From NCBI GenBank assembly GCA_903901425.1, contig CAIURC010000038.1:1-64000 (forward strand): 64,000 bases of DNA, read 5' to 3'. Shown here one piece after another: positions 1 through 64,000 of the stretch (positions are counted from its first letter, which is position 1; every line of letters begins with the position of its first letter). The notes below the pieces were generated by a model. The model did no database searches. It saw nothing but the letters and a program-made list of their open reading frames with translations, and was not told where the DNA came from. The translations under genes were made by a program, and so were the position numbers. The DNA is from an uncultured Spartobacteria bacterium. Its GTDB lineage: Bacteria; Verrucomicrobiota; Verrucomicrobiia; Chthoniobacterales; Chthoniobacteraceae.

Positions 1-1376
1 ATGCGGTTGGGTTGAAAGCTCTTCCGGTCTTCAGGCGGGTTTTCATACGGCGGCCCTAGGATCAGTTCACCTGGGGCGGTCACGGTCCGTTCCCAGACCG
101 AGTAGGGCAGTTGGCGAGCGACCTTTCCCCCGGCTTGGGGTGGCTTGAAGTCGAGTGTCAGCGTTTCGCCGGTTTCCCGGAACTCGCGGCGCACCCAACT
201 CGGGGCTGGGTTGCGTTTGTCCAAAAGAACGAAAACCCGGCAGGGTCTGCGCAGGTCGAGGGTCAGATTCATCCACCAGTTGAATCCATCCACCGAAAAA
301 GTCCGGACCTGGTCGGCGCCGATCATTCCGGGCGGCACGTCCTGCCAGACGTCGTTGGAGTCCGAGAACGCCAGGGCGCCGTTCCGCATTCCCCCGGGTA
401 CGATCCGGTAGAAATTGCGCAGCGAGGGCCAGCGTGCCGCCGCTTTGTCATCCACCACCATGCTGTCACGCACCGTGCGTACCGTGCAGCTTTCCTGAGA
501 GTTTTCCCTCCCACTCCACGCCCCCGACGCGTCTGTGTCTGAAACGCTCACGATACGCGAGGATCGCCGGTTTTTCTGGATCCGGATCCCTTCGCCCTTG
601 TTCAAAAGAATCCCGTCTGAAGCGGTTTCGCGGTCGTACACCTGGACCTGCCCCTTGAAAACCACCACGTCTGTCCGCGCTGCCTCGGAAGCGTCCACCC
701 CAAACACGGTTCCCAGATCCACCACGCGTGTCTGCGGGGTTTCAATGATAAACCCCTTGCCGTGCTCACCCACATCGGCGGTCACCCTGCCAGAGTGCAG
801 CCGGACTTCCATGGCGCTCCGGAACTCCAGTTCTGCGGGACCTTCAATCGAGAGAACTGTTCCAGACGCCAGTCGGCATCCGAGCGTACCTCGCATCCAG
901 GTCAGATTCCGCAGCCGGACCCGGTCTCCGGAACGCCAGTCGACCCCGGCCGATTCCGACACCTGAACGATCTCCACTGGCAAACCGCGGAACTGCCAGA
1001 AACAGATGCCCAGAAACACGGCGAAAACGGCTGCAACAGCAAGAAGACTCCGGCGGCCCCATAGGTTTTTCTCCTGGGGACGAATCGGTACGGCCTCAAC
1101 CCCTTTCATCACCCACTCGGCAAACTCGGGGGAGGATTTCTGCGAGTCTTCTGCGCCCGTGATCTGCAGCGCGTCTGCCAATTCGAGCCAGCGTGGGGCC
1201 GGCGCCTGCTCAATCTTGAGGGCCCCAAGCAGCGCCAGTTCCTCCACGCATTCAGACCGGAAGTTTGCGTCGTTGCGGAGGCGTTCCAGAACCCGCTGGA
1301 TTTCTGTCTCTCCGGCTTCCTCAGGAAGAAGGTTGCCGGTCCACAGCCTCAGAAAAATCAGAAGGTCCGGGTTCAC
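1..1376 (-). CDS. FecR-domain membrane anti-sigma-like protein (3' end outside window)
   Basis: The frame is open from a GTG at 1376 to the window edge (about 458 codons), so the C-terminus is missing. The GTG overlaps the stop of the upstream sigma gene (GTGA), which indicates translational coupling. Residues 1-105 are a cytoplasmic, helix-rich region typical of proteins that hold an ECF sigma factor. A hydrophobic segment at about 110-129 should cross the inner membrane. Roughly residues 150-245 look like a FecR domain, with the pattern of short beta strands around VDLGTVFGVD. The remaining part is extracytoplasmic and may lead into a LamG-like domain, as in related verrucomicrobial and planctomycete proteins, but that part is cut off. 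The likely role is to sense an envelope signal and control the partner sigma factor. Confidence 0.75.
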   Translation of the reverse strand, partial: MNPDLLIFLRLWTGNLLPEEAGETEIQRVLERLRNDANFRSECVEELALLGALKIEQAPAPRWLELADALQITGAEDSQKSSPEFAEWVMKGVEAVPIRPQEKNLWGRRSLLAVAAVFAVFLGICFWQFRGLPVEIVQVSESAGVDWRSGDRVRLRNLTWMRGTLGCRLASGTVLSIEGPAELEFRSAMEVRLHSGRVTADVGEHGKGFIIETPQTRVVDLGTVFGVDASEAARTDVVVFKGQVQVYDRETASDGILLNKGEGIRIQKNRRSSRIVSVSDTDASGAWSGRENSQESCTVRTVRDSMVVDDKAAARWPSLRNFYRIVPGGMRNGALAFSDSNDVWQDVPPGMIGADQVRTFSVDGFNWWMNLTLDLRRPCRVFVLLDKRNPAPSWVRREFRETGETLTLDFKPPQAGGKVARQLPYSVWERTVTAPGELILGPPYENPPEDRKSFQPNR

Positions 1377-1960
1377 AGGGCCTCCTTTTCAAGACAGGCC
1401 CGGAGCAGGCGGTTGGCCCGGTAATGCAACTGGTAAACCGCGGGCACCGTCGTGCCCAACTCCTCAGCAAGGACTCCCGCCTTGAGCCCCTCAAGCCCCG
1501 CGTGCACAATCCGCCGGAGTTTCTCCGGCAGCCGGGAGACGCATCCTAGCAGCCGTGCCATTTGATCTTCTGTGTCGGTTCGATGCCGCACCACGTCTTC
1601 AAGGTCCTCCGCCACAATCCGGCTCACCTCTTCCTGAAAACGGCGTACCGCGGAGTCCCGCCGTTGCACGGACCGGAAATGGGTGAGCAACCGGTTCCGT
1701 GCAATCCCCCGGAGCCAGGATCCAAAATCGTTGTCTGACCGGAACGCGGCGAGGTCCCGGAACGCGGCCACGAAAGTTTCCTGCGCCAGATCGTCCACCT
1801 CGGTCAGGTTATAGAGCTGGCTGGCCAGAAAACTCCTCAGCATCCGCTCGTGTTCCTGCACCAAATGGAGGAACAGGTCGCGTTCACCACGCAGAATGCG
1901 CTGCACTAGGACTGCTGTCCCGGGTGTCTCATTGGCAATTCTGGGGGGAGTATCCGGCAT
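1373..1960 (-). CDS. ECF-type RNA polymerase sigma factor
   Basis: This 195-residue protein has the two-domain layout of an extracytoplasmic-function sigma factor. Region 2 includes the core-binding and -10 recognition helix around DDLAQETFVAAFRDL, and region 4 near the C-terminus (about 140-190) carries a helix-turn-helix around LAEELGTTVPAVYQ. I chose the ATG at 1960; an in-frame GTG at 2005 would add 15 residues that do not look conserved. The stop overlaps the GTG of the FecR-domain gene, forming a sigma/anti-sigma pair. An AT-rich tract lies about 40-60 bp upstream of the ATG. The regulon cannot be told from the window. Confidence 0.85.
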   Translation of the reverse strand: MPDTPPRIANETPGTAVLVQRILRGERDLFLHLVQEHERMLRSFLASQLYNLTEVDDLAQETFVAAFRDLAAFRSDNDFGSWLRGIARNRLLTHFRSVQRRDSAVRRFQEEVSRIVAEDLEDVVRHRTDTEDQMARLLGCVSRLPEKLRRIVHAGLEGLKAGVLAEELGTTVPAVYQLHYRANRLLRACLEKEAL

Positions 1961-2001
1961 GGATGGGTGTTTTCCCCAAGTGTGCCGGTCGCGAGCAAAA
2001 C

Positions 2002-2019
2002 TCACAAAAAATTTTCACA
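2002..2019 (-). promoter_or_regulatory. AT-rich tract upstream of the ECF sigma gene
   Basis: An 18-bp stretch reading TGTGAAAATTTTTTGTGA on the minus strand stands out in GC-rich surroundings, just upstream of the sigma gene. It could be an UP-like element or part of a promoter. This is position and composition only; no clear -10 was identified. Confidence 0.25.
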
Positions 2020-2064
2020 GCCACCCCATGGCACTGGGGAGTCCAGCCCACCGGCGCGAACGTT

Positions 2065-3375
2065 TCAGATGAGCGGTGTGCGGCCTGCGACGGGTGGTTC
2101 GCCAACGGGCAGCGCCATGTCCCACGCGAGGTTTTTCGGGAATGTGTCCAGATTGGAGCTGAGCGCCTTTTCCCAAGTCACCTCCCTGCCTGTATAGGCA
2201 GCCATGCGACCCATGATTCCCATGAGCGTGCTTTGGGCCATCCGGGTGCCATCGTTTGGGGTTCTGCCCGCGCGCAGATCTGCAAAGAGTTCGTCGTGTT
2301 CCACCTGGTGCGAAGAGCCCTTTTGGCCTTGGTAGCGCCATGGCTTTTCACCGAGGATCTTGGCGTCGTAACCGACAAAAACCGCGCGGCCTTTCGTGCC
2401 GAGGATGAGATCGTCGTGGGAATTGTGACAGCCGTCCTGATACCGGGTTTTGAGGAATGCCATGCGCCCATCGGCCCACTCGTAGGTGAGGTCAAACTGG
2501 TCCCAGACATCGCCGACTTTGATTTGCTGACGGGCGCCGGTGCCGATGCAGCGGACGGGAGGTGTGTCTCCGTAAATCCAGGCGATTTTGTCGACGCTGT
2601 GCACGGTGATTTCCATGATGTAATCGCCGGAGAGCCAGGAGAAATAGTGCCAGTTGCGCAGCTGCCACTCGAGGTCGGTCTGGCCGGGTTTTCGGACACC
2701 GTCAAACCGGGTGAGCGGGTTGCCCATGCGTGTGGAGTAGACCGCCAGCACATCGCCGATCTGGCCGTCGCGGATGCGTTGGATGGCTTCGCGGTATGCA
2801 GGTTCGAAGCGCATGTTGAAGCCTGCCCGGATGGCGAGACGCTTTTTTTCCGCCAGCGCCGCCGCCTCTCGGACCATGCGCGCACCGGCGGGATCCACGG
2901 CCATGGGTTTTTCGCAAAAGACGTGTTTGCCGGCCTCGACGGCGGCCTTGAGGTGCAGCGGCCTGAAACCGCCGGGTGCGGCGATGCAGACCAGGTCGAC
3001 ATCGCTTGCCAGCACTTTTTGATAAGCGTCCAGCCCGACAAACTTCATGTCGTCTTTCACTTCCACGCGCCCCGGCTTGTCCTCAAATTGGGTGCGAATG
3101 GCGCGGAGCGATTTTTCGATCTGTTCAGGGAACACATCGCCCATTGCCACCAGCACGGTATTGCTATCGGCGTTCAGCGCCTGCGCCGCGGCGCCGGCAC
3201 CGCGTCCGCCGCAGCCAATGAGGCCGATCCGGATTTTTTCGGCGGCGATGTCTCTGGCGCGCGCGGTGAAGGGGATCGTGGCGGCGGCGAGGGCGGAAGT
3301 CTGTAGGAACCGACGGCGGGAGGTTGGGAAGGGGGGCTTGACTCCATTTTCGCGGTCCAGAGACCGTGGAGTCAA
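2065..3375 (-). CDS. Tat-exported Gfo/Idh/MocA family oxidoreductase
   Basis: This 436-residue NAD(P)-dependent oxidoreductase starts with a twin-arginine signal (SRRRFLQTSALAAA at about 19-32), so it is probably exported folded. A Rossmann fold follows with the dinucleotide-binding stretch GLIGCGGRGAG (about 51-61), and the family motif CEKPMA is present. The C-terminal half matches the alpha/beta substrate domain. Proteins of this type are abundant in Verrucomicrobiota and Planctomycetota and usually act on sugars or cyclitols; the substrate cannot be read from sequence. The first codon of the open frame is a TTG and no good ribosome site is visible, so the exact start is uncertain, but the signal peptide fixes it to within about 20 residues. 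Confidence 0.85.
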   Translation of the reverse strand: MTPRSLDRENGVKPPFPTSRRRFLQTSALAAATIPFTARARDIAAEKIRIGLIGCGGRGAGAAAQALNADSNTVLVAMGDVFPEQIEKSLRAIRTQFEDKPGRVEVKDDMKFVGLDAYQKVLASDVDLVCIAAPGGFRPLHLKAAVEAGKHVFCEKPMAVDPAGARMVREAAALAEKKRLAIRAGFNMRFEPAYREAIQRIRDGQIGDVLAVYSTRMGNPLTRFDGVRKPGQTDLEWQLRNWHYFSWLSGDYIMEITVHSVDKIAWIYGDTPPVRCIGTGARQQIKVGDVWDQFDLTYEWADGRMAFLKTRYQDGCHNSHDDLILGTKGRAVFVGYDAKILGEKPWRYQGQKGSSHQVEHDELFADLRAGRTPNDGTRMAQSTLMGIMGRMAAYTGREVTWEKALSSNLDTFPKNLAWDMALPVGEPPVAGRTPLI

Positions 3376-3526
3376 CGGGGGGAGAGTGTCGTATTTCGCC
3401 GTATTCTTCTCTTTTTGGGAGAGGCTTGGGTTGAACCCCGGATTTGTTCAGGAGGTGAACCGCTTTTTTTATGGAAGCCGGAAGAGAGACCGGCCGGTGT
3501 TCTGGAGCGATGCCGGGTGGCAGGGC

Positions 3527-4195
3527 TCAGTTTTTTTTGTGGGCAGTGAGCCGGACGGCCAGAAGGTAGAGGGCCAGGAGGAGTACGATGAACCCCACAA
3601 TGGGGAGGGACTCATGTTTCATCACGCGAACGAGCGATTCCGGGGACCCGATGAGATCCTCGCCGCGGTGTTTTTGAAAGATGTGCTGGCTGAACTTGGC
3701 GAGGATGAAGCACCAGACAAACGAGCCTGCGAGGGTCATGGAGCTGAAAACGCCAAAGTGCATTTTTGCAAGTCCAGCCGGGATAGAGACCACGTGGCGG
3801 ACCACGGGCAGGAGCCGCGCAAAGAAGATGCCGCCCGCCTCGTACCGGTGCACAAACCGTTCTGCCCGGTCGATTTTGTCCGGCGTGAGGTGGATCCATT
3901 TTCCGAACCGCTCAAGGAAGGGGCGTCCGAGGCGGAGGGACGCCCAGTAGGTCAGTGCTGACCCGATCCACGAGCCAACGGTTCCGGCGAGCACGGTGAG
4001 CCAGAATGCGGTGGATCCTGAGAATGCGGTGGAACCGAGCCGGAGGGTGCCGAGTTCGGCCCAGTAAACGGCGGGAGGCATCACCGCCTCGCTGGGGACG
4101 GGGAAAATGGAGCTTTCCATGGCCATGAGAAGGACCACGCCGGCGTAGCCGAGTTTTTCCACGAGACCAAACCAGAATCCGATGAGCGCGTGCAT
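3527..4195 (-). CDS. DedA-family (SNARE-associated) membrane protein
   Basis: This polytopic inner-membrane protein of about 222 residues belongs to the DedA superfamily, whose members work as lipid flippases or transporters. The N-terminal signature ESSIFPVPSEAVMPPAVY is present, as is the downstream arginine-rich stretch RLLPVVRHVVSIPAG with the conserved R and PAG. Several hydrophobic segments follow, and the C-terminus ends in a short basic tail. I prefer the ATG at 4195; an in-frame TTG at 4234 would add 13 proline/arginine-rich residues. It lies 141 bp beyond the small membrane protein gene, in the same direction. Confidence 0.85.
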   Translation of the reverse strand: MHALIGFWFGLVEKLGYAGVVLLMAMESSIFPVPSEAVMPPAVYWAELGTLRLGSTAFSGSTAFWLTVLAGTVGSWIGSALTYWASLRLGRPFLERFGKWIHLTPDKIDRAERFVHRYEAGGIFFARLLPVVRHVVSIPAGLAKMHFGVFSSMTLAGSFVWCFILAKFSQHIFQKHRGEDLIGSPESLVRVMKHESLPIVGFIVLLLALYLLAVRLTAHKKN

Positions 4196-4336
4196 GAGGC
4201 CCGGTGGTTTAGGGCGTTCCGGTCGCGGGAGCAACCTCCAAGGTGGAAGGAACCCGCTGGAAAAGGTGCGTGGCTTCCGGGGAAACCGGGGTTTTTCGCT
4301 TCAAAAGCCGGCAGACGGAGTCGGGAGGCGGTTGGC

Positions 4337-4624
4337 CTAGTAGATGTCCGCGTCGCCGCTGAAGCCGGAGTCGGTGCGGATGGAATCCAGGCGGCGCCGT
4401 TCTCCTCGGACGGATCCCGGGCCTGAAACAGCCTGAACCACGGCATTGACCACCGAAGGCAGGGCCAGAAGCGCCCCAATGCCCAGCAGGGAGGCCGCAG
4501 TGGCTTTCTGCGCAGGACGCCCGATTTTTCCCGCCAAAAGAAGCCCCACGGCGCAACCGACCGCGGTCTGGGTGATGGAAAGAAGGCTGCTTTGAATGGG
4601 AGCGGAGGGTTTTTGAGAGGACAT
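4337..4624 (-). CDS. Small predicted membrane protein
   Basis: I do not recognise this 95-residue product. It has two hydrophobic, alanine/leucine-rich segments (about 19-34 and 42-60) separated by a short basic loop (GKIGRPAQKAT), and a charged C-terminal tail rich in R, D and S. The ATG at 4624 is chosen over an in-frame TTG at 4648. It sits upstream of the DedA gene on the same strand. The regular hydrophobic pattern supports a real gene, but no function is proposed. Confidence 0.5.
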   Translation of the reverse strand: MSSQKPSAPIQSSLLSITQTAVGCAVGLLLAGKIGRPAQKATAASLLGIGALLALPSVVNAVVQAVSGPGSVRGERRRLDSIRTDSGFSGDADIY

Positions 4625-4750
4625 GGAATCTTCTGCAACTATCCCCAAAAGCCGGGATCAAGGCAAGGCGGTGTTGGGGCCGGGCAGCGGATTTCGGGGT
4701 GTCCATGCCGCCGGTGCCCGGAGCGATCGGGGTGCTCAGAGGGGGCAGCA

Positions 4751-4804
4751 ATGGACGGGATGGACGGGATGGACGGGATGGACGGGATGGACGGGATGGA
4801 CGGC
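4751..4804. repeat. 9-bp tandem repeat (ATGGACGGG x 5 plus one variant)
   Basis: Five perfect copies of ATGGACGGG run from 4751 to 4795, followed by a sixth copy ending in C (4796-4804). The array lies in the gap between the small membrane gene and the mannose-1-phosphate guanylyltransferase gene, ending 53 bp before the latter's ATG. No real gene frame crosses it. Copy number is likely to vary between strains. Confidence 0.9.
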
Positions 4805-4857
4805 TGGCACTGGGGGTTTGCGTTCCGGCCCGGATGGGATAATGCGGTGGAGGGAAA

Positions 4858-5943
4858 ATGAATCGCGCAATCTATGTCCTGATTTTGGCGGGTGGAAGCG
4901 GGGAACGGTTCTGGCCGGTGAGCCGGAAGGCGCGCCCCAAGCAGTTGTTGTCGCTTTTTGGCAGGGAATCCTTGCTGGAAGCGACCGTGAGGCGGTTGGA
5001 GGGGTTTGTGGATCCTTGCCGGATCTTGATCCTGACAAATGCGGAGCAGGAGACGGCGTTGCGTGCGCTTGGGCTGCCGGTGCCTCCGGAGAACATCGTG
5101 GCTGAACCGGCCAAACGGGACACGGCATCTGCGATTGCGCTGGGGGTGGGGTGGATTGCGGCGCGGGATCCGGAAGCGGTGATGGTGGTGCTGCCAGCGG
5201 ACCATGTGATTGCGGACCGAGTGGCGTTTCAAGGAACGGTGCAGATTGCGGCGGAATCTGCCGAGAGGTCGGGAGGGTTGGTGACGATTGGGATCCAGCC
5301 CACGTGGCCGTGTCCGGGATTCGGGTACATTGAGCTGGGGACTCCGTGGATTCCTGCGGATGGCGGCGATCCGGGTTCCACGGCGGGACGTGTATTTGAG
5401 GTGGCCCGGTTTCGAGAGAAGCCGGATGCGAGTCTGGCGGAGGTGTTTCTGCAGCAGGGCGGATTCCGCTGGAACGCCGGGATGTTTGTTTGGACGGTCG
5501 GAGCGATCCGGAGCGCATTTTCTGAGCATGCTCCGGAATTGGAGCGGTTTGTGTCAGGCTGGCCGGCCAGTGGCTTTTTTTCCGGATGGCTGGCGGAGTT
5601 TTTTCCGAAGCTGCCGAAGATTTCGGTGGACTACGCGATCCTCGAAAAGGCGGGGAAAGTTTTGGTGGTGGAGGCGGGTTTCGACTGGGACGATGTGGGG
5701 AGTTGGACGGCCCTGTCGCGGTATCTTCCCTTGGATGCGGAAGGGAATGCGGGCAACTGTTCTGTGCGGGCGCTGGATTCCCGAGGGAACCTCGTGTTTT
5801 CGGAGGGTGGAGGCACGGTGGCGCTTTTAGGGGTGAAGGATTTGATCGTGGTGCAGACCGGGGACGCCCTTCTGATCTGTGACCGGCGGGAAGCGGAACG
5901 GGTCAAACAGTTGATGCCTGGACTGCCCGAGGGCTTGTTGTGA
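4858..5943 (+). CDS. manC: Mannose-1-phosphate guanylyltransferase
   Basis: This 361-residue enzyme makes GDP-mannose from mannose-1-phosphate and GTP. The N-terminal nucleotidyltransferase signature is intact (LAGGSGERFWPVSRKARPKQ, about residues 10-29), and the later FREKPD and WNAGMFVW motifs match the family. It has only the pyrophosphorylase part plus a short beta-helical end, and lacks the phosphomannose-isomerase cupin domain of two-domain AlgA/ManC proteins. A GGAGGG ribosome site lies just before the ATG. GDP-mannose could feed the glycan locus at the right end of the window. ruvX and truA follow on the same strand. Confidence 0.92.
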   Translation: MNRAIYVLILAGGSGERFWPVSRKARPKQLLSLFGRESLLEATVRRLEGFVDPCRILILTNAEQETALRALGLPVPPENIVAEPAKRDTASAIALGVGWIAARDPEAVMVVLPADHVIADRVAFQGTVQIAAESAERSGGLVTIGIQPTWPCPGFGYIELGTPWIPADGGDPGSTAGRVFEVARFREKPDASLAEVFLQQGGFRWNAGMFVWTVGAIRSAFSEHAPELERFVSGWPASGFFSGWLAEFFPKLPKISVDYAILEKAGKVLVVEAGFDWDDVGSWTALSRYLPLDAEGNAGNCSVRALDSRGNLVFSEGGGTVALLGVKDLIVVQTGDALLICDRREAERVKQLMPGLPEGLL

Positions 5944-5969
5944 GGGGGCGGGGATGAGAAGAAGGTGGG

Positions 5970-6395
5970 ATGAAACGAGCTTTGGGGATTGATCACGGCG
6001 AGGCCCGGATTGGGTTGGCGCTTTCGGACGAGTTGGGAATGTTGGCGCATCCGTTGGAGACGGTGCAGGTCCGGGAGGTGAAAGACGTGCTGGGCCATAT
6101 TGCTGCAGTGGTGGAGCGGGAGAAGGTGGGGGTGGTGGTGGTCGGGGTTCCGAGGAACATGAACGGCACCTATGGGCCGCAGGCAGAGAAGGTTCGGGAG
6201 TTTGCCGGTCGCCTCGGGGAGCGCGTCCCTGGGGTGGAGGTGAAATTCTGGGACGAGCGTCTGACCTCCGTGGCAGCCCAACGCCTTTTGCACGAGGTGG
6301 GGAAGGACACCCGGAAAGGGCGGGCGGTGATTGACCAAGTGGCGGCCCACCTCATTTTGCAGGGTTGGCTGGATTCGCAGGCAATGCTGGGATGA
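5970..6395 (+). CDS. ruvX: RuvX/YqgF-family RNase H-fold nuclease
   Basis: The 141-residue length is normal for the YqgF/RuvX family, which acts in 16S rRNA 5' maturation and has been proposed as a Holliday-junction resolvase. The N-terminal catalytic motif GIDHGEARIGLALSD carries the first acidic residue (D). The second site is in VVVVGVPRNMNG, and WDERLTSVAAQRLL holds the conserved DER(L/F)TS signature. The stop codon overlaps the truA start (ATGA), so the two are translationally coupled. Confidence 0.93.
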   Translation: MKRALGIDHGEARIGLALSDELGMLAHPLETVQVREVKDVLGHIAAVVEREKVGVVVVGVPRNMNGTYGPQAEKVREFAGRLGERVPGVEVKFWDERLTSVAAQRLLHEVGKDTRKGRAVIDQVAAHLILQGWLDSQAMLG

Positions 6396-7165
6396 CCGGG
6401 CACGACTCGCCGATTGCACCGGGTTTTTTGCGGGTACGCCTGTGCGTTGCGTACGACGGGCGCAGGTTCCAGGGATGGCAGAGTCAGGCGGAGGGTGAGG
6501 CGGTGCAGGATCATCTCGAGCGGGCGGTTGCCCGTTTGCTGGGGTTTCGTGTGGTGGTGCAGGGGGCGGGGCGGACCGATGCTGGCGTTCACGCGTTGGG
6601 GCAGGTGGCCCACATGGACGTTCCGCCGGGGCCTGTTCCGTGGGAGAAGTGGAAGCCCGCGTTGAATGCGTTTCTTCCGGTAGAGGTGCGCGTTCTTTCA
6701 GTCCGGCGGGTGAGCGCCCGTTTTCACGCGCGTTTCAGCGCGCGCGGAAAGGAATATGTGTACCGAATTTGGAATGACACGTTCCTGCATCCCCTTGAGG
6801 TGGGGCGGGCCTGGCATCTGCCCGGAACCATGGACTTGAATCTTTTGGAGCAGGGTGCCCGTTGCCTGGCAGGGACACACGATTTTGGAGGCTTTGCAGC
6901 CAACCGTGGGACTCCTGTGGAGAACACGGTTCGGACCGTGGACCGGATTGTGGTGCGGAGAAGGGGGGCGTTGGTGGTGTTGAACTTCCGCGGGGACGGT
7001 TTTTTGTACCGGATGGTGCGGTTGATGACGGGCAGTTTGATGCGCTGCGCGCTGGGGCGTCTGCCTTTGGAATGGCTGGGAGAGATCTTGGAAGGGGGCG
7101 GCCGGGTGAAGACGAGTTTTTCGGCTCCGGCGGACGGTCTCTACCTCAAGCGGGTCTTGTACTGA
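6392..7165 (+). CDS. truA: tRNA pseudouridine(38-40) synthase TruA
   Basis: This enzyme of about 257 residues converts uridines 38-40 of the tRNA anticodon arm to pseudouridine. The catalytic aspartate lies in the signature GAGRTDAGVHALGQVAH, and the downstream DGFLYRMVR stretch is also family-typical. The ATG at 6392 overlaps the ruvX stop (ATGA); an in-frame ATG at 6365 lies inside ruvX and is less likely. The protein ends 24 bp before the converging tRNA gene. Confidence 0.94.
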   Translation: MTGHDSPIAPGFLRVRLCVAYDGRRFQGWQSQAEGEAVQDHLERAVARLLGFRVVVQGAGRTDAGVHALGQVAHMDVPPGPVPWEKWKPALNAFLPVEVRVLSVRRVSARFHARFSARGKEYVYRIWNDTFLHPLEVGRAWHLPGTMDLNLLEQGARCLAGTHDFGGFAANRGTPVENTVRTVDRIVVRRRGALVVLNFRGDGFLYRMVRLMTGSLMRCALGRLPLEWLGEILEGGGRVKTSFSAPADGLYLKRVLY

Positions 7166-7188
7166 TGCGGTACAGGGGAGGTAGAGAA

Positions 7189-7277
7189 CGGTGAGGGCGG
7201 GATTCGAACCCGCGGTACCCTTTTAGGGGTACAACGCTTTAGCAAAGCGCCGCTTTCGACCACTCAGCCACCTCACC
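7189..7277 (-). tRNA. tRNA-Ser (anticodon GCU)
   Basis: The 89-nt minus-strand sequence folds as a class II tRNA. The acceptor arm is GGTGAGG paired with CCTCACC, followed by discriminator G. The D arm is GGCTGAGTGGTCGAAAGC, the anticodon loop TTGCTAA gives GCT, the long variable arm is built on TACCCC/GGGGTA-type pairing, and the T arm is GGTTCGAATCC. The long variable arm and the G discriminator fit serine identity. The CCA end is not encoded. It reads AGC/AGU codons. Confidence 0.96.
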
Positions 7278-7420
7278 AGAGAGGAGCGAAGATATAAGCG
7301 GAGGCAGTGGAAGGCGTCAAAAGGAAAAGACCATTTGAAATAGCGGGATGCGCGTGGGGCTGAAAATTTCAAACCTGACGGGCCGCTTGCGGAAAAAAGC
7401 AGTGCCGCTATAAATCGGCC

Positions 7421-8179
7421 ATGGCTTCCCCTGAATTTGTAGAGCCGGTTGGAATGAAGAAGGCGGCGAAACTGGATGATCTGGAGCACCGGGAGATCGC
7501 GGAGGACGAATACAAGCCGAAGTTGAAGAACCTGCAGTTGAAACTGCTGGGGCTGCAGCGGGAGTTGAGCGAGACGCGGAATTCAGTGCTGGTGGTGTTT
7601 GAGGGGCCGGACGCGGCTGGGAAAGGCGGGGCGATCAAACGTCTGGTGGAGCGGTTGGACCCGAGGTTGTACCGAGTGCACTCGATTGTGAAGCCGACGC
7701 AGGAGGAGTATCAGCGGCATTACCTCTGGCGTTTCTGGAACAAGTTGCCGCCCTATGGTCAGATGACGGTTTTTGACCGGTCTTGGTATGGGCGGGTCTT
7801 GGTGGAGCGCGTGGAAGGGTTTGCCGCCGAAAAGGAGTGGCGGCGGGCTTATGAGGAAATCAACGAGTTTGAGCGCTGCCTGACCGATGACGGGACGTTG
7901 ATCGTGAAGATTTACCTGCACATCAGCAAGGAAGAGCAGTTGGGGCGGTTCAAGCGGCGTGAGGCCGACCCGTACAAGCACTGGAAAATCAACGATGAGG
8001 ACTGGCGCAACCGTCGCAAGTGGGACGAACACAACGTGGCGGCGCAGGAGGCGTTCACCCGGACATCGACGGCGCGCGCACCGTGGAATGTGATTGCAGG
8101 GAACTTCAAATGGTATGCAAGGGTCCGTGTTGCCAAGATTGTGGCGGATGCCCTCGAGGCCAAACTCAAGGAGCGATGA
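7421..8179 (+). CDS. ppk2: Polyphosphate kinase 2 family protein
   Basis: This 252-residue single-domain PPK2 transfers phosphate between polyphosphate and nucleotides. The Walker A motif GPDAAGKGGAIKR (about 62-74) and the Walker B/lid region TVFDRSWYGR (about 116-125) are intact. The family-typical W.RRYW-like region is represented by HYLWRFWNKLP. Which nucleotide it prefers cannot be decided from the motifs alone. The stop overlaps the start of the LysM lipoprotein gene (ATGA). A second ATG at codon 12 is a possible shorter start. Confidence 0.92.
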   Translation: MASPEFVEPVGMKKAAKLDDLEHREIAEDEYKPKLKNLQLKLLGLQRELSETRNSVLVVFEGPDAAGKGGAIKRLVERLDPRLYRVHSIVKPTQEEYQRHYLWRFWNKLPPYGQMTVFDRSWYGRVLVERVEGFAAEKEWRRAYEEINEFERCLTDDGTLIVKIYLHISKEEQLGRFKRREADPYKHWKINDEDWRNRRKWDEHNVAAQEAFTRTSTARAPWNVIAGNFKWYARVRVAKIVADALEAKLKER

Positions 8180-8880
8180 ACCGGGCCGGTGTTGTGTTGG
8201 GAGTGGCGGTGTGGAGCCTTGCGGTGGCCGGATGCGACAAGTTTCCGTCCTCCGACTCCAAGCCGGACCGCGCTGCGGCCGAGAAAAAGGCGGCGGCAGG
8301 CGAGTTTGAAGCGGCTGTGAACCTGTATGAGGCGCAACTGGACGGAAGCCCGAAGAGCGCGGAGATCCATTTTCGGTTGGCCGTTCTGTATGATGAAAAG
8401 CTGAAGAACCCGGTGGGCGCGATGCACCATTTTGGCCGTTACCTCGAGTTGCAGCCCAAGGGGCCGCATGCCAAGGCGGCGAAGGATTACAAGTCGGAGG
8501 GGCAACTCAAACTGGTGACCTCCCAGTCGAGCGGATCCTTCGTTTCGCAGGCTGAGGCTGTCCGGATCAAGAACGAGAACCTTGCGCTGCGGAAGTCGGT
8601 GAACGAGTTGCAGGCTCAGAAGGCGGCCCGCTTGGCGGCGACGCCGGTGCCGGGTGACAAGGCGGCTGCGGCTGCCGCAAAGAAGGGGGCCGAGCCTGCG
8701 CGGCGTCCGATCCCGCTTGGGGTGCGCACCCACGTGGTGGCTTCCGGTGAAACGCTCGCCTCCATTGCACAGAAGTACTACAAGAACAAGGCGCGCTGGA
8801 AAGAGATCCAGGACGCCAACTTTCTGCCCTCGGAGGGGACGGCCAAAATCAAGCCGGGAGACGAACTGGCGATTCCCTGA
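8176..8880 (+). CDS. Lipoprotein with TPR-like region and C-terminal LysM domain
   Basis: This 234-residue protein begins with a lipoprotein signal ending in the lipobox VAGC (Cys20), so it should be lipid-anchored in the envelope. Residues about 35-95 form helical repeats resembling a TPR unit (GEFEAAVNLYEAQL, then AEIHFRLAVLYDEKLKNP). A charged helical stretch and an Ala/Lys-rich linker follow. The last 55 residues are a LysM peptidoglycan-binding domain (HVVASGETLASIAQKYY to KPGDELAIP). The ATG overlaps the PPK2 stop. It probably binds cell wall; a link to polyphosphate metabolism is suggested only by coupling. Confidence 0.8.
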   Translation: MNRAGVVLGVAVWSLAVAGCDKFPSSDSKPDRAAAEKKAAAGEFEAAVNLYEAQLDGSPKSAEIHFRLAVLYDEKLKNPVGAMHHFGRYLELQPKGPHAKAAKDYKSEGQLKLVTSQSSGSFVSQAEAVRIKNENLALRKSVNELQAQKAARLAATPVPGDKAAAAAAKKGAEPARRPIPLGVRTHVVASGETLASIAQKYYKNKARWKEIQDANFLPSEGTAKIKPGDELAIP

Positions 8881-8934
8881 ATCTCAGAGTGCGCCAACCG
8901 GAGTGGAGATCCGGTGAGCCCGGGTTCTGCTGGC

Positions 8935-10063
8935 CTATTCGTCGTCTTGATCCTGCCCCTTCTTGATCTGGAGGCCGCGCAGTTTGCCTTCAATGAACTC
9001 GGAAATATCGCCGTCCATGACCGCCTGCACGTTGCTGGTCTGGACGCCGGTCCGTAGGTCCTTGACCATCTGGTAGGGTTGGAAGACGTAACTGCGGATT
9101 TGGGAGCCAAAAGCGACGTCACTTTTTTCTCCGTAGGCCTGGGCGACCTCGGCGCGCTTTTTGTCCTCCTCGATCTGCTGGAGTTTGGCCTGCAGCATGC
9201 GGAGGGCGAGGGCCCGGTTCAGGGATTGGCTGCGTTCGCTCTGGCAGGCGGCCACGATCCCGGTGGGGAGGTGGCGTACGCGTGCGGCCGTTTCAACCTT
9301 GTTGACGTTCTGTCCGCCCTTGCCGCCGCTTCGGTAGGTGTCGACCTCGATATCAGCGGGGTTGATCTCGATGGGGGTGCTTTCCGGCAGTTCAGGCACG
9401 ACATCCACACCGGCAAAGGAGGTGTGTCTACGTTTGTTGGCATCGAAGGGGGAGATCCGGACTAGGCGGTGGACGCCGCGTTCCGTGGAGAGGTAGCCGT
9501 AGGCGTAATCCCCGGAGATCCTGAGCGTGGCCGATTTGATGCCGGCTTCGTCACCGGTCTGGATGTCGACGATGGATGTGGTGAACCCGTTGCGTTCGGC
9601 CCAGCGCTGGTACATGCGCAGGAGCATGTCGGCCCAGTCGCAGGCTTCCGTGCCGCCGGCTCCCGACTGGATGCTGAGAAACGCGTTGGACCGATCCTGA
9701 GGGCCCGAGAGGAGCATCTTGAGTTCAAACCGTTCAAGGTCCTTCAGGAACCGGGCATGGTCACTGATCACCTCCTGGGCCGCCACAGGGTCAGACTCGG
9801 CGGCGGCCATTTCCACCAACAGTTCCAAGTCCTCGGACTGCCGCTCAAGGTCGAGCAGGGGATGGATTTTTCCTCGGAGAACCGAGACTTCGTCGACGCG
9901 CTGCTGGGCTTTTTCCTTGTTCGCCCAGAAGTCGGGCTCGGACATCAGGCCTTCAAGTTCAGCGAGGCGGGATTGAAGTTTCGGGAAGTCAAAGATACCT
10001 CCGCAACTCGGCCACGCGGGCCTTCAGTTCGGAGGTATGGATGGAGGTGAGATCGACGGACAT
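8935..10063 (-). CDS. prfB: Peptide chain release factor 2, with programmed +1 frameshift
   Basis: RF2 ends translation at UGA and UAA codons. Translation starts at the ATG at 10063 and reads 24 codons ending in RRYL, then meets an in-frame TGA (9991-9989). A +1 shift at CTT gives a second frame of 351 codons, for a total of about 375 residues, normal for RF2. The recognition tripeptide SPF is in [13 protein letters not shown] and the catalytic GGQ is in [12 protein letters not shown]. The gene's own stop is TAG. The shift lets RF2 regulate its own level, as in most bacteria, so this is not a broken gene. Confidence 0.95.
9988..10003 (-). promoter_or_regulatory. RF2 programmed +1 frameshift site
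   Basis: The minus strand reads CGGAGGTATCTTTGAC. It contains an internal Shine-Dalgarno-like GGAGG three bases before the slippery CTT, then the in-frame TGA and a following C. This matches the classical bacterial prfB recoding signal almost base for base. Low RF2 slows termination at this TGA and favours the shift into the long frame. Confidence 0.95.
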
Positions 10064-10122
10064 GATGGAGGAAGGCAGGGGACGGCCGCAGGAACCCGGC
10101 GGCAGGTGAGCAGGAATTGGGA

Positions 10123-10467
10123 TCAGCGGGGGTTGCCCAGTTGCGCTGTCGCTGCTGGGATCCGGTAGACCGTTTCGCCGTCCTTCATCAGGTCGAGGCG
10201 GTCGCGGGCAATGATACCAACGTACTCGGGATCGTGTTTGAGGAGGTTTTCCTCGTGCAGATGCCGCTGCAGGACCAAGCGCTGGTGTTCGATGGAGGAC
10301 TTGAGGTCCTCAATCCGGAGCTCCAGTTCGTGGCTTTTATCGTATTCGGGCAGGAAAGACACACCCAAGGGGAGCGCGCCTGCGAAGACAATGAGCACCG
10401 CAAGGAACCGGTTCAGCGAGGACCAGATCCCGGAGTGGGTCTTAGGTTTTGCAGCGGAACTGTTCAC
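10123..10467 (-). CDS. FtsB/DivIC-like septum formation initiator protein
   Basis: This 114-residue bitopic protein has a short cytoplasmic N-terminus, one membrane span (about 20-39) and a coiled coil (about 43-80, with KSHELELRIEDLKSSIEHQR). It ends in a short conserved region (EYVGIIARDRLDLMKDGETVYRI) that matches the FtsB/DivIC family. These proteins link early and late cell-division proteins at the septum. The start is a GTG at 10467 directly after the enolase stop (TAA then GTG), so it is probably co-transcribed with enolase. The pairing of enolase with ftsB is common in bacteria and supports the call. Confidence 0.88.
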   Translation of the reverse strand: MNSSAAKPKTHSGIWSSLNRFLAVLIVFAGALPLGVSFLPEYDKSHELELRIEDLKSSIEHQRLVLQRHLHEENLLKHDPEYVGIIARDRLDLMKDGETVYRIPAATAQLGNPR

Positions 10468-13783
<3,316 letters not shown>

Positions 13784-13900
13784 GAAGGGTTCACAATAGG
13801 AAGGGGGCGGGGGCGCGTCCAAGGGAAAAGCGGGAGAGTTGCAAGGGGTTGAAAAATTCCTTCCTGCAAATGGCGTTTTATGGGTTAGCGTTGCGGGCGC

Positions 13901-14707
13901 ATGTCCTGGTTGAACCAATTCTTCACATTTCGCGAGCGAACGGATTCCGAGTCGGTGAAACCGTTTTTGGATCACATGGAGGATTTGAGATGGATGCTCA
14001 TCAAGATGATCCTGTGGCTGGTGGCCTCCATGACCGTCGCGTTTTTCTTCCGGGAAGATCTGATGCGGGTCTTGCAGGCGCCGTTGGCCAAGGTGGATCC
14101 GGAGCTTCCGGGGCAGTTGGTGACGCACAAGATTGCGGGCTCGTTCACGCTGTCGCTGACGATGGCGTTTTACGCTGGGATTGTGGTTTCCCTACCGTTC
14201 CTGCTCTACCATCTGGCCGAGTTTGTCCTGCCCGCGTTGACGCGCCGGGAGAAGAAGTTTTTGCTGCCCGGAATTGTTTTGGGGACTGGACTGTTCGTCT
14301 GCGGGGTGCTGGCGTCCTACCACTGGATTTTGCCGGAGACACTCGCGTTTTTCTTTGAGGACGCGAAGAAGATGCAGATGAAGTCGCTCTGGACATGGAG
14401 CGAGTATGCCTCCTTCTGTTCCTGGATGACGATTGGGTTCGGGCTGCTTTCGGAACTGCCGGTGGCAGTTCTGGCCCTCGCGTTGTTGGGGATTGTTTCG
14501 TTTGAACTGCTGTCCAAGACCCGGCCCTATGGGTACACCCTCATCATGGTGCTCACCGCCGTGGTCGCGCCGACGCCCGATCCGGTCACATTCCTGTTTC
14601 TGTGTCTCCCGGTGATTGTGCTTTTTGAGATTTGTATCTGGCTGGTCTGGCTGATTGGCCGGCGGCGTGCCAAGTCCGGGCCGAGTTTGGAGGAGTTCCC
14701 GGAATAG
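13901..14707 (+). CDS. tatC: Sec-independent protein translocase TatC
   Basis: This 268-residue inner-membrane protein has about six hydrophobic segments and is the receptor for twin-arginine signal peptides. The N-terminal HMEDLRWMLIK matches the TatC family HL.ELR motif in slightly altered form, and the region around PFLLYHLAEFVLPALTRREKK is characteristic. It starts 117 bp from the divergent GreA-like gene. No tatA or tatB is in the window. Its substrates would include the Tat-signal oxidoreductase at 2.1-3.4 kb. Confidence 0.92.
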   Translation: MSWLNQFFTFRERTDSESVKPFLDHMEDLRWMLIKMILWLVASMTVAFFFREDLMRVLQAPLAKVDPELPGQLVTHKIAGSFTLSLTMAFYAGIVVSLPFLLYHLAEFVLPALTRREKKFLLPGIVLGTGLFVCGVLASYHWILPETLAFFFEDAKKMQMKSLWTWSEYASFCSWMTIGFGLLSELPVAVLALALLGIVSFELLSKTRPYGYTLIMVLTAVVAPTPDPVTFLFLCLPVIVLFEICIWLVWLIGRRRAKSGPSLEEFPE

Positions 14708-14730
14708 GGGCTGGATGGTGGGGGCCGAAG

Positions 14731-14774
14731 TGAGCCCAACTATTTTGGGGGCGCGTCTAAGGAACCGGGTTCCT
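14731..14774 (+). promoter_or_regulatory. Candidate ECF-type promoter and 15-bp palindrome before the second sigma gene
   Basis: A CGTCTAA element at 14754-14760 resembles an ECF -10, with TGAGCC 17 bp upstream (14731-14736) as a weak -35. It runs into a perfect palindrome AGGAACCGGGTTCCT (14760-14774), whose GGAACC half also resembles an ECF -35. The ATG of the sigma gene is at 14801. Autoregulation is plausible but inferred from sequence similarity only. Confidence 0.35.
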
Positions 14775-14800
14775 GTTTCGTATGCCTCTGAAGAGGACCC

Positions 14801-15385
14801 ATGAGGCAGCCTAGGGAAGAGAAGCAGTTGGAGGCGTTGCTGGAGCGCTACGAGCGGCCTTTGGTGAGCTATGCACACCGGATTCTGGGAGATCTGGAGT
14901 CCGCCCGGGATGTGGTCCAGGAGACATTCCTGAAGTGGATTGAGGCGCGGCCGCCGTATCCGATGGGGGATCAGTGCGGTTCGGAGCGGGGCAACCGGTT
15001 GGAAGCCTGGTTGTTCACGGTGTGCCGGAACCGGGCGATCGATCTCCAAAGGCGTCAGAGCCGGATTGTGCCTTTGAAATTCGGGGACGAAGAGGCTGGA
15101 TGGGACGTGGAGACTCAGGAGAGTGGTCCTGATGCGGAGGCAGAGCGGCGGGAACTTGAGGAGGAACTTTCCCATTTTGTGGACCAGTTGCCTGCCAACC
15201 AGCGGGAGGTGGTGCACTTGAAGTTTCAAATGGACCGTTCGTACAAGGAAATATCCGAGTTGACGGGTCTGAGTGTTGGGAATGTGGGGTTTCTGCTGCA
15301 CCGCGCTTTGAGGAAGTTGCGCGAAACAGTGGGAAGCCAGTGGGTTGTTGGAGACCGGCGGCGGATGGGAGGCCGGTCGGCATGA
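14801..15385 (+). CDS. ECF-type RNA polymerase sigma factor
   Basis: This 194-residue sigma factor has region 2 at about 15-85 (LLERYERPLVSYAHRILGD, then ESARDVVQETFLKWIE) and region 4 at about 125-185, with the helix-turn-helix YKEISELTGLSVGNVGFLLHRALRKLR. No other domain is attached. The stop overlaps the next gene's start (ATGA), pairing it with a membrane protein of the anti-sigma type. A possible self-recognised promoter lies just upstream. Confidence 0.9.
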   Translation: MRQPREEKQLEALLERYERPLVSYAHRILGDLESARDVVQETFLKWIEARPPYPMGDQCGSERGNRLEAWLFTVCRNRAIDLQRRQSRIVPLKFGDEEAGWDVETQESGPDAEAERRELEEELSHFVDQLPANQREVVHLKFQMDRSYKEISELTGLSVGNVGFLLHRALRKLRETVGSQWVVGDRRRMGGRSA

Positions 15386-16536
15386 GAAGGGAGCATCACA
15401 TGATGAACGAAGAAGATCCGAGGCTGACGGCGTATGTGCTGGGGGAAACCGATGGAGAAGATTCGGCGCAGGTTGAGCAGTGTCTTTCCGAGGACGCCGG
15501 GTTCCGGGATGCCGAGCAGGAATTGCGTGAGCTGGCGGAGGGTTTGCGGGCAGAATTGGCGGAGCCGAGTCTGATGCTTGACCCGGTGCGGCGTGCGGAA
15601 CTTTACTCCCGTCTGGGGAGTGGGAGCGGGGAGGCTGTTTGGTGGAAACGGGCTGCGGTGGTGAGTGGAATGGCGGCCTGCATCTGTGTAGGCATTTCAG
15701 TGGGGCTGCTGCTGCCCTCCCTTGGCAGGTGGAGCGGCGTGCCGGCCGGCGTGAAAATTGCCAAGTCCGGTGCCAAGGACGGAGGCGGCCTGCTGTCCTT
15801 CGGTTTTCACTTGGAATCGGAGAAGGGAGGCACCGGGGAGTGGGCAGAGGCGTTTGGATCGGACATGACGCGGGGAATCGTACAGGAGCCGGAATTCAAG
15901 CGGGAAAGCGGGACCACCTATCTTGCTGGGGGCGCACCCAGGAAGGTTGCGAGCCTGCCGGAATCTTCAAATCACTTGGGGCGGGTTCCGGAGAACATCT
16001 TGAGCGAAAAACCGTTGGCCTCCTCCGGGAAACTTGGGTTGGAAAAAGGGGGCGGCGCTGGTTCAGACAGCGCCCGGAGACCAGTGGCTGCTGCCAAAAA
16101 GCCGGTGGCCGTTCCGGAAACGGGTTCCGGTGTGTCGCGAGTGGTGGCGGTGCAGGGTGGAAAGGGGCACTCTCCGGTGTGGGGTGGGCAGGATCCCGCG
16201 AGCCGGCAGAGGGCAGCGCAATCGCTGGAGTCGGTTTCTGGGGCCTTGAATCAGGGGCGTTGGCCGGAGCCGGGGAGTTTCACGACGGCTGGCTTGGTGA
16301 GCGCTTATGCGGATTTGACGGGTTCGGCAGGAGGCAGGATGGATTTCCGGTTCGCTGCCGCAGTGGCTTCGTTTGGAACGCTCCTTGAGAAGCCGGAGGG
16401 CGCTGATTCGCGGCGCTGGGAGGAGGTGTTGGAGATGGCGGGCGGAACTGGATCCGCGGGCGGGGTGCGTCAGGGGTTCCTTGGGTTGGTGGAGAGCGCG
16501 CGGAGGCTGGCGAGGCAGGGTGTGGAAAAGCGTTGA
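15382..16536 (+). CDS. Membrane protein, putative anti-sigma factor
   Basis: This 384-residue protein starts with a short acidic region (DPRLTAYVLGETDGEDSAQVE) like the N-terminus of PVC anti-sigma proteins that bind ECF factors. One membrane span follows at about 93-113 (AAVVSGMAACICVGISVGLLL). The remaining 270 residues are extracytoplasmic, low in recognisable motifs and rich in Gly, Ser, Pro and Lys; no FecR or von Willebrand domain is visible. The role is inferred from the 4-bp overlap with the sigma gene and the topology. The ATG at 15382 is chosen for that overlap; 15400 and 15403 are alternatives. Confidence 0.6.
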   Translation: MRREHHMMNEEDPRLTAYVLGETDGEDSAQVEQCLSEDAGFRDAEQELRELAEGLRAELAEPSLMLDPVRRAELYSRLGSGSGEAVWWKRAAVVSGMAACICVGISVGLLLPSLGRWSGVPAGVKIAKSGAKDGGGLLSFGFHLESEKGGTGEWAEAFGSDMTRGIVQEPEFKRESGTTYLAGGAPRKVASLPESSNHLGRVPENILSEKPLASSGKLGLEKGGGAGSDSARRPVAAAKKPVAVPETGSGVSRVVAVQGGKGHSPVWGGQDPASRQRAAQSLESVSGALNQGRWPEPGSFTTAGLVSAYADLTGSAGGRMDFRFAAAVASFGTLLEKPEGADSRRWEEVLEMAGGTGSAGGVRQGFLGLVESARRLARQGVEKR

Positions 16537-16599
16537 CCGTGGTGCCAGGCGGTAGCCGGGAGGTTTGAAGCGGGGCAGCCGTTCGGGCATGCGCCCGGA

Positions 16600-18120
16600 T
16601 TACTGCTGCTGGAGCGTTTGGGTTTGGAAAGGCGAAGCAGGCAAACCGATGCGGTTGCAGAGGTTTGCCTCGGGCCAACTCGCCCATGCGTAGCGGATTC
16701 CAGCAGGCGGGTTGCCCGGCGGATGGGAAACCACGACCGTGTCTCCCTGAATTTCAGCCTGTGCCGGGATCCATGAACCGTCGGGAGTGAGGATTTCAAA
16801 TCCCTTGAGGGGGGCAGAGTCGCTAGTTTTGAGCTGTCCACCGGACTGCTTGAAGCGGAGTTGCAGTGAGTTTTCTGCCCGGCGGGCGGATTCAAAGAGT
16901 GGCCCGGAATAAGGATCGATGGGCTTTTGATAGACTTGGCTCAGAGCCCAGAGCGCGAGCCGCAAGCCCACATACTTTTTGTTCCGGGGATGAATTTCGT
17001 GTTTCTCGCCAAGATCGATGGTGATGGCCATTCCGGTTTTCGGCAGGGCGAGGCACTCCAGCATGGACTGCCGGGTGAGAGGCCATCCATCGCCCTTGGA
17101 GAAATAATTGGGGAGTTGCACCCATGCGAAGGGGAGTTCTTCCTGCCAGAGGGAGCGCCAGCTGGAGACAAGGGCGGTGAGTTGTTTTCGGTACAAAGGC
17201 CCATTGGGGGTGTTGCCTTCGCCCTGGTACCAGAGAATTCCCCGGAGCGTGTAGGGAGCAAGGTTGGCGATTTTTCCGTTGAACAGTCCAGAGGGCCCGC
17301 CTTTGAGCTTGTACATGGCCAGAGGATCCTTGGGCGGATACGGCGGGAACTCGTTGTTGGCCTTGGCCTTTTCCACTGCTGCCCTCCAGACCGCCTTCTG
17401 TTTTTCAAACAACTCGGGGGCTTTTGCCGGATCAAACTCGAGAAAGGTTTTCAGCGACTGATCGTAGGATTCCTTGGTGTCCGGGTCCGACATTTGGGCC
17501 TCGGCGGGAATCCACGATTCAATTCGGGTGCCGCCCACCGAACTGTTGATGAGTCCGACCGGGATTCCGGCGAGTTGCGTGTGGATCTCGCGTCCGAAAA
17601 AGTACTGGACGCCAGAGAACAGTCCGACGGTTTCGGGGGAACAAACGCTCCACTGGCCCTGGCCCGTCGCCTGAGGCGTTGTGGCCGGCCCGGAAGATTC
17701 CTTGTAGGAGCGGATCAGGGGAAACTGCGCCTGAGACTTTTCAGCTTCGTACCCTGTGGTCTCCCGCACGGAAAAAGCCATGTTGGACTGGCCCGATCCC
17801 AGCCAGACTTCCCCGACCAGAACGTCTGAAACAACGGCCTTGCGGCTGCCGGAACCGGCGGCGGTGAGGACCAGCGGTGTGGTCCGGGCCGGAAGCGGAT
17901 CCAAGTGCAGGCTCCACTTTCCAGAGGGATCTGCGGTGACGGTTTTGTTCTGCGAGTCGAACGAGACGGAGACAGATTCGCCCGGATCAGCCCAGCCCCA
18001 GATGGCTACGGGTTTTTCACGTTGAAGCACCATGTGGTTGCTGAACACCGGGGCGAGTCGGAGTTCGGCGGCCGTCAGAATCAGGGGTTGGGTGAGCAGC
18101 AAACAGAGGAGGGATTTCAT
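16600..18120 (-). CDS. Sialate O-acetylesterase-type exported SGNH esterase
   Basis: This 506-residue protein begins with a Sec signal peptide (MKSLLCLLLTQPLILTAAE). It carries the SGNH/SASA family motif GSGQSNMAF with the catalytic serine, and the late DLGEKHEIHP block that supplies the Asp/His pair. An N-terminal beta domain precedes the catalytic one, as usual in the family. Such enzymes remove O-acetyl groups from sialic acids or other sugars and plant glycans and are frequent in Verrucomicrobiota. The substrate is not clear here. The ATG at 18120 gives the signal peptide; the frame is open upstream without a signal. Confidence 0.88.
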   Translation of the reverse strand: MKSLLCLLLTQPLILTAAELRLAPVFSNHMVLQREKPVAIWGWADPGESVSVSFDSQNKTVTADPSGKWSLHLDPLPARTTPLVLTAAGSGSRKAVVSDVLVGEVWLGSGQSNMAFSVRETTGYEAEKSQAQFPLIRSYKESSGPATTPQATGQGQWSVCSPETVGLFSGVQYFFGREIHTQLAGIPVGLINSSVGGTRIESWIPAEAQMSDPDTKESYDQSLKTFLEFDPAKAPELFEKQKAVWRAAVEKAKANNEFPPYPPKDPLAMYKLKGGPSGLFNGKIANLAPYTLRGILWYQGEGNTPNGPLYRKQLTALVSSWRSLWQEELPFAWVQLPNYFSKGDGWPLTRQSMLECLALPKTGMAITIDLGEKHEIHPRNKKYVGLRLALWALSQVYQKPIDPYSGPLFESARRAENSLQLRFKQSGGQLKTSDSAPLKGFEILTPDGSWIPAQAEIQGDTVVVSHPPGNPPAGIRYAWASWPEANLCNRIGLPASPFQTQTLQQQ

Positions 18121-18314
18121 GGGGAATTCGGAGGGAGTCCGTCGGGCCACAAGGGAGGTACAAACTGAACCCGGGTCGAGGCCAACGTTTTTTATTCCTA
18201 CCCGGTGGATTCGAGGTTCGGAGGTGGGCTTTGGCTCAGAACAAGGTCGGGACTGATCGGAAAAACGTGCGGAGAGTGTTCCCCTGTTCCATGAGAGGGC
18301 GCTAGATTGCGGGA

Positions 18315-19073
18315 ATGACAATCCTTGATCATGAGACTCTGGACGTCGGCACGCCGACTGGCCCCATGCGCATGCATCTTTTCCGGCCCGCTGCCCCGGG
18401 TCGGTATCCGGCGGTTTTGTTCTTCTCCGAGATTTTTCAGGTTACCGGTCCGATCCGCAGGACTGCGGCGATGCTGGCCGGGCATGGGTATCTGGTGGGG
18501 GTGCCCGAGATTTATCATGAATACGAGCCAGCAGGGTCGGTGCTTGCGTATGACGCGGCGGGAGCCGAGCGCGGGAACCTGCTCAAGATCACCAAGCCTG
18601 TGGCGGCATACGATGCGGATGCGCGGGCGGCACTGGAAAGCCTCCGGGTTCATGAAGCTTCCACGGGTGCATTGGGAGTGATGGGCATTTGTATCGGCGG
18701 GCATCTGGCGTTCCGTGCTGCAATGAACCCGGGGGTGCGGGCTGCTGCGTGTTTTTACCCAACGGACATCCATCAGGGGAGTTTGGGGGAGGGAAAGAAC
18801 GACAATTCACTCGCCCGGGTTGCCTCGGGAGAGCTGGGGGCGGAGCTCCTGATGGTTTTTGGGCGGCAGGATCCGCACATTCCATTGGAAGGAAGGCGTA
18901 GGATTCAGAAAGTGCTCGAGGAGGCCGGAACGCGTTTTCAATGGGTGGAGTTCAACGCGGCGCACGCATTTTTGAGGGACGAGGGTCCACGGTACGATCC
19001 GGCCCTGGCGCGGACTAGTTACGGTCTGGTTTTGGAGTTGTTTGGCCGGCGGTTGGGGGCCGGGGACCTGTAA
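18315..19073 (+). CDS. Dienelactone hydrolase family protein
   Basis: This 252-residue cytoplasmic alpha/beta hydrolase keeps the cysteine nucleophile elbow GICIGGH (about residue 125), an aspartate in FGRQDPHIP and a histidine in NAAHAFLRDEG, the Cys-Asp-His triad of dienelactone hydrolases. The family splits lactones in aromatic catabolism, but many members act on unknown esters. No aromatic-degradation genes are nearby. It is divergent from the sialate esterase gene, with 194 bp between the starts. Confidence 0.85.
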   Translation: MTILDHETLDVGTPTGPMRMHLFRPAAPGRYPAVLFFSEIFQVTGPIRRTAAMLAGHGYLVGVPEIYHEYEPAGSVLAYDAAGAERGNLLKITKPVAAYDADARAALESLRVHEASTGALGVMGICIGGHLAFRAAMNPGVRAAACFYPTDIHQGSLGEGKNDNSLARVASGELGAELLMVFGRQDPHIPLEGRRRIQKVLEEAGTRFQWVEFNAAHAFLRDEGPRYDPALARTSYGLVLELFGRRLGAGDL

Positions 19074-19086
19074 GCCGGGAACCGTT

Positions 19087-19803
19087 TCAGACCAGGTCAA
19101 ACAGCAGAAGTTGGGCGGCCGTTTCCGCCTCGCAGCGCAGGAGGCCGGCTCCGGTGAACGCGATGGCATCCCCGGCTCCGAGCAGGTTTCCGGCGATTGA
19201 GACATTGCCGGTTGCCACATGGATCCATGCGCGGCGGTTGGCTGGGAGGGGGTGTTCGGCGGACTGGCCTTGGGTGAGATTGGCCCACCAGATGTCGGCA
19301 TCCTGATGGATGGCAAAGGATCCGTTCCGCCCGGTTTGGCTGGCTACCAGATGCCATGTGGGTCCGGAGGCCTCCGAGAAAGAGGCGTCTGCATAGCGGG
19401 GCGGGAGTCCGATCTCGTTGGGTTCGATCCAGATCTGGAGGAGATGGCACGGCTCGGAACGCGAGTCGTTGAATTCGCTGTGCCGGATACCTGAACCGGC
19501 GGCCATGTACTGGAATTGACCGGCACGGATCACATGGCTGTTGCCCATGGAATCCTGATGCCTGAGGGATCCTGCGAGCATGCAGGTGAGGATTTCCATG
19601 TCCCTGTGGGGGTGTGTGGGAAAGCCGCCCCCTGGTGCGATCCAGTCGTCATTGATGACTCGGAGCGGGCCGAATCGCATCCATTCCGCCGATGAATAAT
19701 CGCCGAAACTGAAGGAATGAAAGGACTTGAGCCAGCCGAGGTCTGTGAAGCCGCGATGCTCGGAGCGCCGAAGGAAGAGCGGGGTCATCCTCGGGAACGG
19801 CAT
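19087..19803 (-). CDS. Pirin family protein
   Basis: This 238-residue bicupin protein has the metal-binding pattern of pirins and YhhW-type quercetinases: HPHRDMEILTCMLAG and a later GSGIRHSEFN. Its ATG shares one base with the E2 stop codon (TGATG), so it is translated right behind the dehydrogenase genes. In Serratia marcescens a pirin is reported to bind the pyruvate dehydrogenase E1 subunit and reduce its activity, so a control role here is plausible but inferred. An alternative is a quercetin-type dioxygenase. Confidence 0.9.
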   Translation of the reverse strand: MPFPRMTPLFLRRSEHRGFTDLGWLKSFHSFSFGDYSSAEWMRFGPLRVINDDWIAPGGGFPTHPHRDMEILTCMLAGSLRHQDSMGNSHVIRAGQFQYMAAGSGIRHSEFNDSRSEPCHLLQIWIEPNEIGLPPRYADASFSEASGPTWHLVASQTGRNGSFAIHQDADIWWANLTQGQSAEHPLPANRRAWIHVATGNVSIAGNLLGAGDAIAFTGAGLLRCEAETAAQLLLFDLV

Positions 19804-20996
19804 CAGAGTTGTGCCGGTTTCTGGAGCAATTCGGCGATCCGCTGGAGAAGTCGGCCAGCGCCGCCACCGTCCAGGACGCGATGATCGAAGCTGAGGGTCA
19901 TCTGGGATTCTGTGGAGGGCAGAAACTGTTTCTGAGCAGGATCCCAGCGGGGTTCAACGCGACCTGCACCGAGCCCCAGAACCAGCGTTTGTTCAGGGAG
20001 CGGTATGGGGGTAGCCCACTCGAGCCCGAATGTGCCGAAGTTTGTGACGGTGGCAATCGATCCGCCCTGTGCAGATGCCGGGAGACGGCGGGCGCGCGCA
20101 TAGGCGACCAGTTCGTTGTAAAGGTCGACCAGTTCCGAAAGCCGGAGTTGGTCGGCCTTGCGGAGCACGGGAACCAGCACGCCGTCCTCCACCTCCACAG
20201 CGAAGCCGATGTCGATGGACTTTGGGTGCACGATTTTGTCGCCGAAAAGCCGGCCTGCCGGGGCGCTGTTTTCTGAGAGCGCGATGGCGAGAGCGCGGAG
20301 GAGGTAGAGTGCCGGGCCCGGCTTGGGGTTGGACGCGCGACGGTGGGCGAGAAGGGGGTCGATGGCGAGGGAGCGACCAACGGTGGCCAGTGGCCGGGTG
20401 GAACTCCTCCGCATGGCATCCGCGACGGCCACGCGCATGCTGGAGGCTTGGGACATCTGATGTTCCTCAAGTTTCGTGAGGAACTTCTCGAAGTCGTCGA
20501 TGGTGACCCGGCCCGCCGCGCCGCTTCCCGCAACGCCCGCGAGGTCAGCCGCGTGCAGGCCGAGTTCCTGCATCCGGGCCTTGAGGCGGGGGGAGAGATA
20601 GCTGGCTCCGCGAGCAGAGGCAGGGACGGGAAGTCCGCTGACGGTGGGTTCAACTCGGGTGGGGGCCGAGGGAGCAACCGGTCCGGAGGGCGCGGCGGGT
20701 CCCGTGGTTTCAGTGGCAGGCGTATGATCGATGCCGAGGCGTTCGGCCTCAGCATCGTCGACCTCCAAATGAGCCAGAATCGCTCCAACGGGGTAGCTCT
20801 GCTGGGGGAGCGCTATGATTTCAACGATCACGCCGCGGCAGGGGCTGGTGACCGCCATGGCTGCCTTGTGCGTTTCAACCTCGATGACATCCTGGTCAGA
20901 CTCGACGGTTTCGCCGACGGCGAAAGGGATGCGCACGATGGTGGCTTCCGCGATGGATTCGCCCAGCTGCGGCATAATGATCGGGATGCGAGGCAT
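19803..20996 (-). CDS. pdhC: 2-oxoacid dehydrogenase E2 (dihydrolipoamide acyltransferase)
   Basis: This 397-residue E2 has one lipoyl domain at about 1-80 with the lipoylated lysine in VETHKAAM (Lys44). A Pro/Ala-rich linker follows, then the E1/E3-binding domain (YLSPRLKARMQELGLHAADLAG to GRVTIDDF, in parts), and the catalytic domain with the late HRVLDGG active-site motif. The substrate may be pyruvate or a branched-chain 2-oxoacid; the E1 sequences do not settle this. It lies 12 bp behind the E1 beta gene and is followed by the coupled pirin gene. No E3 is in the window. Confidence 0.9.
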   Translation of the reverse strand: MPRIPIIMPQLGESIAEATIVRIPFAVGETVESDQDVIEVETHKAAMAVTSPCRGVIVEIIALPQQSYPVGAILAHLEVDDAEAERLGIDHTPATETTGPAAPSGPVAPSAPTRVEPTVSGLPVPASARGASYLSPRLKARMQELGLHAADLAGVAGSGAAGRVTIDDFEKFLTKLEEHQMSQASSMRVAVADAMRRSSTRPLATVGRSLAIDPLLAHRRASNPKPGPALYLLRALAIALSENSAPAGRLFGDKIVHPKSIDIGFAVEVEDGVLVPVLRKADQLRLSELVDLYNELVAYARARRLPASAQGGSIATVTNFGTFGLEWATPIPLPEQTLVLGLGAGRVEPRWDPAQKQFLPSTESQMTLSFDHRVLDGGGAGRLLQRIAELLQKPAQL

Positions 20997-21008
20997 GGTA
21001 GAAAAAGG

Positions 21009-21971
21009 TCAGAAGTTGAGGAGGGAACGGGCCTCGCCGGCGATCGTGACGGCGGTGGGACGGTGGGTTCCCCAGAGGTTGGGGTGGTAGGGAACCGGAG
21101 TGTCCCTGGCATTGAGTCTGCGTGGGGGGGCATCGAGGAGGTCGAACCCCTCGGCGGCTACCCGGGCGAGAACTTCACTGGTCACGCCGCCCCAGGGGAA
21201 GGATTCGCCCACGGCCAGGAGGCGGCCGGTCCGGGCAACGGAAGCCAGTACGGTGTCGGTGTCCAAGGGTTTGACAGAGCGCAGATCGACAACTTCCACC
21301 TCCCAGCCTTCGGTGGCGAGTTCCTCGGCGGCGGCAAGGGCCTCATGGAGCATCGCGCTGTAAGAGACAATGGTGGCATCGCGTCCATGACGAGCCACGC
21401 GTGCCTTGCCTACCGGCATGGCCTCGGAAGGGAGTTCAGCCGCCTTGAGATGGTAGTAGAGGTACTTGTGTTCGCAGAAAATGACCGGGTCATCGATCGC
21501 GACGGCCTCCAAGAGCATCGCGTAGGCGTCCTCAACAGTGGCAGGAGTGAGCACGACCAAGCCCGGGTAATGCGCGTATAGAGCTTCCAGACTCTGGCTG
21601 TGGAACGGGCCGGCGCCGGCTGTTCCGCCGCTGGGCAACCGGATCGTTACCGGGCAGGAGTGGCCTGTCCGCCAAAAGAGGGTCGCGGCATGGTTGACGA
21701 TCTGGTTGAAACCTACGGTGGAAAAGTCTGCGAACTGCATTTCCACGATGGGGCGCATTCCGGCGAGCGCAGCCCCAATGGCGGATCCAATGATGGCGTC
21801 CTCGCTCAGGGGCGAATCCAGAACGCGGCCCGGGAATTCCGAGGCGAGGTTTTTGGTGGCTTTGAAAGCGCCGCCAAACGCGCCCACGTCCTGACCGTAG
21901 ATGTAAACGCGGGGATCGTCACGGAGCGCTTTGGCCTGCGCTGCGCGGATGGCTTCGAGGTAGGTGATCAC
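21009..21971 (-). CDS. pdhB: 2-oxoacid dehydrogenase E1 beta subunit
   Basis: This 320-residue protein of the transketolase C-terminal family pairs with E1 alpha to decarboxylate a 2-oxoacid. The stretch EMQFADFSTVGFNQIVNHAATLFWRTG, in parts, and the HSQSLEALYAHYPGL phosphorylation-loop-like region match pyruvate/branched-chain E1 beta. It probably starts at a GTG (21971), 23 bp after the E1 alpha stop. The order E1 alpha, E1 beta, E2 in one block is typical. Confidence 0.92.
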   Translation of the reverse strand: MITYLEAIRAAQAKALRDDPRVYIYGQDVGAFGGAFKATKNLASEFPGRVLDSPLSEDAIIGSAIGAALAGMRPIVEMQFADFSTVGFNQIVNHAATLFWRTGHSCPVTIRLPSGGTAGAGPFHSQSLEALYAHYPGLVVLTPATVEDAYAMLLEAVAIDDPVIFCEHKYLYYHLKAAELPSEAMPVGKARVARHGRDATIVSYSAMLHEALAAAEELATEGWEVEVVDLRSVKPLDTDTVLASVARTGRLLAVGESFPWGGVTSEVLARVAAEGFDLLDAPPRRLNARDTPVPYHPNLWGTHRPTAVTIAGEARSLLNF

Positions 21972-21992
21972 GGTGCGTGGAGCTTGGTTGGT

Positions 21993-23015
21993 TCAGCCTT
22001 CTGCAAGGTGCCGGTTGGAGAGGGCGCACCAGTCTTCGTGGGCGGGATCGGGCAGGGGTTCGCGGAGTGTCACGGCCACGGAGTCCTCAATTTGCTGCTG
22101 GGTTTCTGAGTGCCAGAGCGCGATTTCGGCCGGGGTGGCCCATGAGTTGGCCAGCAGTTTTTCCTCAGCCAGCTTGAGGCAGTCCCTACCGACGGGGGTT
22201 TTACGAAGGAGCGGATCGATGTAGCTTCCATCGTCGTGTTCACCGTGCCCAGTGAGCCGGAGCAGGGAGGCAACCACCAACTGGGGGCCGTGGCCGGAGC
22301 GGGCGCGGTCTGCGGCGAGTTGAAGGACCTCGAGGCAGGACTGAAGGCAGGTGCCGTCGGCAGAGTGGCCGTCAATGCCGTACCCGAGGGCCTTGTCGAC
22401 CAGATCGTTGCAGACGAACTGGCGCGTGTTGGGGGTGGAGTACGCGTACTGGTTGTTGGCAACCACAACCACCATCGGGAGGCGTTCCACGGCCGCGAGA
22501 TTGAGGCCTTCATGAAACGCGCCCGTGGAGGTGCCGCCGTCTCCGATGCAGGTTGCGCCGATGGTGTTCTGGATTCCTTGGAAGCGGTGGGCCATCAGTA
22601 CGCCGGCGAGGGCTGGGACCATTGCGCCCAAATGGCTGATCATGGCCAGAACCCCCTCCGAGGGGCGGCCCCGGTGGATGTTCCCATCCCGGCCCCGCAT
22701 GGGCCCGGAGCGGACGCCCATGTAGGTCCGGAGCGTGTCCAGAAGCGGTTCTCCAAAAGCCATCCGTGCGGCCTGATCCCGGATCAGCGGCGCCAAGTAG
22801 TCTCCTTTGCGCAGCGACATCCCGACGGCAGTGCTCAAGGCCTCCTGACCCTTCCCCAGAAAGACGCCGCCCACAATTTTTCCGGTCCTGTAAAGGCTGG
22901 CGATTTTCTCCTCGGTCATCCGCGCCAGCAGCATCCAGCGATAGCCGGTCCTGAATCGATCCATGAGTGGAGCGTTCGTGGGCGGGTTGGCAGATGCCTC
23001 AAGCGGGACTGGCAT
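21993..23015 (-). CDS. pdhA: 2-oxoacid dehydrogenase E1 alpha subunit
   Basis: This roughly 340-residue thiamine-diphosphate-dependent subunit carries the TPP-binding motif from CIGDGGTSTGAF to VANNQYAYSTP. The substrate-channel motif GVFLGKGQEALSTAVG and a His in the MISHLGAMVP region also fit the E1 alpha family. The ATG at 23015 gives the normal start; the frame is open to 23090 but without conserved sequence. It is the first gene of the E1 alpha-E1 beta-E2-pirin unit. Confidence 0.92.
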   Translation of the reverse strand: MPVPLEASANPPTNAPLMDRFRTGYRWMLLARMTEEKIASLYRTGKIVGGVFLGKGQEALSTAVGMSLRKGDYLAPLIRDQAARMAFGEPLLDTLRTYMGVRSGPMRGRDGNIHRGRPSEGVLAMISHLGAMVPALAGVLMAHRFQGIQNTIGATCIGDGGTSTGAFHEGLNLAAVERLPMVVVVANNQYAYSTPNTRQFVCNDLVDKALGYGIDGHSADGTCLQSCLEVLQLAADRARSGHGPQLVVASLLRLTGHGEHDDGSYIDPLLRKTPVGRDCLKLAEEKLLANSWATPAEIALWHSETQQQIEDSVAVTLREPLPDPAHEDWCALSNRHLAEG

Positions 23016-23102
23016 GGGCTGGAGATTAGGTGCGGGCACTCCGGGGGGGCAAATGTTTCTTCCCAATAATGACCGTGGCGGAACCCGCAACCATGGATTT
23101 CC

Positions 23103-24164
23103 TTAGCGCTGGGGACCGCGATCGACAGATTCCCGGCGGCCGGACTGCGCTGAAGCGTAGATGGCTCGGACGAGGGCAACCGCATTTCTGGCATCCGCCC
23201 CGGTCGTCATGGCGGGACGGTTTTCCCGGATGGCCTCCGCCAAGTCCTGGACAATGAGACGGTGCCCGTCGAGGCTCACCTTTTTGGCGTCACCGGTTCC
23301 GCCGGCGATGGACGGACCGTCCGGTGGGGCTGTCACGGTGTCGTCTCCCGGGAGTGGGGTACGGAATTCCCAGCGTGTGATTCGGTCGTTCACGAGGATG
23401 GCGGAGCCGTTGTCGCCCATGATCTCGATGCGGAGATCGGTTCCGGGAAAGGTGGAGGTGGCGGCTTCAATGACGCCGAGTGCGCCATTGGGGAACCGGA
23501 GGGAGGCAGCAACGGTGTCTTCGGCTTCGATGCCAGAATGGGCAACGGTGGCGGTAAAAGCGGCGACCTCCTGCGGGAGTCCAACCAGCCACTGCAGGAG
23601 ATCAACGGCGTGGATGCCTTGATTGATCAGGGCACCGCCGCCGTCGAGATGCAGCGTCCCCTTCCATGGAGAGGAGGTGTAGTAGGAGTAGTCGCGCCAC
23701 CATTTGATATGGGCACTGCAGAAACTCAGTTTTCCAAACCGCCCCTGTTCGATGGCCTGCCGGAGAAGCCGAGCCCCGGTGCCAAGCCGCATCTGGAAAA
23801 CACCAGCCAGTCGCCCATTTCCGTCCTTTTCCGCCTGGAGCATTCGGTCCACAGCGGAGAGCGAGATTTCAACGGGTTTTTCACAGAGGACAGACTTGCC
23901 GGCCAGCAGAGCGGGAATGGCAGTTTCGGCGTGGGCGCCACTGGGGGTGGTAACGGAGACGGCCTGCACGTCCGGGTGCCGGATCAGGGTTTCGAGGGAT
24001 TCAAACGGCACGGTGTTCCAGCGGGCAGCGAAGGCCGCGCAATTTTCGCGGTTCCTTGAGAAGACACCGATCAGGCGGGCATCCTGGCAGAGTTGGATGG
24101 CCTGAGCGTGAACCTCGGCGATCATGCCGGTGCCGACGATTGCGAATCCGATGGCTGGCCTCAT
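23103..24164 (-). CDS. Gfo/Idh/MocA family oxidoreductase (cytoplasmic)
   Basis: This 353-residue NAD(P)-dependent enzyme has no signal peptide, unlike the one at 2.1-3.4 kb. The Rossmann motif GTGMIAE is at about residues 11-17, the CEKPVE motif lies mid-chain, and the typical C-terminal substrate domain follows with DGGGALINQGIHAVDLLQW. The substrate is unknown, likely a sugar or inositol derivative. It lies between citrate synthase and E1 alpha, 87 bp before the E1 alpha ATG, and behind a hairpin terminator; whether it belongs to the dehydrogenase unit is unclear. The long open frame upstream is not coding. Confidence 0.88.
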   Translation of the reverse strand: MRPAIGFAIVGTGMIAEVHAQAIQLCQDARLIGVFSRNRENCAAFAARWNTVPFESLETLIRHPDVQAVSVTTPSGAHAETAIPALLAGKSVLCEKPVEISLSAVDRMLQAEKDGNGRLAGVFQMRLGTGARLLRQAIEQGRFGKLSFCSAHIKWWRDYSYYTSSPWKGTLHLDGGGALINQGIHAVDLLQWLVGLPQEVAAFTATVAHSGIEAEDTVAASLRFPNGALGVIEAATSTFPGTDLRIEIMGDNGSAILVNDRITRWEFRTPLPGDDTVTAPPDGPSIAGGTGDAKKVSLDGHRLIVQDLAEAIRENRPAMTTGADARNAVALVRAIYASAQSGRRESVDRGPQR

Positions 24165-24221
24165 GGGCAGGGTGGATGGGGCGCTGGGTGCGCAGGGGGC
24201 AGGTTTTTGGGACTCAAGGAA

Positions 24222-24257
24222 ACTCCCGTGTCCGCTCGTGGGAGCAGACACGGGAGT
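24222..24257 (-). terminator. Hairpin terminator after citrate synthase
   Basis: An 11-bp perfect stem (ACTCCCGTGTC with GACACGGGAGT) closes a 14-base loop, 24 bp downstream of the citrate synthase stop. There is only a short T stretch after it on the minus strand, so it may be a weak intrinsic terminator or an RNA 3' end. It separates the sucC-sucD-citrate synthase unit from the next genes. Confidence 0.5.
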
Positions 24258-24280
24258 CGAGGAAGAAGGGCTGGCAGGGG

Positions 24281-25405
24281 TTAGCGGTCGGCGATGGGAA
24301 CCACCGTTTTGCCGACTTCGGGGCCGACATACTCGCTGAGCGGCCTGTAGAGGCGGTTGTCGGCGAGTTGTTCGAGGACGTGGGCTGTCCACCCACTCAT
24401 GCGGGAGATGGCAAAGATGGGGGTAAACAGGTCGGTGGGGATTCCGAGGGAGTAGTAGACGGTGGCGGAATAGAAATCGACGTTCGCGTTGAGGTGCTTG
24501 CGGTCGCTCATGATTGAGGCGATGCGTTCGGACATCTGGATCCACTTGGGGTCCCCGAGTTGTTCGGAGAGTTTGACCGCCATGGCTTTGAGATGCGGTG
24601 CCCGGGGATCGAGAACCTTGTAGACCCGGTGACCGATACCCATGATTTTCTTTTTCTGGGCCAGAGCGTCCTCGATCCACGAGTCGACTCTGTCGAGGGA
24701 ACCAATCTCCTGGAGCATGTGAATCACGCCCTCGTTGGCGCCGCCGTGGAGCGGCCCTTTCAGGGCGCCGATTGCGGCGCTGATGGCGGAATACATGTCG
24801 GACAGGGTGGATGCGACCACTCTGGCCGTGAATGTGGAGGCATTGAACCCGTGTTCTGCGTGGAGGACATAGGCGACGTCGAGGGTTTGCTCGGCTTCTG
24901 CAGAGGGTTCTTTGCCATTGAGCAGCCACAGGAAATGGGCAGCCTCGCTGAGGTCCTTACGGACAGGCGGGAGATCGAGGCCGAGGCGTGCCCGGTGAAA
25001 ATAGGCGGCAACCATTCCGATCTGGGAGACCAGTTTGATTGCGATGGCCTGATTTTCACTCATGTCCAGCTCATGTCGGACAGTTGGGTAACAGCCGAGC
25101 ATGGAAACCGCGGAGCGCATCACATCGATGGGAGCCGCCGTTTTTGGAGCGTTCCGGATGAAGTCAAGGACACCGTCCGGAAGTTCGCGTTCGGCTCGGA
25201 GCGCGGTGGTGAGTTTTTCGAGTTCGCGCTGGGTGGGGAGGCGGCCGTGCCAGAGGAGGTGGATAACCTCCTCGTAGCTGACCTTTCCAGCCAGTTCATT
25301 GATGTCGTAGCCGCAGTAGATGAGCTGGCCGACATCCCCGCGGACGTCGCCAATGCGGGTTTCAGCTGCGATGATACCTTCTAGGCCTCTGGAGATGACT
25401 GGCAT
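24281..25405 (-). CDS. Citrate synthase
   Basis: This 374-residue enzyme condenses acetyl-CoA and oxaloacetate. The catalytic residues are present: a histidine in LHAEHGFNAST, the histidine in GPLHGGANE and the aspartate in NANVDFYSA. GIGHRVYKVLDPRAP is the usual signature. The length is that of the short dimeric (Gram-positive/archaeal-like) type, which is common outside Proteobacteria. It follows sucD by 36 bp and is probably in one operon with sucC and sucD. The ATG at 25405 is the natural start. Confidence 0.95.
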   Translation of the reverse strand: MPVISRGLEGIIAAETRIGDVRGDVGQLIYCGYDINELAGKVSYEEVIHLLWHGRLPTQRELEKLTTALRAERELPDGVLDFIRNAPKTAAPIDVMRSAVSMLGCYPTVRHELDMSENQAIAIKLVSQIGMVAAYFHRARLGLDLPPVRKDLSEAAHFLWLLNGKEPSAEAEQTLDVAYVLHAEHGFNASTFTARVVASTLSDMYSAISAAIGALKGPLHGGANEGVIHMLQEIGSLDRVDSWIEDALAQKKKIMGIGHRVYKVLDPRAPHLKAMAVKLSEQLGDPKWIQMSERIASIMSDRKHLNANVDFYSATVYYSLGIPTDLFTPIFAISRMSGWTAHVLEQLADNRLYRPLSEYVGPEVGKTVVPIADR

Positions 25406-25441
25406 GGATTTGGTGGGGTTGGAGGTTGAGTCTGGGACCGA

Positions 25442-26365
25442 TCAACGGCGCTCTTTCATGGCTTGGATGAGGGTCTCGGCCATTGCAGCGGGCGTGGGCG
25501 AGACGGCGATTCCCGCAGCCTTGAGTGCGGCGATCTTGTCGGATGCCGCGCCTTTCCCACCTGACACGATCGCACCTGCATGGCCCATGCGGCGCCCGGG
25601 AGGCGCCGTTGCACCGGCGATAAACGCGGCGATGGGTTTTTTGCAATTTGCAGCAGCCCACGCGGCGGCCTCTTCCTCGGCCGATCCGCCGATTTCGCCG
25701 ATCATGATGATCGCTTCGGTTTCAGGATCCTCATTGAACATCTTGAGGACATCAAGGTGGGAGGTGCCGTTCACCGGGTCACCGCCGATTCCAACGCAGG
25801 TGGACTGTCCGTAGCCACGGGTGGTGAGCTGCCAGACGGCTTCATAGGTGAGGGTGCCGCTGCGGGAAACCACGCCGATGGAGCCTTTGCGGTGAATGTA
25901 GCCCGGGGCGATCCCGATCCTGCAGCCGCCGTGGGAGTTCGGGCCGTCTCCCGGGGTAACGAGTCCCGGGCAGTTGGGGCCGATGAGCCGGGTTTTGGAG
26001 CCCTTGAGGGCGCTCTTGACCTTTACCATGTCGTTGACCGGGATGCCCTCGGTGATGGCAACCACGAGGTCGAGGCCGGCGTCCACGCCCTCCAGGATGG
26101 CGTCTGCGGCAAACGGGGGCGGAACAAAAATGACGGCAACCGTTGCGCCAGTCTGCTTGGCTGCATCGCCGACGGTGTCGAAAATCGGGACGCGGTAGGA
26201 GTGGGTGTTGGCCTGGTGCTCAAACACCTGGCCGCCTTTCCCGGGTGTGACGCCTGCGACGACCTGAGATCCGTACTCGAGGGAGAGCTTGGCGTGGCGG
26301 GAACCGAAATCGCCGGTGATGCCCTGAACCAGAATCCGCGTTTGGGGTGTGACTAGGATGGCCAT
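25442..26365 (-). CDS. sucD: Succinyl-CoA synthetase alpha subunit
   Basis: This 307-residue subunit binds CoA and carries the phosphohistidine in the [14 protein letters not shown] region. The N-terminal CoA-binding motif [18 protein letters not shown] and the [12 protein letters not shown] stretch are intact. It acts with SucC in the TCA cycle to convert succinyl-CoA to succinate with ATP or GTP formation. The spacing to sucC (21 bp) and citrate synthase (36 bp) suggests co-transcription. Confidence 0.95.
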
Positions 26366-26386
26366 TCGAAGAGGAAGAGTTGAGTG

Positions 26387-27577
26387 TTAAGAGTTCTTTT
26401 GGACGGCAGCCACGATTTTCTGGGCGGCATCGGCGAGGTCGCTGGCGCTGGTGATGGTCAGGCCGCTCTGGGCGAGAGTCTTTTTGCCTTCCTCGACGTT
26501 GTTGCCTTCGAGTCGGACCACCAGCGGGATGGCCAGTCCGGTTTCGCGCGCTGCAGCGATGATGCCGTTGGCAATGACGTTGCAGTCCATGATGCCTCCG
26601 AAGATGTTGACGAGGATGCCTTGGACATTTGGGTCGCTGAGGATGATTTTGAACGCAGCTGCGACCTGGTCCTTGGAGGCGCCGCCGCCCACGTCGAGGA
26701 AGTTGGCTGGTTTGCCTCCATAATGCTGGATGATGTCCATGGTGGCCATGGCCAAACCGGCGCCGTTGACGAGGCAGGCGATGTTCCCGTCCAAACCAAT
26801 GTAGTTCAGGTTGAACTCGCTGGCAGCTACTTCCCGGGGATCTTCCTCCGACTTGTCTCGGAGCGCGACGATCTCGGGCTGCCGGTAGAGGGAGTTGTCG
26901 TCGAAGTTGAACTTGGCGTCCAATGCAAGGAGCCTGCCGTCGGGCGTGACGACCAGCGGATTGACCTCGATCTGGGAACAGTCCCTTGCCAGGAACAGCT
27001 TGAAGAGCGCGGAGAAAAGTTTGCTGGCCTGAGCGAGAAGAGGTCCGGTCAGCCCCAGGGCATGGGCCAGTTTCCGCGTCTGGTATGGCTGGAGGCCGAG
27101 GAGGGGATGAACGGACTCGCGCAGGATTTTTTCGGGCGAATGCTCGGCGACCTCCTCGATGTCCATGCCGCCGGCCGTGCTGGCAATGACCACCGGTGCG
27201 CTCGTGGCGCGGTCCAAAAGCACTGCGAAATAGAGTTCCCGGGAGATGTCAACGGCCTCGGCGACGAGCACTTGGTTGACCTGTTTGCCCTGAGGTCCGG
27301 TCTGGTGGGTGACCAAGGTGTTTCCGAGCATCTTGGAGGCCATATCTGCAGCGGCCTCCGGGGAGTCACAGAGGTGGACGCCGCCCTTGAACCCGTTGGT
27401 GAAGGTGCCTTTGCCGCGGCCACCTGCGTGGATCTGGGCTTTGACAACAACCTGTTTTCCCCCGAGGGATCTGGCGCGCTGTTCCGCCTGAGCTGGGGAG
27501 GTGGCAACGCCGCCCGGGGAGGTGGCGACACCGAATTTTTCAAACAGTTCGCGGGCTTGGTACTCGTGGATATTCAT
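26387..27577 (-). CDS. sucC: Succinyl-CoA synthetase beta subunit
   Basis: This subunit of about 396 residues has the ATP-grasp fold that binds nucleotide and partners with SucD. The start [17 protein letters not shown] and the motifs [11 protein letters not shown] and [16 protein letters not shown] are family-typical. It begins the sucC-sucD-citrate synthase block. The ATG at 27577 matches the family N-terminus, while the open frame up to 27649 does not. The 215 bp upstream, up to the LMF-like gene, should hold the promoter, but no clear elements were seen. Confidence 0.94.
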
Positions 27578-27792
27578 TCGGGAATTGGAGGATGAAAGTA
27601 CGGAATGGACAGGGCCCCCTGCCGTTTCTGGAGCCTGAATGGGCCGCAAACTCCTTCTGTGGGCTGATTCGCGGTGCGTGGAAGGCGGCCAGATGGTGAG
27701 GACGAATCAGTTTTGTAGATACCGGGACCGGTGGACGCAAGGGGAACCCGATCCGATTTTTAGGTTTCAGAGGAGGGTCCCGCAGAACCGGT

Positions 27793-29280
27793 TCACCGGC
27801 CCTCTGTGGCCGCTTCAGGCGAAAGCCGGACAGGCGGGCAGAACAAACCGCGTTCTTCACGCACCCACCATGCGGAGCCGGAGGTGGCAAACTGGTACTC
27901 GAAGAGGCGGGCCCGAATCCAAACAGGGGGCTTTTCTGGAAACGGGTTTTCGGCGAGCAGGGAAAGCACATCGGGGGACCCCTGCAGCAGCCGCTGAATA
28001 AAATGGACCAACCATGGGGAGTCACGGATCGAGCCAAGGGAGGCAAACCACATCTGCCAGTCCAGGCGCGGGTGAAACGGCGCAATGAGTTCCGGGCGTT
28101 TCCACGGATCTTCGACCTTCCATTTGAACTTGTAGCCGCGCCAAACCACGCCATCGGAACTGCCTTCGAGCACGATTTCCGGGCGCCGGGTGGTCATCCG
28201 AGCGAAAAGGCCGTAGCTGTTGAAGCTCCGGAGGGGGGCGAGCAGTCCGGAGGCCGATCTGGCGAGTGCCTGTGGATGGGAGCCGGGGAGAAAAGCGCTG
28301 AGGGTTTGGAGTCCGGTCACCAGAAGGGCGAGCAGAGCCAGAGCAGAAAAACCGGCGAGCCTGATGGGGGGCGAAGGCGTCTTTCGGCTGGGGTGTGGAA
28401 GGAAAGAAGGAGGGATGCGTCGCCAGGAGGTGTCTGGGAGCAGGGGGGCGCAGAGGGCAAGGGTGAGCCAGTTGAAATAGGCAAAATTCCCGGAGAGAAT
28501 GAGTGCCGCCTGAAGCACAGCAGTAGCCAGAACGGCCCAAGTTCTCCACTGGCGGCTGAAGAATCCGAAGGGAACAATCAGTTCCATGGCGAACATCGCC
28601 ACAACACCGGCTTTGAGCAGGAGCGGGTGCAGTTTGTGGAGATAGAAAGCGGTCCAAAGCGGAAGCGGTTGGGTTTCGAAGTGGTGGCAGAGGGCGGTCA
28701 GATTGCGCCACTCCGGGTCGCCGCTCGCCAGCTTGACCACGCCGGAGAGGAGAAGGAGCCTGAAGAGCAGCCACCCAAGCAGCCACCGTGCGATCCGTTG
28801 GATGTCCGATTCTTCGTTCCAGCGTGGGGTCGCATTCCAGGGGAGAAAAAAGGCTGCCAGCAGGCTGGTCTCGAGGAGGAGACCGTCCCATTGGAAGTCC
28901 AGAAAAGGGCTTCCCACGGAACAGAGGGAGAGGAAGGCGGCCCACGCCGTCAAAGCAGCTGCTCCTGGCAGTTTTCCCGCCAGCATGAGAGCGCCGGCCC
29001 CTGCCTGCAGCGCACACAGCGTTAGAAGCATGCCATCCGAGTCCGAGAGCCAGCAGAGCGTTGGGATCTTGAAAAATGCCGCCAGACCCAGTTCAGCGCG
29101 CGCCGCGCTCAGGAAGTTTGAGGCCGGTTGAATCCCGTTTTTTCCCAGAAGCCCGCAGACTTGGAACACAAGGGAAAGGGCCGCAACAACGTGGATCGCG
29201 CCAAGTGCGGGGCAAAACAGACGGCGACCCGTGAGAAAGGATTCAGCGGTGGGCGGGTTCCGAAGGGGGGCGGGATCCAT
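27793..29280 (-). CDS. Lipase maturation factor (LMF1)-like membrane protein
   Basis: This 495-residue polytopic protein (about 7-9 membrane segments) has a soluble C-terminal part. The regions LDFQWDGLLLETSLLA, GDPEWRNLTALCHHFETQPLP and FARMTTRRPEIVLEGSSDG match the LMF family, whose eukaryotic members help fold lipases in the endoplasmic reticulum. Bacterial versions have an unknown role, possibly folding or processing of exported proteins. It stands alone between sucC and the zinc-ribbon gene. Confidence is good for the family, low for the function. Confidence 0.8.
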   Translation of the reverse strand: MDPAPLRNPPTAESFLTGRRLFCPALGAIHVVAALSLVFQVCGLLGKNGIQPASNFLSAARAELGLAAFFKIPTLCWLSDSDGMLLTLCALQAGAGALMLAGKLPGAAALTAWAAFLSLCSVGSPFLDFQWDGLLLETSLLAAFFLPWNATPRWNEESDIQRIARWLLGWLLFRLLLLSGVVKLASGDPEWRNLTALCHHFETQPLPLWTAFYLHKLHPLLLKAGVVAMFAMELIVPFGFFSRQWRTWAVLATAVLQAALILSGNFAYFNWLTLALCAPLLPDTSWRRIPPSFLPHPSRKTPSPPIRLAGFSALALLALLVTGLQTLSAFLPGSHPQALARSASGLLAPLRSFNSYGLFARMTTRRPEIVLEGSSDGVVWRGYKFKWKVEDPWKRPELIAPFHPRLDWQMWFASLGSIRDSPWLVHFIQRLLQGSPDVLSLLAENPFPEKPPVWIRARLFEYQFATSGSAWWVREERGLFCPPVRLSPEAATEGR

Positions 29281-29316
29281 GGGATGTTCCCGAAAGCTAG
29301 CCAGGGAGGAAGGCTG

Positions 29317-30242
29317 TCAGGGGGAGATCAGCCAGACTTCAGCGACCCGGTTTTCCTCAAGTTTGTCTGGGGCGGGCAGGTGGCTGGACCCCATGGCGAT
29401 GGAATAGACCGGGGTTTTCCGAGGGAGTTTTTCACGGAGAACCGCTGCGACGAGGTCGGATCGGGACTGGGAGGCGGTGAGGTTTTTGGAGGTGTCGCCG
29501 GAGCTGTCGGCATATCCGAGAACCACAAAAACCGGGCTGGGCGATTTTTCAAGCAAGGCGCGCACGTCCGGGGAGTCCACGGCCGGTTTGAGGAGAGGAA
29601 GCGCCGTGGGCGGGAGTTTTTGGATCCCGAACTGGACCGGGATGGTGGCGAGTTTCGAGATTTTTCTGGTGGCCTCCAAGGAAGCGATCAGGCTCTCGCG
29701 GGACTCTAGGGAGAGGCCCTTCAAGGAGTCGGCTTTCTCAAGGAGCAGGTTTCGGTACTTGTCCGTAACCGGGTCCCGCGGTTCTGCCTGTTTTGGCAGG
29801 ATGGCAGGCGCCGGTTCTGAAGCGGTCTGCGCAGGCGGTTCGACGGCGGGAGGCAGAGGTGGAGGCGGTGGAGCGATTGTAGCGGGGGCGGGGGTTTGAG
29901 CGGGGAGCGCAGGGCTCTGGGGGGAAACGGGCGTGGCGCTGATCGTTGCGGGCGGAGGGGTGGACTGGGCCGGGCTGGGGCGGCGGATTCGACGGGGAAC
30001 GGGGCGGGCCGGAGCGGTTTTTTCCAGAGAAAAGATGCTGTGCCGGCTGCAACGGCGAGGATGCCAGATGCGGCCAAGGCGAGGGTTCGGGAGGATTTGC
30101 GGGCGGGCTCGAGTTCGATCAGGGAGAGAACTTTTTCGCACTCTGGGCAGATGAGCGGGGCGTCCGGGGCCAGAAGAATGTCCTCGGATCGATAGGCCAG
30201 GAGGCAACCGTTAAAATTGCTGCATTTGGCGGTGAGCTTCAT
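29317..30242 (-). CDS. Zinc-ribbon membrane protein with OmpA-like C-terminus, split by an apparent frameshift
   Basis: From the ATG at 30242 one frame gives a zinc-ribbon-like N-terminus with a Cys pair (CPEC) and a possible upstream pair, a membrane span (about 53-70) and a proline-rich linker, then nonsense. A different frame, open over the same stretch, gives a Pro/Ala linker, a helical region (DPVTDKYRNLLLEKADSLKGL) and an OmpA-like end (FVVLGYADSSGD to ENRVAEVWL). Joining them with a -1 shift, plausibly at the A6 run (30023-30018 minus), restores one protein of about 308 residues. It may be a real mutation, a slippage site or a sequencing error. The start overlaps the RluA stop (ATGA). 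Confidence 0.65.
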
Positions 30243-31153
30243 GGGTGCGGGGCATTGATAAGGGGGGCGTTCTCGCTCCTGCCAAGGAAAATCCTACGAT
30301 CCCGGGCGGGGATCCAGTGGGTCAGGTCCTCGGGGAGCGGGGACGTCCAGTCCAAGCCGAGGGAAGGGACAGACATCCTGCAGGAATGGAGGGCATGTCG
30401 TGGAAGGAGCAGTTGGGACTGGAGTGCCGGACCCCAGCCTTGGTCAATGAACTGGAGGTACAGGTTTTCGTCCGGGCCATAGATTTTGTCGCCCACGATC
30501 GGGTGGCCTTCGAGGGCGAGGTGGACGCGGATCTGGTGGGTGCGTCCGGTGAGCGGGCTGCACCTGAGGAGAGCGAACTTGGAGCCGTTGGAGGTGGGGT
30601 TTTCCCACTGGTGGAGCACTGAAAAGCGGGTGACGGCCTCGGCTCCATCGGGGTGGGTGCACTGTTTGAGGTGGATTTTTGAGGGGAGTCGGGAGATTTG
30701 CCGGAGGAGGGGCCAGCGGGTTTCAAATGTGTCGGAAGCGGGCCATCCCCAGACGATGGCGAGGTATTCCTTGAGGATGGCCCTGGACTGCATGAGCAGG
30801 TGGAACTGGCGTGCAGCGGCATGGGTTTTTGCAATCAACGACAGGCCGCTGGTCTCCCGGTCGAGACGGTTGATGAGGGAAATCTGGCCGCCTGCGTTGA
30901 GTTCAAAGGCGAGGACTTCCCGCAGGGCGTGCCAGAGCGTGAATCGGCCATTGGGTTTGGAGGGGTGCGCCTCGAGGAAGGAAGGTTTGTCCACCACCAG
31001 CCAGTCCTCCGATTCGGCAATGAACCGGATATCCCTGCAAATCCCGGGGGATGAATATGGGAGGAAGGTGGACAAGGGGATGGCGTTGCGCTTTGGTTCT
31101 TGCACCCTGCGGGAGCGGGGTGCAGGAGGCAAGTGCGCTAAATTTCCCGTCAT
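30239..31153 (-). CDS. RluA-family RNA pseudouridine synthase
   Basis: This roughly 304-residue enzyme of the RluA/RluC/RluD family modifies uridine in rRNA or tRNA. The catalytic aspartate lies in INRLDRETSGL, where the usual His before RLD is Asn. GRTHQIRVHLALEGHPIVGD is the other signature and is intact. There is no N-terminal S4 domain. The exact start is uncertain: the ATG at 31153 shares CATG with the divergent ABC gene start, and the first 40 residues are not conserved. The stop overlaps the next gene (ATGA). Confidence 0.85.
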   Translation of the reverse strand: MTGNLAHLPPAPRSRRVQEPKRNAIPLSTFLPYSSPGICRDIRFIAESEDWLVVDKPSFLEAHPSKPNGRFTLWHALREVLAFELNAGGQISLINRLDRETSGLSLIAKTHAAARQFHLLMQSRAILKEYLAIVWGWPASDTFETRWPLLRQISRLPSKIHLKQCTHPDGAEAVTRFSVLHQWENPTSNGSKFALLRCSPLTGRTHQIRVHLALEGHPIVGDKIYGPDENLYLQFIDQGWGPALQSQLLLPRHALHSCRMSVPSLGLDWTSPLPEDLTHWIPARDRRIFLGRSENAPLINAPHP

Positions 31154-31808
31154 GATTCTCGCCCGCAAACTGAGCCGGATTTATTCCCCGACCGTGCGGG
31201 CGTTGGACGGCGTGGATCTGGAGATTCAGCGGGGTGAGATGGTGGCGGTCACGGGGCCGAGTGGATGTGGGAAGAGCACGCTGCTCCACCTGCTGGGGGG
31301 GCTGGACCGGCCGACCGGCGGGGTTCTGGAAGTCGATGGTCTGGCGCTGGAGACAGCCCGTGAGGCGGAGTTGACGGAGTACCGGCGCCGGACCGTGGGG
31401 GTTGTTTTTCAGGCGTTTCATCTGCTGCCGACCATGAGCGTGTGGGAAAATGTGAGTGTGCCGCTTTTGCTCCGGGGTGTGGCACAGGGGGAGGCGCGTG
31501 CGCGGGCGGAACGGTGGGTGGAGTGGGTTGGGCTCTGGGAGAGGCGCAGCCACCGGATCCATGAGTTGAGCGGGGGGCAGATGCAGCGGACGGCGGTGGC
31601 GCGCGCATTGGTGCATGAACCGGCTCTTTTGCTGGCGGATGAACCCACGGGGAACTTGGATTCAGAGAACGCGCGGCAGGTTGTGGAGGTGTTCCAAAGA
31701 ATTGCTTCTCAGTTGGGGACCACCATGGTAGTGGTTACACATAGTGCTGAAGTTGCGGATGCAGCCTCCCGCAGAATTCCCCTCAAGGATGGGCGATTGG
31801 TGGGTTGA
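31152..31808 (+). CDS. ABC transporter ATP-binding protein (LolD/MacB type)
   Basis: This 218-residue ATPase has Walker A (GPSGCGKST, about 36-44), Q-loop (VFQAFHLLP), signature LSGGQMQR, Walker B (LLLADEPTGNLD) and H-loop (VVTHS). The sequence most resembles LolD and MacB ATPases that drive lipoprotein release or MacB-type efflux. No permease gene lies next to it, so its partner must be elsewhere. The ATG at 31152 overlaps the divergent RluA ATG (CATG). The frame extends upstream, but that part is antisense to rluA. Confidence 0.9.
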   Translation: MILARKLSRIYSPTVRALDGVDLEIQRGEMVAVTGPSGCGKSTLLHLLGGLDRPTGGVLEVDGLALETAREAELTEYRRRTVGVVFQAFHLLPTMSVWENVSVPLLLRGVAQGEARARAERWVEWVGLWERRSHRIHELSGGQMQRTAVARALVHEPALLLADEPTGNLDSENARQVVEVFQRIASQLGTTMVVVTHSAEVADAASRRIPLKDGRLVG

Positions 31809-31943
31809 TTCCGGGTCCCTCCGGTTTTCCAACCCTCTCGTTTTCGTGAAAACATCCCAAGTGCTTCTGGGTGGCGGTTTCCGTGCCGGTGGATAGCCGG
31901 TCGCACTGACTTCCAATTTTCCCCCAACTGCGCCGATTCCCTG

Positions 31944-31972
31944 CCGCCCCTCAAAGGTCCTGCGGGGGGCGG
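31944..31972 (+). terminator. Possible hairpin between the ABC gene and the cNMP-binding gene
   Basis: A 7-bp GC-only stem (CCGCCCC with GGGGCGG) with a 15-base loop is followed by TTT. It lies about 135 bp after the ABC stop and just before the next ATG. It could be a weak terminator or a leader structure. Confidence 0.3.
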
Positions 31973-31990
31973 TTTACCTGTCCACACGCG

Positions 31991-32482
31991 ATGTCTGCCG
32001 AAAATACGATCCTTCCGTTGCCCGAAATGCGCCTCAAGCTGAGGAGCCAGCCCTTGTTCAAGGAGTTTCACGACGAGGAACTCGATGCGCTGCTGGCGCT
32101 TCTGGAGCCCGAATACTTTTCTGACCGGGAGATGATTGTGCGGCAGGGAGAGGTTGGGGACTGTATGTATCTGGTGGTGAATGGTCGTGCCCGCGTGCTG
32201 CACCAGAAGGGGGGGCATGCCGTGGAGCTGGCGGTCCTTGCCTGCGGCGATTTTTTCGGCGAAATCGCTCTGGTGGGTCAGGGACCGCGCTCTGCGGACG
32301 TGGAGTCCGTGGAGCGGTGTGTCCTCTTGAAGATCTCGCAGGCTTCGATTTCTGCGTTGGTGGGGGTGTACCCTGCGGCGGGTTACAAGTTGCTGATTGG
32401 GATTGGGAGGATTCTGGTGGAACGTCTGCGGGCGAGCAACCAGCGGTACGTGGACTCCCTCCTGTTTCCGACGGGCGCCTAG
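31991..32482 (+). CDS. Cyclic nucleotide-binding domain protein
   Basis: This 163-residue protein is essentially one Crp-like cyclic-nucleotide-binding fold: MIVRQGEVGDCMYLVVNGRAR and CGDFFGEIALVGQGPRSADVES, the latter being the phosphate-binding cassette (FGE...RSA). There is no helix-turn-helix, so it is not a classic Crp regulator; it may sense cAMP or c-di-GMP and act on a partner. It precedes lpxC-fabZ by 120 bp, which suggests a link to envelope control, but only by position. Confidence 0.85.
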   Translation: MSAENTILPLPEMRLKLRSQPLFKEFHDEELDALLALLEPEYFSDREMIVRQGEVGDCMYLVVNGRARVLHQKGGHAVELAVLACGDFFGEIALVGQGPRSADVESVERCVLLKISQASISALVGVYPAAGYKLLIGIGRILVERLRASNQRYVDSLLFPTGA

Positions 32483-32602
32483 GTGGGGCTTGCGGCGGGA
32501 GTGTGGGGCGCAAGGCCCGGGGCGGTTTTTTGGGGGGGATTTGAGAGCGTGCAACCTAAGGCTTGTGGGGAAGCGTCGGCTCAGCGATAACCCCCGGCTC
32601 GC

Positions 32603-33913
32603 ATGGCACCCAGTCAACACACCCTAGCAAAGAGCGTGAGCATCAGTGGCGGTTCGCTGCACACGGGCGAATCGGTGACTCTGACTCTGCATCCGGCGCC
32701 CGTTGGGCACGGGCGCAGGTTCAAGCGGAAGGATCTCCCGGATGAACCGGTGATTGAAGCTCGGATCGAGCACGTAAAGACCGTGGAGCGTTCCACGACG
32801 ATCGCAGAGGGCGGGGTAAAAGTGCACACGGTGGAGCATGTGCTCAGCGCGCTTGCGGGGATGGGGGTGGACAATGTCCTGATTGAGATGGACGCAAACG
32901 AGCCTCCGATTGGGGATGGGAGTGCGCGCCCGTACGTGGAGTTGATCCGGAGAGCAGGGCTGGTGGACCAGAAGGAGCCCCGGCGTTTTTTTGAGATCGG
33001 CGAGCCGTTGAGTTTGGAGACGCGCAGCGGTTCCGTGATGGTGGTGGTGCCAGATCCCGGGTTCCGGATTTCCTGCACCCATGTGGGGCCGGACGGGAGG
33101 TTTACCCAGTTTTACACCACGGAAATCACGCCGGAAGTGTATGAGAAGGAGATTGCCCCGGCTCGGACGTTTGTTTTTTACGAGGACGTGAAGCCCTTGA
33201 TGGAGAAGGGGTTGATCAAGGGGGGGAGTTTGGAGAATGCGGTGGTGGTGAGGGGGGACTCTGTGTTGAGCAAGGAACCCCTGCGGTTTGCGGATGAGTT
33301 TGTGCGCCACAAGATCCTAGACATCGTCGGTGACCTTGCGCTGTTTGGCCGGTCCATCCGCGGTCATGTGATTGCCGTGAAACCCGGGCACGGACCGAAC
33401 ACGGATCTGGCGCGGCTGATTTCAAAGCAGCATGCGAAGGCGATGGCTTTGGTGCCGCCATCGGTCACACCGAAGGGGGGCGAGGTGCTGGACGTGAATG
33501 ACGTGATGCGGCTGCTGCCGCATCGGTATCCGTTTTTGATGGTGGACCGCGTGGTGGGTTTTGAAGGGGAGACCAAGTGCACTGGGGTCAAGGCGATCAC
33601 GATCAACGAGTTGTTTTTCCAAGGGCATTTCCCGGGGCATCCGGTCATGCCGGGGGTTCTGCAGTTGGAGGCGATGGCTCAGGTGGGCAGCATCGTGGCG
33701 TTGCGCGCGCCCGGGATGGCCGGAAAAATCGGGTACTTCATGAGCGCCGACAGCGTGAAGTTCCGAAAGCCGGTGGTGCCGGGGGACATGCTGTTCATTG
33801 AGGTGGAAATGGTTCAGCGGAAGAAGAACATCATCAAGGCCCGAGGCCGGTGCGTGGTGAATGGCGAGGTGGTTTCGGAGGCGGAAATGATGTTTGGGTT
33901 CATTGAATCGTGA
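32603..33913 (+). CDS. lpxC-fabZ: Bifunctional UDP-3-O-acyl-N-acetylglucosamine deacetylase / 3-hydroxyacyl-ACP dehydratase
   Basis: This 436-residue fusion combines two steps of lipid A and fatty-acid synthesis. Residues 1 to about 295 are LpxC: VHTVEHVLSAL and RHKILDIVGDLAL hold the zinc and catalytic residues. Residues about 300-436 are FabZ: HRYPFLMVDR, and GHFPGHPVMPGVLQLEAMAQ with the catalytic His and Glu. Such LpxC-FabZ fusions are known in Bacteroidota and Chlamydiota-Verrucomicrobiota relatives. lpxA follows with a GTGA overlap. Confidence 0.95.
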   Translation: MAPSQHTLAKSVSISGGSLHTGESVTLTLHPAPVGHGRRFKRKDLPDEPVIEARIEHVKTVERSTTIAEGGVKVHTVEHVLSALAGMGVDNVLIEMDANEPPIGDGSARPYVELIRRAGLVDQKEPRRFFEIGEPLSLETRSGSVMVVVPDPGFRISCTHVGPDGRFTQFYTTEITPEVYEKEIAPARTFVFYEDVKPLMEKGLIKGGSLENAVVVRGDSVLSKEPLRFADEFVRHKILDIVGDLALFGRSIRGHVIAVKPGHGPNTDLARLISKQHAKAMALVPPSVTPKGGEVLDVNDVMRLLPHRYPFLMVDRVVGFEGETKCTGVKAITINELFFQGHFPGHPVMPGVLQLEAMAQVGSIVALRAPGMAGKIGYFMSADSVKFRKPVVPGDMLFIEVEMVQRKKNIIKARGRCVVNGEVVSEAEMMFGFIES

Positions 33914-34686
33914 GCACGCATATCCATCCGAGCGCGGTGGTGGATCCGGGGGCGGAGTTGGGGAGTGACGTGTTCATTGGCCCTTTCTGTGTGGTGGAAA
34001 AGGGGGTGGTGATTGGTGCAGGGTGCTGGCTTCAGAGCCATGTGGTCGTGGCTTCAGGAACCCGGATGGGCGAACGAAACCGTTTTTTCAGCTTCGGTTC
34101 CATCGGGCAGGTGACGCAGGACCTCAAGTATGTGGGGGAGCCGACGGGGCTGGAAATTGGTTCGGGAAACACGTTCCGCGAGTTCGTCACCATTCACCGG
34201 GGCACCGCTCCGGGTTCCTTCACGCGGGTGGGCGATGAGGGGAACTTCCTCTCCTACAGCCACATTGCCCATGACTGTCAGGTTGGGAACCACGTCATTT
34301 TTTCCAACAACGGAACTCTGGCCGGGCACGTGGAGGTGGGGGACCACGCCGTGATCGGAGGGTTCACGGCGGTCCATCAGTTTTGCAGGATCGGTCGCCA
34401 CGCGCTGACGGGCGGGTGTTCAAAGATCGTCCAAGATGTGCCTCCCTACATGATCGCAGATGGAAATCCTGCAAGCGTGCGGAGTTTCAACAAAGTCGGG
34501 TTGGAGCGGCACGGCTTCAGTGAGGCGGCGATGCGCCAGATCAAGGATGCGTACCGGTTGATTTACCGCTCCAAGCTGAACCTGCAGCAGGCCGTTGAAC
34601 AGATTCGCGCTGATCTCCCCGAGAGCCCAGAGGTTGAGCACTTGGTGGATTTTGTGACCCACAGCCCTCGCGGAATTATCAAGTAG
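33910..34686 (+). CDS. lpxA: Acyl-[ACP]--UDP-N-acetylglucosamine O-acyltransferase
   Basis: This 258-residue acyltransferase performs the first lipid A step. It is built of left-handed beta-helix hexapeptide repeats and keeps the catalytic-histidine region SHIAHDCQVGNHV. The C-terminal helical domain ends in LVDFVTHSPRGIIK. It starts at a GTG that overlaps the lpxC-fabZ stop (GTGA). Together these genes indicate an LPS-containing outer membrane. Confidence 0.95.
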   Translation: MSTHIHPSAVVDPGAELGSDVFIGPFCVVEKGVVIGAGCWLQSHVVVASGTRMGERNRFFSFGSIGQVTQDLKYVGEPTGLEIGSGNTFREFVTIHRGTAPGSFTRVGDEGNFLSYSHIAHDCQVGNHVIFSNNGTLAGHVEVGDHAVIGGFTAVHQFCRIGRHALTGGCSKIVQDVPPYMIADGNPASVRSFNKVGLERHGFSEAAMRQIKDAYRLIYRSKLNLQQAVEQIRADLPESPEVEHLVDFVTHSPRGIIK

Positions 34687-34703
34687 AGAGCCGCGCAGTC
34701 TCC

Positions 34704-34961
34704 TCAGGACTTCTGGGAGTCCGGTGCACTGATTTCAAACACCGGCACGGAACGGCCGTACTCGTCCGTGGACACGCTGTGGGTTGGGGTGAGGTTCAGC
34801 GACTGGTAGGCGGCATCCAGCTTTTCGGGGTCGTTCGCCAGTTGGGGAAACAGGGCGCTGAGGCGCTGTCGGATCCAGTGCTTGGCCATCTTGACCTCCG
34901 TGGGATGGAGCTTGGGTTCGTTGAAAAAAGTGCGGGCGATGCGTTCAAGAAGGCTGGCCAT
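34704..34961 (-). CDS. Small hypothetical protein
   Basis: I do not recognise this 85-residue product. It starts MASLLERIARTFFNEPKLHPTE and seems soluble, mainly helical with a short acidic/serine C-terminus; no cysteine or signal peptide is present. It converges with lpxA (18 bp between the ends) and follows the polytopic membrane gene by 38 bp on the same strand. Normal composition and a clear ATG support it, but there is no functional clue. Confidence 0.45.
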   Translation of the reverse strand: MASLLERIARTFFNEPKLHPTEVKMAKHWIRQRLSALFPQLANDPEKLDAAYQSLNLTPTHSVSTDEYGRSVPVFEISAPDSQKS

Positions 34962-34999
34962 GAGGGTGGAATTTTGTTTTCCCCATCAGGAAGCAGATG

Positions 35000-35767
35000 T
35001 CATGCCATGAGATGCTGGAGGTGAGGGAGGAGGAAAAGCAGGTTGAGCAGCAGGAAAACCAGCGCAGCCAGCCGTTCAGGCGCGGCTGAGAGGGTCTGCA
35101 CCGCGGTCGGGCGCAGCACAAATGCGGCAACGAAAGAGAGAAGCCCCAGGGCAACCGGGAACGGCCATGGGAACCTTGGCCCATTTTCCACGACCCCTGG
35201 GCTCCAGATCCACCAAGAGCGGATCTGGCGTGCGCCGAGTTCAAGGAAGATGCCCGAGGCCGCCGAAATCAGTCCGGACGCCGCAGCGATTCCGGCATGG
35301 CTGGATTTTGGGCGGATGACAAGCGCCATGGCTCTGGACCCCGTCAGAAGGGCGTACCAGAGCAGACACCACCCCAGTGGGGCGTGGAAGACGCCTGGGC
35401 CGAGACGGCTGGTGAATGCCATGCGGCCCAGCGGAAGCCCTGAGAACAGGTTCACCCATGCCAGCGTGAGCGAGATCGCGAAAGTAAACAGAACCCAGTT
35501 TCTTGCCCCCCGCAATCCCTCTGAGGTGGAGTTGCATTGGTGGAGAACCAGCGACGCAAGGACGAGCAGGAGCGGGTCGAGAACCCCGAGAAGGAGTTGC
35601 AACGCGGCGCGAAGGTCCGGATTTGAAATTTTAGCCTGAAGTTCTACCTCGCCGGTGCCGGTGCTCCAGACAACTGCAGCGAGGAGGTAGGTAGCGAGGA
35701 AAAGGAGGGTGCGGATCGCAGCGAGAGGCTCCAGCGCGCTCCGGAGGACAAGCCACAGGGGGGTCAT
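35000..35767 (-). CDS. Polytopic membrane protein, possibly DUF422/CruF-like
   Basis: This 255-residue protein has about 7 hydrophobic segments. The pattern of a Gly/Ala-rich segment followed by FLELGARQIRSWWIWSPG resembles the carotenoid-biosynthesis DUF422 (CruF-like hydratase) proteins, where aromatic residues follow a conserved Asp/Glu. The match is by eye and weak, and no carotenoid genes are nearby. It lies 75 bp after the desaturase gene, on the same strand. An alternative is an unrelated conserved membrane protein. Confidence 0.4.
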   Translation of the reverse strand: MTPLWLVLRSALEPLAAIRTLLFLATYLLAAVVWSTGTGEVELQAKISNPDLRAALQLLLGVLDPLLLVLASLVLHQCNSTSEGLRGARNWVLFTFAISLTLAWVNLFSGLPLGRMAFTSRLGPGVFHAPLGWCLLWYALLTGSRAMALVIRPKSSHAGIAAASGLISAASGIFLELGARQIRSWWIWSPGVVENGPRFPWPFPVALGLLSFVAAFVLRPTAVQTLSAAPERLAALVFLLLNLLFLLPHLQHLMA

Positions 35768-35842
35768 GCCGAGTGGAGGCCGTCTTCTGCGGTCTCTTTC
35801 GCGGACGGGTGTTAAAAGGAGGCAAGGCCTTCGGGACGGACC

Positions 35843-36949
35843 TTAGGCTGGCTCCACAAAGCCACGGAGTTGGAGGGCGCTGAGCGCCAGGCGGATTTCG
35901 GCGCTGAGGTCTGAGAGCATTTCCCGGGTGATCTCAATCTGCTCGTTCTTGCGACGGATCCAAGCATCTGCCACCTCTTGGAGCCTGGAATGGGCGGCTG
36001 CAATATAGGCGCGTGCCGCGGAGCTGAGGTCGGTGGCTTCGAGTTTAGACTCGATTCTGCGTTGGGCTTCGACGAGTTGGGCAAGCAGGATTTTGTCGGA
36101 GGGCACCCTGCGGAGTTTGCTGGCGAGCCCGAGTTTGGAAAGGGTCCAGATGATCCACTTGGTGGGGTCGAACTGCCAGGGTTTAACGCCGTTCCTGTAG
36201 TCGTGTTGGAACTCGTGGTGGTAGTTGTGGTACCCCTCGCCGAAGGTAAACAGGGCGAGGAGGAAGGAGTCCCGGGCGCTGCAGCGCGTGGAGTAGGGGC
36301 GGCGTCCGATGTAGTGGCAGAGGGAGTTGATGCAGAAGGTGCAGTGCTGGAGGAACACCACGCGTCCAACGCCTCCGATGAGGAATGCGCCGAGTGCCGA
36401 TGTCCAGCCGCCCCAGAGGTACCCTAGGACTGCGGGGAAAACAAATGCCACGGTGAACCCGATCCAGTGCACATACTTGTGCTGGAACATGACCAAGGGA
36501 TCCCGTTTGAGGTCGGGGACGTTGTCGTAGGAAAGGTTGGAGTGCAGCTTGAAGATCAGCCAGCCGATGTGGGCATGGAACAGGCCCTTGGAGACGTCGT
36601 AGGGATCCTCATCCTGATCCACGTGCTTGTGGTGGATCCGGTGTTCGCAGCACCACATCAGGGCGGAGTTCTCGAAGGCGCCGGCTCCGAAGAGAAGGGT
36701 GAGAAAGCGGACCGTCCAGTGGGCTTGGAAAGAAAGGTGGGAAAAGAGGCGGTGGTATCCCAGGGTGATGGAAAACCCGCAGGCGCAGAACATGAAGAAG
36801 AAAAGGGCGATCTGGAAGGCGTCAATCCCGTAGCGCCAGACATAGAGGGGAATTCCGATCAGGGCGACCAAGAGGGTTCCGATCAGAAAGGTGCTTGTGG
36901 TCCAGTTGACGCGGTGGAAAGGGATGCGCGGAAAGAGGCGTTGGAGCAT
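35843..36949 (-). CDS. Acyl-CoA/acyl-lipid delta-9-type fatty acid desaturase
   Basis: This 368-residue membrane enzyme inserts a double bond in fatty acyl chains, using a di-iron centre. The histidine boxes are visible: GYHRLFSH (first), HRIHHKH (second) and GEGYHNYHHEF (third). About 4 membrane helices are in the expected places. The last 75 residues form a coiled-coil-like, charged extension (from about RRVPSDKILLAQL) beyond the usual 300-residue core. It probably adjusts membrane fluidity. Confidence 0.88.
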   Translation of the reverse strand: MLQRLFPRIPFHRVNWTTSTFLIGTLLVALIGIPLYVWRYGIDAFQIALFFFMFCACGFSITLGYHRLFSHLSFQAHWTVRFLTLLFGAGAFENSALMWCCEHRIHHKHVDQDEDPYDVSKGLFHAHIGWLIFKLHSNLSYDNVPDLKRDPLVMFQHKYVHWIGFTVAFVFPAVLGYLWGGWTSALGAFLIGGVGRVVFLQHCTFCINSLCHYIGRRPYSTRCSARDSFLLALFTFGEGYHNYHHEFQHDYRNGVKPWQFDPTKWIIWTLSKLGLASKLRRVPSDKILLAQLVEAQRRIESKLEATDLSSAARAYIAAAHSRLQEVADAWIRRKNEQIEITREMLSDLSAEIRLALSALQLRGFVEPA

Positions 36950-37230
36950 AAACGGGAGAAAAGTGTCGGGGAAGGTGCGGACTCGGTACTGGGGGGGCGG
37001 GAAACTGGCGGGCGGCGTTCCGGGCGTGACTGGTTGAAAAGCGGAAGATCAGATTGCGTTGGAGTCGAGCTGCGAGCATGGGGCACCGATTCCGATGCTG
37101 GCCGGACAGGGGGGATGGGGGAAACCGGCCCGGGCTCACTGCATAATCCGATTATAGGCGATGGAGCCGGGCGATGTAAACGGAATTGTCTTGTTGAGGT
37201 GATCCGGGTTCGCCCCTACGGTGGGGGAAT

Positions 37231-38457
37231 ATGTCATTTCAGGATTTTGGTCTGGCGGCGACGGTTTTACAGGGGATCGAGGCGATGGGGTATACGGAGC
37301 CGACGCCCATCCAGGCGCGCGCCATCCCGGAGATTTTGGGTGGGCGGGATTTGATGGGGAGCGCTCAGACGGGCACGGGCAAGACGGCGGCGTTTGCGCT
37401 TCCGATTTTGAGCCGGCTGGCGGAGGGGGGGCGGGGTGGAGGGTGTCGGTGTCTCGTGTTGGAGCCGACCCGGGAACTGGCGGCGCAGGTGGATGTGGCG
37501 TTTCGCGACTACGGCCGGCACATGGATCTGAAGGTGGCGTTGATTCAGGGCGGCGTGGGGTTTGGCGGGCAGCGAGAACAAATCCAAGCGGGGCCGGATG
37601 TGATTGTGGCGACCCCGGGCCGGTTGCTGGATTTTTTGGAGCAGGGGGAAATTTCGCTCAAGGATGTGCAGTTTCTGGTGCTGGACGAGGTGGACCGGAT
37701 GCTGGACATGGGGTTTTTGCCGCAGGTGCGGCGGATTGTGGAAAAGTGCCCGAAGCAGAGGCAGACCCTGTTTTTTTCGGCGACGTTGCCGCCGGAGATT
37801 GCGACGATGACGCAGTGGGTATTGAAGGACCCTGTGGTGGTGGAGATCGGGGCGACGCGGACGCCGGCCGAGACGGTGACGCACGCGCTGTACCCGGTGG
37901 CGAAGGACCAGAAGTTTGACCTGCTGCTGGCGATCCTGGAGCAGACCAGCTTCCAGAGTTGCATCATTTTCACGAGCACCAAGGTTGCAGCGGACCAGAT
38001 TGCGGGGCAGTTGCACCGGCTCAAGCACGCTGTGGTGGCGTTGCATTCCAATCGGTCCCAAGCAGAGCGGGTGGAGGCTCTCGAAGGGTTCAAGTCTGGA
38101 AAATACGAGGTTCTTGTGGCGACAGACATCGCGGCCCGGGGATTGGATATTGCCGGGGTCAGCCATGTCATCAATTACGACGTCCCGGGGCACCCGGAGG
38201 ATTACGTGCACAGGATCGGCCGGACTGGGCGTGCACAGAGCTCCGGGGACGCATTCACGATATTCACGGCAGAAGAGGTGGACACGGTGCGTTCGATTGA
38301 GCGGTTTATTTCGGCCAAGATACCGCGGAAGAAGCTGGAGGGCTTCCCGTACCTGTACACGGCATTGTTCAACGAACAGAGTTTGGCGCCGGGCGGGCCC
38401 GGCAAAGGGGTGAGAACGATGAGTGGGTACTCTTTCGGGTCGCGTCGGCGGAGGTAG
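37231..38457 (+). CDS. DEAD-box RNA helicase (RhlE-like)
   Basis: This 408-residue ATP-dependent RNA helicase has both RecA-like domains. The motifs are the Q motif (PTPIQARAIP), I (AQTGTGKT), Ia (PTRELA), II (LDEVDRMLDMGF, DEVD instead of DEAD), III (SAT), V (ATDIAARGLDI) and VI (HRIGRTGRA). The C-terminal tail is short and basic (FGSRRRR). It likely acts in ribosome assembly or RNA turnover. A 281-bp gap with no recognised feature lies upstream; the ATG has a GGGGGA-type ribosome site. Confidence 0.93.
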   Translation: MSFQDFGLAATVLQGIEAMGYTEPTPIQARAIPEILGGRDLMGSAQTGTGKTAAFALPILSRLAEGGRGGGCRCLVLEPTRELAAQVDVAFRDYGRHMDLKVALIQGGVGFGGQREQIQAGPDVIVATPGRLLDFLEQGEISLKDVQFLVLDEVDRMLDMGFLPQVRRIVEKCPKQRQTLFFSATLPPEIATMTQWVLKDPVVVEIGATRTPAETVTHALYPVAKDQKFDLLLAILEQTSFQSCIIFTSTKVAADQIAGQLHRLKHAVVALHSNRSQAERVEALEGFKSGKYEVLVATDIAARGLDIAGVSHVINYDVPGHPEDYVHRIGRTGRAQSSGDAFTIFTAEEVDTVRSIERFISAKIPRKKLEGFPYLYTALFNEQSLAPGGPGKGVRTMSGYSFGSRRRR

Positions 38458-38520
38458 CGCCGCGGGTGCGAAGGTACTTTTCCAAAACCATTGCAGCTGT
38501 TAGGAAGACGAGTTTTACAT

Positions 38521-39711
38521 ATGGCACGCAGCATCATTGACTCCAGCCGGTTGGAGCGGATTGAGTTCAGCAACGACGAGATTGCGCGGTATTCGCGGCA
38601 TTTGATCATGCCCGAGGTCACGATGGAGGGGCAGAAGCGGATCAAGGCCGCGAGCGTGCTCTGTATCGGGACCGGCGGTCTGGGATCCCCGATTGCTCTG
38701 TACCTAGCCGCCGCCGGGGTTGGCCGCCTGGGTTTGGTGGACGGCGACACGGTGGACTTTTCAAATTTGCAGCGCCAGATCTTGCACGGAACGCGGGATG
38801 TAGGCCGTAAAAAGCTCAATTCCGCCAGGGACAGGATTCGGGAGGTGAACCCGAATGTGCAGGTGGATTTGTATGACAGCTTTTTCACGGCTGAGAATGC
38901 CCGGCAGATTTCGCTTCCGTACGACATCATCATTGACGGCACGGACAATTTTCCGACCCGGTATCTGTCCAACGACATCAGCGTGTTTTTGAAGAAGCCG
39001 AACGTGTACGGCTCGATCTTCAGGTTTGATGGGCAGTGCACCGTGTTTGCGCCGCATCTTGGGGGGCCGTGCTACCGGTGCATGTTCCCTGAGCCGCCGC
39101 CGCCGGGAATGGTTCCGAGTTGTGCTGAGGGTGGGGTGCTCGGAGTGCTGCCCGGGATCATTGGGGTGATGCAGGCGATTGAGGCCATCAAGCTGATCGT
39201 GGGTGTTGGCGAACCGCTCATGGGGCGACTCATGCATTTTGATGCGCTGAAGATGAAGTTCCGCGAGTTCAAACTGCGCCGGGACCCCAAGTGTCCGGTC
39301 TGTGGTGAAAATCCGACGATCACCGATTTGATCAACTACGAGCAGTTCTGTGGGATCCCGGAGGCCAAGGCGGCTGAGGAGGAGGAGGCCCATGTGCCTG
39401 GAATCAGCGTGGAGGAACTCAAAGCGAAGCTCGGTGCGTCTGAAAAGTTTGTCCTGCTCGATGTCCGGGAACCTTTTGAGTACGATATTTGCAGGATCCC
39501 GGGGTCGCGTTTGATCCCGCTTGGCCAGTTGCCTTCGCGGATGAGCGAACTGGATTCTGCAGACGAGATTGTTTTGCAGTGCAAGACAGGGCTACGTTCC
39601 GCGCGGGCGCTGAAGCTTTTGCAGGAGGCAGGCTTTGGGAAGCTTTGGAATTTGGAAGGTGGGATCGCGGCTTGGGCGGAGCGCGTGGATCCCTCGGTGC
39701 CCAAGTACTGA
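38521..39711 (+). CDS. moeB: MoeB/ThiF-type E1-like adenylyltransferase with C-terminal rhodanese domain
   Basis: This 396-residue protein activates the C-terminus of a small sulfur-carrier protein (MoaD/ThiS-like) by adenylation, then sulfurates it. The ATP-binding loop GTGGLGSP, the RQ of NLQRQILH and two zinc CxxC pairs (CYRC, CPVC) are present. The last 100 residues form a rhodanese domain with the active-site loop CKTGLRS. No carrier-protein gene is next to it, so the pathway (molybdopterin, thiamine, or cysteine/tRNA thiolation) is open. An ATG at 38521 gives the standard start. Confidence 0.9.
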   Translation: MARSIIDSSRLERIEFSNDEIARYSRHLIMPEVTMEGQKRIKAASVLCIGTGGLGSPIALYLAAAGVGRLGLVDGDTVDFSNLQRQILHGTRDVGRKKLNSARDRIREVNPNVQVDLYDSFFTAENARQISLPYDIIIDGTDNFPTRYLSNDISVFLKKPNVYGSIFRFDGQCTVFAPHLGGPCYRCMFPEPPPPGMVPSCAEGGVLGVLPGIIGVMQAIEAIKLIVGVGEPLMGRLMHFDALKMKFREFKLRRDPKCPVCGENPTITDLINYEQFCGIPEAKAAEEEEAHVPGISVEELKAKLGASEKFVLLDVREPFEYDICRIPGSRLIPLGQLPSRMSELDSADEIVLQCKTGLRSARALKLLQEAGFGKLWNLEGGIAAWAERVDPSVPKY

Positions 39712-39833
39712 AGGGAGTTCGAGCGCGTTTGCCAGTCCGACAATGGCATCTGGGGGGGACTCCCTGGATGCCACGGGGAAGGCAACGGAACCGGATTGCA
39801 ATTGATGAACACGATGAAAAGGAGTCAAGACGC

Positions 39834-40844
39834 ATGAGGATGCTTGTGACCGGCGGAGCCGGTTTTATTGGGAGTTGTTTTGTCCGCGCCGCGCTGGACT
39901 CCGATCCGGACTTGGAGTTGGTGAATGTGGATTTGCTGACCTACGCGGGCAACCCGGCCAATCTGGAGGGAGTGGAGGAGAGTTCTGGAGGACGGTACCG
40001 GTTTGTGAAGGCAGACATCGCTGACCGAGCAGCGATGGAGGCGGTGTTTGCCGAGCGCAAGGGGTGGGATTTCGTGGTGAACCTGGCTGCGGAATCGCAC
40101 GTCGATCGTTCGATCGAATCCGGGGAGAGTTTTGTGCGGACGAATGTGGTGGGCACTTCCGTGCTTTTGGATTGTGCACGGCGCAGCGGGGTGGGGCGGT
40201 TTCTTCAGGTGTCCACCGACGAGGTGTACGGTTCACTGGGTGCGGAAGGCTTGTTCACCGAGAACTCGGCTCTGAAGCCGAGCTCGCCTTATTCTGCGAG
40301 CAAGGCTGGCGCGGATCTTCTGGCGCTGGCGGCGGGACACACACACGGGTTTGAGGTTCTGGTGAGCCGTTGTTCAAACAACTACGGTCCGAGGCAGTAC
40401 CCGGAGAAGCTCATTCCGCTGATGATCCTCAACGCGATGCAGGGCAAGCGGTTGCCGGTTTACGGGGACGGGCTGAATGTGCGGGACTGGATCCACGTGG
40501 AGGATCATTGTTCAGCGCTTCTCGCCGTGTTGCAGAAGGGGCGACCCGGCGAGGTCTACAATATTGGGTCGGGTGGCGAGATGCGAAATATCGATGTGGT
40601 CCGGATGATTCTGCAGGAACTCGGAGCCCCTGAAAGCCTGATCGAGTATGTGCGAGACCGGCCCGGACATGACCGGAGGTACGCGATCGACGCCTCCAAG
40701 GTGCGATCTGAAACCGGGTGGGTTCCCGTGCACGGGCATCTTGAAGGAATCCGCGCCACGGTCCGCTGGTACGTCGGGAACCGGCACTGGTGGGAGCCGC
40801 TTTTGAAGCGCAACGAGGCATTTTCTTCCCAGAAACAGCCGTGA
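39834..40844 (+). CDS. rmlB: dTDP-glucose 4,6-dehydratase
   Basis: This roughly 336-residue SDR enzyme converts dTDP-glucose to the 4-keto-6-deoxy sugar. The NAD-binding motif TGGAGFIGS is at about 5-13, the catalytic YSASK (Y-x-x-x-K) and the STDEVYG region are intact, and SRCSNNYGPRQYPEKLIP is family-typical. The ATG at 39834 follows a clear AAGGAG ribosome site; the frame is open further upstream but not coding. It overlaps rmlD by GTGA. No rmlA or rmlC is in the window, so they must lie elsewhere, or the product is another sugar. Confidence 0.92.
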   Translation: MRMLVTGGAGFIGSCFVRAALDSDPDLELVNVDLLTYAGNPANLEGVEESSGGRYRFVKADIADRAAMEAVFAERKGWDFVVNLAAESHVDRSIESGESFVRTNVVGTSVLLDCARRSGVGRFLQVSTDEVYGSLGAEGLFTENSALKPSSPYSASKAGADLLALAAGHTHGFEVLVSRCSNNYGPRQYPEKLIPLMILNAMQGKRLPVYGDGLNVRDWIHVEDHCSALLAVLQKGRPGEVYNIGSGGEMRNIDVVRMILQELGAPESLIEYVRDRPGHDRRYAIDASKVRSETGWVPVHGHLEGIRATVRWYVGNRHWWEPLLKRNEAFSSQKQP

Positions 40845-41734
40845 GTGGTACGCGGATTCTGGTGCTTGGAGCCGGGGGAAGGCTTGGGGCGGCGCTGGTG
40901 CGCGAATGGGGTGGGCCGGCGCGTGGCGTGGAGGGGTTGGACCGCCAAGCGCTTGACTTCTCGGATCTTGAAGCGGTCCGGAGGACGGTTTCGGAACGCG
41001 AGTTTGATGTGGTTGCAAACTGTGCGGCGTTGACGGATGTGGACAGGTGCGAGCGGGAACCGGAGCTGGGTTTTTTGGTGAACAGCAGGGCGGTGAGTGT
41101 TCTTGCCGCCGTGTGTGCGGCCAAAGGGGCGCGGTTGCTTCATGTCAGCACGGACTACGTTTTTGACGGCGAAAAAAGGGAGCCGTATGTGGAGGAGGAC
41201 GAGGCCCGGCCGGTGAGCGAGTACGGGCGGTCGAAGCTGGCGGGTGAGGAAGCTGTTCTGGCCGCTTCCGGGCAGAACCTGGTGGTTCGGGTTTCTTGGG
41301 TTTTTGGTCCTGACCGTCCGAGTTTTGTGGATGGGATTTTGAGAAAGGCGCGGGAGGGCGGCGAGCTGTCGGCGGTGGCGGACAAGTTTGCGGCGCCGAC
41401 CTACACTCTGGACGCGGCGCGCGGGATGCGTGCCTTGATCGAGGGGGGGGCGAGCGGGTTGGTGCATTTGTGCAACCGGGGCGGTTGCAGTTGGCGGGAT
41501 TATGGGCAGTACGCGCTGGAGTGTGCCAGCGAGGCGGGGACTGTGCTCAAGCAGCGGGAAGTTCTTCCAATCCAGATGGCTGACCTGAAGGCGTTTGTTG
41601 CCAAAAGGCCCGTGTACAGTGTGATGGATCCGGGCAGGTTTGAGCGGCTAACCGGAAGCCGGATGCGGACCTGGGAGGAGTCGGTGGCGGAGTACGTTCG
41701 GGGAATGGCACGCCAGGAGTCTGGCCGGAAGTAA
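40841..41734 (+). CDS. rmlD: dTDP-4-dehydrorhamnose reductase
   Basis: This roughly 297-residue reductase of the extended SDR family acts at the end of dTDP-rhamnose synthesis. The nucleotide motif GAGGRLGAAL is at the start, and STDYVFDG and YGRSKLAGEE (catalytic Tyr/Lys) are intact. The GTG at 40841 overlaps the rmlB stop (GTGA), which supports coupled translation. It is the last gene before the convergent polymerase gene. Confidence 0.92.
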   Translation: MSGTRILVLGAGGRLGAALVREWGGPARGVEGLDRQALDFSDLEAVRRTVSEREFDVVANCAALTDVDRCEREPELGFLVNSRAVSVLAAVCAAKGARLLHVSTDYVFDGEKREPYVEEDEARPVSEYGRSKLAGEEAVLAASGQNLVVRVSWVFGPDRPSFVDGILRKAREGGELSAVADKFAAPTYTLDAARGMRALIEGGASGLVHLCNRGGCSWRDYGQYALECASEAGTVLKQREVLPIQMADLKAFVAKRPVYSVMDPGRFERLTGSRMRTWEESVAEYVRGMARQESGRK

Positions 41735-41761
41735 ACCGGGTCCTCTTCGGGGGGCGGCGGG

Positions 41762-44104
41762 TCAGCCGTTCCAGGATCGCCATGCGGCCTCCCAGTCTCC
41801 CAGCGCGGAGTGGAGTCGGAATTGTAGGAAGGCCAGATAAGCGGGTGCGTTGGGCAGTGCGCGGACCCGTCCGAGCGTCTTGAGGGCCTCGCGAGGGCGG
41901 CCTGCCTTTTCCTGCGCAAGGAGCAGGGTGATTCCCAGGATCGGGTCGGAAGGGTTTTTAGCGAACCTCCGTTCCAGTTCGGGCAGCGGCTCCCGGGCAG
42001 GAAGATCCGGGATGGAGGGACGGGCTACATAACGGAGCGCAAGGCTGCAGGCATCCTTGAATGCGCCCTGGTCCACCATGCGCAGCGCCAGACAGCGCCA
42101 GCCATCTTTGTGGAGTTGCGGACGGTCCTGGAGGTGCTTGATCAACGTGTCCCGGCTCGGTTTTGAGCACCACCATTCAAAAAGTTTTTTACGCTGCTCG
42201 GAGGAGAAGGTGGCAAAGTCCGGGTCCGTTTCAAGAAGGATCCCGGTTTCCTGCTCCCATTCGGCAGTGGAGGCGCTTTGGAGATAGACCATAAGCAGGG
42301 AGCGGTCAGCGTCCGCCAGCGGACGCAAACGCAGGCGCTGTTCAGTACGCGGACCGACAGCGCCAAGGCAGGATCTAAAAACCTCGTCCCGTGGAATTGT
42401 GGATTTGGAGGCGCGGCGAAGCGCCTCCTCAAGTGCATCGATGGCCTCCTGCTGCTGGCCGGCTGCCTGCCAGAGGCTGCCCTCCTCCAGACAGATCGCG
42501 ACCAAGTACGGGTGGAGCTGGCGGGCAGCGGCAAATCCAGCCCGGGCTGTTTGGATGTCCGGTTCGGGAAACTGAACCGAGGCTGCGGCTTTGAGAAAAT
42601 GCAGCCTCCAGTTCAGGGGCGAGATTTGGAGTGCCTTGCTCGAGAGGTCCACAATTTGTTCGAAGTCGTCCTGCGCGGACGCCGCGTCGATGCGTTTTTG
42701 CAGGCGGGCAAGCCTCTGGGAGGGGAGGGCCCAAGGCAGGGAGTCGGGGGACTGGTCGGCAGATGGGCGCGAGGCGGAAACCGATTCCGCCGAGACGAGT
42801 GCGCCGAGCAGAAGGAGCCCGAGGCCACCCAGTCGCCAGATTCCGGGTGAACCGGCAACCCGCTCTTTCTCGGGATTTGCGGCCAGGCTCAGGAGCAGGA
42901 GTGCGGGAACCACGGAACCGAGTCTGTGTCCCGGGACGTCTAACGCGCTGTGAAGGAGGAAGGCGGCGCAGGCCACCGCGAGAGTGACGCGCAGTCTACG
43001 GTCGGAGCCGTTGGGAAAAGGCAAAGAACGTCCCAGCCACCATGCTGCAGATGCCAGGAGGAGAAGAGCCACGGGCCATCCCAGTTCGCCCGCCGCCCAT
43101 AGCCAGTCACTCTCAGGGTGAATGGCCACGTTCTGGCCGGCCGAGAGACGTCGCACCGGGCCAAAAAGTGCTGAAAAATTGCCTGCACCGCACCCGAGGA
43201 AGGGGTGGAGTGAGGAAAAGGACAGGGCATCGATTTGGAGGGCGGTCCGCAGGTCGTCAGAGAACTCCGTTTTGGACTGAATCCGGTGCAACAACTTTCC
43301 CCCGAACAGGAAAAACGCTGTGAGGAGAAAAAATCCGCACGCCGCTGCAACTGCTGCTGTTTTCCGGTTTTGGGTGGAAAAGCAGTGCCAAACGGTGACT
43401 GCAAGAACGCCGAGGAAGAGGAGTGCGATTCCAGCCCGGGAGTTCAGGCGGATCAGGGAGGCGAGCAGCACGGGGAGCAGGAGCAGCCATGCCCAGTTTT
43501 TTGGGGAAACGGGAGAGTCCTGGGAGGATGGGAGAGCCCGCAGGGCAAGGCCAAAGGCCAGGATGGCAGCCATGGACAGGACGTTGGCGGATTGGTTTCG
43601 GTTCGGGAAAAACCCAAAAACATCGGTCGGCCAGAATGGCAGATGAATCCTGCTGGAATGGGCAGCGAGTGCGAGAATCGACAGGAGAGTCATTCCAAGC
43701 ACGAGCCCACCCGTTGCGTTGGCCCTTTCCCTGTTAGTCCAGGGGTGCGTGGAGAGGTAGAGGCTCCAGAGCAGCGCTGAGCCGAACAGGAGGAGGGATT
43801 CCAAGGTCAGCCACGGCTGCGGGGAGCGGGTGCGTGGCATTGGGATGCCCAGAGTGGAGAGGAGGTGTGTCTCCGGAAGTGGGGGCGTAGGAAGATACGC
43901 GGACAGGGCGCAAGTCCATGCCAACCCGCCCGCTACCAGCAGGAACCGGGGCGGGTTCTGGAGCGGGGGAGCCAGCAGAAGAGATAATCCCATTAGCACC
44001 CAAAGGATACCGATGGCTCCGGGCGAAGTGGAGCCCCCCATGGCCGGGGCCAGTAGGGAGACGGCGACGATCCAGAGAATCCTTGGCGTGGGTGGAAGGT
44101 GCAT
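41762..44104 (-). CDS. O-antigen ligase/polymerase family membrane protein with C-terminal helical repeats
   Basis: This 780-residue protein has about 11-12 membrane segments in its first 440 residues, including the periplasmic-loop motif HPESDWLWAAGELGW typical of the Wzy/WaaL ligase-polymerase superfamily. A long soluble tail (about 470-780) has TPR-like helices such as ALPSQRLARLQKRID and QEAIDALEEALRRA. This tail is unusual for ligases and could bind polymer or regulate chain length. It is opposite in direction to the glycan operon. The ATG at 44104 is chosen; upstream open frame sequence is not protein-like. Confidence 0.8.
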   Translation of the reverse strand: MHLPPTPRILWIVAVSLLAPAMGGSTSPGAIGILWVLMGLSLLLAPPLQNPPRFLLVAGGLAWTCALSAYLPTPPLPETHLLSTLGIPMPRTRSPQPWLTLESLLLFGSALLWSLYLSTHPWTNRERANATGGLVLGMTLLSILALAAHSSRIHLPFWPTDVFGFFPNRNQSANVLSMAAILAFGLALRALPSSQDSPVSPKNWAWLLLLPVLLASLIRLNSRAGIALLFLGVLAVTVWHCFSTQNRKTAAVAAACGFFLLTAFFLFGGKLLHRIQSKTEFSDDLRTALQIDALSFSSLHPFLGCGAGNFSALFGPVRRLSAGQNVAIHPESDWLWAAGELGWPVALLLLASAAWWLGRSLPFPNGSDRRLRVTLAVACAAFLLHSALDVPGHRLGSVVPALLLLSLAANPEKERVAGSPGIWRLGGLGLLLLGALVSAESVSASRPSADQSPDSLPWALPSQRLARLQKRIDAASAQDDFEQIVDLSSKALQISPLNWRLHFLKAAASVQFPEPDIQTARAGFAAARQLHPYLVAICLEEGSLWQAAGQQQEAIDALEEALRRASKSTIPRDEVFRSCLGAVGPRTEQRLRLRPLADADRSLLMVYLQSASTAEWEQETGILLETDPDFATFSSEQRKKLFEWWCSKPSRDTLIKHLQDRPQLHKDGWRCLALRMVDQGAFKDACSLALRYVARPSIPDLPAREPLPELERRFAKNPSDPILGITLLLAQEKAGRPREALKTLGRVRALPNAPAYLAFLQFRLHSALGDWEAAWRSWNG

Positions 44105-44220
44105 CAGGGTGTGGGAAAGCAGGAGGCGCGGCGGTCTGTGCGGTTGTTCGGGGGAAAGCCGTCGACAACAGGGAACGATTCTGTTAGAGAACAAGAGAAC
44201 TCATAGGAGGCTCCCCAGCT

Positions 44221-44877
44221 ATGGCGAAACAAATAAAATCCACTTCGTCCTCTCTTCCTCTCCGATATTTCCCCCGGATTTGTTCCATGTTCATGGCCGG
44301 TTTGGTGGCGGGTTGGGTGGGAGCTTTTGGGGGTGTGCCAGATGCGCGGGCTGACGATCCGCCGACTCTGGAAGAGTACCTCAACGGCCGGATGGTGGAC
44401 CTCACAAATCCTTCTTCCGCCTCCTCGCTCATTGGGGCATTCCGGGCAACTGCAGGAATGCCAACGACTCTGAATCTGAAGCGGAGTTTGACCATAGACG
44501 GCACCGGCAAAGTGGACGCGGACGGGAAACCTGTGGTGGTGTTGAACCTGATGGATTTGACGCTTGCCCGGGATGTTGTGCTTACGCTCAGGAGCAGGAC
44601 GCCCGGTACGAAGTTCGTGATCAACGTGAGGCGGAACTTCGCTCTGAACAACGCCAAGATCGTGCTGAATGGTGTTTCCCAGGAGGACGTGGTGTATAAT
44701 TTTCTCGGGGCGGGAGCGCCCCGGCTGACAGGGGCTTCAAAGCTTTCGGGGCGGATGTTGTCCATGGTGAACACCAACGTCAGCGGTTTCGGGTTGATCG
44801 TAGGCAAACCGATTGGCGGTGGAGTGAATCTGACGGGCAACGGGACCAAGACGGACGCTCCTCTTGTGAGCCGGTAG
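44221..44877 (+). CDS. Exported protein resembling the choice-of-anchor A / collagen-binding-like domain
   Basis: This 218-residue protein has a long signal peptide, with cleavage expected after DARA (residue 44). The mature part has beta-strand repeats, notably FALNNAKIVLNGVSQEDVVYNF, with the pattern of choice-of-anchor A domains. No clear C-terminal membrane anchor or PEP-CTERM tail is seen. A strong AGGAGG ribosome site precedes the ATG. Its place at the head of the glycan operon hints at a surface adhesin or a polymer-binding protein; this is inference. Confidence 0.6.
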   Translation: MAKQIKSTSSSLPLRYFPRICSMFMAGLVAGWVGAFGGVPDARADDPPTLEEYLNGRMVDLTNPSSASSLIGAFRATAGMPTTLNLKRSLTIDGTGKVDADGKPVVVLNLMDLTLARDVVLTLRSRTPGTKFVINVRRNFALNNAKIVLNGVSQEDVVYNFLGAGAPRLTGASKLSGRMLSMVNTNVSGFGLIVGKPIGGGVNLTGNGTKTDAPLVSR

Positions 44878-44990
44878 GCTCAGGCAGTTTCCATCCAGAC
44901 CGTGATCCCATCCATGGGAGCGCTCATAGCACTCAATGAGGCCGCATCCTCTCGAGTGAATCCCTCCGGAGGAGATCACCTGATCCCGGA

Positions 44991-46097
44991 ATGCGCATTT
45001 TGATTCTCAACCAGTACGGCGCTTCGGATGACGCGCCCACGGGCAAACTTTTTGGGGAGGTTGCGGAGGACTGGACCAAGGCCGGGCACGAGTGCGAGTT
45101 TGTGTCAGCGGAACGGGGCTACCGAGACCGTTGCGGGGGACGTTGGGGAAGGGAGTTCTGTTCCCTAGCCTCCCTCCTGTGGGGAGGAGTGTCCGCCAAG
45201 CGGGCGGACCTGATCCTCGCCGGCAGTTCTCCTCCCTGTGTCCTGGTGGTTGCAGCGCTGGCGGCAGCTTGGCACGGAGCGGTTCTTGTGCACTGGGCCA
45301 TGGATTTGTACCCGGAGCTTGGGAGCAGGCTGGCAGGCAGGGCGGCTCGGGCTTGCGCGGGAGTCTTGCAGGGATGGATGCGGAGCGCGTATGCCCGCTG
45401 TCAGACCGTGGTGACTCTGGACGGGGATATGGTCCGGGTCTTGGAAGGGTACGGAGTTTCGGCGAGAGTGATCCGTCCTTGGGTGTGCGGGGCGCATTTC
45501 GGGAGGGGGAGTAGTGTCGAGTCGGTTCCGGACGGGGCCGGTGAGCGGCCGTTTTTCCGGTGGGCATATTCTGGGAATTTGGGGCGTGCGCATGAGTGGC
45601 GGACTCTTCTAGAGGCGCAGGCATTGTTGGAGGCTCGAGGGGTTGAGGCGGAACTGGTGTTCCAAGGGGGGGGGGCTGCATGGAAACCTGCCAGCGAGTA
45701 TGCGAGCCGACTGGGGCTTCGCCGGTGCCGCTGGATGCCATATGTGCCTGAGGCCGAACTGGTACCGCGCCTGCTGGGGAACGACTGCCTTGTGGCCACC
45801 CAGTTGCCAGAGGCCAGAGGGTGCCTTTGGCCAAGCAAACTTGCCCTTTTTCTCGGAATGCCGCGTCCCGTTCTTTGGGTGGGGCCGTCTGGGGGCGCTG
45901 TTGCCAAGTTTCTCGAGGGTAAGGAGGGGGTGGGGTGTTATGCGTGCGGGGATATCGAAGGGGTTGCCGACTGGGTGGAGAGGAGGATGGCGCTGGGAAG
46001 TCATGTGGCGCCGGTTCTGGACATGGGGGAGGAGCGGAGCCGAGGGCTGGAGGGCTGGAGGGCGATCCTAGACCAGGTCACCGGGGGGGCTGGATGA
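44991..46097 (+). CDS. Glycosyltransferase, GT4-like (WcaI-type)
   Basis: This 368-residue GT-B enzyme begins MRILILNQYGASDDAPTG and resembles the WcaI group of colanic-acid transferases. A C-terminal donor-binding region is seen from FRWAYSGNLGRAHEWRTLLEA to PSKLALFLGMPRPVLW, but the Glu of the EX7E motif is not clear. The acceptor is unknown. It is the first gene of the long operon and its stop overlaps the sugar-transferase start (ATGA). Confidence 0.8.
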   Translation: MRILILNQYGASDDAPTGKLFGEVAEDWTKAGHECEFVSAERGYRDRCGGRWGREFCSLASLLWGGVSAKRADLILAGSSPPCVLVVAALAAAWHGAVLVHWAMDLYPELGSRLAGRAARACAGVLQGWMRSAYARCQTVVTLDGDMVRVLEGYGVSARVIRPWVCGAHFGRGSSVESVPDGAGERPFFRWAYSGNLGRAHEWRTLLEAQALLEARGVEAELVFQGGGAAWKPASEYASRLGLRRCRWMPYVPEAELVPRLLGNDCLVATQLPEARGCLWPSKLALFLGMPRPVLWVGPSGGAVAKFLEGKEGVGCYACGDIEGVADWVERRMALGSHVAPVLDMGEERSRGLEGWRAILDQVTGGAG

Positions 46098-47512
46098 ATG
46101 GGATGCTGAAAACAGGGGTGCTGGACCCGTGTGCCACCACTGCGGGGGAAGGGCGGGGGTGGGCGTCCGAGAAGAGGGCTTGTGTGCTTCTGGTTCTGTT
46201 GGATTTTTTGGCGAGCGGCCTTTCGGTTCTGGCGGCCTTTTGGTTGCTGCCGCACAGTGAACCGGATCAGGCGCTTCTGGTTCTGAGCCCAGTCCTTCTG
46301 ATGGGGAGTTTGTATGTGGTGGGAGGGTACGACGTGCGGACAGACTTCAGGCGTCTGGATTACTTCAGTGAACACCTCATTGCGGTGGCTGGTGCTGGGG
46401 CTGTCCTGACGCTGTCTACGTACTTGGTTTCCAGTTACCATGAGATCGCGAAACCGAGCCGTCTATTTATCCCGGTGTTGGCATTGGTGTTTCTGGGGGT
46501 CACACTGACTGTTCGGCGCCGTATGGGGGCGGTTTGGAGGCGGAATAGAGGGTCCGAATGGATCTTGGTGTTGGGTTCTGGCGAGAGGGCGCAACGGTTC
46601 AAGGAGGATTACGAGAGGGCAGGCTTGGAGTGGCACCTGAGGTTTGCCTCGCCGGCTCTGGGCGTGGAACCGGGGGAGGGAAAAGGGCCGCGGGGCGGGG
46701 AGGGAGATGTGCGGGAAGTGTTGGAGTCCGGAGGTGACGGCTGCAGAATGGTGGTTTTGGCGTGTCGGATGGAGGAACTGGAGCCGGCATTGGTGGAGCG
46801 GTTGGCTGAGTTGCACTGCGGCCAGACGCCGGTGCTGACGGTTCCTGCGTTTTACGAGGAACAGTGGAGGAGGGTGGAAATTGGGGGGGTGGAACCGGAA
46901 TGGCTGTTTGAGTGCGAGTTCCGGTTGGCGCAGGGGGCTCCGTTCAGCCAGTTGAAACGGATTTTTGATATTGTTTTTTCACTGGGCGCACTGGTGGTTC
47001 TGGCGCCCGTCCTCTTGATTCTGGGGATTTTGGTGGCTTTGGACAGCCCGGGCGGGGCGTTGTTCCGGCAGGAGCGGACGGGGCTTAGAGGGCGGCCGTT
47101 CACCGTGTACAAGTTTCGGACAATGGTGGTTGGTGGGGGGGACGTTTACACGCGGCGCGGGGATCCGCGTGTGACGCGGGTGGGCCGTTGGCTGAGGGAG
47201 ACCCGGTTGGACGAGTTGCCGCAGCTCTGGAATGTGCTGCGGGGTGAGATGAGTCTGATCGGGCCGCGCGCGGAGTGGGTACGATGCGTGGAGGATTATG
47301 CGAAGACGATTCCACACTACCACCTGCGGCATCTTGTGCGGCCGGGCATTACCGGCTGGGCCCAGGTCAACTACGGCTACGGAGAGGGCCGGGAGGATGC
47401 GGTGGCGAAATTCCAGTATGACCTCTATTACTTGAGGTATTTCTCACTGAAACTGGATCTGAGTATTTTGGTGAAAACGGTGTACACCATGCTGGCGAGG
47501 CGGGGTAGGTAA
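46094..47512 (+). CDS. Polyprenyl-phosphate sugar phosphotransferase (WcaJ/WbaP family)
   Basis: This 472-residue enzyme likely starts a lipid-linked repeat unit by moving a sugar-1-phosphate to undecaprenyl phosphate. The N-terminal half has about four membrane segments and a Rossmann-like region, as in WcaJ/WbaP. The catalytic bacterial sugar-transferase domain begins at about residue 280: KRIFDIVFSLGAL, FTVYKFRTM, RLDELPQLWNVLRGEMSLIGPR (in part), and PGITGWAQVNYGYG. These motifs are intact. The ATG overlaps the upstream stop. It is the strongest evidence that the operon makes a lipid-linked polymer. Confidence 0.92.
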   Translation: MNGMLKTGVLDPCATTAGEGRGWASEKRACVLLVLLDFLASGLSVLAAFWLLPHSEPDQALLVLSPVLLMGSLYVVGGYDVRTDFRRLDYFSEHLIAVAGAGAVLTLSTYLVSSYHEIAKPSRLFIPVLALVFLGVTLTVRRRMGAVWRRNRGSEWILVLGSGERAQRFKEDYERAGLEWHLRFASPALGVEPGEGKGPRGGEGDVREVLESGGDGCRMVVLACRMEELEPALVERLAELHCGQTPVLTVPAFYEEQWRRVEIGGVEPEWLFECEFRLAQGAPFSQLKRIFDIVFSLGALVVLAPVLLILGILVALDSPGGALFRQERTGLRGRPFTVYKFRTMVVGGGDVYTRRGDPRVTRVGRWLRETRLDELPQLWNVLRGEMSLIGPRAEWVRCVEDYAKTIPHYHLRHLVRPGITGWAQVNYGYGEGREDAVAKFQYDLYYLRYFSLKLDLSILVKTVYTMLARRGR

Positions 47513-47597
47513 TTGGAGGCGGTTGAACTTATCGCTGGACCTGCCGCGTTCGTGAGGTTTGAGGTTGGGGGTGATCAAGTCGGAAAAAGCCGGGGGA

Positions 47598-49901
47598 ATG
47601 GAGAGAAGGATCCTGATCCTGACGGGGAACCATTTGTGTAACAACCCCCGGGTGTTAAAGGAGGCCCAATTGCTGGCTGAGGCCGGAGCGGAGGTGGTCG
47701 TGCTTGGGGGGTGGACGGACCCCGTGCTGGCTGAAAGGGACCGGCGGTTGCTGCTGGGAAAACCGTGGCGATACGTGCCCGTGGTGGACTGGACCCGTGA
47801 GGATTTTTCGGGTCGGTTGGCCCGCTGTTGGGGCCGGGTGCGCCGCCGGTTGGGGGTATGTTTGTACCGGTGGTTTGGGATTCCGAGCGGTTGGCAACTT
47901 GGATACGCGGGGCCTGAGCTTTTGGAGTCAGGAAGGAAAATGGGGGCCGTGCTGGTGATTGCGCATTCCGAGCAGAGCCTCTGGGCGGCCCGGAAACTGG
48001 CCGGTCCGGCCGGGAAGCGGGTGGTGGTAGGGGTGGATTTTGAGGACTGGTTTTCCGAGGATCTCTCCGTGGATGCCCGTCGGGAGCGGCCGGTGGGGAT
48101 GCTGTGGCGGTTGGAGCACTGGGCAATGGAACACGCGGTGTACTGCACCTGCCCTTCGGAGGCCATGGCAGAGGCCATGGCACGGAAGGCCGGAGGCAGG
48201 CGTCCTTCGGTCGTTTACAACGCTTTTCCGTGGGGGGATCGAAGCCGGATTGGCGAAAAGTTCCAGGATCGGGTGGATTTTTCGCGGGTGTCGGTTCACT
48301 GGTTTTCGCAGACTCTGGGTCCGGGTCGGGGGCTGGAGGATTTGTTCGAGGCAATACCGCTGGTGGAACACGACATGGAGGTGCATCTCAGGGGCGTGGA
48401 GAGCCCCGGGGCGCGCGATTGGATTGCGCAGCGGGTGCCAAAAAATAGCCGGGTGCAGGTGTTTGTGCACGCCGCGGTGGAGCCCGGCGAGTTGCTGGAC
48501 CGGATCTCGGAGCACGACATCGGGTTGGCGAGCGAGTGCCGGGAACCTGCCAGCCGGGATCTGACGGTGACGAACAAGATTTTGCACTATCTCCTCGGCG
48601 GACTGGCGGTGGTTGCCAGTGACACCTCCGGCCAGAAGGAGGTGGCGGAAAAGGCAGCGGGTGCGGTGCGATTGTACAGGGCCGGGGACCCACATTCGCT
48701 CGCGGCTGTCTTGAATGAGTTGGCGTCTTCCATCGAAGGACTGGAGGAGGTGCGCAAGGCGTCCGTGCGCGCCGCCCACGCGTTTTTCTGCTGGGAGCGG
48801 GTTTCGCAAGTGCTGCTGGACCAGGTGGCCAAGGCGTTGAATGAGGCCCGTATCCGGCGCGGGGAACCGGCGCCCGGGTTGCCTGCCTCGGATCCGAAAT
48901 CGGGCCAGGAGCAGGGTGCCGCCTATGACTTGGAGCCCTCGATGGAGGTCTCAGTGGAAGTGTCGGATCCGGTCGGGAGCGCAGGCGCTGGGAACCAAGC
49001 CGGGAACAAAACGGAGGCGAAGGTTGTGGAGGCTGCGTTTGAGGAAATGCTCGAAGCCGAGTTAAAAAGCTCCGGTCCCCCAAGGGAGTCGGGTTTTGGG
49101 GATGGGGAGGACGAGAAAGCGCCTGCGGAGGAGGAGCAACTCGGGTGCGATCTGCCCGGGTGGGGGGCGCGCGTTTGGAGGCGGATGGTTTATCCGGGTT
49201 TGAACCTCCATGTCCGGGTGTGCGGCGGGCTGAGCCGGTACTGGAAACGGGGTCGGCGAAGAGTGCTGGATGCGAGTGGAGGCGGTGGGTATTTTGGCTG
49301 GATCAGCCAACGGACGGGGGCTGAAGTGGTATCTCTGCGGTACTCCATGCGCGACTTGGAGGTGGAACGCCGTTTTTACGGGGGAACCTTGGGGATTTCG
49401 GAGAAGCGGATGCGGTTTGAGCGGCTGTCCCCGGAGGGTTTAGAGGAGGAGGGTCGCGTTTTTGACGAGGTGATCTGTTTTTTTGGCTTGGAGCGGTGTG
49501 CCCGGGATCGGGAAGTGATGGAGGGCTTTTACCGGGTCCTGAAGCCGGGTGGTTTGCTGCATGTGTGTGTGGCCAATCGCGCGCATCCCAAGCACCGGGA
49601 GGAGAACGATTCGGGGCTGTGGCCGCTGGGTTCGGAACGGTGTCGGCCCGGGTACCTGGAGCCTGAACTGCGGCGGTTGGTCAGTACGGCCGGGTTCAAT
49701 CTCGAGTTTCTGGAGGGGGTCGGTTCACCGTGGGTGGATCGCTGGGCAGGTGTCGTGGCATGGACGGGCCGCTGGTTTGGGGGACTGGCTGCTTGGGGAA
49801 CGCTTTTTGTGGCGCGTGGCATGGCGGCTTGGAGTGGGCGGAACCCATTGCGGCCCTATGCGTACTATGCCAAGGCGGCAAAACCGGCGATCCGCGGTTG
49901 A
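47598..49901 (+). CDS. Fused GT4 glycosyltransferase and SAM-dependent methyltransferase
   Basis: This 767-residue protein has two parts. Residues about 1-410 look like a GT4/GT-B transferase (LTGNHLCNNPRVLKEAQLL, SVHWFSQTLGPGRGLEDLFEA). A linker of about 90 acidic, Gly/Pro-rich residues follows. The last 250 residues fit a class I methyltransferase: RVLDASGGGGYFGW (about 555) is an altered motif I, and GFYRVLKPGGLLHV is motif III. It should add a sugar and methylate it or its neighbour. The ATG at 47598 is preferred; a GTG at 47571 and a TTG at 47559 are possible. Confidence 0.8.
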   Translation: MERRILILTGNHLCNNPRVLKEAQLLAEAGAEVVVLGGWTDPVLAERDRRLLLGKPWRYVPVVDWTREDFSGRLARCWGRVRRRLGVCLYRWFGIPSGWQLGYAGPELLESGRKMGAVLVIAHSEQSLWAARKLAGPAGKRVVVGVDFEDWFSEDLSVDARRERPVGMLWRLEHWAMEHAVYCTCPSEAMAEAMARKAGGRRPSVVYNAFPWGDRSRIGEKFQDRVDFSRVSVHWFSQTLGPGRGLEDLFEAIPLVEHDMEVHLRGVESPGARDWIAQRVPKNSRVQVFVHAAVEPGELLDRISEHDIGLASECREPASRDLTVTNKILHYLLGGLAVVASDTSGQKEVAEKAAGAVRLYRAGDPHSLAAVLNELASSIEGLEEVRKASVRAAHAFFCWERVSQVLLDQVAKALNEARIRRGEPAPGLPASDPKSGQEQGAAYDLEPSMEVSVEVSDPVGSAGAGNQAGNKTEAKVVEAAFEEMLEAELKSSGPPRESGFGDGEDEKAPAEEEQLGCDLPGWGARVWRRMVYPGLNLHVRVCGGLSRYWKRGRRRVLDASGGGGYFGWISQRTGAEVVSLRYSMRDLEVERRFYGGTLGISEKRMRFERLSPEGLEEEGRVFDEVICFFGLERCARDREVMEGFYRVLKPGGLLHVCVANRAHPKHREENDSGLWPLGSERCRPGYLEPELRRLVSTAGFNLEFLEGVGSPWVDRWAGVVAWTGRWFGGLAAWGTLFVARGMAAWSGRNPLRPYAYYAKAAKPAIRG

Positions 49902-49922
49902 AACAATTGGGGGAAAACAACC

Positions 49923-51260
49923 GTGGAAAAGTTGGGGAAAAATGTGGAGGGGCGTGAGATTCCCATGGGGGTCCGCAGGGTCTTGCTTGTAACGGCTTCT
50001 TTTGTGCCGGTGTTCCTGGCGGACATGCAGCGTGCGAGGATGCTGGCTGCAAGTTTGCCCGGGGTCGGGTGTGAAGTGGAGGTCTTGACGGTCTCGCGCG
50101 GGTTTTACCCGGAGGAGGCGATGGATCCAGATGGGGCGAGATTGGAGGTGTATGGAGTGCAGGTGCACGAGGTGGAACCGGAATGGGAGCGGGGATTTCG
50201 TCTGTTGGGGGTGGGATCCGTGGGATGGCGGGCGTTCTGGCCTGTCTACCGCGAGGGAATCCGCCTTCTGGAGTCGGGCCGTTTCGATTTGGTTTATATT
50301 TCAACGGCGCAGTTTGCGTTTTTCTGTCTGGGCAGGCTGTGGAATGAGCGCACAGGGATTCCGTACGTGCTGGATGTGCATGACCCGTGGGTCAAGCCGC
50401 GTGGGGCTCAGGTCAACACCCGGCACCGCTGGAAGCACGCGGTGCAGATGATTCTGGCCGGGCCTCTGGAGGCGTACGCATTTCGTCGGGCAGCGGGCGT
50501 GGTGGCCGTTTCACCGGAGTATCTGGACCGCTTAAAGCGGCGCCTTGGCGGGATGCGGTGTTTTGAGGCAGGCCGTGCCCGGGTGATTCCCTTCGGCGTG
50601 CTTCCATCCGATGTGGAGCTTGGCCGGGAACTGGCGTCGCAGCGGGGATCGCAGTGGGGTTCGAAAGGGGCTGTGGTGGTGTACACGGGAGCCGGGGGTG
50701 GGATCATGGCGTTGGCGTTCGAGAGGATCTGCCGTGCATGGGCGGAACTCAGGCGGCATACTTCGGATTGCAATGTGGCGCTGAAGCTGTACGGGACCCA
50801 GGGAGGTTGGCGGGAGGGGGATCCGAAACTTCTTGAAGAGATCGCGGTCCGGCATGGGCTGGGGGACCTTGTGGCCGAGTACCCGCGTCGGATTGGATAC
50901 GTGAAGACTCTGGAACTGGTGGCTGCGGCGGATGGGTTGATGGTTTTTGGGGTGGAGGATCCCGGGTATATGCCGTCCAAACTTTTCCCGTACGGATGGA
51001 CAGGGAAACCGCTGCTGGCCTGCCTGCATGCGGACTCGGAGGCGGCGGAGTGTTTCCGGCGCTGGCCGGATCTGGGGCAGTTGCTGACATTTCCCGGGGA
51101 CGGAGAGGGGGATGTTGAGAGGGTTCGGGAGTTTTTTGGGCGGGTGCACTCTGGGCGGAGGGAGGAAAGAAGCTGGATTTTGGAGGAGCACGGTTCTGAG
51201 GCGATGGCGCGGGCGCATCGGGAGTTGTTTGAGGAGTGTGTGCGGGGGGGGGCGGGATGA
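49923..51260 (+). CDS. Glycosyltransferase, GT-B fold
   Basis: This 445-residue protein begins with VRRVLLVTASFVPVFLADMQRARMLA, a nucleotide-sugar transferase N-terminus. A donor-side Rossmann domain follows with DVHDPWVKP and a late region of EDPGYMPSKLFPYGWTGKPLLACL, the equivalent of the EX7E motif. A GTG (49923) and an ATG (49965) are possible starts. The stop overlaps the next gene (ATGA). The sugar is not predictable. Confidence 0.78.
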   Translation: MEKLGKNVEGREIPMGVRRVLLVTASFVPVFLADMQRARMLAASLPGVGCEVEVLTVSRGFYPEEAMDPDGARLEVYGVQVHEVEPEWERGFRLLGVGSVGWRAFWPVYREGIRLLESGRFDLVYISTAQFAFFCLGRLWNERTGIPYVLDVHDPWVKPRGAQVNTRHRWKHAVQMILAGPLEAYAFRRAAGVVAVSPEYLDRLKRRLGGMRCFEAGRARVIPFGVLPSDVELGRELASQRGSQWGSKGAVVVYTGAGGGIMALAFERICRAWAELRRHTSDCNVALKLYGTQGGWREGDPKLLEEIAVRHGLGDLVAEYPRRIGYVKTLELVAAADGLMVFGVEDPGYMPSKLFPYGWTGKPLLACLHADSEAAECFRRWPDLGQLLTFPGDGEGDVERVREFFGRVHSGRREERSWILEEHGSEAMARAHRELFEECVRGGAG

Positions 51261-52474
51261 GTGTTTTGTTTGGGCATCCGACGGGAAACCCGAATTCGCA
51301 CCATGCGGCTTTGGCTTACTGGGAAGCGGGAGGGTTGGAGGCCTTCTGCGTCCCATGGGTACCGAGGCGTTGGGAGCTTGATTTTTTGAAGCGGGTGCCT
51401 GGGCTGCGTGGAGTTACAGAGCGGTTGGAACGCCGGAGTTCTCCGGAGTTGTTGGAGTTGCCGCTGGTGGAGGGGCGTCTTGGGGAATGGTGGCGGATGT
51501 CGAGGCGGTTGGCGGGGGTGGGGGCGGCTGGGGTTGCTGAGGAGGCGAATCTTTGGCTGATGAAAACGCTGCGCCGGGAATGTGCCCGGAGCGAAGTCCA
51601 TGCGGTGCACTCCTATGAGGACTGCGCGCTTCTGGCATTTGAGGAGGCGCGCAAACTGGGGAAGGCCTGCATTTATGAGTTGCCGATCGCGTTCCATCGC
51701 GAGTGGGAGGAGCGGCGGTTACGTTTGGAGCGGAGGTTTTCGGATTGGCTGGATGCATCTTCTGTTGGGAGCCAGAGAAGTGGTGCGTCTTCCGAGCAAA
51801 AGGATTTGGAGCTTGAGCATGCGGATCTGGTGCTTGCGCCGAGCGGTTTTGTGCGCAAGAGCGTGGAGCGCTTTTCAGATCGGGAAGTGGCGGTGGTGCC
51901 TTACGGGGTGGATCTTGATTTCTGGAGTTGTGGGGAACCGCGTTTGGATGAGGAGACCGGCCCGTTGCGGTTTGTTTACGCGGGCCACGCCTCAGTTCGG
52001 AAGGGGGTGCCGTTGATGCTTGAAGCGTGGCGGTTGGCGGATTTGAAGCGGGCCGAATTGGAGATGGTGGGGCCTTGGCAGTTGAACCAGCGAACGCGGA
52101 GAGATCTCCCCTCCAGTGTGGTTTGGACGGGGCCGGTTTCCCGTTCGGCCTTGAGGGAACGGTTCAGGAATGCGGACGTCTTTGTGTTTCCATCTTGTTT
52201 TGAGGGGTTCGGTTTGGTGATTTTGGAAGCGATGGCATCGGGTTTGCCTGTGATTGCAACTGATGCGACGGCTGCCCCCGAGATTGTGGATCCAGACTGC
52301 GGTTTGGTGATTCCGAGCGAAAGCGTGGATGCTTTGGTTGCTGCATTTCAGTGGGTTGCTGAACGGCGCGGTTCGCTGCGTGCGATGGGCACTGCGGCGC
52401 GGGTGCGGGCCTCGCAATTTGGCTGGGACCGTTACAGGGAGGCGTTGACGGATGCCGTCACGCGGCTGGGATGA
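51257..52474 (+). CDS. Glycosyltransferase family 4
   Basis: This 405-residue GT-B enzyme has the acceptor-side start GHPTGNPNSHHAALAYWEAG, a donor-binding region RFVYAGHASVRKGVPLMLEA and the EX7E-type motif PSCFEGFGLVILEAMASGLPV. These are strong GT4 features. It overlaps both neighbours by 4 bp (ATGA). Confidence 0.9.
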   Translation: MSVLFGHPTGNPNSHHAALAYWEAGGLEAFCVPWVPRRWELDFLKRVPGLRGVTERLERRSSPELLELPLVEGRLGEWWRMSRRLAGVGAAGVAEEANLWLMKTLRRECARSEVHAVHSYEDCALLAFEEARKLGKACIYELPIAFHREWEERRLRLERRFSDWLDASSVGSQRSGASSEQKDLELEHADLVLAPSGFVRKSVERFSDREVAVVPYGVDLDFWSCGEPRLDEETGPLRFVYAGHASVRKGVPLMLEAWRLADLKRAELEMVGPWQLNQRTRRDLPSSVVWTGPVSRSALRERFRNADVFVFPSCFEGFGLVILEAMASGLPVIATDATAAPEIVDPDCGLVIPSESVDALVAAFQWVAERRGSLRAMGTAARVRASQFGWDRYREALTDAVTRLG

Positions 52475-53646
52475 GCCGGGTTTTTCGGATTGCGGTGGTG
52501 GTGTCGCACCCGGTGCAGTACTATGTGCCGCTCTACCGGCGTCTGGCAATGAGGCCGGATATTGAATTGCGGGTGTTTTACACATGGCACTCCGGGGCGG
52601 GGCCGGTGCGGGACGCCGGTTTTGGCCGGGACGTGGAATGGGACATCCCGTTGCGGACAGGTTACAACTGGGAGTTGGTGGAGAACGTGGCGCGGGATCC
52701 TGGAACGCATCATTTCTTTGGCCTGATCAATCCTGAGTTGGTGCGGCAGGTGCTCTTGTGGGGGCCGGACATGGTGCATTTGACGGGGTACAACTTCTGG
52801 TCGCATTTGACGGGGATGATCGGATTCACGCGTGCGGGCGTCCCTCTTTTGTTCCGTGGGGACTCGCATTTGCTGGATGAGGAGCCGAAGTGGCGGCAGA
52901 TGCTAAAGCGGGCGGTGCTCGGAGCCGTGTACGGGTTGCCCTCGGTTTTTTTGAGTGTGGGGAAGGCAAACCGGGAGTACTGGCGGAAGTTTGGGGTGCC
53001 AGAGGATCGGATTTGTTTCTGCCCGCATAGTGTGGAGGTGGAGAGGTTTTTGGAGCCAGACGCGATTTATGAGCGTGATGCGAGGCAGTGGCGGAGGCAG
53101 TTGGGGATTTCCGAGGACGATTTGGTTTTGCTGTTCGCGGGAAAGTTGATGGCCAGGAAAAGACCGTTGGAACTGATGCGGGCAGTGCGCGATTTGGAGG
53201 GGGTGGTTCTGGTCATGGTCGGGGAGGGAGAACTTGAGGCCACGGTCCGAGCTGAAATGGAGAATTGTCCGGCCCGATACCGGTGGTTGCCGTTTCAGAA
53301 TCAGAGCCGGATGCCGGTGGTCTACCGGTTGGGGGATGTGATGGTTTTGCCCAGTTCTCACGGGGAGACCTGGGGGCTTGCAGTCAATGAGGCGCAGGCC
53401 TGTGGACGGCCAGTGCTGGTCAGTGACGCCGTAGGGTGCGCTCAAGACTTGGTGGTGGAAGGCGTAACAGGTGTGGTGTTTGAAAGAGAAAACTGGGTGC
53501 AACTCCGGAGCCGTGTGGAGGAACTGCGGGCGGGGAGATGGGTTTGGGACCGGGCTGAGATTCGGTGGCGTGCAAAATCGTACTCGATCGAGGCCACAGA
53601 AGAGGCTTTGATGGAAGCGGTAAGGAAGGTGAGGCCCCCCGAGTGA
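52471..53646 (+). CDS. Glycosyltransferase family 4
   Basis: This 391-residue GT4 enzyme shows AVVVSHPVQYYVPLYRRLA, a donor-domain start LLFAGKLMARKRPLELMRA and the EX7E-type motif GETWGLAVNEAQACGRPV. The first two thirds resemble GT4 transferases for deoxy sugars or hexoses. It overlaps the upstream gene (ATGA) and the downstream gene (GTGA). Confidence 0.88.
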   Translation: MSRVFRIAVVVSHPVQYYVPLYRRLAMRPDIELRVFYTWHSGAGPVRDAGFGRDVEWDIPLRTGYNWELVENVARDPGTHHFFGLINPELVRQVLLWGPDMVHLTGYNFWSHLTGMIGFTRAGVPLLFRGDSHLLDEEPKWRQMLKRAVLGAVYGLPSVFLSVGKANREYWRKFGVPEDRICFCPHSVEVERFLEPDAIYERDARQWRRQLGISEDDLVLLFAGKLMARKRPLELMRAVRDLEGVVLVMVGEGELEATVRAEMENCPARYRWLPFQNQSRMPVVYRLGDVMVLPSSHGETWGLAVNEAQACGRPVLVSDAVGCAQDLVVEGVTGVVFERENWVQLRSRVEELRAGRWVWDRAEIRWRAKSYSIEATEEALMEAVRKVRPPE

Positions 53647-55088
53647 CACCAAAAAACCTGATCTGGCTGACATTCCCGCTAGTGCTCTGGATGAACCGTT
53701 CGGGGCCGTTCCTGAGGTATTCGCTCTTGGAGATGGCGGTGTGCCTTGGGATTGGGTGGGCGAGTGTGCGGCCTGTGTTGCGCTGGCTTCGTCAGGGCAT
53801 GCAAACGGTCCCCGCGTTTGAGAGCTACAGCCTGATGCATTTCCCGTACTATTTCATGCCGTACATGGCGGGGCGCGCTGAGTTTCTGCTCTACCCGGAG
53901 TCGGTCCGGTTGCGCGTGGGTTGCATGGTTGTGTTATACCTTTTGGTCGCTGACTGGGTCTTTCTGAGGGTTGTGCGGCGGTGGGGTGCGAGACCGGCGG
54001 CTTCTGGGAGTTGGTTTCTGAGGGAGGTCAAAGGGGTGAGAGATGGGCGTGCGCTCTGGTGGGCGTTCTGGTTCTGGTGTGTCATCAGTGTTCTGATGGT
54101 TCTGGGTTGGATGCCCAACGTGGGAGGCGCGGCGAACATGGTCCGTTCGATGCAGTCGGTGTGCGGATCTGCAGGCAGTTTTTTTCTTTCGCTACGGCTG
54201 GGAGCGGGTCAGTTGCGGCCGATGGAGCGTTTGATGTTCAACGTTTTGCTCGTTGTGGGTGTCCTGTCCTCGCTCGGCACGGGGTTTTTAGTCGGGGGCA
54301 CGATGATGATTCTTACCGCGGTATTGGGTTACACGATGGGATCCGGGCGGGTCCCGGTGTGGGCGCTGGCGGGGAGCATCGCTTTTCTGAGTTTCCTGCA
54401 CCAGGGCAAGTCGCAGATGCGCGAGAGGTTTTGGGATGCGGGCAAGAACTACAGTGAGCGGCAGTACAATCCGTTTGAGGTGTACGGTTACTGGATGGGG
54501 GCGTCTTACCGGACACTGACCCAGAGCGTTGTGGATAGCCAGGGGGAGGGCTTTGTGGAGCGTGCTTCGCTTTTGCGGATGTTAATGATTGTGGGTGCGG
54601 AGGCGCCTGAATTCCGGCCGTATCTGAAGGGAAAGACGTACCTCCAGATTCCGCAGTTGTTTGTTCCGCGAGTTTTGTGGCCGCAGAAGCCTCGGGCGAG
54701 TTTGCCGATGGACACGCTGGGGATTTATTTTGGGGTTCACACGCAGGAAAGTGCGGACTCAACGGCGATTGGTTTTGGCCATGTGGCTGAGGCATGGGCG
54801 AATTTTGGGTGGGTGGGAGTGGTTCTGGCTGGCGGTGGATATGCGCTGTTGATGTCAGCGCCTGCGGTGCTGAGTCTGCGTTCGAGGCAGGAGCAGGCGG
54901 GTTACCTCCTGGGGGTGGTGCTGTTGGGGCAGAGTTTGGATTTGGAGAATGCAGTGGGCACGGCATTGACCGCGGTTTTCCAAAAGCTGTTGCTCGCGGC
55001 GGTGGTGGTACATTTCTTTTCCAGACGGGCAGGCATGGAGCCCTCGGTGAAGGCCGGGCCGGAAGCTGCGGGAACCATTTCAGTATGA
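53643..55088 (+). CDS. Polytopic membrane protein, probable repeat-unit polymerase (Wzy-like)
   Basis: This 481-residue protein has about 11-12 hydrophobic segments. A large loop between about residues 250 and 350 carries charged and aromatic residues (ERQYNPFEVYGYWMGASYRTL, with RVLWPQKPRASLPMDTLGIYF after it). This layout fits a Wzy-type polymerase, and such proteins are too diverged to prove by motif. It starts at a GTG that overlaps the upstream stop (GTGA). The second large membrane protein of this locus is the minus-strand one at 41.8-44.1 kb. Confidence 0.7.
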   Translation: MTPKNLIWLTFPLVLWMNRSGPFLRYSLLEMAVCLGIGWASVRPVLRWLRQGMQTVPAFESYSLMHFPYYFMPYMAGRAEFLLYPESVRLRVGCMVVLYLLVADWVFLRVVRRWGARPAASGSWFLREVKGVRDGRALWWAFWFWCVISVLMVLGWMPNVGGAANMVRSMQSVCGSAGSFFLSLRLGAGQLRPMERLMFNVLLVVGVLSSLGTGFLVGGTMMILTAVLGYTMGSGRVPVWALAGSIAFLSFLHQGKSQMRERFWDAGKNYSERQYNPFEVYGYWMGASYRTLTQSVVDSQGEGFVERASLLRMLMIVGAEAPEFRPYLKGKTYLQIPQLFVPRVLWPQKPRASLPMDTLGIYFGVHTQESADSTAIGFGHVAEAWANFGWVGVVLAGGGYALLMSAPAVLSLRSRQEQAGYLLGVVLLGQSLDLENAVGTALTAVFQKLLLAAVVVHFFSRRAGMEPSVKAGPEAAGTISV

Positions 55089-56161
55089 GAACCGTTGTTT
55101 TTCGAACAGGAAGCCTTGGGGACACCGTGTGTGCAGTCCCGGCTTTCCGGGCGCTGAGGCGTCAGTTTGAGGGGGACGAGTTGGTGCTGCTCCATGACAG
55201 CCCTTGGCGGGGTCGGGTGAGTGCAGCTGAAGTGGTTCGCGGTCTTGGGGTGTTTGACCGTCTGGTGGGATACCGGTCTGGCAGGGGCTGGGTTTCGCGC
55301 GTGGATCTTGCGTTGCGTGTGCGCGAACTGAAGCCTGACCGCGTTGTTTGTCTGCCCCAGCGAATGGAGCAGTGGCAGAGTCTGCTCCGGAAGAAGAGGT
55401 TTTTGGAGATTCTTGGGGTTCGCGAAGTGCTTGGTTTTTCAGATCCCAGACAGATCAACGGGGCCGGTTTGACCGAATCCCGGAGATTGCTGGCCTTGCT
55501 GGCGATCGAGGGGCTGTGTTCGGAGTACCTTGGGTACGGTTTTCCGGTGAACAGTCTGGCGTCTGGCAGGGTGTCGGAGTGGATGGCAGTGCGACGGCAG
55601 GATCGGCGTGTGGTGGTTTTTTGCGGTGGGGGCAAAACTCCTTCGCAGCGGTGGAGTTTGAACCGGTACGGGGAGTTGCTTCGGGAGTTGGTGGAGCGTC
55701 ACGGGGTGTTCGTGGTGGGGGTGGGGACCGCGCGGGAAAGGGAACAGGCGGTTCCGGAGGTGCTCGAGCGAGTGCCAGGCATGGAGTGGATGCCGGCAGG
55801 ATGGAGCGTCTTGGAGATGCTGGAGTTGATGCGGGGTGCGGATTTGTACGTGGGCAACGACACCGGACCCATGCACGTTGCCGCAGCCATGGGGTGTCCG
55901 GTGTTTGCGGTGGTCAGTGCGCGCAATGTGCCGGGAGCGTGGGATCCAGACGTGGAGCCCCGGTGCGTGCTCCGGTTACAGATGGAGTGCGAGGGATGTT
56001 TTCTTGAGGAATGCCGGTTTCCTGGGCAGCCCTGTCTGGACGGAATTGGGCTGGAGTATGCCCGGCATGAGTTGCAGGGGTTTGTGGAGGGGCGGAGCCT
56101 GCTTGGACCTGGAGAGGGGCGGGGCGGGGTCTGGGGACGGAGGAAGGAGGCGGGCTGCTAA
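55085..56161 (+). CDS. Glycosyltransferase family 9 (heptosyltransferase-like)
   Basis: This roughly 358-residue GT-B protein belongs to the ADP-heptose:LPS heptosyltransferase family. The start FRTGSLGDTVCAVPAFRALRR and the C-terminal donor-binding motif VGNDTGPMHVAAAMGCPVFA (about 255) are typical; CGGGKTPSQRWSLNRY also fits. The acceptor is unknown, and in glycan clusters such proteins often use other sugars. Its ATG overlaps the membrane protein stop; the amidotransferase gene follows in 2 bp. Confidence 0.88.
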   Translation: MRTVVFRTGSLGDTVCAVPAFRALRRQFEGDELVLLHDSPWRGRVSAAEVVRGLGVFDRLVGYRSGRGWVSRVDLALRVRELKPDRVVCLPQRMEQWQSLLRKKRFLEILGVREVLGFSDPRQINGAGLTESRRLLALLAIEGLCSEYLGYGFPVNSLASGRVSEWMAVRRQDRRVVVFCGGGKTPSQRWSLNRYGELLRELVERHGVFVVGVGTAREREQAVPEVLERVPGMEWMPAGWSVLEMLELMRGADLYVGNDTGPMHVAAAMGCPVFAVVSARNVPGAWDPDVEPRCVLRLQMECEGCFLEECRFPGQPCLDGIGLEYARHELQGFVEGRSLLGPGEGRGGVWGRRKEAGC

Positions 56162-56163
56162 CC

Positions 56164-58008
56164 ATGTGCGGGATTGGTGGCATCCTTTTTGGAAAGGCTC
56201 GGGTGGAGAATGCGGTGGATCGTGCGCACCGGATGCAGAAGGTGTTGCGTCCGCGGGGGCCGGATGCAGAGGGGTTTGAGGAGTTGAAATGCGGGGTGCT
56301 GGTGCACACCCGTCTTGCAGTTCAGGACTTGAGCGTTGCGGGGGCGCAGCCGATGGGGAGCGGACGGTGGCGGATTGTGTTCAATGGAGAGGTCTACAAT
56401 TTCCGCTCGCTCCGCAGGGAGTTGGAGCGGACCGGGGTCCGTTTTGAATCGGAGAGCGACACGGAGGTGGTGTTGCGTATTTTTGAGTCCGAAGGCGTTG
56501 CGGGGCTGAGGCGGTTGCGGGGGATGTATGCGTTTGCGGCATTGGAGGTGGGAACGGGGCGTTGTTATCTGGTGCGCGACCCGCTGGGGATCAAGCCGCT
56601 GTACTATGCGGTGGCCGGCGGTGCGCTGGTTTTTGCTTCGGAGTTGAAGGCGGTAATGGCGTCGGGATTGGTGGAGCCGCGTGCGGATCCCGACGGGGTA
56701 TGCGGTTTTTTTCTGGCGGGTTCGGTGCCTGAGCCATCGACGTTGGTGGAAGGGGTGAGGATGTTGCGGGCCGGGCACTGGTTGAAGTGGGAGTGCGGCG
56801 GGGTGGAGGAGGTCAGCCACTGGAGGTTGGAGGTGGAGGAGTCGGATGTGGGTTGGGGAGCGGCCGTGGAGCGGGCGCGTGGTGCGCTCCGGGAGACTGT
56901 GGAGCGGCATTTGGTGAGCGATGTTCAGCCGGGGTTGTTTTTGAGCGGGGGCCTGGATTCGGCGGCGGTGCTGGCAATGGTGCATGGGCTGGGGGGGCGT
57001 GGAATGCGGACATTTTCGATGCGTTTTTCTGAGGAGGGGTACGACGAGGGGGGACTTGCGCTGAAGAGCGCGCAGCGTTTTGGAGCGGAGCATTCCGAGT
57101 GGGAGATTAGCCCTGCCGAGGCGCTGGAAATGTTTGAGGAATACATGGGCGTGATGGACCAGCCCACGATTGACGGGTTTAACACCTTTGTGGTGAGCCG
57201 GTTTGCGCGGCGAAGCGGCGTGAAGGTGGCGCTTTCAGGGATTGGCGGGGACGAGGTGTTCGGGGGGTATCCCTCATTCAAGTGGGTTCCTTTCCTTGTG
57301 CGGACAGGCCTGTGGGCCAGTCGCAGCGCTGGGCTGGGGAGATGGATGGGAGGACAACTCCGCCGGAGGGGCGGAGGGCGGTGGGCGCGGCAGGGGGAGT
57401 TTCTTTGCGGAAAACCCAGTCTGGAGCGGGCGTACGGGGCGTTCCGCGGGATTTTTCTGCAATCCGAGGCTTTGGATTGGACCCGTCGACTGTGTGGAGG
57501 GCGTCTGGGGGCGGTTTTTGGGGATGACTCCTGGATGTTGGAGAGGCAGGTGGGCCCTGTGGATGTGGGCCGGATGGAGGTGGAACGGTATCTGCGCAAC
57601 CAATTGCTGAGGGACAGCGATGTTTTCAGCATGGCCTCCGGCGTGGAATTGCGGACGCCTCTGGTGGACCGGACATTCATGGAGGCGCTTGCAGCGATTC
57701 CTGCCCGCTGGCGGTTTGCGCCAAAGAAGAGGCTGCTTCAGGCGGCAGTCCCTGAAATTCCCGAGGCGGTTTTGAAGGGGGTAAAGCGGGGGTTTTCGTT
57801 TCCGTACGCTGCGTGGTTGAAGCGGGAATGGTCCGGGGTGTTTGTGGAGAGCGAGAAATACTGGAGTGGCCTCGGGTTTGGGGATGTGTCCCGCCGGAGT
57901 TGGTTCCAGCGGTGGGCGCTGGCGGTTCTGAGGGAGAAGCTGAATGGGCTGGGAGTTGTTCCCGAATTGGTGTCAGGCTCTGCCGTGTCCGCCCCGAATC
58001 CCCCATGA
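56164..58008 (+). CDS. asnB: Asparagine synthase (glutamine-hydrolysing) family protein
   Basis: This 614-residue enzyme joins a class II glutaminase domain (Cys2 in MCGIGG, RGPDAEG, NGEVYN) to a synthetase domain with the PP-loop FLSGGLDSAAV (about 260) and GIGGDEVFGGYPSF. The motifs are intact, so it should use glutamine and ATP to make an amide. In exopolysaccharide clusters such proteins often amidate uronic acids rather than make free asparagine, which is my preferred reading. The stop overlaps the next glycosyltransferase (ATGA). Confidence 0.88.
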   Translation: MCGIGGILFGKARVENAVDRAHRMQKVLRPRGPDAEGFEELKCGVLVHTRLAVQDLSVAGAQPMGSGRWRIVFNGEVYNFRSLRRELERTGVRFESESDTEVVLRIFESEGVAGLRRLRGMYAFAALEVGTGRCYLVRDPLGIKPLYYAVAGGALVFASELKAVMASGLVEPRADPDGVCGFFLAGSVPEPSTLVEGVRMLRAGHWLKWECGGVEEVSHWRLEVEESDVGWGAAVERARGALRETVERHLVSDVQPGLFLSGGLDSAAVLAMVHGLGGRGMRTFSMRFSEEGYDEGGLALKSAQRFGAEHSEWEISPAEALEMFEEYMGVMDQPTIDGFNTFVVSRFARRSGVKVALSGIGGDEVFGGYPSFKWVPFLVRTGLWASRSAGLGRWMGGQLRRRGGGRWARQGEFLCGKPSLERAYGAFRGIFLQSEALDWTRRLCGGRLGAVFGDDSWMLERQVGPVDVGRMEVERYLRNQLLRDSDVFSMASGVELRTPLVDRTFMEALAAIPARWRFAPKKRLLQAAVPEIPEAVLKGVKRGFSFPYAAWLKREWSGVFVESEKYWSGLGFGDVSRRSWFQRWALAVLREKLNGLGVVPELVSGSAVSAPNPP

Positions 58009-59186
58009 AGGTTCTGCATGTCATTCCCTCAATTGCCCCGGTGCACGGGGGGCCCAGTGCTGCTCTGCCGGTGATGGCAGCGGCGTTGGAGCGCGCTGGC
58101 GTGGACGTGGACGTGGTGACCACCGATGACGCAGGTCCCGGACGTCGGTTTGCAGGCATTGGATCCGGTTGGGTCGATGAGTCTTGGGGACGGTGCCGGT
58201 ACTTTCCAAAGCAGACGGATTTTTACAAAGTGTCCGTGCCCATGTTGCTCTGGCTGCTGCGGCACGTCCCGGATTACGATGCGGTCCATGTGCACGGTTT
58301 GTTCTCCTTTCCGAGTACCGCTGGAGCGTTTGCGGCGCGCGTCCGCGGGGTGCGGTATTTTGTGAGGCCGCTCGGCGTTTTGAATCAGTGGGGGCTTCGC
58401 AACCGGCGGCGCTGGCTGAAGCGGGTTTCCATGGAGTTGCTGGAGTTGCCGCTTTTGGCGGGAGCCGCGGCAGTGCAGTACACCACACGTCAGGAGGAGA
58501 TGGAGGCGCGTCTTTCCGGCGTTTCAGCCCGCGGGGTTGTGGTTCCCATCGGCCTTGATCTGGAGACTTACCGGCCTTGTAGAAATCCGGAAGATTTCGG
58601 ATTTTTTTTTCCGCAACTCTCCGGCAGCAGGGTCGTCCTTTTTCTTTCAAGACTCGACCGGAAGAAAGGTCTTGAGGTGTTGCTTGAGGCGTTTGCCCGA
58701 CTGCGGACGGGGGAACCCGATGTCCGGTTGCTGGTGGCTGGGGACGGTGAACCCGCTTATGTAGAGAGCCTCATGCGACGGGCGGAAACGCTGGGCCTCG
58801 GCGAAACCGTTTTGTGGGCAGGTTTTTTGGAAGGCGGTGCCAAGATTGCAGCGTTGCAGGGGGCGCGGGTTTACTGTCTGCCCTCGTACTCCGAGAATTT
58901 TGGGATTGCTGCAGTGGAAGCGATGGCTTGTGGGATTCCATGCGTGTTTACGCCGGGGGTTGGGATTGCGCGGGAGGCGGAGTTGGCTGGTGCGGCGTTG
59001 GTGGTTCCTGCGGAGAGCAGGCGGTTGGAGGAGGCGCTGGGGAGTTTGTTGAGGAGTCCAAGGAGGGCAATGGAGATGGGGGAGCAGGCGCGCTGGATGG
59101 TGGAGCGGGAGTACTCGATGGCTGGGATGGGGGCGGGGTTGAAGGCGATGTACTGCGGGGAAAACCTTGGGGAGGTGCCTGCGTGA
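58005..59186 (+). CDS. Glycosyltransferase family 4
   Basis: This 393-residue GT4 enzyme begins MKVLHVIPSIAPVHGGPSAA, the typical GT4 nucleotide-sugar transferase start. It continues through FLSRLDRKKGLEVLLEAFARL to PSYSENFGIAAVEAMACGIPC (the EX7E motif). The stretch from the first motif to GLDLETYRP is continuous and well conserved. It overlaps the amidotransferase stop (ATGA) and the next gene start (GTGA). Confidence 0.92.
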   Translation: MKVLHVIPSIAPVHGGPSAALPVMAAALERAGVDVDVVTTDDAGPGRRFAGIGSGWVDESWGRCRYFPKQTDFYKVSVPMLLWLLRHVPDYDAVHVHGLFSFPSTAGAFAARVRGVRYFVRPLGVLNQWGLRNRRRWLKRVSMELLELPLLAGAAAVQYTTRQEEMEARLSGVSARGVVVPIGLDLETYRPCRNPEDFGFFFPQLSGSRVVLFLSRLDRKKGLEVLLEAFARLRTGEPDVRLLVAGDGEPAYVESLMRRAETLGLGETVLWAGFLEGGAKIAALQGARVYCLPSYSENFGIAAVEAMACGIPCVFTPGVGIAREAELAGAALVVPAESRRLEEALGSLLRSPRRAMEMGEQARWMVEREYSMAGMGAGLKAMYCGENLGEVPA

Positions 59187-59989
59187 ATGGGTCCGGTTTT
59201 CTGGGGCGGGTCACCGCGGTGGTGTTGACCTGGGAAGAGGAGGCCAACCTTGGACGGACCCTCACCATGTTGGGGGGCATGAACCGTGTGCTGGTGATCG
59301 ACAGCGGCAGCGGGGATGGTACGCGCACGGTGGCCGAGGGTTTTCCTGCGGTAGATTTTGTAGTCCGTTCCTTTGACACGTTTGAGCGCCAGTGGAATTA
59401 CGCGCTGGACCTTGTAGAGACGGAATGGGTTTTGGCTTTGGACGCGGACTATGTTTTGAGTCCGGAATTGCGAGCGGAACTGGAGTCGCTCGACCCGTTT
59501 GCCGATTGGGCCGGGTACGAGGCGGGATTTGAGTACTGGCTTTGGGGGCAAAAGCTCCGGGGGAGCTTGTACCCGCCCAAGGTGATTCTTTTTCGAAAGG
59601 GAGCCGGAGTTTTTGAGCAGGACGGTCATGCCTATCGGCTGCGTTTGGAGGGCCGGCAGGGATTCCTTGCAGGCCGTGTACGGCACGATGACCGGAAACC
59701 ATTGGAACGGTGGTGGAAAGCGCAGTGGCGGTACGCCGGGGAGGAAGCGGCAAAGCTGGATGGTGCTGGGTGGGGAGAATTGAGTTGGGCGGACCGGGTG
59801 CGTCGTCTGGGGTTTTTGGCCCCATGGCTGGTGTTCGGCTACACGCTGATAGGGAAGGGAATGATTTTTGGTGGAGTGGCGGGTTGGGGGTATGTGCTTC
59901 AGCGGACTCTGGCCGAAATGGTTCTGTCGTTGCGGTTGGTCGAGAGGCGTGCTGCGGGGATGGGCGGGAGGGAAACCCCACCGTGTTGA
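59183..59989 (+). CDS. Glycosyltransferase family 2
   Basis: This 268-residue GT-A enzyme starts at a GTG that overlaps the upstream stop (GTGA). It shows the GT2 pattern VTAVVLTWEEEANLGRTL, VIDSGSGDGT, and the metal-binding ALDADYVLS (DxD). The size and the RQWNYALD stretch fit the WaaE/KdtX-type core glycosyltransferases. The C-terminal part has a possible amphipathic membrane-binding helix (APWLVFGYTLIGKGM). It ends 7 bp before the carbamoyltransferase gene. Confidence 0.88.
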   Translation: MNGSGFLGRVTAVVLTWEEEANLGRTLTMLGGMNRVLVIDSGSGDGTRTVAEGFPAVDFVVRSFDTFERQWNYALDLVETEWVLALDADYVLSPELRAELESLDPFADWAGYEAGFEYWLWGQKLRGSLYPPKVILFRKGAGVFEQDGHAYRLRLEGRQGFLAGRVRHDDRKPLERWWKAQWRYAGEEAAKLDGAGWGELSWADRVRRLGFLAPWLVFGYTLIGKGMIFGGVAGWGYVLQRTLAEMVLSLRLVERRAAGMGGRETPPC

Positions 59990-59996
59990 GGCTGTT

Positions 59997-61733
59997 ATGA
60001 CGACGATCCTTGGCATCAATGCGTACCATGGGGATTCAGCGGTTGCTCTGGTCCGGGATGGGGAACTGATCGCGGCCTGCGAGGAGGAGCGCTACAACCG
60101 GATCAAGCACTGGGCCGGATTCCCCGGGGAATCGGTGCGACGGTGCCTGGAGATTGCCGGGATAGGGATCGGGGACGTGGACCATGTGGCACTCTCGTTC
60201 GATCCGGGGGCAAACTTGCTCCGAAGGCTGTGGCACCTTGGAACGCATCCCGGAATTTGGGGTCGTGTCAGGGGCCGTTTGTCTCGCCAAGGCAGGGGGC
60301 TGGGTGTGTCAGGGAGACTGGCGGAGGTGTGCGGGGTGGAGCGGGTCCATGCGCGGGTCCACCGGGTGGAACATCATCGGGCGCATCTGGCCAGCGCGTT
60401 TCTGGTGAGTGGCTGGGAGGAAGCGGCTGTGCTTTCGGTGGACGGGATGGGGGACTTTACGAGCACCGTTCTCGCAGGCGGTGTTGGAAGTCGGATCCGG
60501 GAGTACGGGAGAGTGTATCACCCCCATTCGCTGGGGCTTCTCTACAATGCCGTGACTTTGTTTCTGGGGTTCCCTGCGTATGGGGACGAATACAAGGTCA
60601 TGGGACTCGCCCCGTATGGTGTTCCCGAGCAGTTGGAGGTGTTCGAGCGGATGGTGCGTCCAGCGGGGAACGGCTTTGAATTGGACCTGCGTTATTTCCG
60701 GCACCATCGGGAAGGGATTGCAATGTCGTGGGACGGCGGGGTGCCTTTGGTGGAGCCGTTCCACAGCGCCCGGATGGAGCAGGAACTGGGGCCGCCGCGG
60801 CTTCCGGGCGAGCCGATCACGGTCAGGCACGAGAACATTGCCGCATCGCTGCAGGCAGTGACGGAAAAGATGCTCTTTCACGTGCTGCGTCGGCTCCACG
60901 CACTGAACCCGGTTCCGCGTCTGTGTCTGGCCGGCGGGGTGGCGATGAATTCGGTTGCGAACGGCAAGATTGTGGAAAACACGCCGTTCCGGGAGGTGTA
61001 TGTGCCGGCCGGGGCTGCGGACAACGGGACGGCGATCGGTGCGGCATTTCACGTTTGGAACCGTGTGCTGGGCGGAGAACGCCGGTTCCGTCTCAGGCAT
61101 GGGTACTGGGGGGACGCGGTTGGGGAGGTGGAGGTTGAAACGGCGGTGAAGAGTGCAGGGGTGCGTGGGGAGCGGTTGCCGGAGAACGAGTTGGTGGGGC
61201 GGGTGGTGGAAGCGCTGGTAGAGGGGCGCGTGGTCGGCTGGTTCCAAGGGCGGATGGAGTTTGGGGCAAGGGCGCTGGGGAACAGGTCGCTGCTTGCGGA
61301 TCCGCGCCGGACCGACATGCGGGAATTGATCAACCTGCGTATCAAGTTCCGGGAGAAGTTCAGGCCGTTTGCCCCGAGTGTTTTGTCGGAACGTGCGGGG
61401 GAATGGTTTGAGGAAGTCCAGGACTCGCCCGTGATGGAAAAAGTGCTGGTGGTCAGGCCGGAGAAGCGCGGGTTGATTCCTGCGGTGGTGCACGTGGACG
61501 GGACCGGCCGGCTGCAGACGGTGGAGAAGGCGACGAACCCTCTCTACCACCGCTTGATCGAAGCGTTTGAGGAGCAGACGGGAGTGCCAATGGTGTTGAA
61601 CACGTCCCTCAACGAAAACGAGCCGATTGTCCAGACGGCGGAACAGGCGATTGCTTGTTTCATGAGGACGGAAATGGATGTGCTGGTGATTGGCCGTTGG
61701 TGGATGGAGCGCGGTCGCGTGGGCATGGTTTGA
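59997..61733 (+). CDS. Carbamoyltransferase (NodU/CmcH family)
   Basis: This roughly 578-residue enzyme transfers a carbamoyl group from carbamoyl phosphate to a hydroxyl of its substrate. The start LGINAYHGDSAVAL, the VEHHRAHLASAF motif (about 122-133), SVDGMGDFTST, and the late FQGRMEFGARALGNRSLLADPR motif are intact. In Nod-factor and antibiotic pathways family members carbamoylate sugars, so here a sugar of the surface polymer is the likely target. An ATG at 59997 gives the normal start. It lies between two GT2 genes. Confidence 0.93.
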   Translation: MTTILGINAYHGDSAVALVRDGELIAACEEERYNRIKHWAGFPGESVRRCLEIAGIGIGDVDHVALSFDPGANLLRRLWHLGTHPGIWGRVRGRLSRQGRGLGVSGRLAEVCGVERVHARVHRVEHHRAHLASAFLVSGWEEAAVLSVDGMGDFTSTVLAGGVGSRIREYGRVYHPHSLGLLYNAVTLFLGFPAYGDEYKVMGLAPYGVPEQLEVFERMVRPAGNGFELDLRYFRHHREGIAMSWDGGVPLVEPFHSARMEQELGPPRLPGEPITVRHENIAASLQAVTEKMLFHVLRRLHALNPVPRLCLAGGVAMNSVANGKIVENTPFREVYVPAGAADNGTAIGAAFHVWNRVLGGERRFRLRHGYWGDAVGEVEVETAVKSAGVRGERLPENELVGRVVEALVEGRVVGWFQGRMEFGARALGNRSLLADPRRTDMRELINLRIKFREKFRPFAPSVLSERAGEWFEEVQDSPVMEKVLVVRPEKRGLIPAVVHVDGTGRLQTVEKATNPLYHRLIEAFEEQTGVPMVLNTSLNENEPIVQTAEQAIACFMRTEMDVLVIGRWWMERGRVGMV

Positions 61734-61768
61734 CGGGGGAACCCGTTTTTGTGAGGATTGCGGGTGTC

Positions 61769-62689
61769 ATGGACGTGACCGTCATTGTCTGCACGCACAA
61801 TCCGAGGAAAGACTACCTCGAGCGGGTGATGCAGGGGTTGAAGGATCAAAGTCTGGAACGTGGGCGTTGGGAGTTGTTGGTGGTGGACAACGCATCCAAG
61901 GAACCTGTCTGCGAGAGGCTGAACCTCGACTGGCATCCTGGGGGGAGATGTGTCCGGGAGGAACGTCTGGGGTTGACCGAAGCCCGTTTGCGCGGGATCC
62001 GGGAGTCCCGCGGGGAGTTGTTGGTTTTCGTGGACGACGACAACGTCCTTGGGCCGGGATACCTTGAGACGGCGTTGCATCTGGGAAAAGACTGGACACG
62101 GATTGGCGTGTACGGGGGAGGCATTCGTCCAGAGTTTGAGCATGCGCCACCGGAGCGAGTCCGGCCCTACCTCGGGCATCTTGCTCTGAGAGAGGTGGAA
62201 AAGCCAAGGTGGTCCAATCTCCCCACGGCTTCGGATTCTGAGCCTTGGGGGGCCGGGTTGTGCATCCGGAGAAGGGTTGCGGAAGCGTATGTGGCCTACA
62301 GTCTCGAGAAACCAAACCGGCTGAGTGACCGTCGCGGCACGCAACTCGACAGCGGTGGCGACACGGAAATCTGCATGGTGGCGCTTGGTGCGGGTTGGGG
62401 GATGGGTGTTTTTCCGGAATTGCAGATCACGCACCTGATCCCGGCCTGCCGCTTGGAGGAGTCATACCTTCTCCGGTTGGTGGAAGGATTGGAGTTTTCT
62501 TGGGCCCTGATCGGACATCGTTTCCGAGGGACGCACCTGCGCAGCGGATGGACCGTGGGCGGGTTGCTCCGTTTTTTGCGGGACTGGATCGGAAGCTCCG
62601 GTTTGGAAAGAAAAATGTGCTTGGCCCGGTTCCGTGGGAGAGAGCGGGCATGTCGCGAGTTGGCGCGGGCTAGGGATTTTAGTCTTTGA
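61769..62689 (+). CDS. Glycosyltransferase family 2
   Basis: This 306-residue GT-A enzyme begins MDVTVIVCTHNPRKDYLERV and keeps VVDNAS and the DxD-type VFVDDDNVLGPGY. A later GAGLCIRRRVAEAY and the GDTEICMVALGAGW motif match GT2 enzymes. The C-terminal 60 residues are basic and lie beyond the core. An in-frame GTG at 61751 is possible. It follows the carbamoyltransferase by 35 bp. Confidence 0.9.
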   Translation: MDVTVIVCTHNPRKDYLERVMQGLKDQSLERGRWELLVVDNASKEPVCERLNLDWHPGGRCVREERLGLTEARLRGIRESRGELLVFVDDDNVLGPGYLETALHLGKDWTRIGVYGGGIRPEFEHAPPERVRPYLGHLALREVEKPRWSNLPTASDSEPWGAGLCIRRRVAEAYVAYSLEKPNRLSDRRGTQLDSGGDTEICMVALGAGWGMGVFPELQITHLIPACRLEESYLLRLVEGLEFSWALIGHRFRGTHLRSGWTVGGLLRFLRDWIGSSGLERKMCLARFRGRERACRELARARDFSL

Positions 62690-62821
62690 GCCAAAAACCG
62701 TATGGGGATTCGGATGATTCAGAGAGATTCGGAGAGGGTGGGGATCTGGGGGCCGGGGGAAGGTGGGCGCAGGCGTGATTGCATGGGTTTGACAGGCAAC
62801 AAGTGCATTTGAGGAAAGCGC

Positions 62822-63811
62822 ATGGGACTGAATCTTTTCTACCGAGAGCCTGACCCGGACCGCTGGATAAAGTGGGACCGGTATCCCAGGAGCCTGGTTC
62901 GCCGTTGGATTCGCGGGCCGCGCCGGATTGGCGGGCAGGAACGGGTGTGGATGAATCTGAAGGCAGGCTTGCGTAGACTCGGAGTGGACTTTCGGGAGAA
63001 CGATTTTCGGCATGCACGGAGGAATCCCGAAGAGCCCGTGGGAATTGTCGGCAAATCCTGCGTTCTGGATCAGATGCGTTGGGAAAACCCGATTCTGTTC
63101 GGGGCCTCGGTGATGTCTCATCCTTTGGAGGATCCGGATCTGATGAGGCGTCTGCCGGTGCGGCGGATTCTGGTGCCCGGGGAATGGATGAGGCGGATGT
63201 GCGAGCCGTTCTGGGGCGGGGGGGTGCAGGTTTGGCCCGTGGGCATCGACACGGATCGGTGGATGCCTGCGCCTGGGCGAGCCAAAGATCTGGATGTGCT
63301 TGTTTACAACAAGGTGCGTTGGGAGAATGACCGCTACGAGGCGGAGTTGCTTGAACCGATTCGGAAGGAATTGAGGCACCGGCGGCTCCGTGTGGCAGAG
63401 ATTCGGTACGGGAGCTACCGGGAGGAGGAGTTCATGGAAGTTTTGAAACGAGCGAAGTCGATGGTGTTTGTCTGCGAGCACGAGACTCAGGGGCTCGCCT
63501 ATCAAGAGGCGCTGTCGGCAGGAGTTCCCGTGCTGGCGTGGGACCGCGGCGGCGAGTGGCGTGATCCGGCCTACCACCCGGACCGTGTGCGTTTTGGTCC
63601 TGTTAGTTCTGTTCCCTACTGGAGCGCGGAATGTGGGGAGAAGTTTTGTGGCGTGGAGGATTTCCGCGAGATTTTAGAGGTCTTCTGGAAGGGAGTGGGG
63701 GGGGGAAGATATGATCCCAGAGGGTATGTGGTGCGAAATTTGGGTTTGAAGGAGTGCGCTGCGGAGTACCTTCGGCACTGGGAAGAATCTTTCGGAGGAG
63801 CGCTGCCGTGA
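62822..63811 (+). CDS. Glycosyltransferase, GT-B-like
   Basis: This 329-residue protein has a GT-B-type C-terminal domain: WPVGIDTDRWMP, VLVYNKVRWENDRY and the EX7E-like CEHETQGLAYQEALSAGVPV. The N-terminal half is short and its role is unclear. The ATG has a GAGGAAAG ribosome site. The 132 bp upstream contains a TTGACA hexamer, but no matching -10 was seen. It ends 63 bp before the last gene. Confidence 0.8.
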   Translation: MGLNLFYREPDPDRWIKWDRYPRSLVRRWIRGPRRIGGQERVWMNLKAGLRRLGVDFRENDFRHARRNPEEPVGIVGKSCVLDQMRWENPILFGASVMSHPLEDPDLMRRLPVRRILVPGEWMRRMCEPFWGGGVQVWPVGIDTDRWMPAPGRAKDLDVLVYNKVRWENDRYEAELLEPIRKELRHRRLRVAEIRYGSYREEEFMEVLKRAKSMVFVCEHETQGLAYQEALSAGVPVLAWDRGGEWRDPAYHPDRVRFGPVSSVPYWSAECGEKFCGVEDFREILEVFWKGVGGGRYDPRGYVVRNLGLKECAAEYLRHWEESFGGALP

Positions 63812-63874
63812 GCAACCTCAGGGGTGCCGGGTGTGTTTTCGCCAGTCGTGTTGTGCTGAACTTGGACTGAACCT

Positions 63875-64000
63875 ATGACACAGGATGGAAATCCTCCGAC
63901 TGCCGGATTGGATGTGACCGTAATCGTCCCGACTTTCAACCGCCTGCACTTTCTCAAGCGTGCGGTTGATTCCTGCCGGTCCACCAGATGCAGGACAGAG
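63875..64000 (+). CDS. Glycosyltransferase family 2 (5' part only)
   Basis: The first 42 codons are in the window. After an unusual 14-residue lead, the sequence LDVTVIVPTFNRLHFLKRAVDS is the nucleotide-sugar-binding start of a GT2 enzyme. The catalytic part lies beyond the window edge, so the glycan locus continues to the right. Confidence 0.8.
   Translation, partial: MTQDGNPPTAGLDVTVIVPTFNRLHFLKRAVDSCRSTRCRTE

Follow-up and report, generated by a model that had tools for sequence, protein, structure and literature searches.

The window analyzed here covers bases 1–64,000 of contig C38 (77,736 bases in all), which belongs to a 5.10-Mb genome assembled in 224 contigs. An open frame at 47598–49901 runs without internal stops from an ATG at 47598 to a stop codon at 49901; an alternative in-frame TTG lies at 47559. 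The earlier note read this frame as a fusion of a GT4-type glycosyltransferase (GT), an acidic linker, and a class I methyltransferase (MT). The frame, Pfam searches, and AlphaFold modeling confirm that description for an MT-fold domain, with a linker of ~98 residues. The parts of the fused gene are as follows.

47598..49901, + strand: fused coding sequence, 767 amino acids, GT4-type glycosyltransferase plus acidic linker plus class I MT-fold domain (open frame, Pfam, same architecture in a second genome, G005)
47598..48881, + strand: GT4-type domain, residues 1–428 (Pfam and invariant columns)
48882..49175, + strand: acidic linker, residues 429–526, predicted to be disordered (composition, pLDDT)
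49008..49070, + strand: predicted linker helix, residues 471–491, low confidence (AlphaFold; comparison with G005)
49176..49898, + strand: class I methyltransferase-fold domain, residues 527–767 (Pfam, AlphaFold, Foldseek/VIA-align)
49263..49295, + strand: motif I, VLDASGGGGYF (alignment)
49338..49340, + strand: Arg581, position after strand 2 (alignment)
49479..49496, + strand: FFGLER, residues 628–633, replacing xEVLEH, His gone (alignment)
49599..49646, + strand: rearranged loop replacing EVLD..E.GGHVR (alignment, low pLDDT)

Pfam places Glyco_transf_4 at residues 23–209 (29.6 bits against a cut-off of 28.5) and Glyco_trans_1_4 at residues 244–376 (27.1 bits against 27), both barely above threshold, and Methyltransf_23 at residues 540–702 (32.6 bits against 27). 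Among the nine Pfam families listed for the protein, Glyco_trans_4_4, Methyltransf_12, and Methyltransf_31 fall below their cut-offs. The fused gene is part of a glycan cluster; the other genes of its surroundings in the window are listed below.

39489: nucleotide-sugar dehydratase/epimerase type gene (Pfam)
40790: RmlD-like open reading frame (read by eye)
46088..47512, + strand: EPS-type polyprenyl glycosylphosphotransferase gene, upstream of the fusion (TIGR03025, 327 bits against a cut-off of 296)
49923..51260, + strand: GT4-type gene, downstream, 21 bases past the fusion (Pfam)
51257..52474, + strand: GT4-type gene, in a conserved run with the preceding one (Pfam, comparison)
52471..53646, + strand: GT4-type gene, in a conserved run with the preceding two (Pfam, comparison)
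53565: 507-amino-acid open reading frame, no Pfam match
54794–56161: frame of a GT9 gene (part scanned starts at 54938)
56164: asparagine synthase type gene
57813–59186: frame of a further GT4-type gene (part scanned starts at 57996)
59868: carbamoyltransferase gene

When a Wzm-like protein from genome G003 was used as a probe, no match at E 1e-3 was obtained across the contig, the window included. The Wzt-like protein of G003 gave one distant match (26%) in the same sequence, at 31200–31799.

The glycosyltransferase domain and the linker

The GT of the window retains all 37 columns that are invariant in 13 free (unfused) relatives. This count and the GT tree are based on 15 rows, two fused and 13 free (39–50% identity); other relatives, some near 39% (e.g., G379) and others nearer 27–37%, were left out of the set. 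The EX7E motif expected of GT4 enzymes was located by eye and presumably lies at GT residues 326–332 (NKILHYL, 48573–48593). Its second Glu is replaced by His in the window and by His or Gln in all 15 aligned rows, the 13 free proteins included; judging by the alignment, the change is a trait of the subfamily rather than of the fusion. Because this Glu is absent, we call the protein GT4-type only and do not file it under CAZy family GT4.

The 98 residues of the linker include 22 D/E against 7 K/R, and 43 are G, S, A, or P. AlphaFold pLDDT per ten residues is mostly 26–39, but 51 at 481–490; it stays below 50 over residues 427–478 and 488–532. The model predicts disorder apart from the low-confidence helix at 471–491. 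This helix (AAFEEMLEAEL) is the only one predicted in the linker and has a counterpart, ASFDDVLEGAL, in the otherwise poorly alignable linker of G005; it may serve as a docking motif. The G005 linker is longer (183 residues by the same bounds). The codon-position GC of the window's linker resembles that of the flanking domains, and the linker is coding-like in both genomes.

Origin of the fusion

An order-level search at E 1e-10 returned matches in seven of 213 genomes, and a class-level search returned matches in 37 of 384. G005, which belongs to the same genus as the window's genome, contains the same architecture in one frame of 845 amino acids; the two proteins are 37% identical across 849 columns. 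In the 15-row GT tree they group together as one clade (support 100/98), and the clade of the fused MTs has weaker support in the MT tree (71/92). Because the fused GTs fall in one clade, a single fusion event suffices.

In G228, a genome of another family, GT and MT are encoded by separate genes on L052, where the GT stop (7077) and the MT ATG (7063) have 13 bases between them; after the MT gene come relatives of the three GT genes that lie directly downstream of the fusion in the window. A search of named genomes with the MT alignment profile identified six loci, namely G005, G228, two from Burkholderiales, one from Elusimicrobia, and one from Acidobacteria; the full fused protein as query found no relative among the named genome contigs. 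At the four new loci (Burkholderiales, Elusimicrobia, and Acidobacteria), no GT is fused to the MT. The two genes adjoin in Burkholderiales SJ335, and relatives of the 49923..51260 gene come after the separate MT gene here as in G228. In Burkholderiales MAG26, GT and MT are separated by two genes, one acyltransferase-like (by eye) and one for a zinc-ribbon-type MT. The Elusimicrobia contig (6.8 kb), on which no close relative of the fusion's GT was found, contains a zinc-ribbon-type MT, 61% identical to that of G003, directly 5' of the MT. The sole GT relative at the Acidobacteria locus is distant (27%) and lies ~4.6 kb off. In a phylum sample, three of 387 genomes matched the MT profile at E 1e-15 (the window's genome, G776, and G784), and the order of G228 supplied no extra free MT (one match in six genomes, G228 itself). 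The genomes searched thus contain two fused and seven free MTs. Because the free MT is common and the genes are separate neighbors in G228 and SJ335, we regard the fusion as the derived state.

The MT gene that directly follows the GT gene in G003 was considered as a split orthologue and rejected; it is of the zinc-ribbon-like type and only 24% identical to the free MT. In G003 this gene stands alone after the GT (L021:8607–9377). Elsewhere a zinc-ribbon-like MT gene lies directly 5' of the free MT (L072:566–2073 and L075:7159–8711), and the two may act as a pair. The G005 fusion has an acyltransferase gene (PF01757) on one side, with a wzm-like gene farther out, and a wzt-like gene on the other; the GT run of the window is absent. 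The wzm and wzt genes flanking the G005 fusion were read by eye, as were those near the GT of G003, where on L021 ABC_tran scores above and Wzt_C below cut-off. A run of GT genes resembling the window's (types 49923, 51257, and 52471) is present in Burkholderiales and Elusimicrobia MAGs (L070, L072, L073, and L075), which suggests that the cluster moved between phyla or that contigs were mis-binned.

Other partners of the GT subfamily were surveyed in 33 genomes besides that of the window, each with a GT match of >900 bases and flanks of mostly 1.5 kb only. A GT relative in G076 (28–30% identity) is fused to a PIG-L/LmbE de-N-acetylase in a protein of 715 amino acids (L023:1604–3751, – strand; PF02585, E 5e-23). 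A PIG-L gene lies within ~210 bases downstream of the GT in five genomes (G344, G270, G417, G265, and G285) and 1.0–1.5 kb from it in three more (G405, G294, and G314). The MT family is fused in one surveyed genome (G005) and adjacent in one (G228). The GT subfamily repeatedly adjoins a sugar-modifying enzyme and is fused with one at least twice.

The methyltransferase-fold domain

The earlier note proposed that absence of a Rossmann SAM fold would refute the MT assignment. An AlphaFold model of the domain, built from a seven-row alignment, predicts a seven-strand Rossmann fold (pLDDT 87.7, pTM 0.85), which argues against such an absence. Among the matches listed by Foldseek and VIA-align are CmoM (4htf; Z 19.6, rmsd 3.7, 223 aligned), RebM (3bus; Z 17.7), and UbiG (4kdr; Z 17.5). 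All of the listed matches are MT-fold proteins, and one from Foldseek, SpnF (4pne), is titled a [4+2]-cyclase; the MT fold can therefore carry a different function. Both fused MTs pass the Methyltransf_23 cut-off and match the profile of the free MTs at E 6e-59 and 4e-76 (set of three sequences). Against solved structures, this profile detects MitM (1e-12), RebM (6e-10), and D-glucose O-MT (1e-8), with 3mgg and CmoM falling between these in the ranking. RebM, MitM, and AtmM (PDB 3bus, 8zc8, and 6uv6), which act in natural-product pathways, are among the closest solved sequences to the profile. They are single-domain enzymes. The fused domains lack the His that aligns with the LHH stretch of RebM.

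Motif I reads VLDASGGGGYF, in agreement with the earlier note. G005 and the five closest free relatives have VLDAGSGNGY or VLDAGSGNGW, the motif being intact in G005; in the window, the first Gly is changed to Ser and the Asn to Gly, and Asp558 and two of the three Gly residues are retained. In the alignment with UbiG, the Ser corresponds to Gly64 and Arg581 to Asp85, the ribose-binding acid after strand 2 according to the published SAH contacts of UbiG (PMC4796655). The earlier note had named a conserved acid at this position as support for a SAM pocket; Arg581 occupies it instead, with Val in G005, Asn in five free relatives, and Ser in two. RebM likewise has no acid after strand 2 (GISISRPQ). 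Because the seven free relatives also lack it, the acid does not discriminate within the free-MT family, and we dropped it as a test of SAM binding.

The MT set used to find invariant columns comprises nine rows, two fused and seven free, which are all relatives found at the thresholds used; nine weaker MT matches from the search of the window's genome were left out. Of 63 columns invariant in the seven free MTs, 23 are lost in the window and 16 in G005, 11 of them in common (hypergeometric P 0.003). The common losses are the N and Y of NLY, the E and H of EVLEH, the L and D of EVLD, the E, G, H, and V of the E.GGHVR stretch, and a C-terminal V. The loss of 23 of 63 columns in the window's MT versus none of 37 in its GT differs at a Fisher P of 4e-6 (seven versus 13 free rows). 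In a leave-one-out comparison, free MTs retain 89–100% of invariant columns and the fused MTs 63% and 75%. The lost His of EVLEH aligns with the His at UbiG residue 134 and the second His of the RebM LHH stretch. In WbdD, two His residues are described as surrounding the methyl group, and RebM and NodS are said to have a pair of His or of Tyr at that place (PMC3482155). By analogy with UbiG, WbdD, and RebM, several of the lost residues would be expected in the cofactor and acceptor pocket.

End branches in the MT tree are 1.64 for the window, 0.95 for G005, and 0.23–0.77 for the seven free rows. We compared MT and GT end branches on a fixed five-taxon tree, whose taxa (window, G005, G228, SJ335, and MAG26) are all the genomes in which both genes were detected; the Acidobacteria locus, with its distant GT relative, was left out. 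The MT/GT ratio is 5.15 in the window (bootstrap 5–95% 3.20–8.37, 40 resamples), 0.70 in G005, 0.55 in G228, 0.35 in SJ335, and 1.06 in MAG26, and the G005 value falls within the range of the unfused pairs (0.35–1.06). A search of the window's genome for a canonical replacement copy, with the MT domain as query at E 1e-5, returned the fused gene as the sole match; Methyltransf_23 occurs at 15 places in this genome, and the one on the window's contig is the fused gene.

The G005 fusion (L020:8443–10980, – strand) has lost invariant residues at both ends. Its GT lacks 10 of the 37 invariant columns (e.g., NK replaced by EQ) and has a long branch (1.19). The whole G005 protein has thus drifted and may be non-enzymatic at both ends; an intact GT with a lost MT fits only the window's member.

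Function of the fused protein

The reading that we favor, and consider moderately probable from sequence comparison, is that the window encodes a GT that works and an MT domain impaired in catalysis, the latter kept as a tethered, non-catalytic module. Comparison shows that a GT4-type gene and its downstream sugar MT gene, neighboring but separate in other lineages, became joined in a single event in a shared ancestor of G005 and the window's genome, with a disordered acidic linker between the two domains. The GT of the window would be constrained and probably active and, given its family and context, would add one sugar to a lipid-linked glycan. The MT has kept its fold and, by alignment, has lost residues that never vary in the free relatives, so that it most likely transfers no methyl group. 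The module might persist because it, for instance, retains the growing glycan or docks neighboring transferases. A more specific form, which we put forward tentatively, is that the pseudo-methyltransferase was recruited, once catalysis was lost, as a glycan-binding or docking module that, like a carbohydrate-binding module, keeps the acceptor beside the GT. The GT subfamily would then be one that acquires sugar-modifying partners (MT or PIG-L deacetylase) time and again, through adjacency and fusion.

The main rival to a degenerate module is an MT that is active but altered. The GT would add a sugar that the MT methylates at once, with the substitutions reflecting a new acceptor. The retained fold, the two remaining motif I glycines, and the adjoining free genes are consistent with such a bifunctional enzyme, and active GT-MT fusions exist in WsaE and Klebsiella O7 ORF6 (PMC2943079, PMC11231755). 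Both fusions nonetheless lack the EVLEH His, the N and Y of NLY, GHV, and the LD of EVLD; in the window, Arg occupies the ribose position, motif I contains a Ser, and the MT has evolved at an accelerated rate. We consider an active bifunctional enzyme unlikely; some residual or altered MT activity is possible, the fold being retained.

The MT domain might instead be a useless remnant that is still attached and in decay, as the fast MT branch of the window and the lost conserved residues would suggest. Against this stand 241 codons without a stop and with coding-like codon-position composition, 39–41% identity between the two fused MTs with few short indels, and the confidently predicted fold, although the alignment behind that model took in free relatives; we find such a passenger rather improbable. 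A frameshift or assembly error joining two genes, which the separate genes in G228 and SJ335 and an assembly of 224 contigs might bring to mind, deserves hardly any credence, as G005 has the same fusion with a longer, coding-like linker and the three forward frames of 49300–49760 hold no free-family motifs outside the gene's own frame.

The degenerate-module reading bears on two proposals of the earlier note. The note suggested that the sugar added by the GT is methylated at once. A functional link between GT and MT is supported because G228 and SJ335 carry the two as unfused neighbors in a glycan cluster of the same kind, but the lost residues and an MT/GT ratio of ~5 argue against methylation itself. 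The degenerate sequence also argues against the further suggestion, that methylation perhaps caps a chain end. Capping has precedents in WsaE, WbdD, and O7 ORF6, but the MTs there are active, and the systems are of the ABC-transporter (Wzm/Wzt) kind (PMC2943079, PMC3482155, PMC11231755); the window's contig gave no wzm match and one distant wzt match.

GT-MT fusions are already known. WsaE of Geobacillus stearothermophilus has an N-terminal MT that methylates rhamnose (a 2-O-methyl cap) and two rhamnosyltransferase domains (PMC2943079); it shows the same union of GT and MT in one polypeptide of a polysaccharide cluster, whereas the fusion here has one N-terminal GT4-type domain and an apparently degenerate C-terminal MT. 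ORF6 of Klebsiella pneumoniae O7 is described as an N-terminal MT-kinase, a coiled coil, and two GT2 modules in a Wzm/Wzt locus (PMC11231755). It is likewise a multidomain MT and GT with a spacer between; in contrast, no Pfam kinase domain is present here, the linker is acidic and predicted to be disordered, and the contig has no wzm match. WbdD of E. coli O9a combines MT, kinase, and coiled coil, WbdD of O8 lacks the kinase, and both act in chain termination (PMC3482155). WbdD shares with the fusion a class I MT fold in glycan assembly, and the same paper names NodS and RebM as closest to it (PMC3482155). What sets the window's fusion apart is the order of GT4-type domain first and MT last, an acidic, predicted disordered linker, and an MT that is apparently degenerate. 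Our literature search, judged by titles, returned no description of a GT fused to a degenerate MT, a statement that extends no further than that search.

One practical lesson is that a fused MT named by Pfam above cut-off is not proof of an O-methyl sugar or of chain capping. Within one kind of glycan cluster, the loci form a traceable series that starts with neighboring genes, passes through a fused protein, and arrives at a partner domain that is apparently degenerate. This series raises the question of how a GT benefits from an attached MT fold that no longer methylates.
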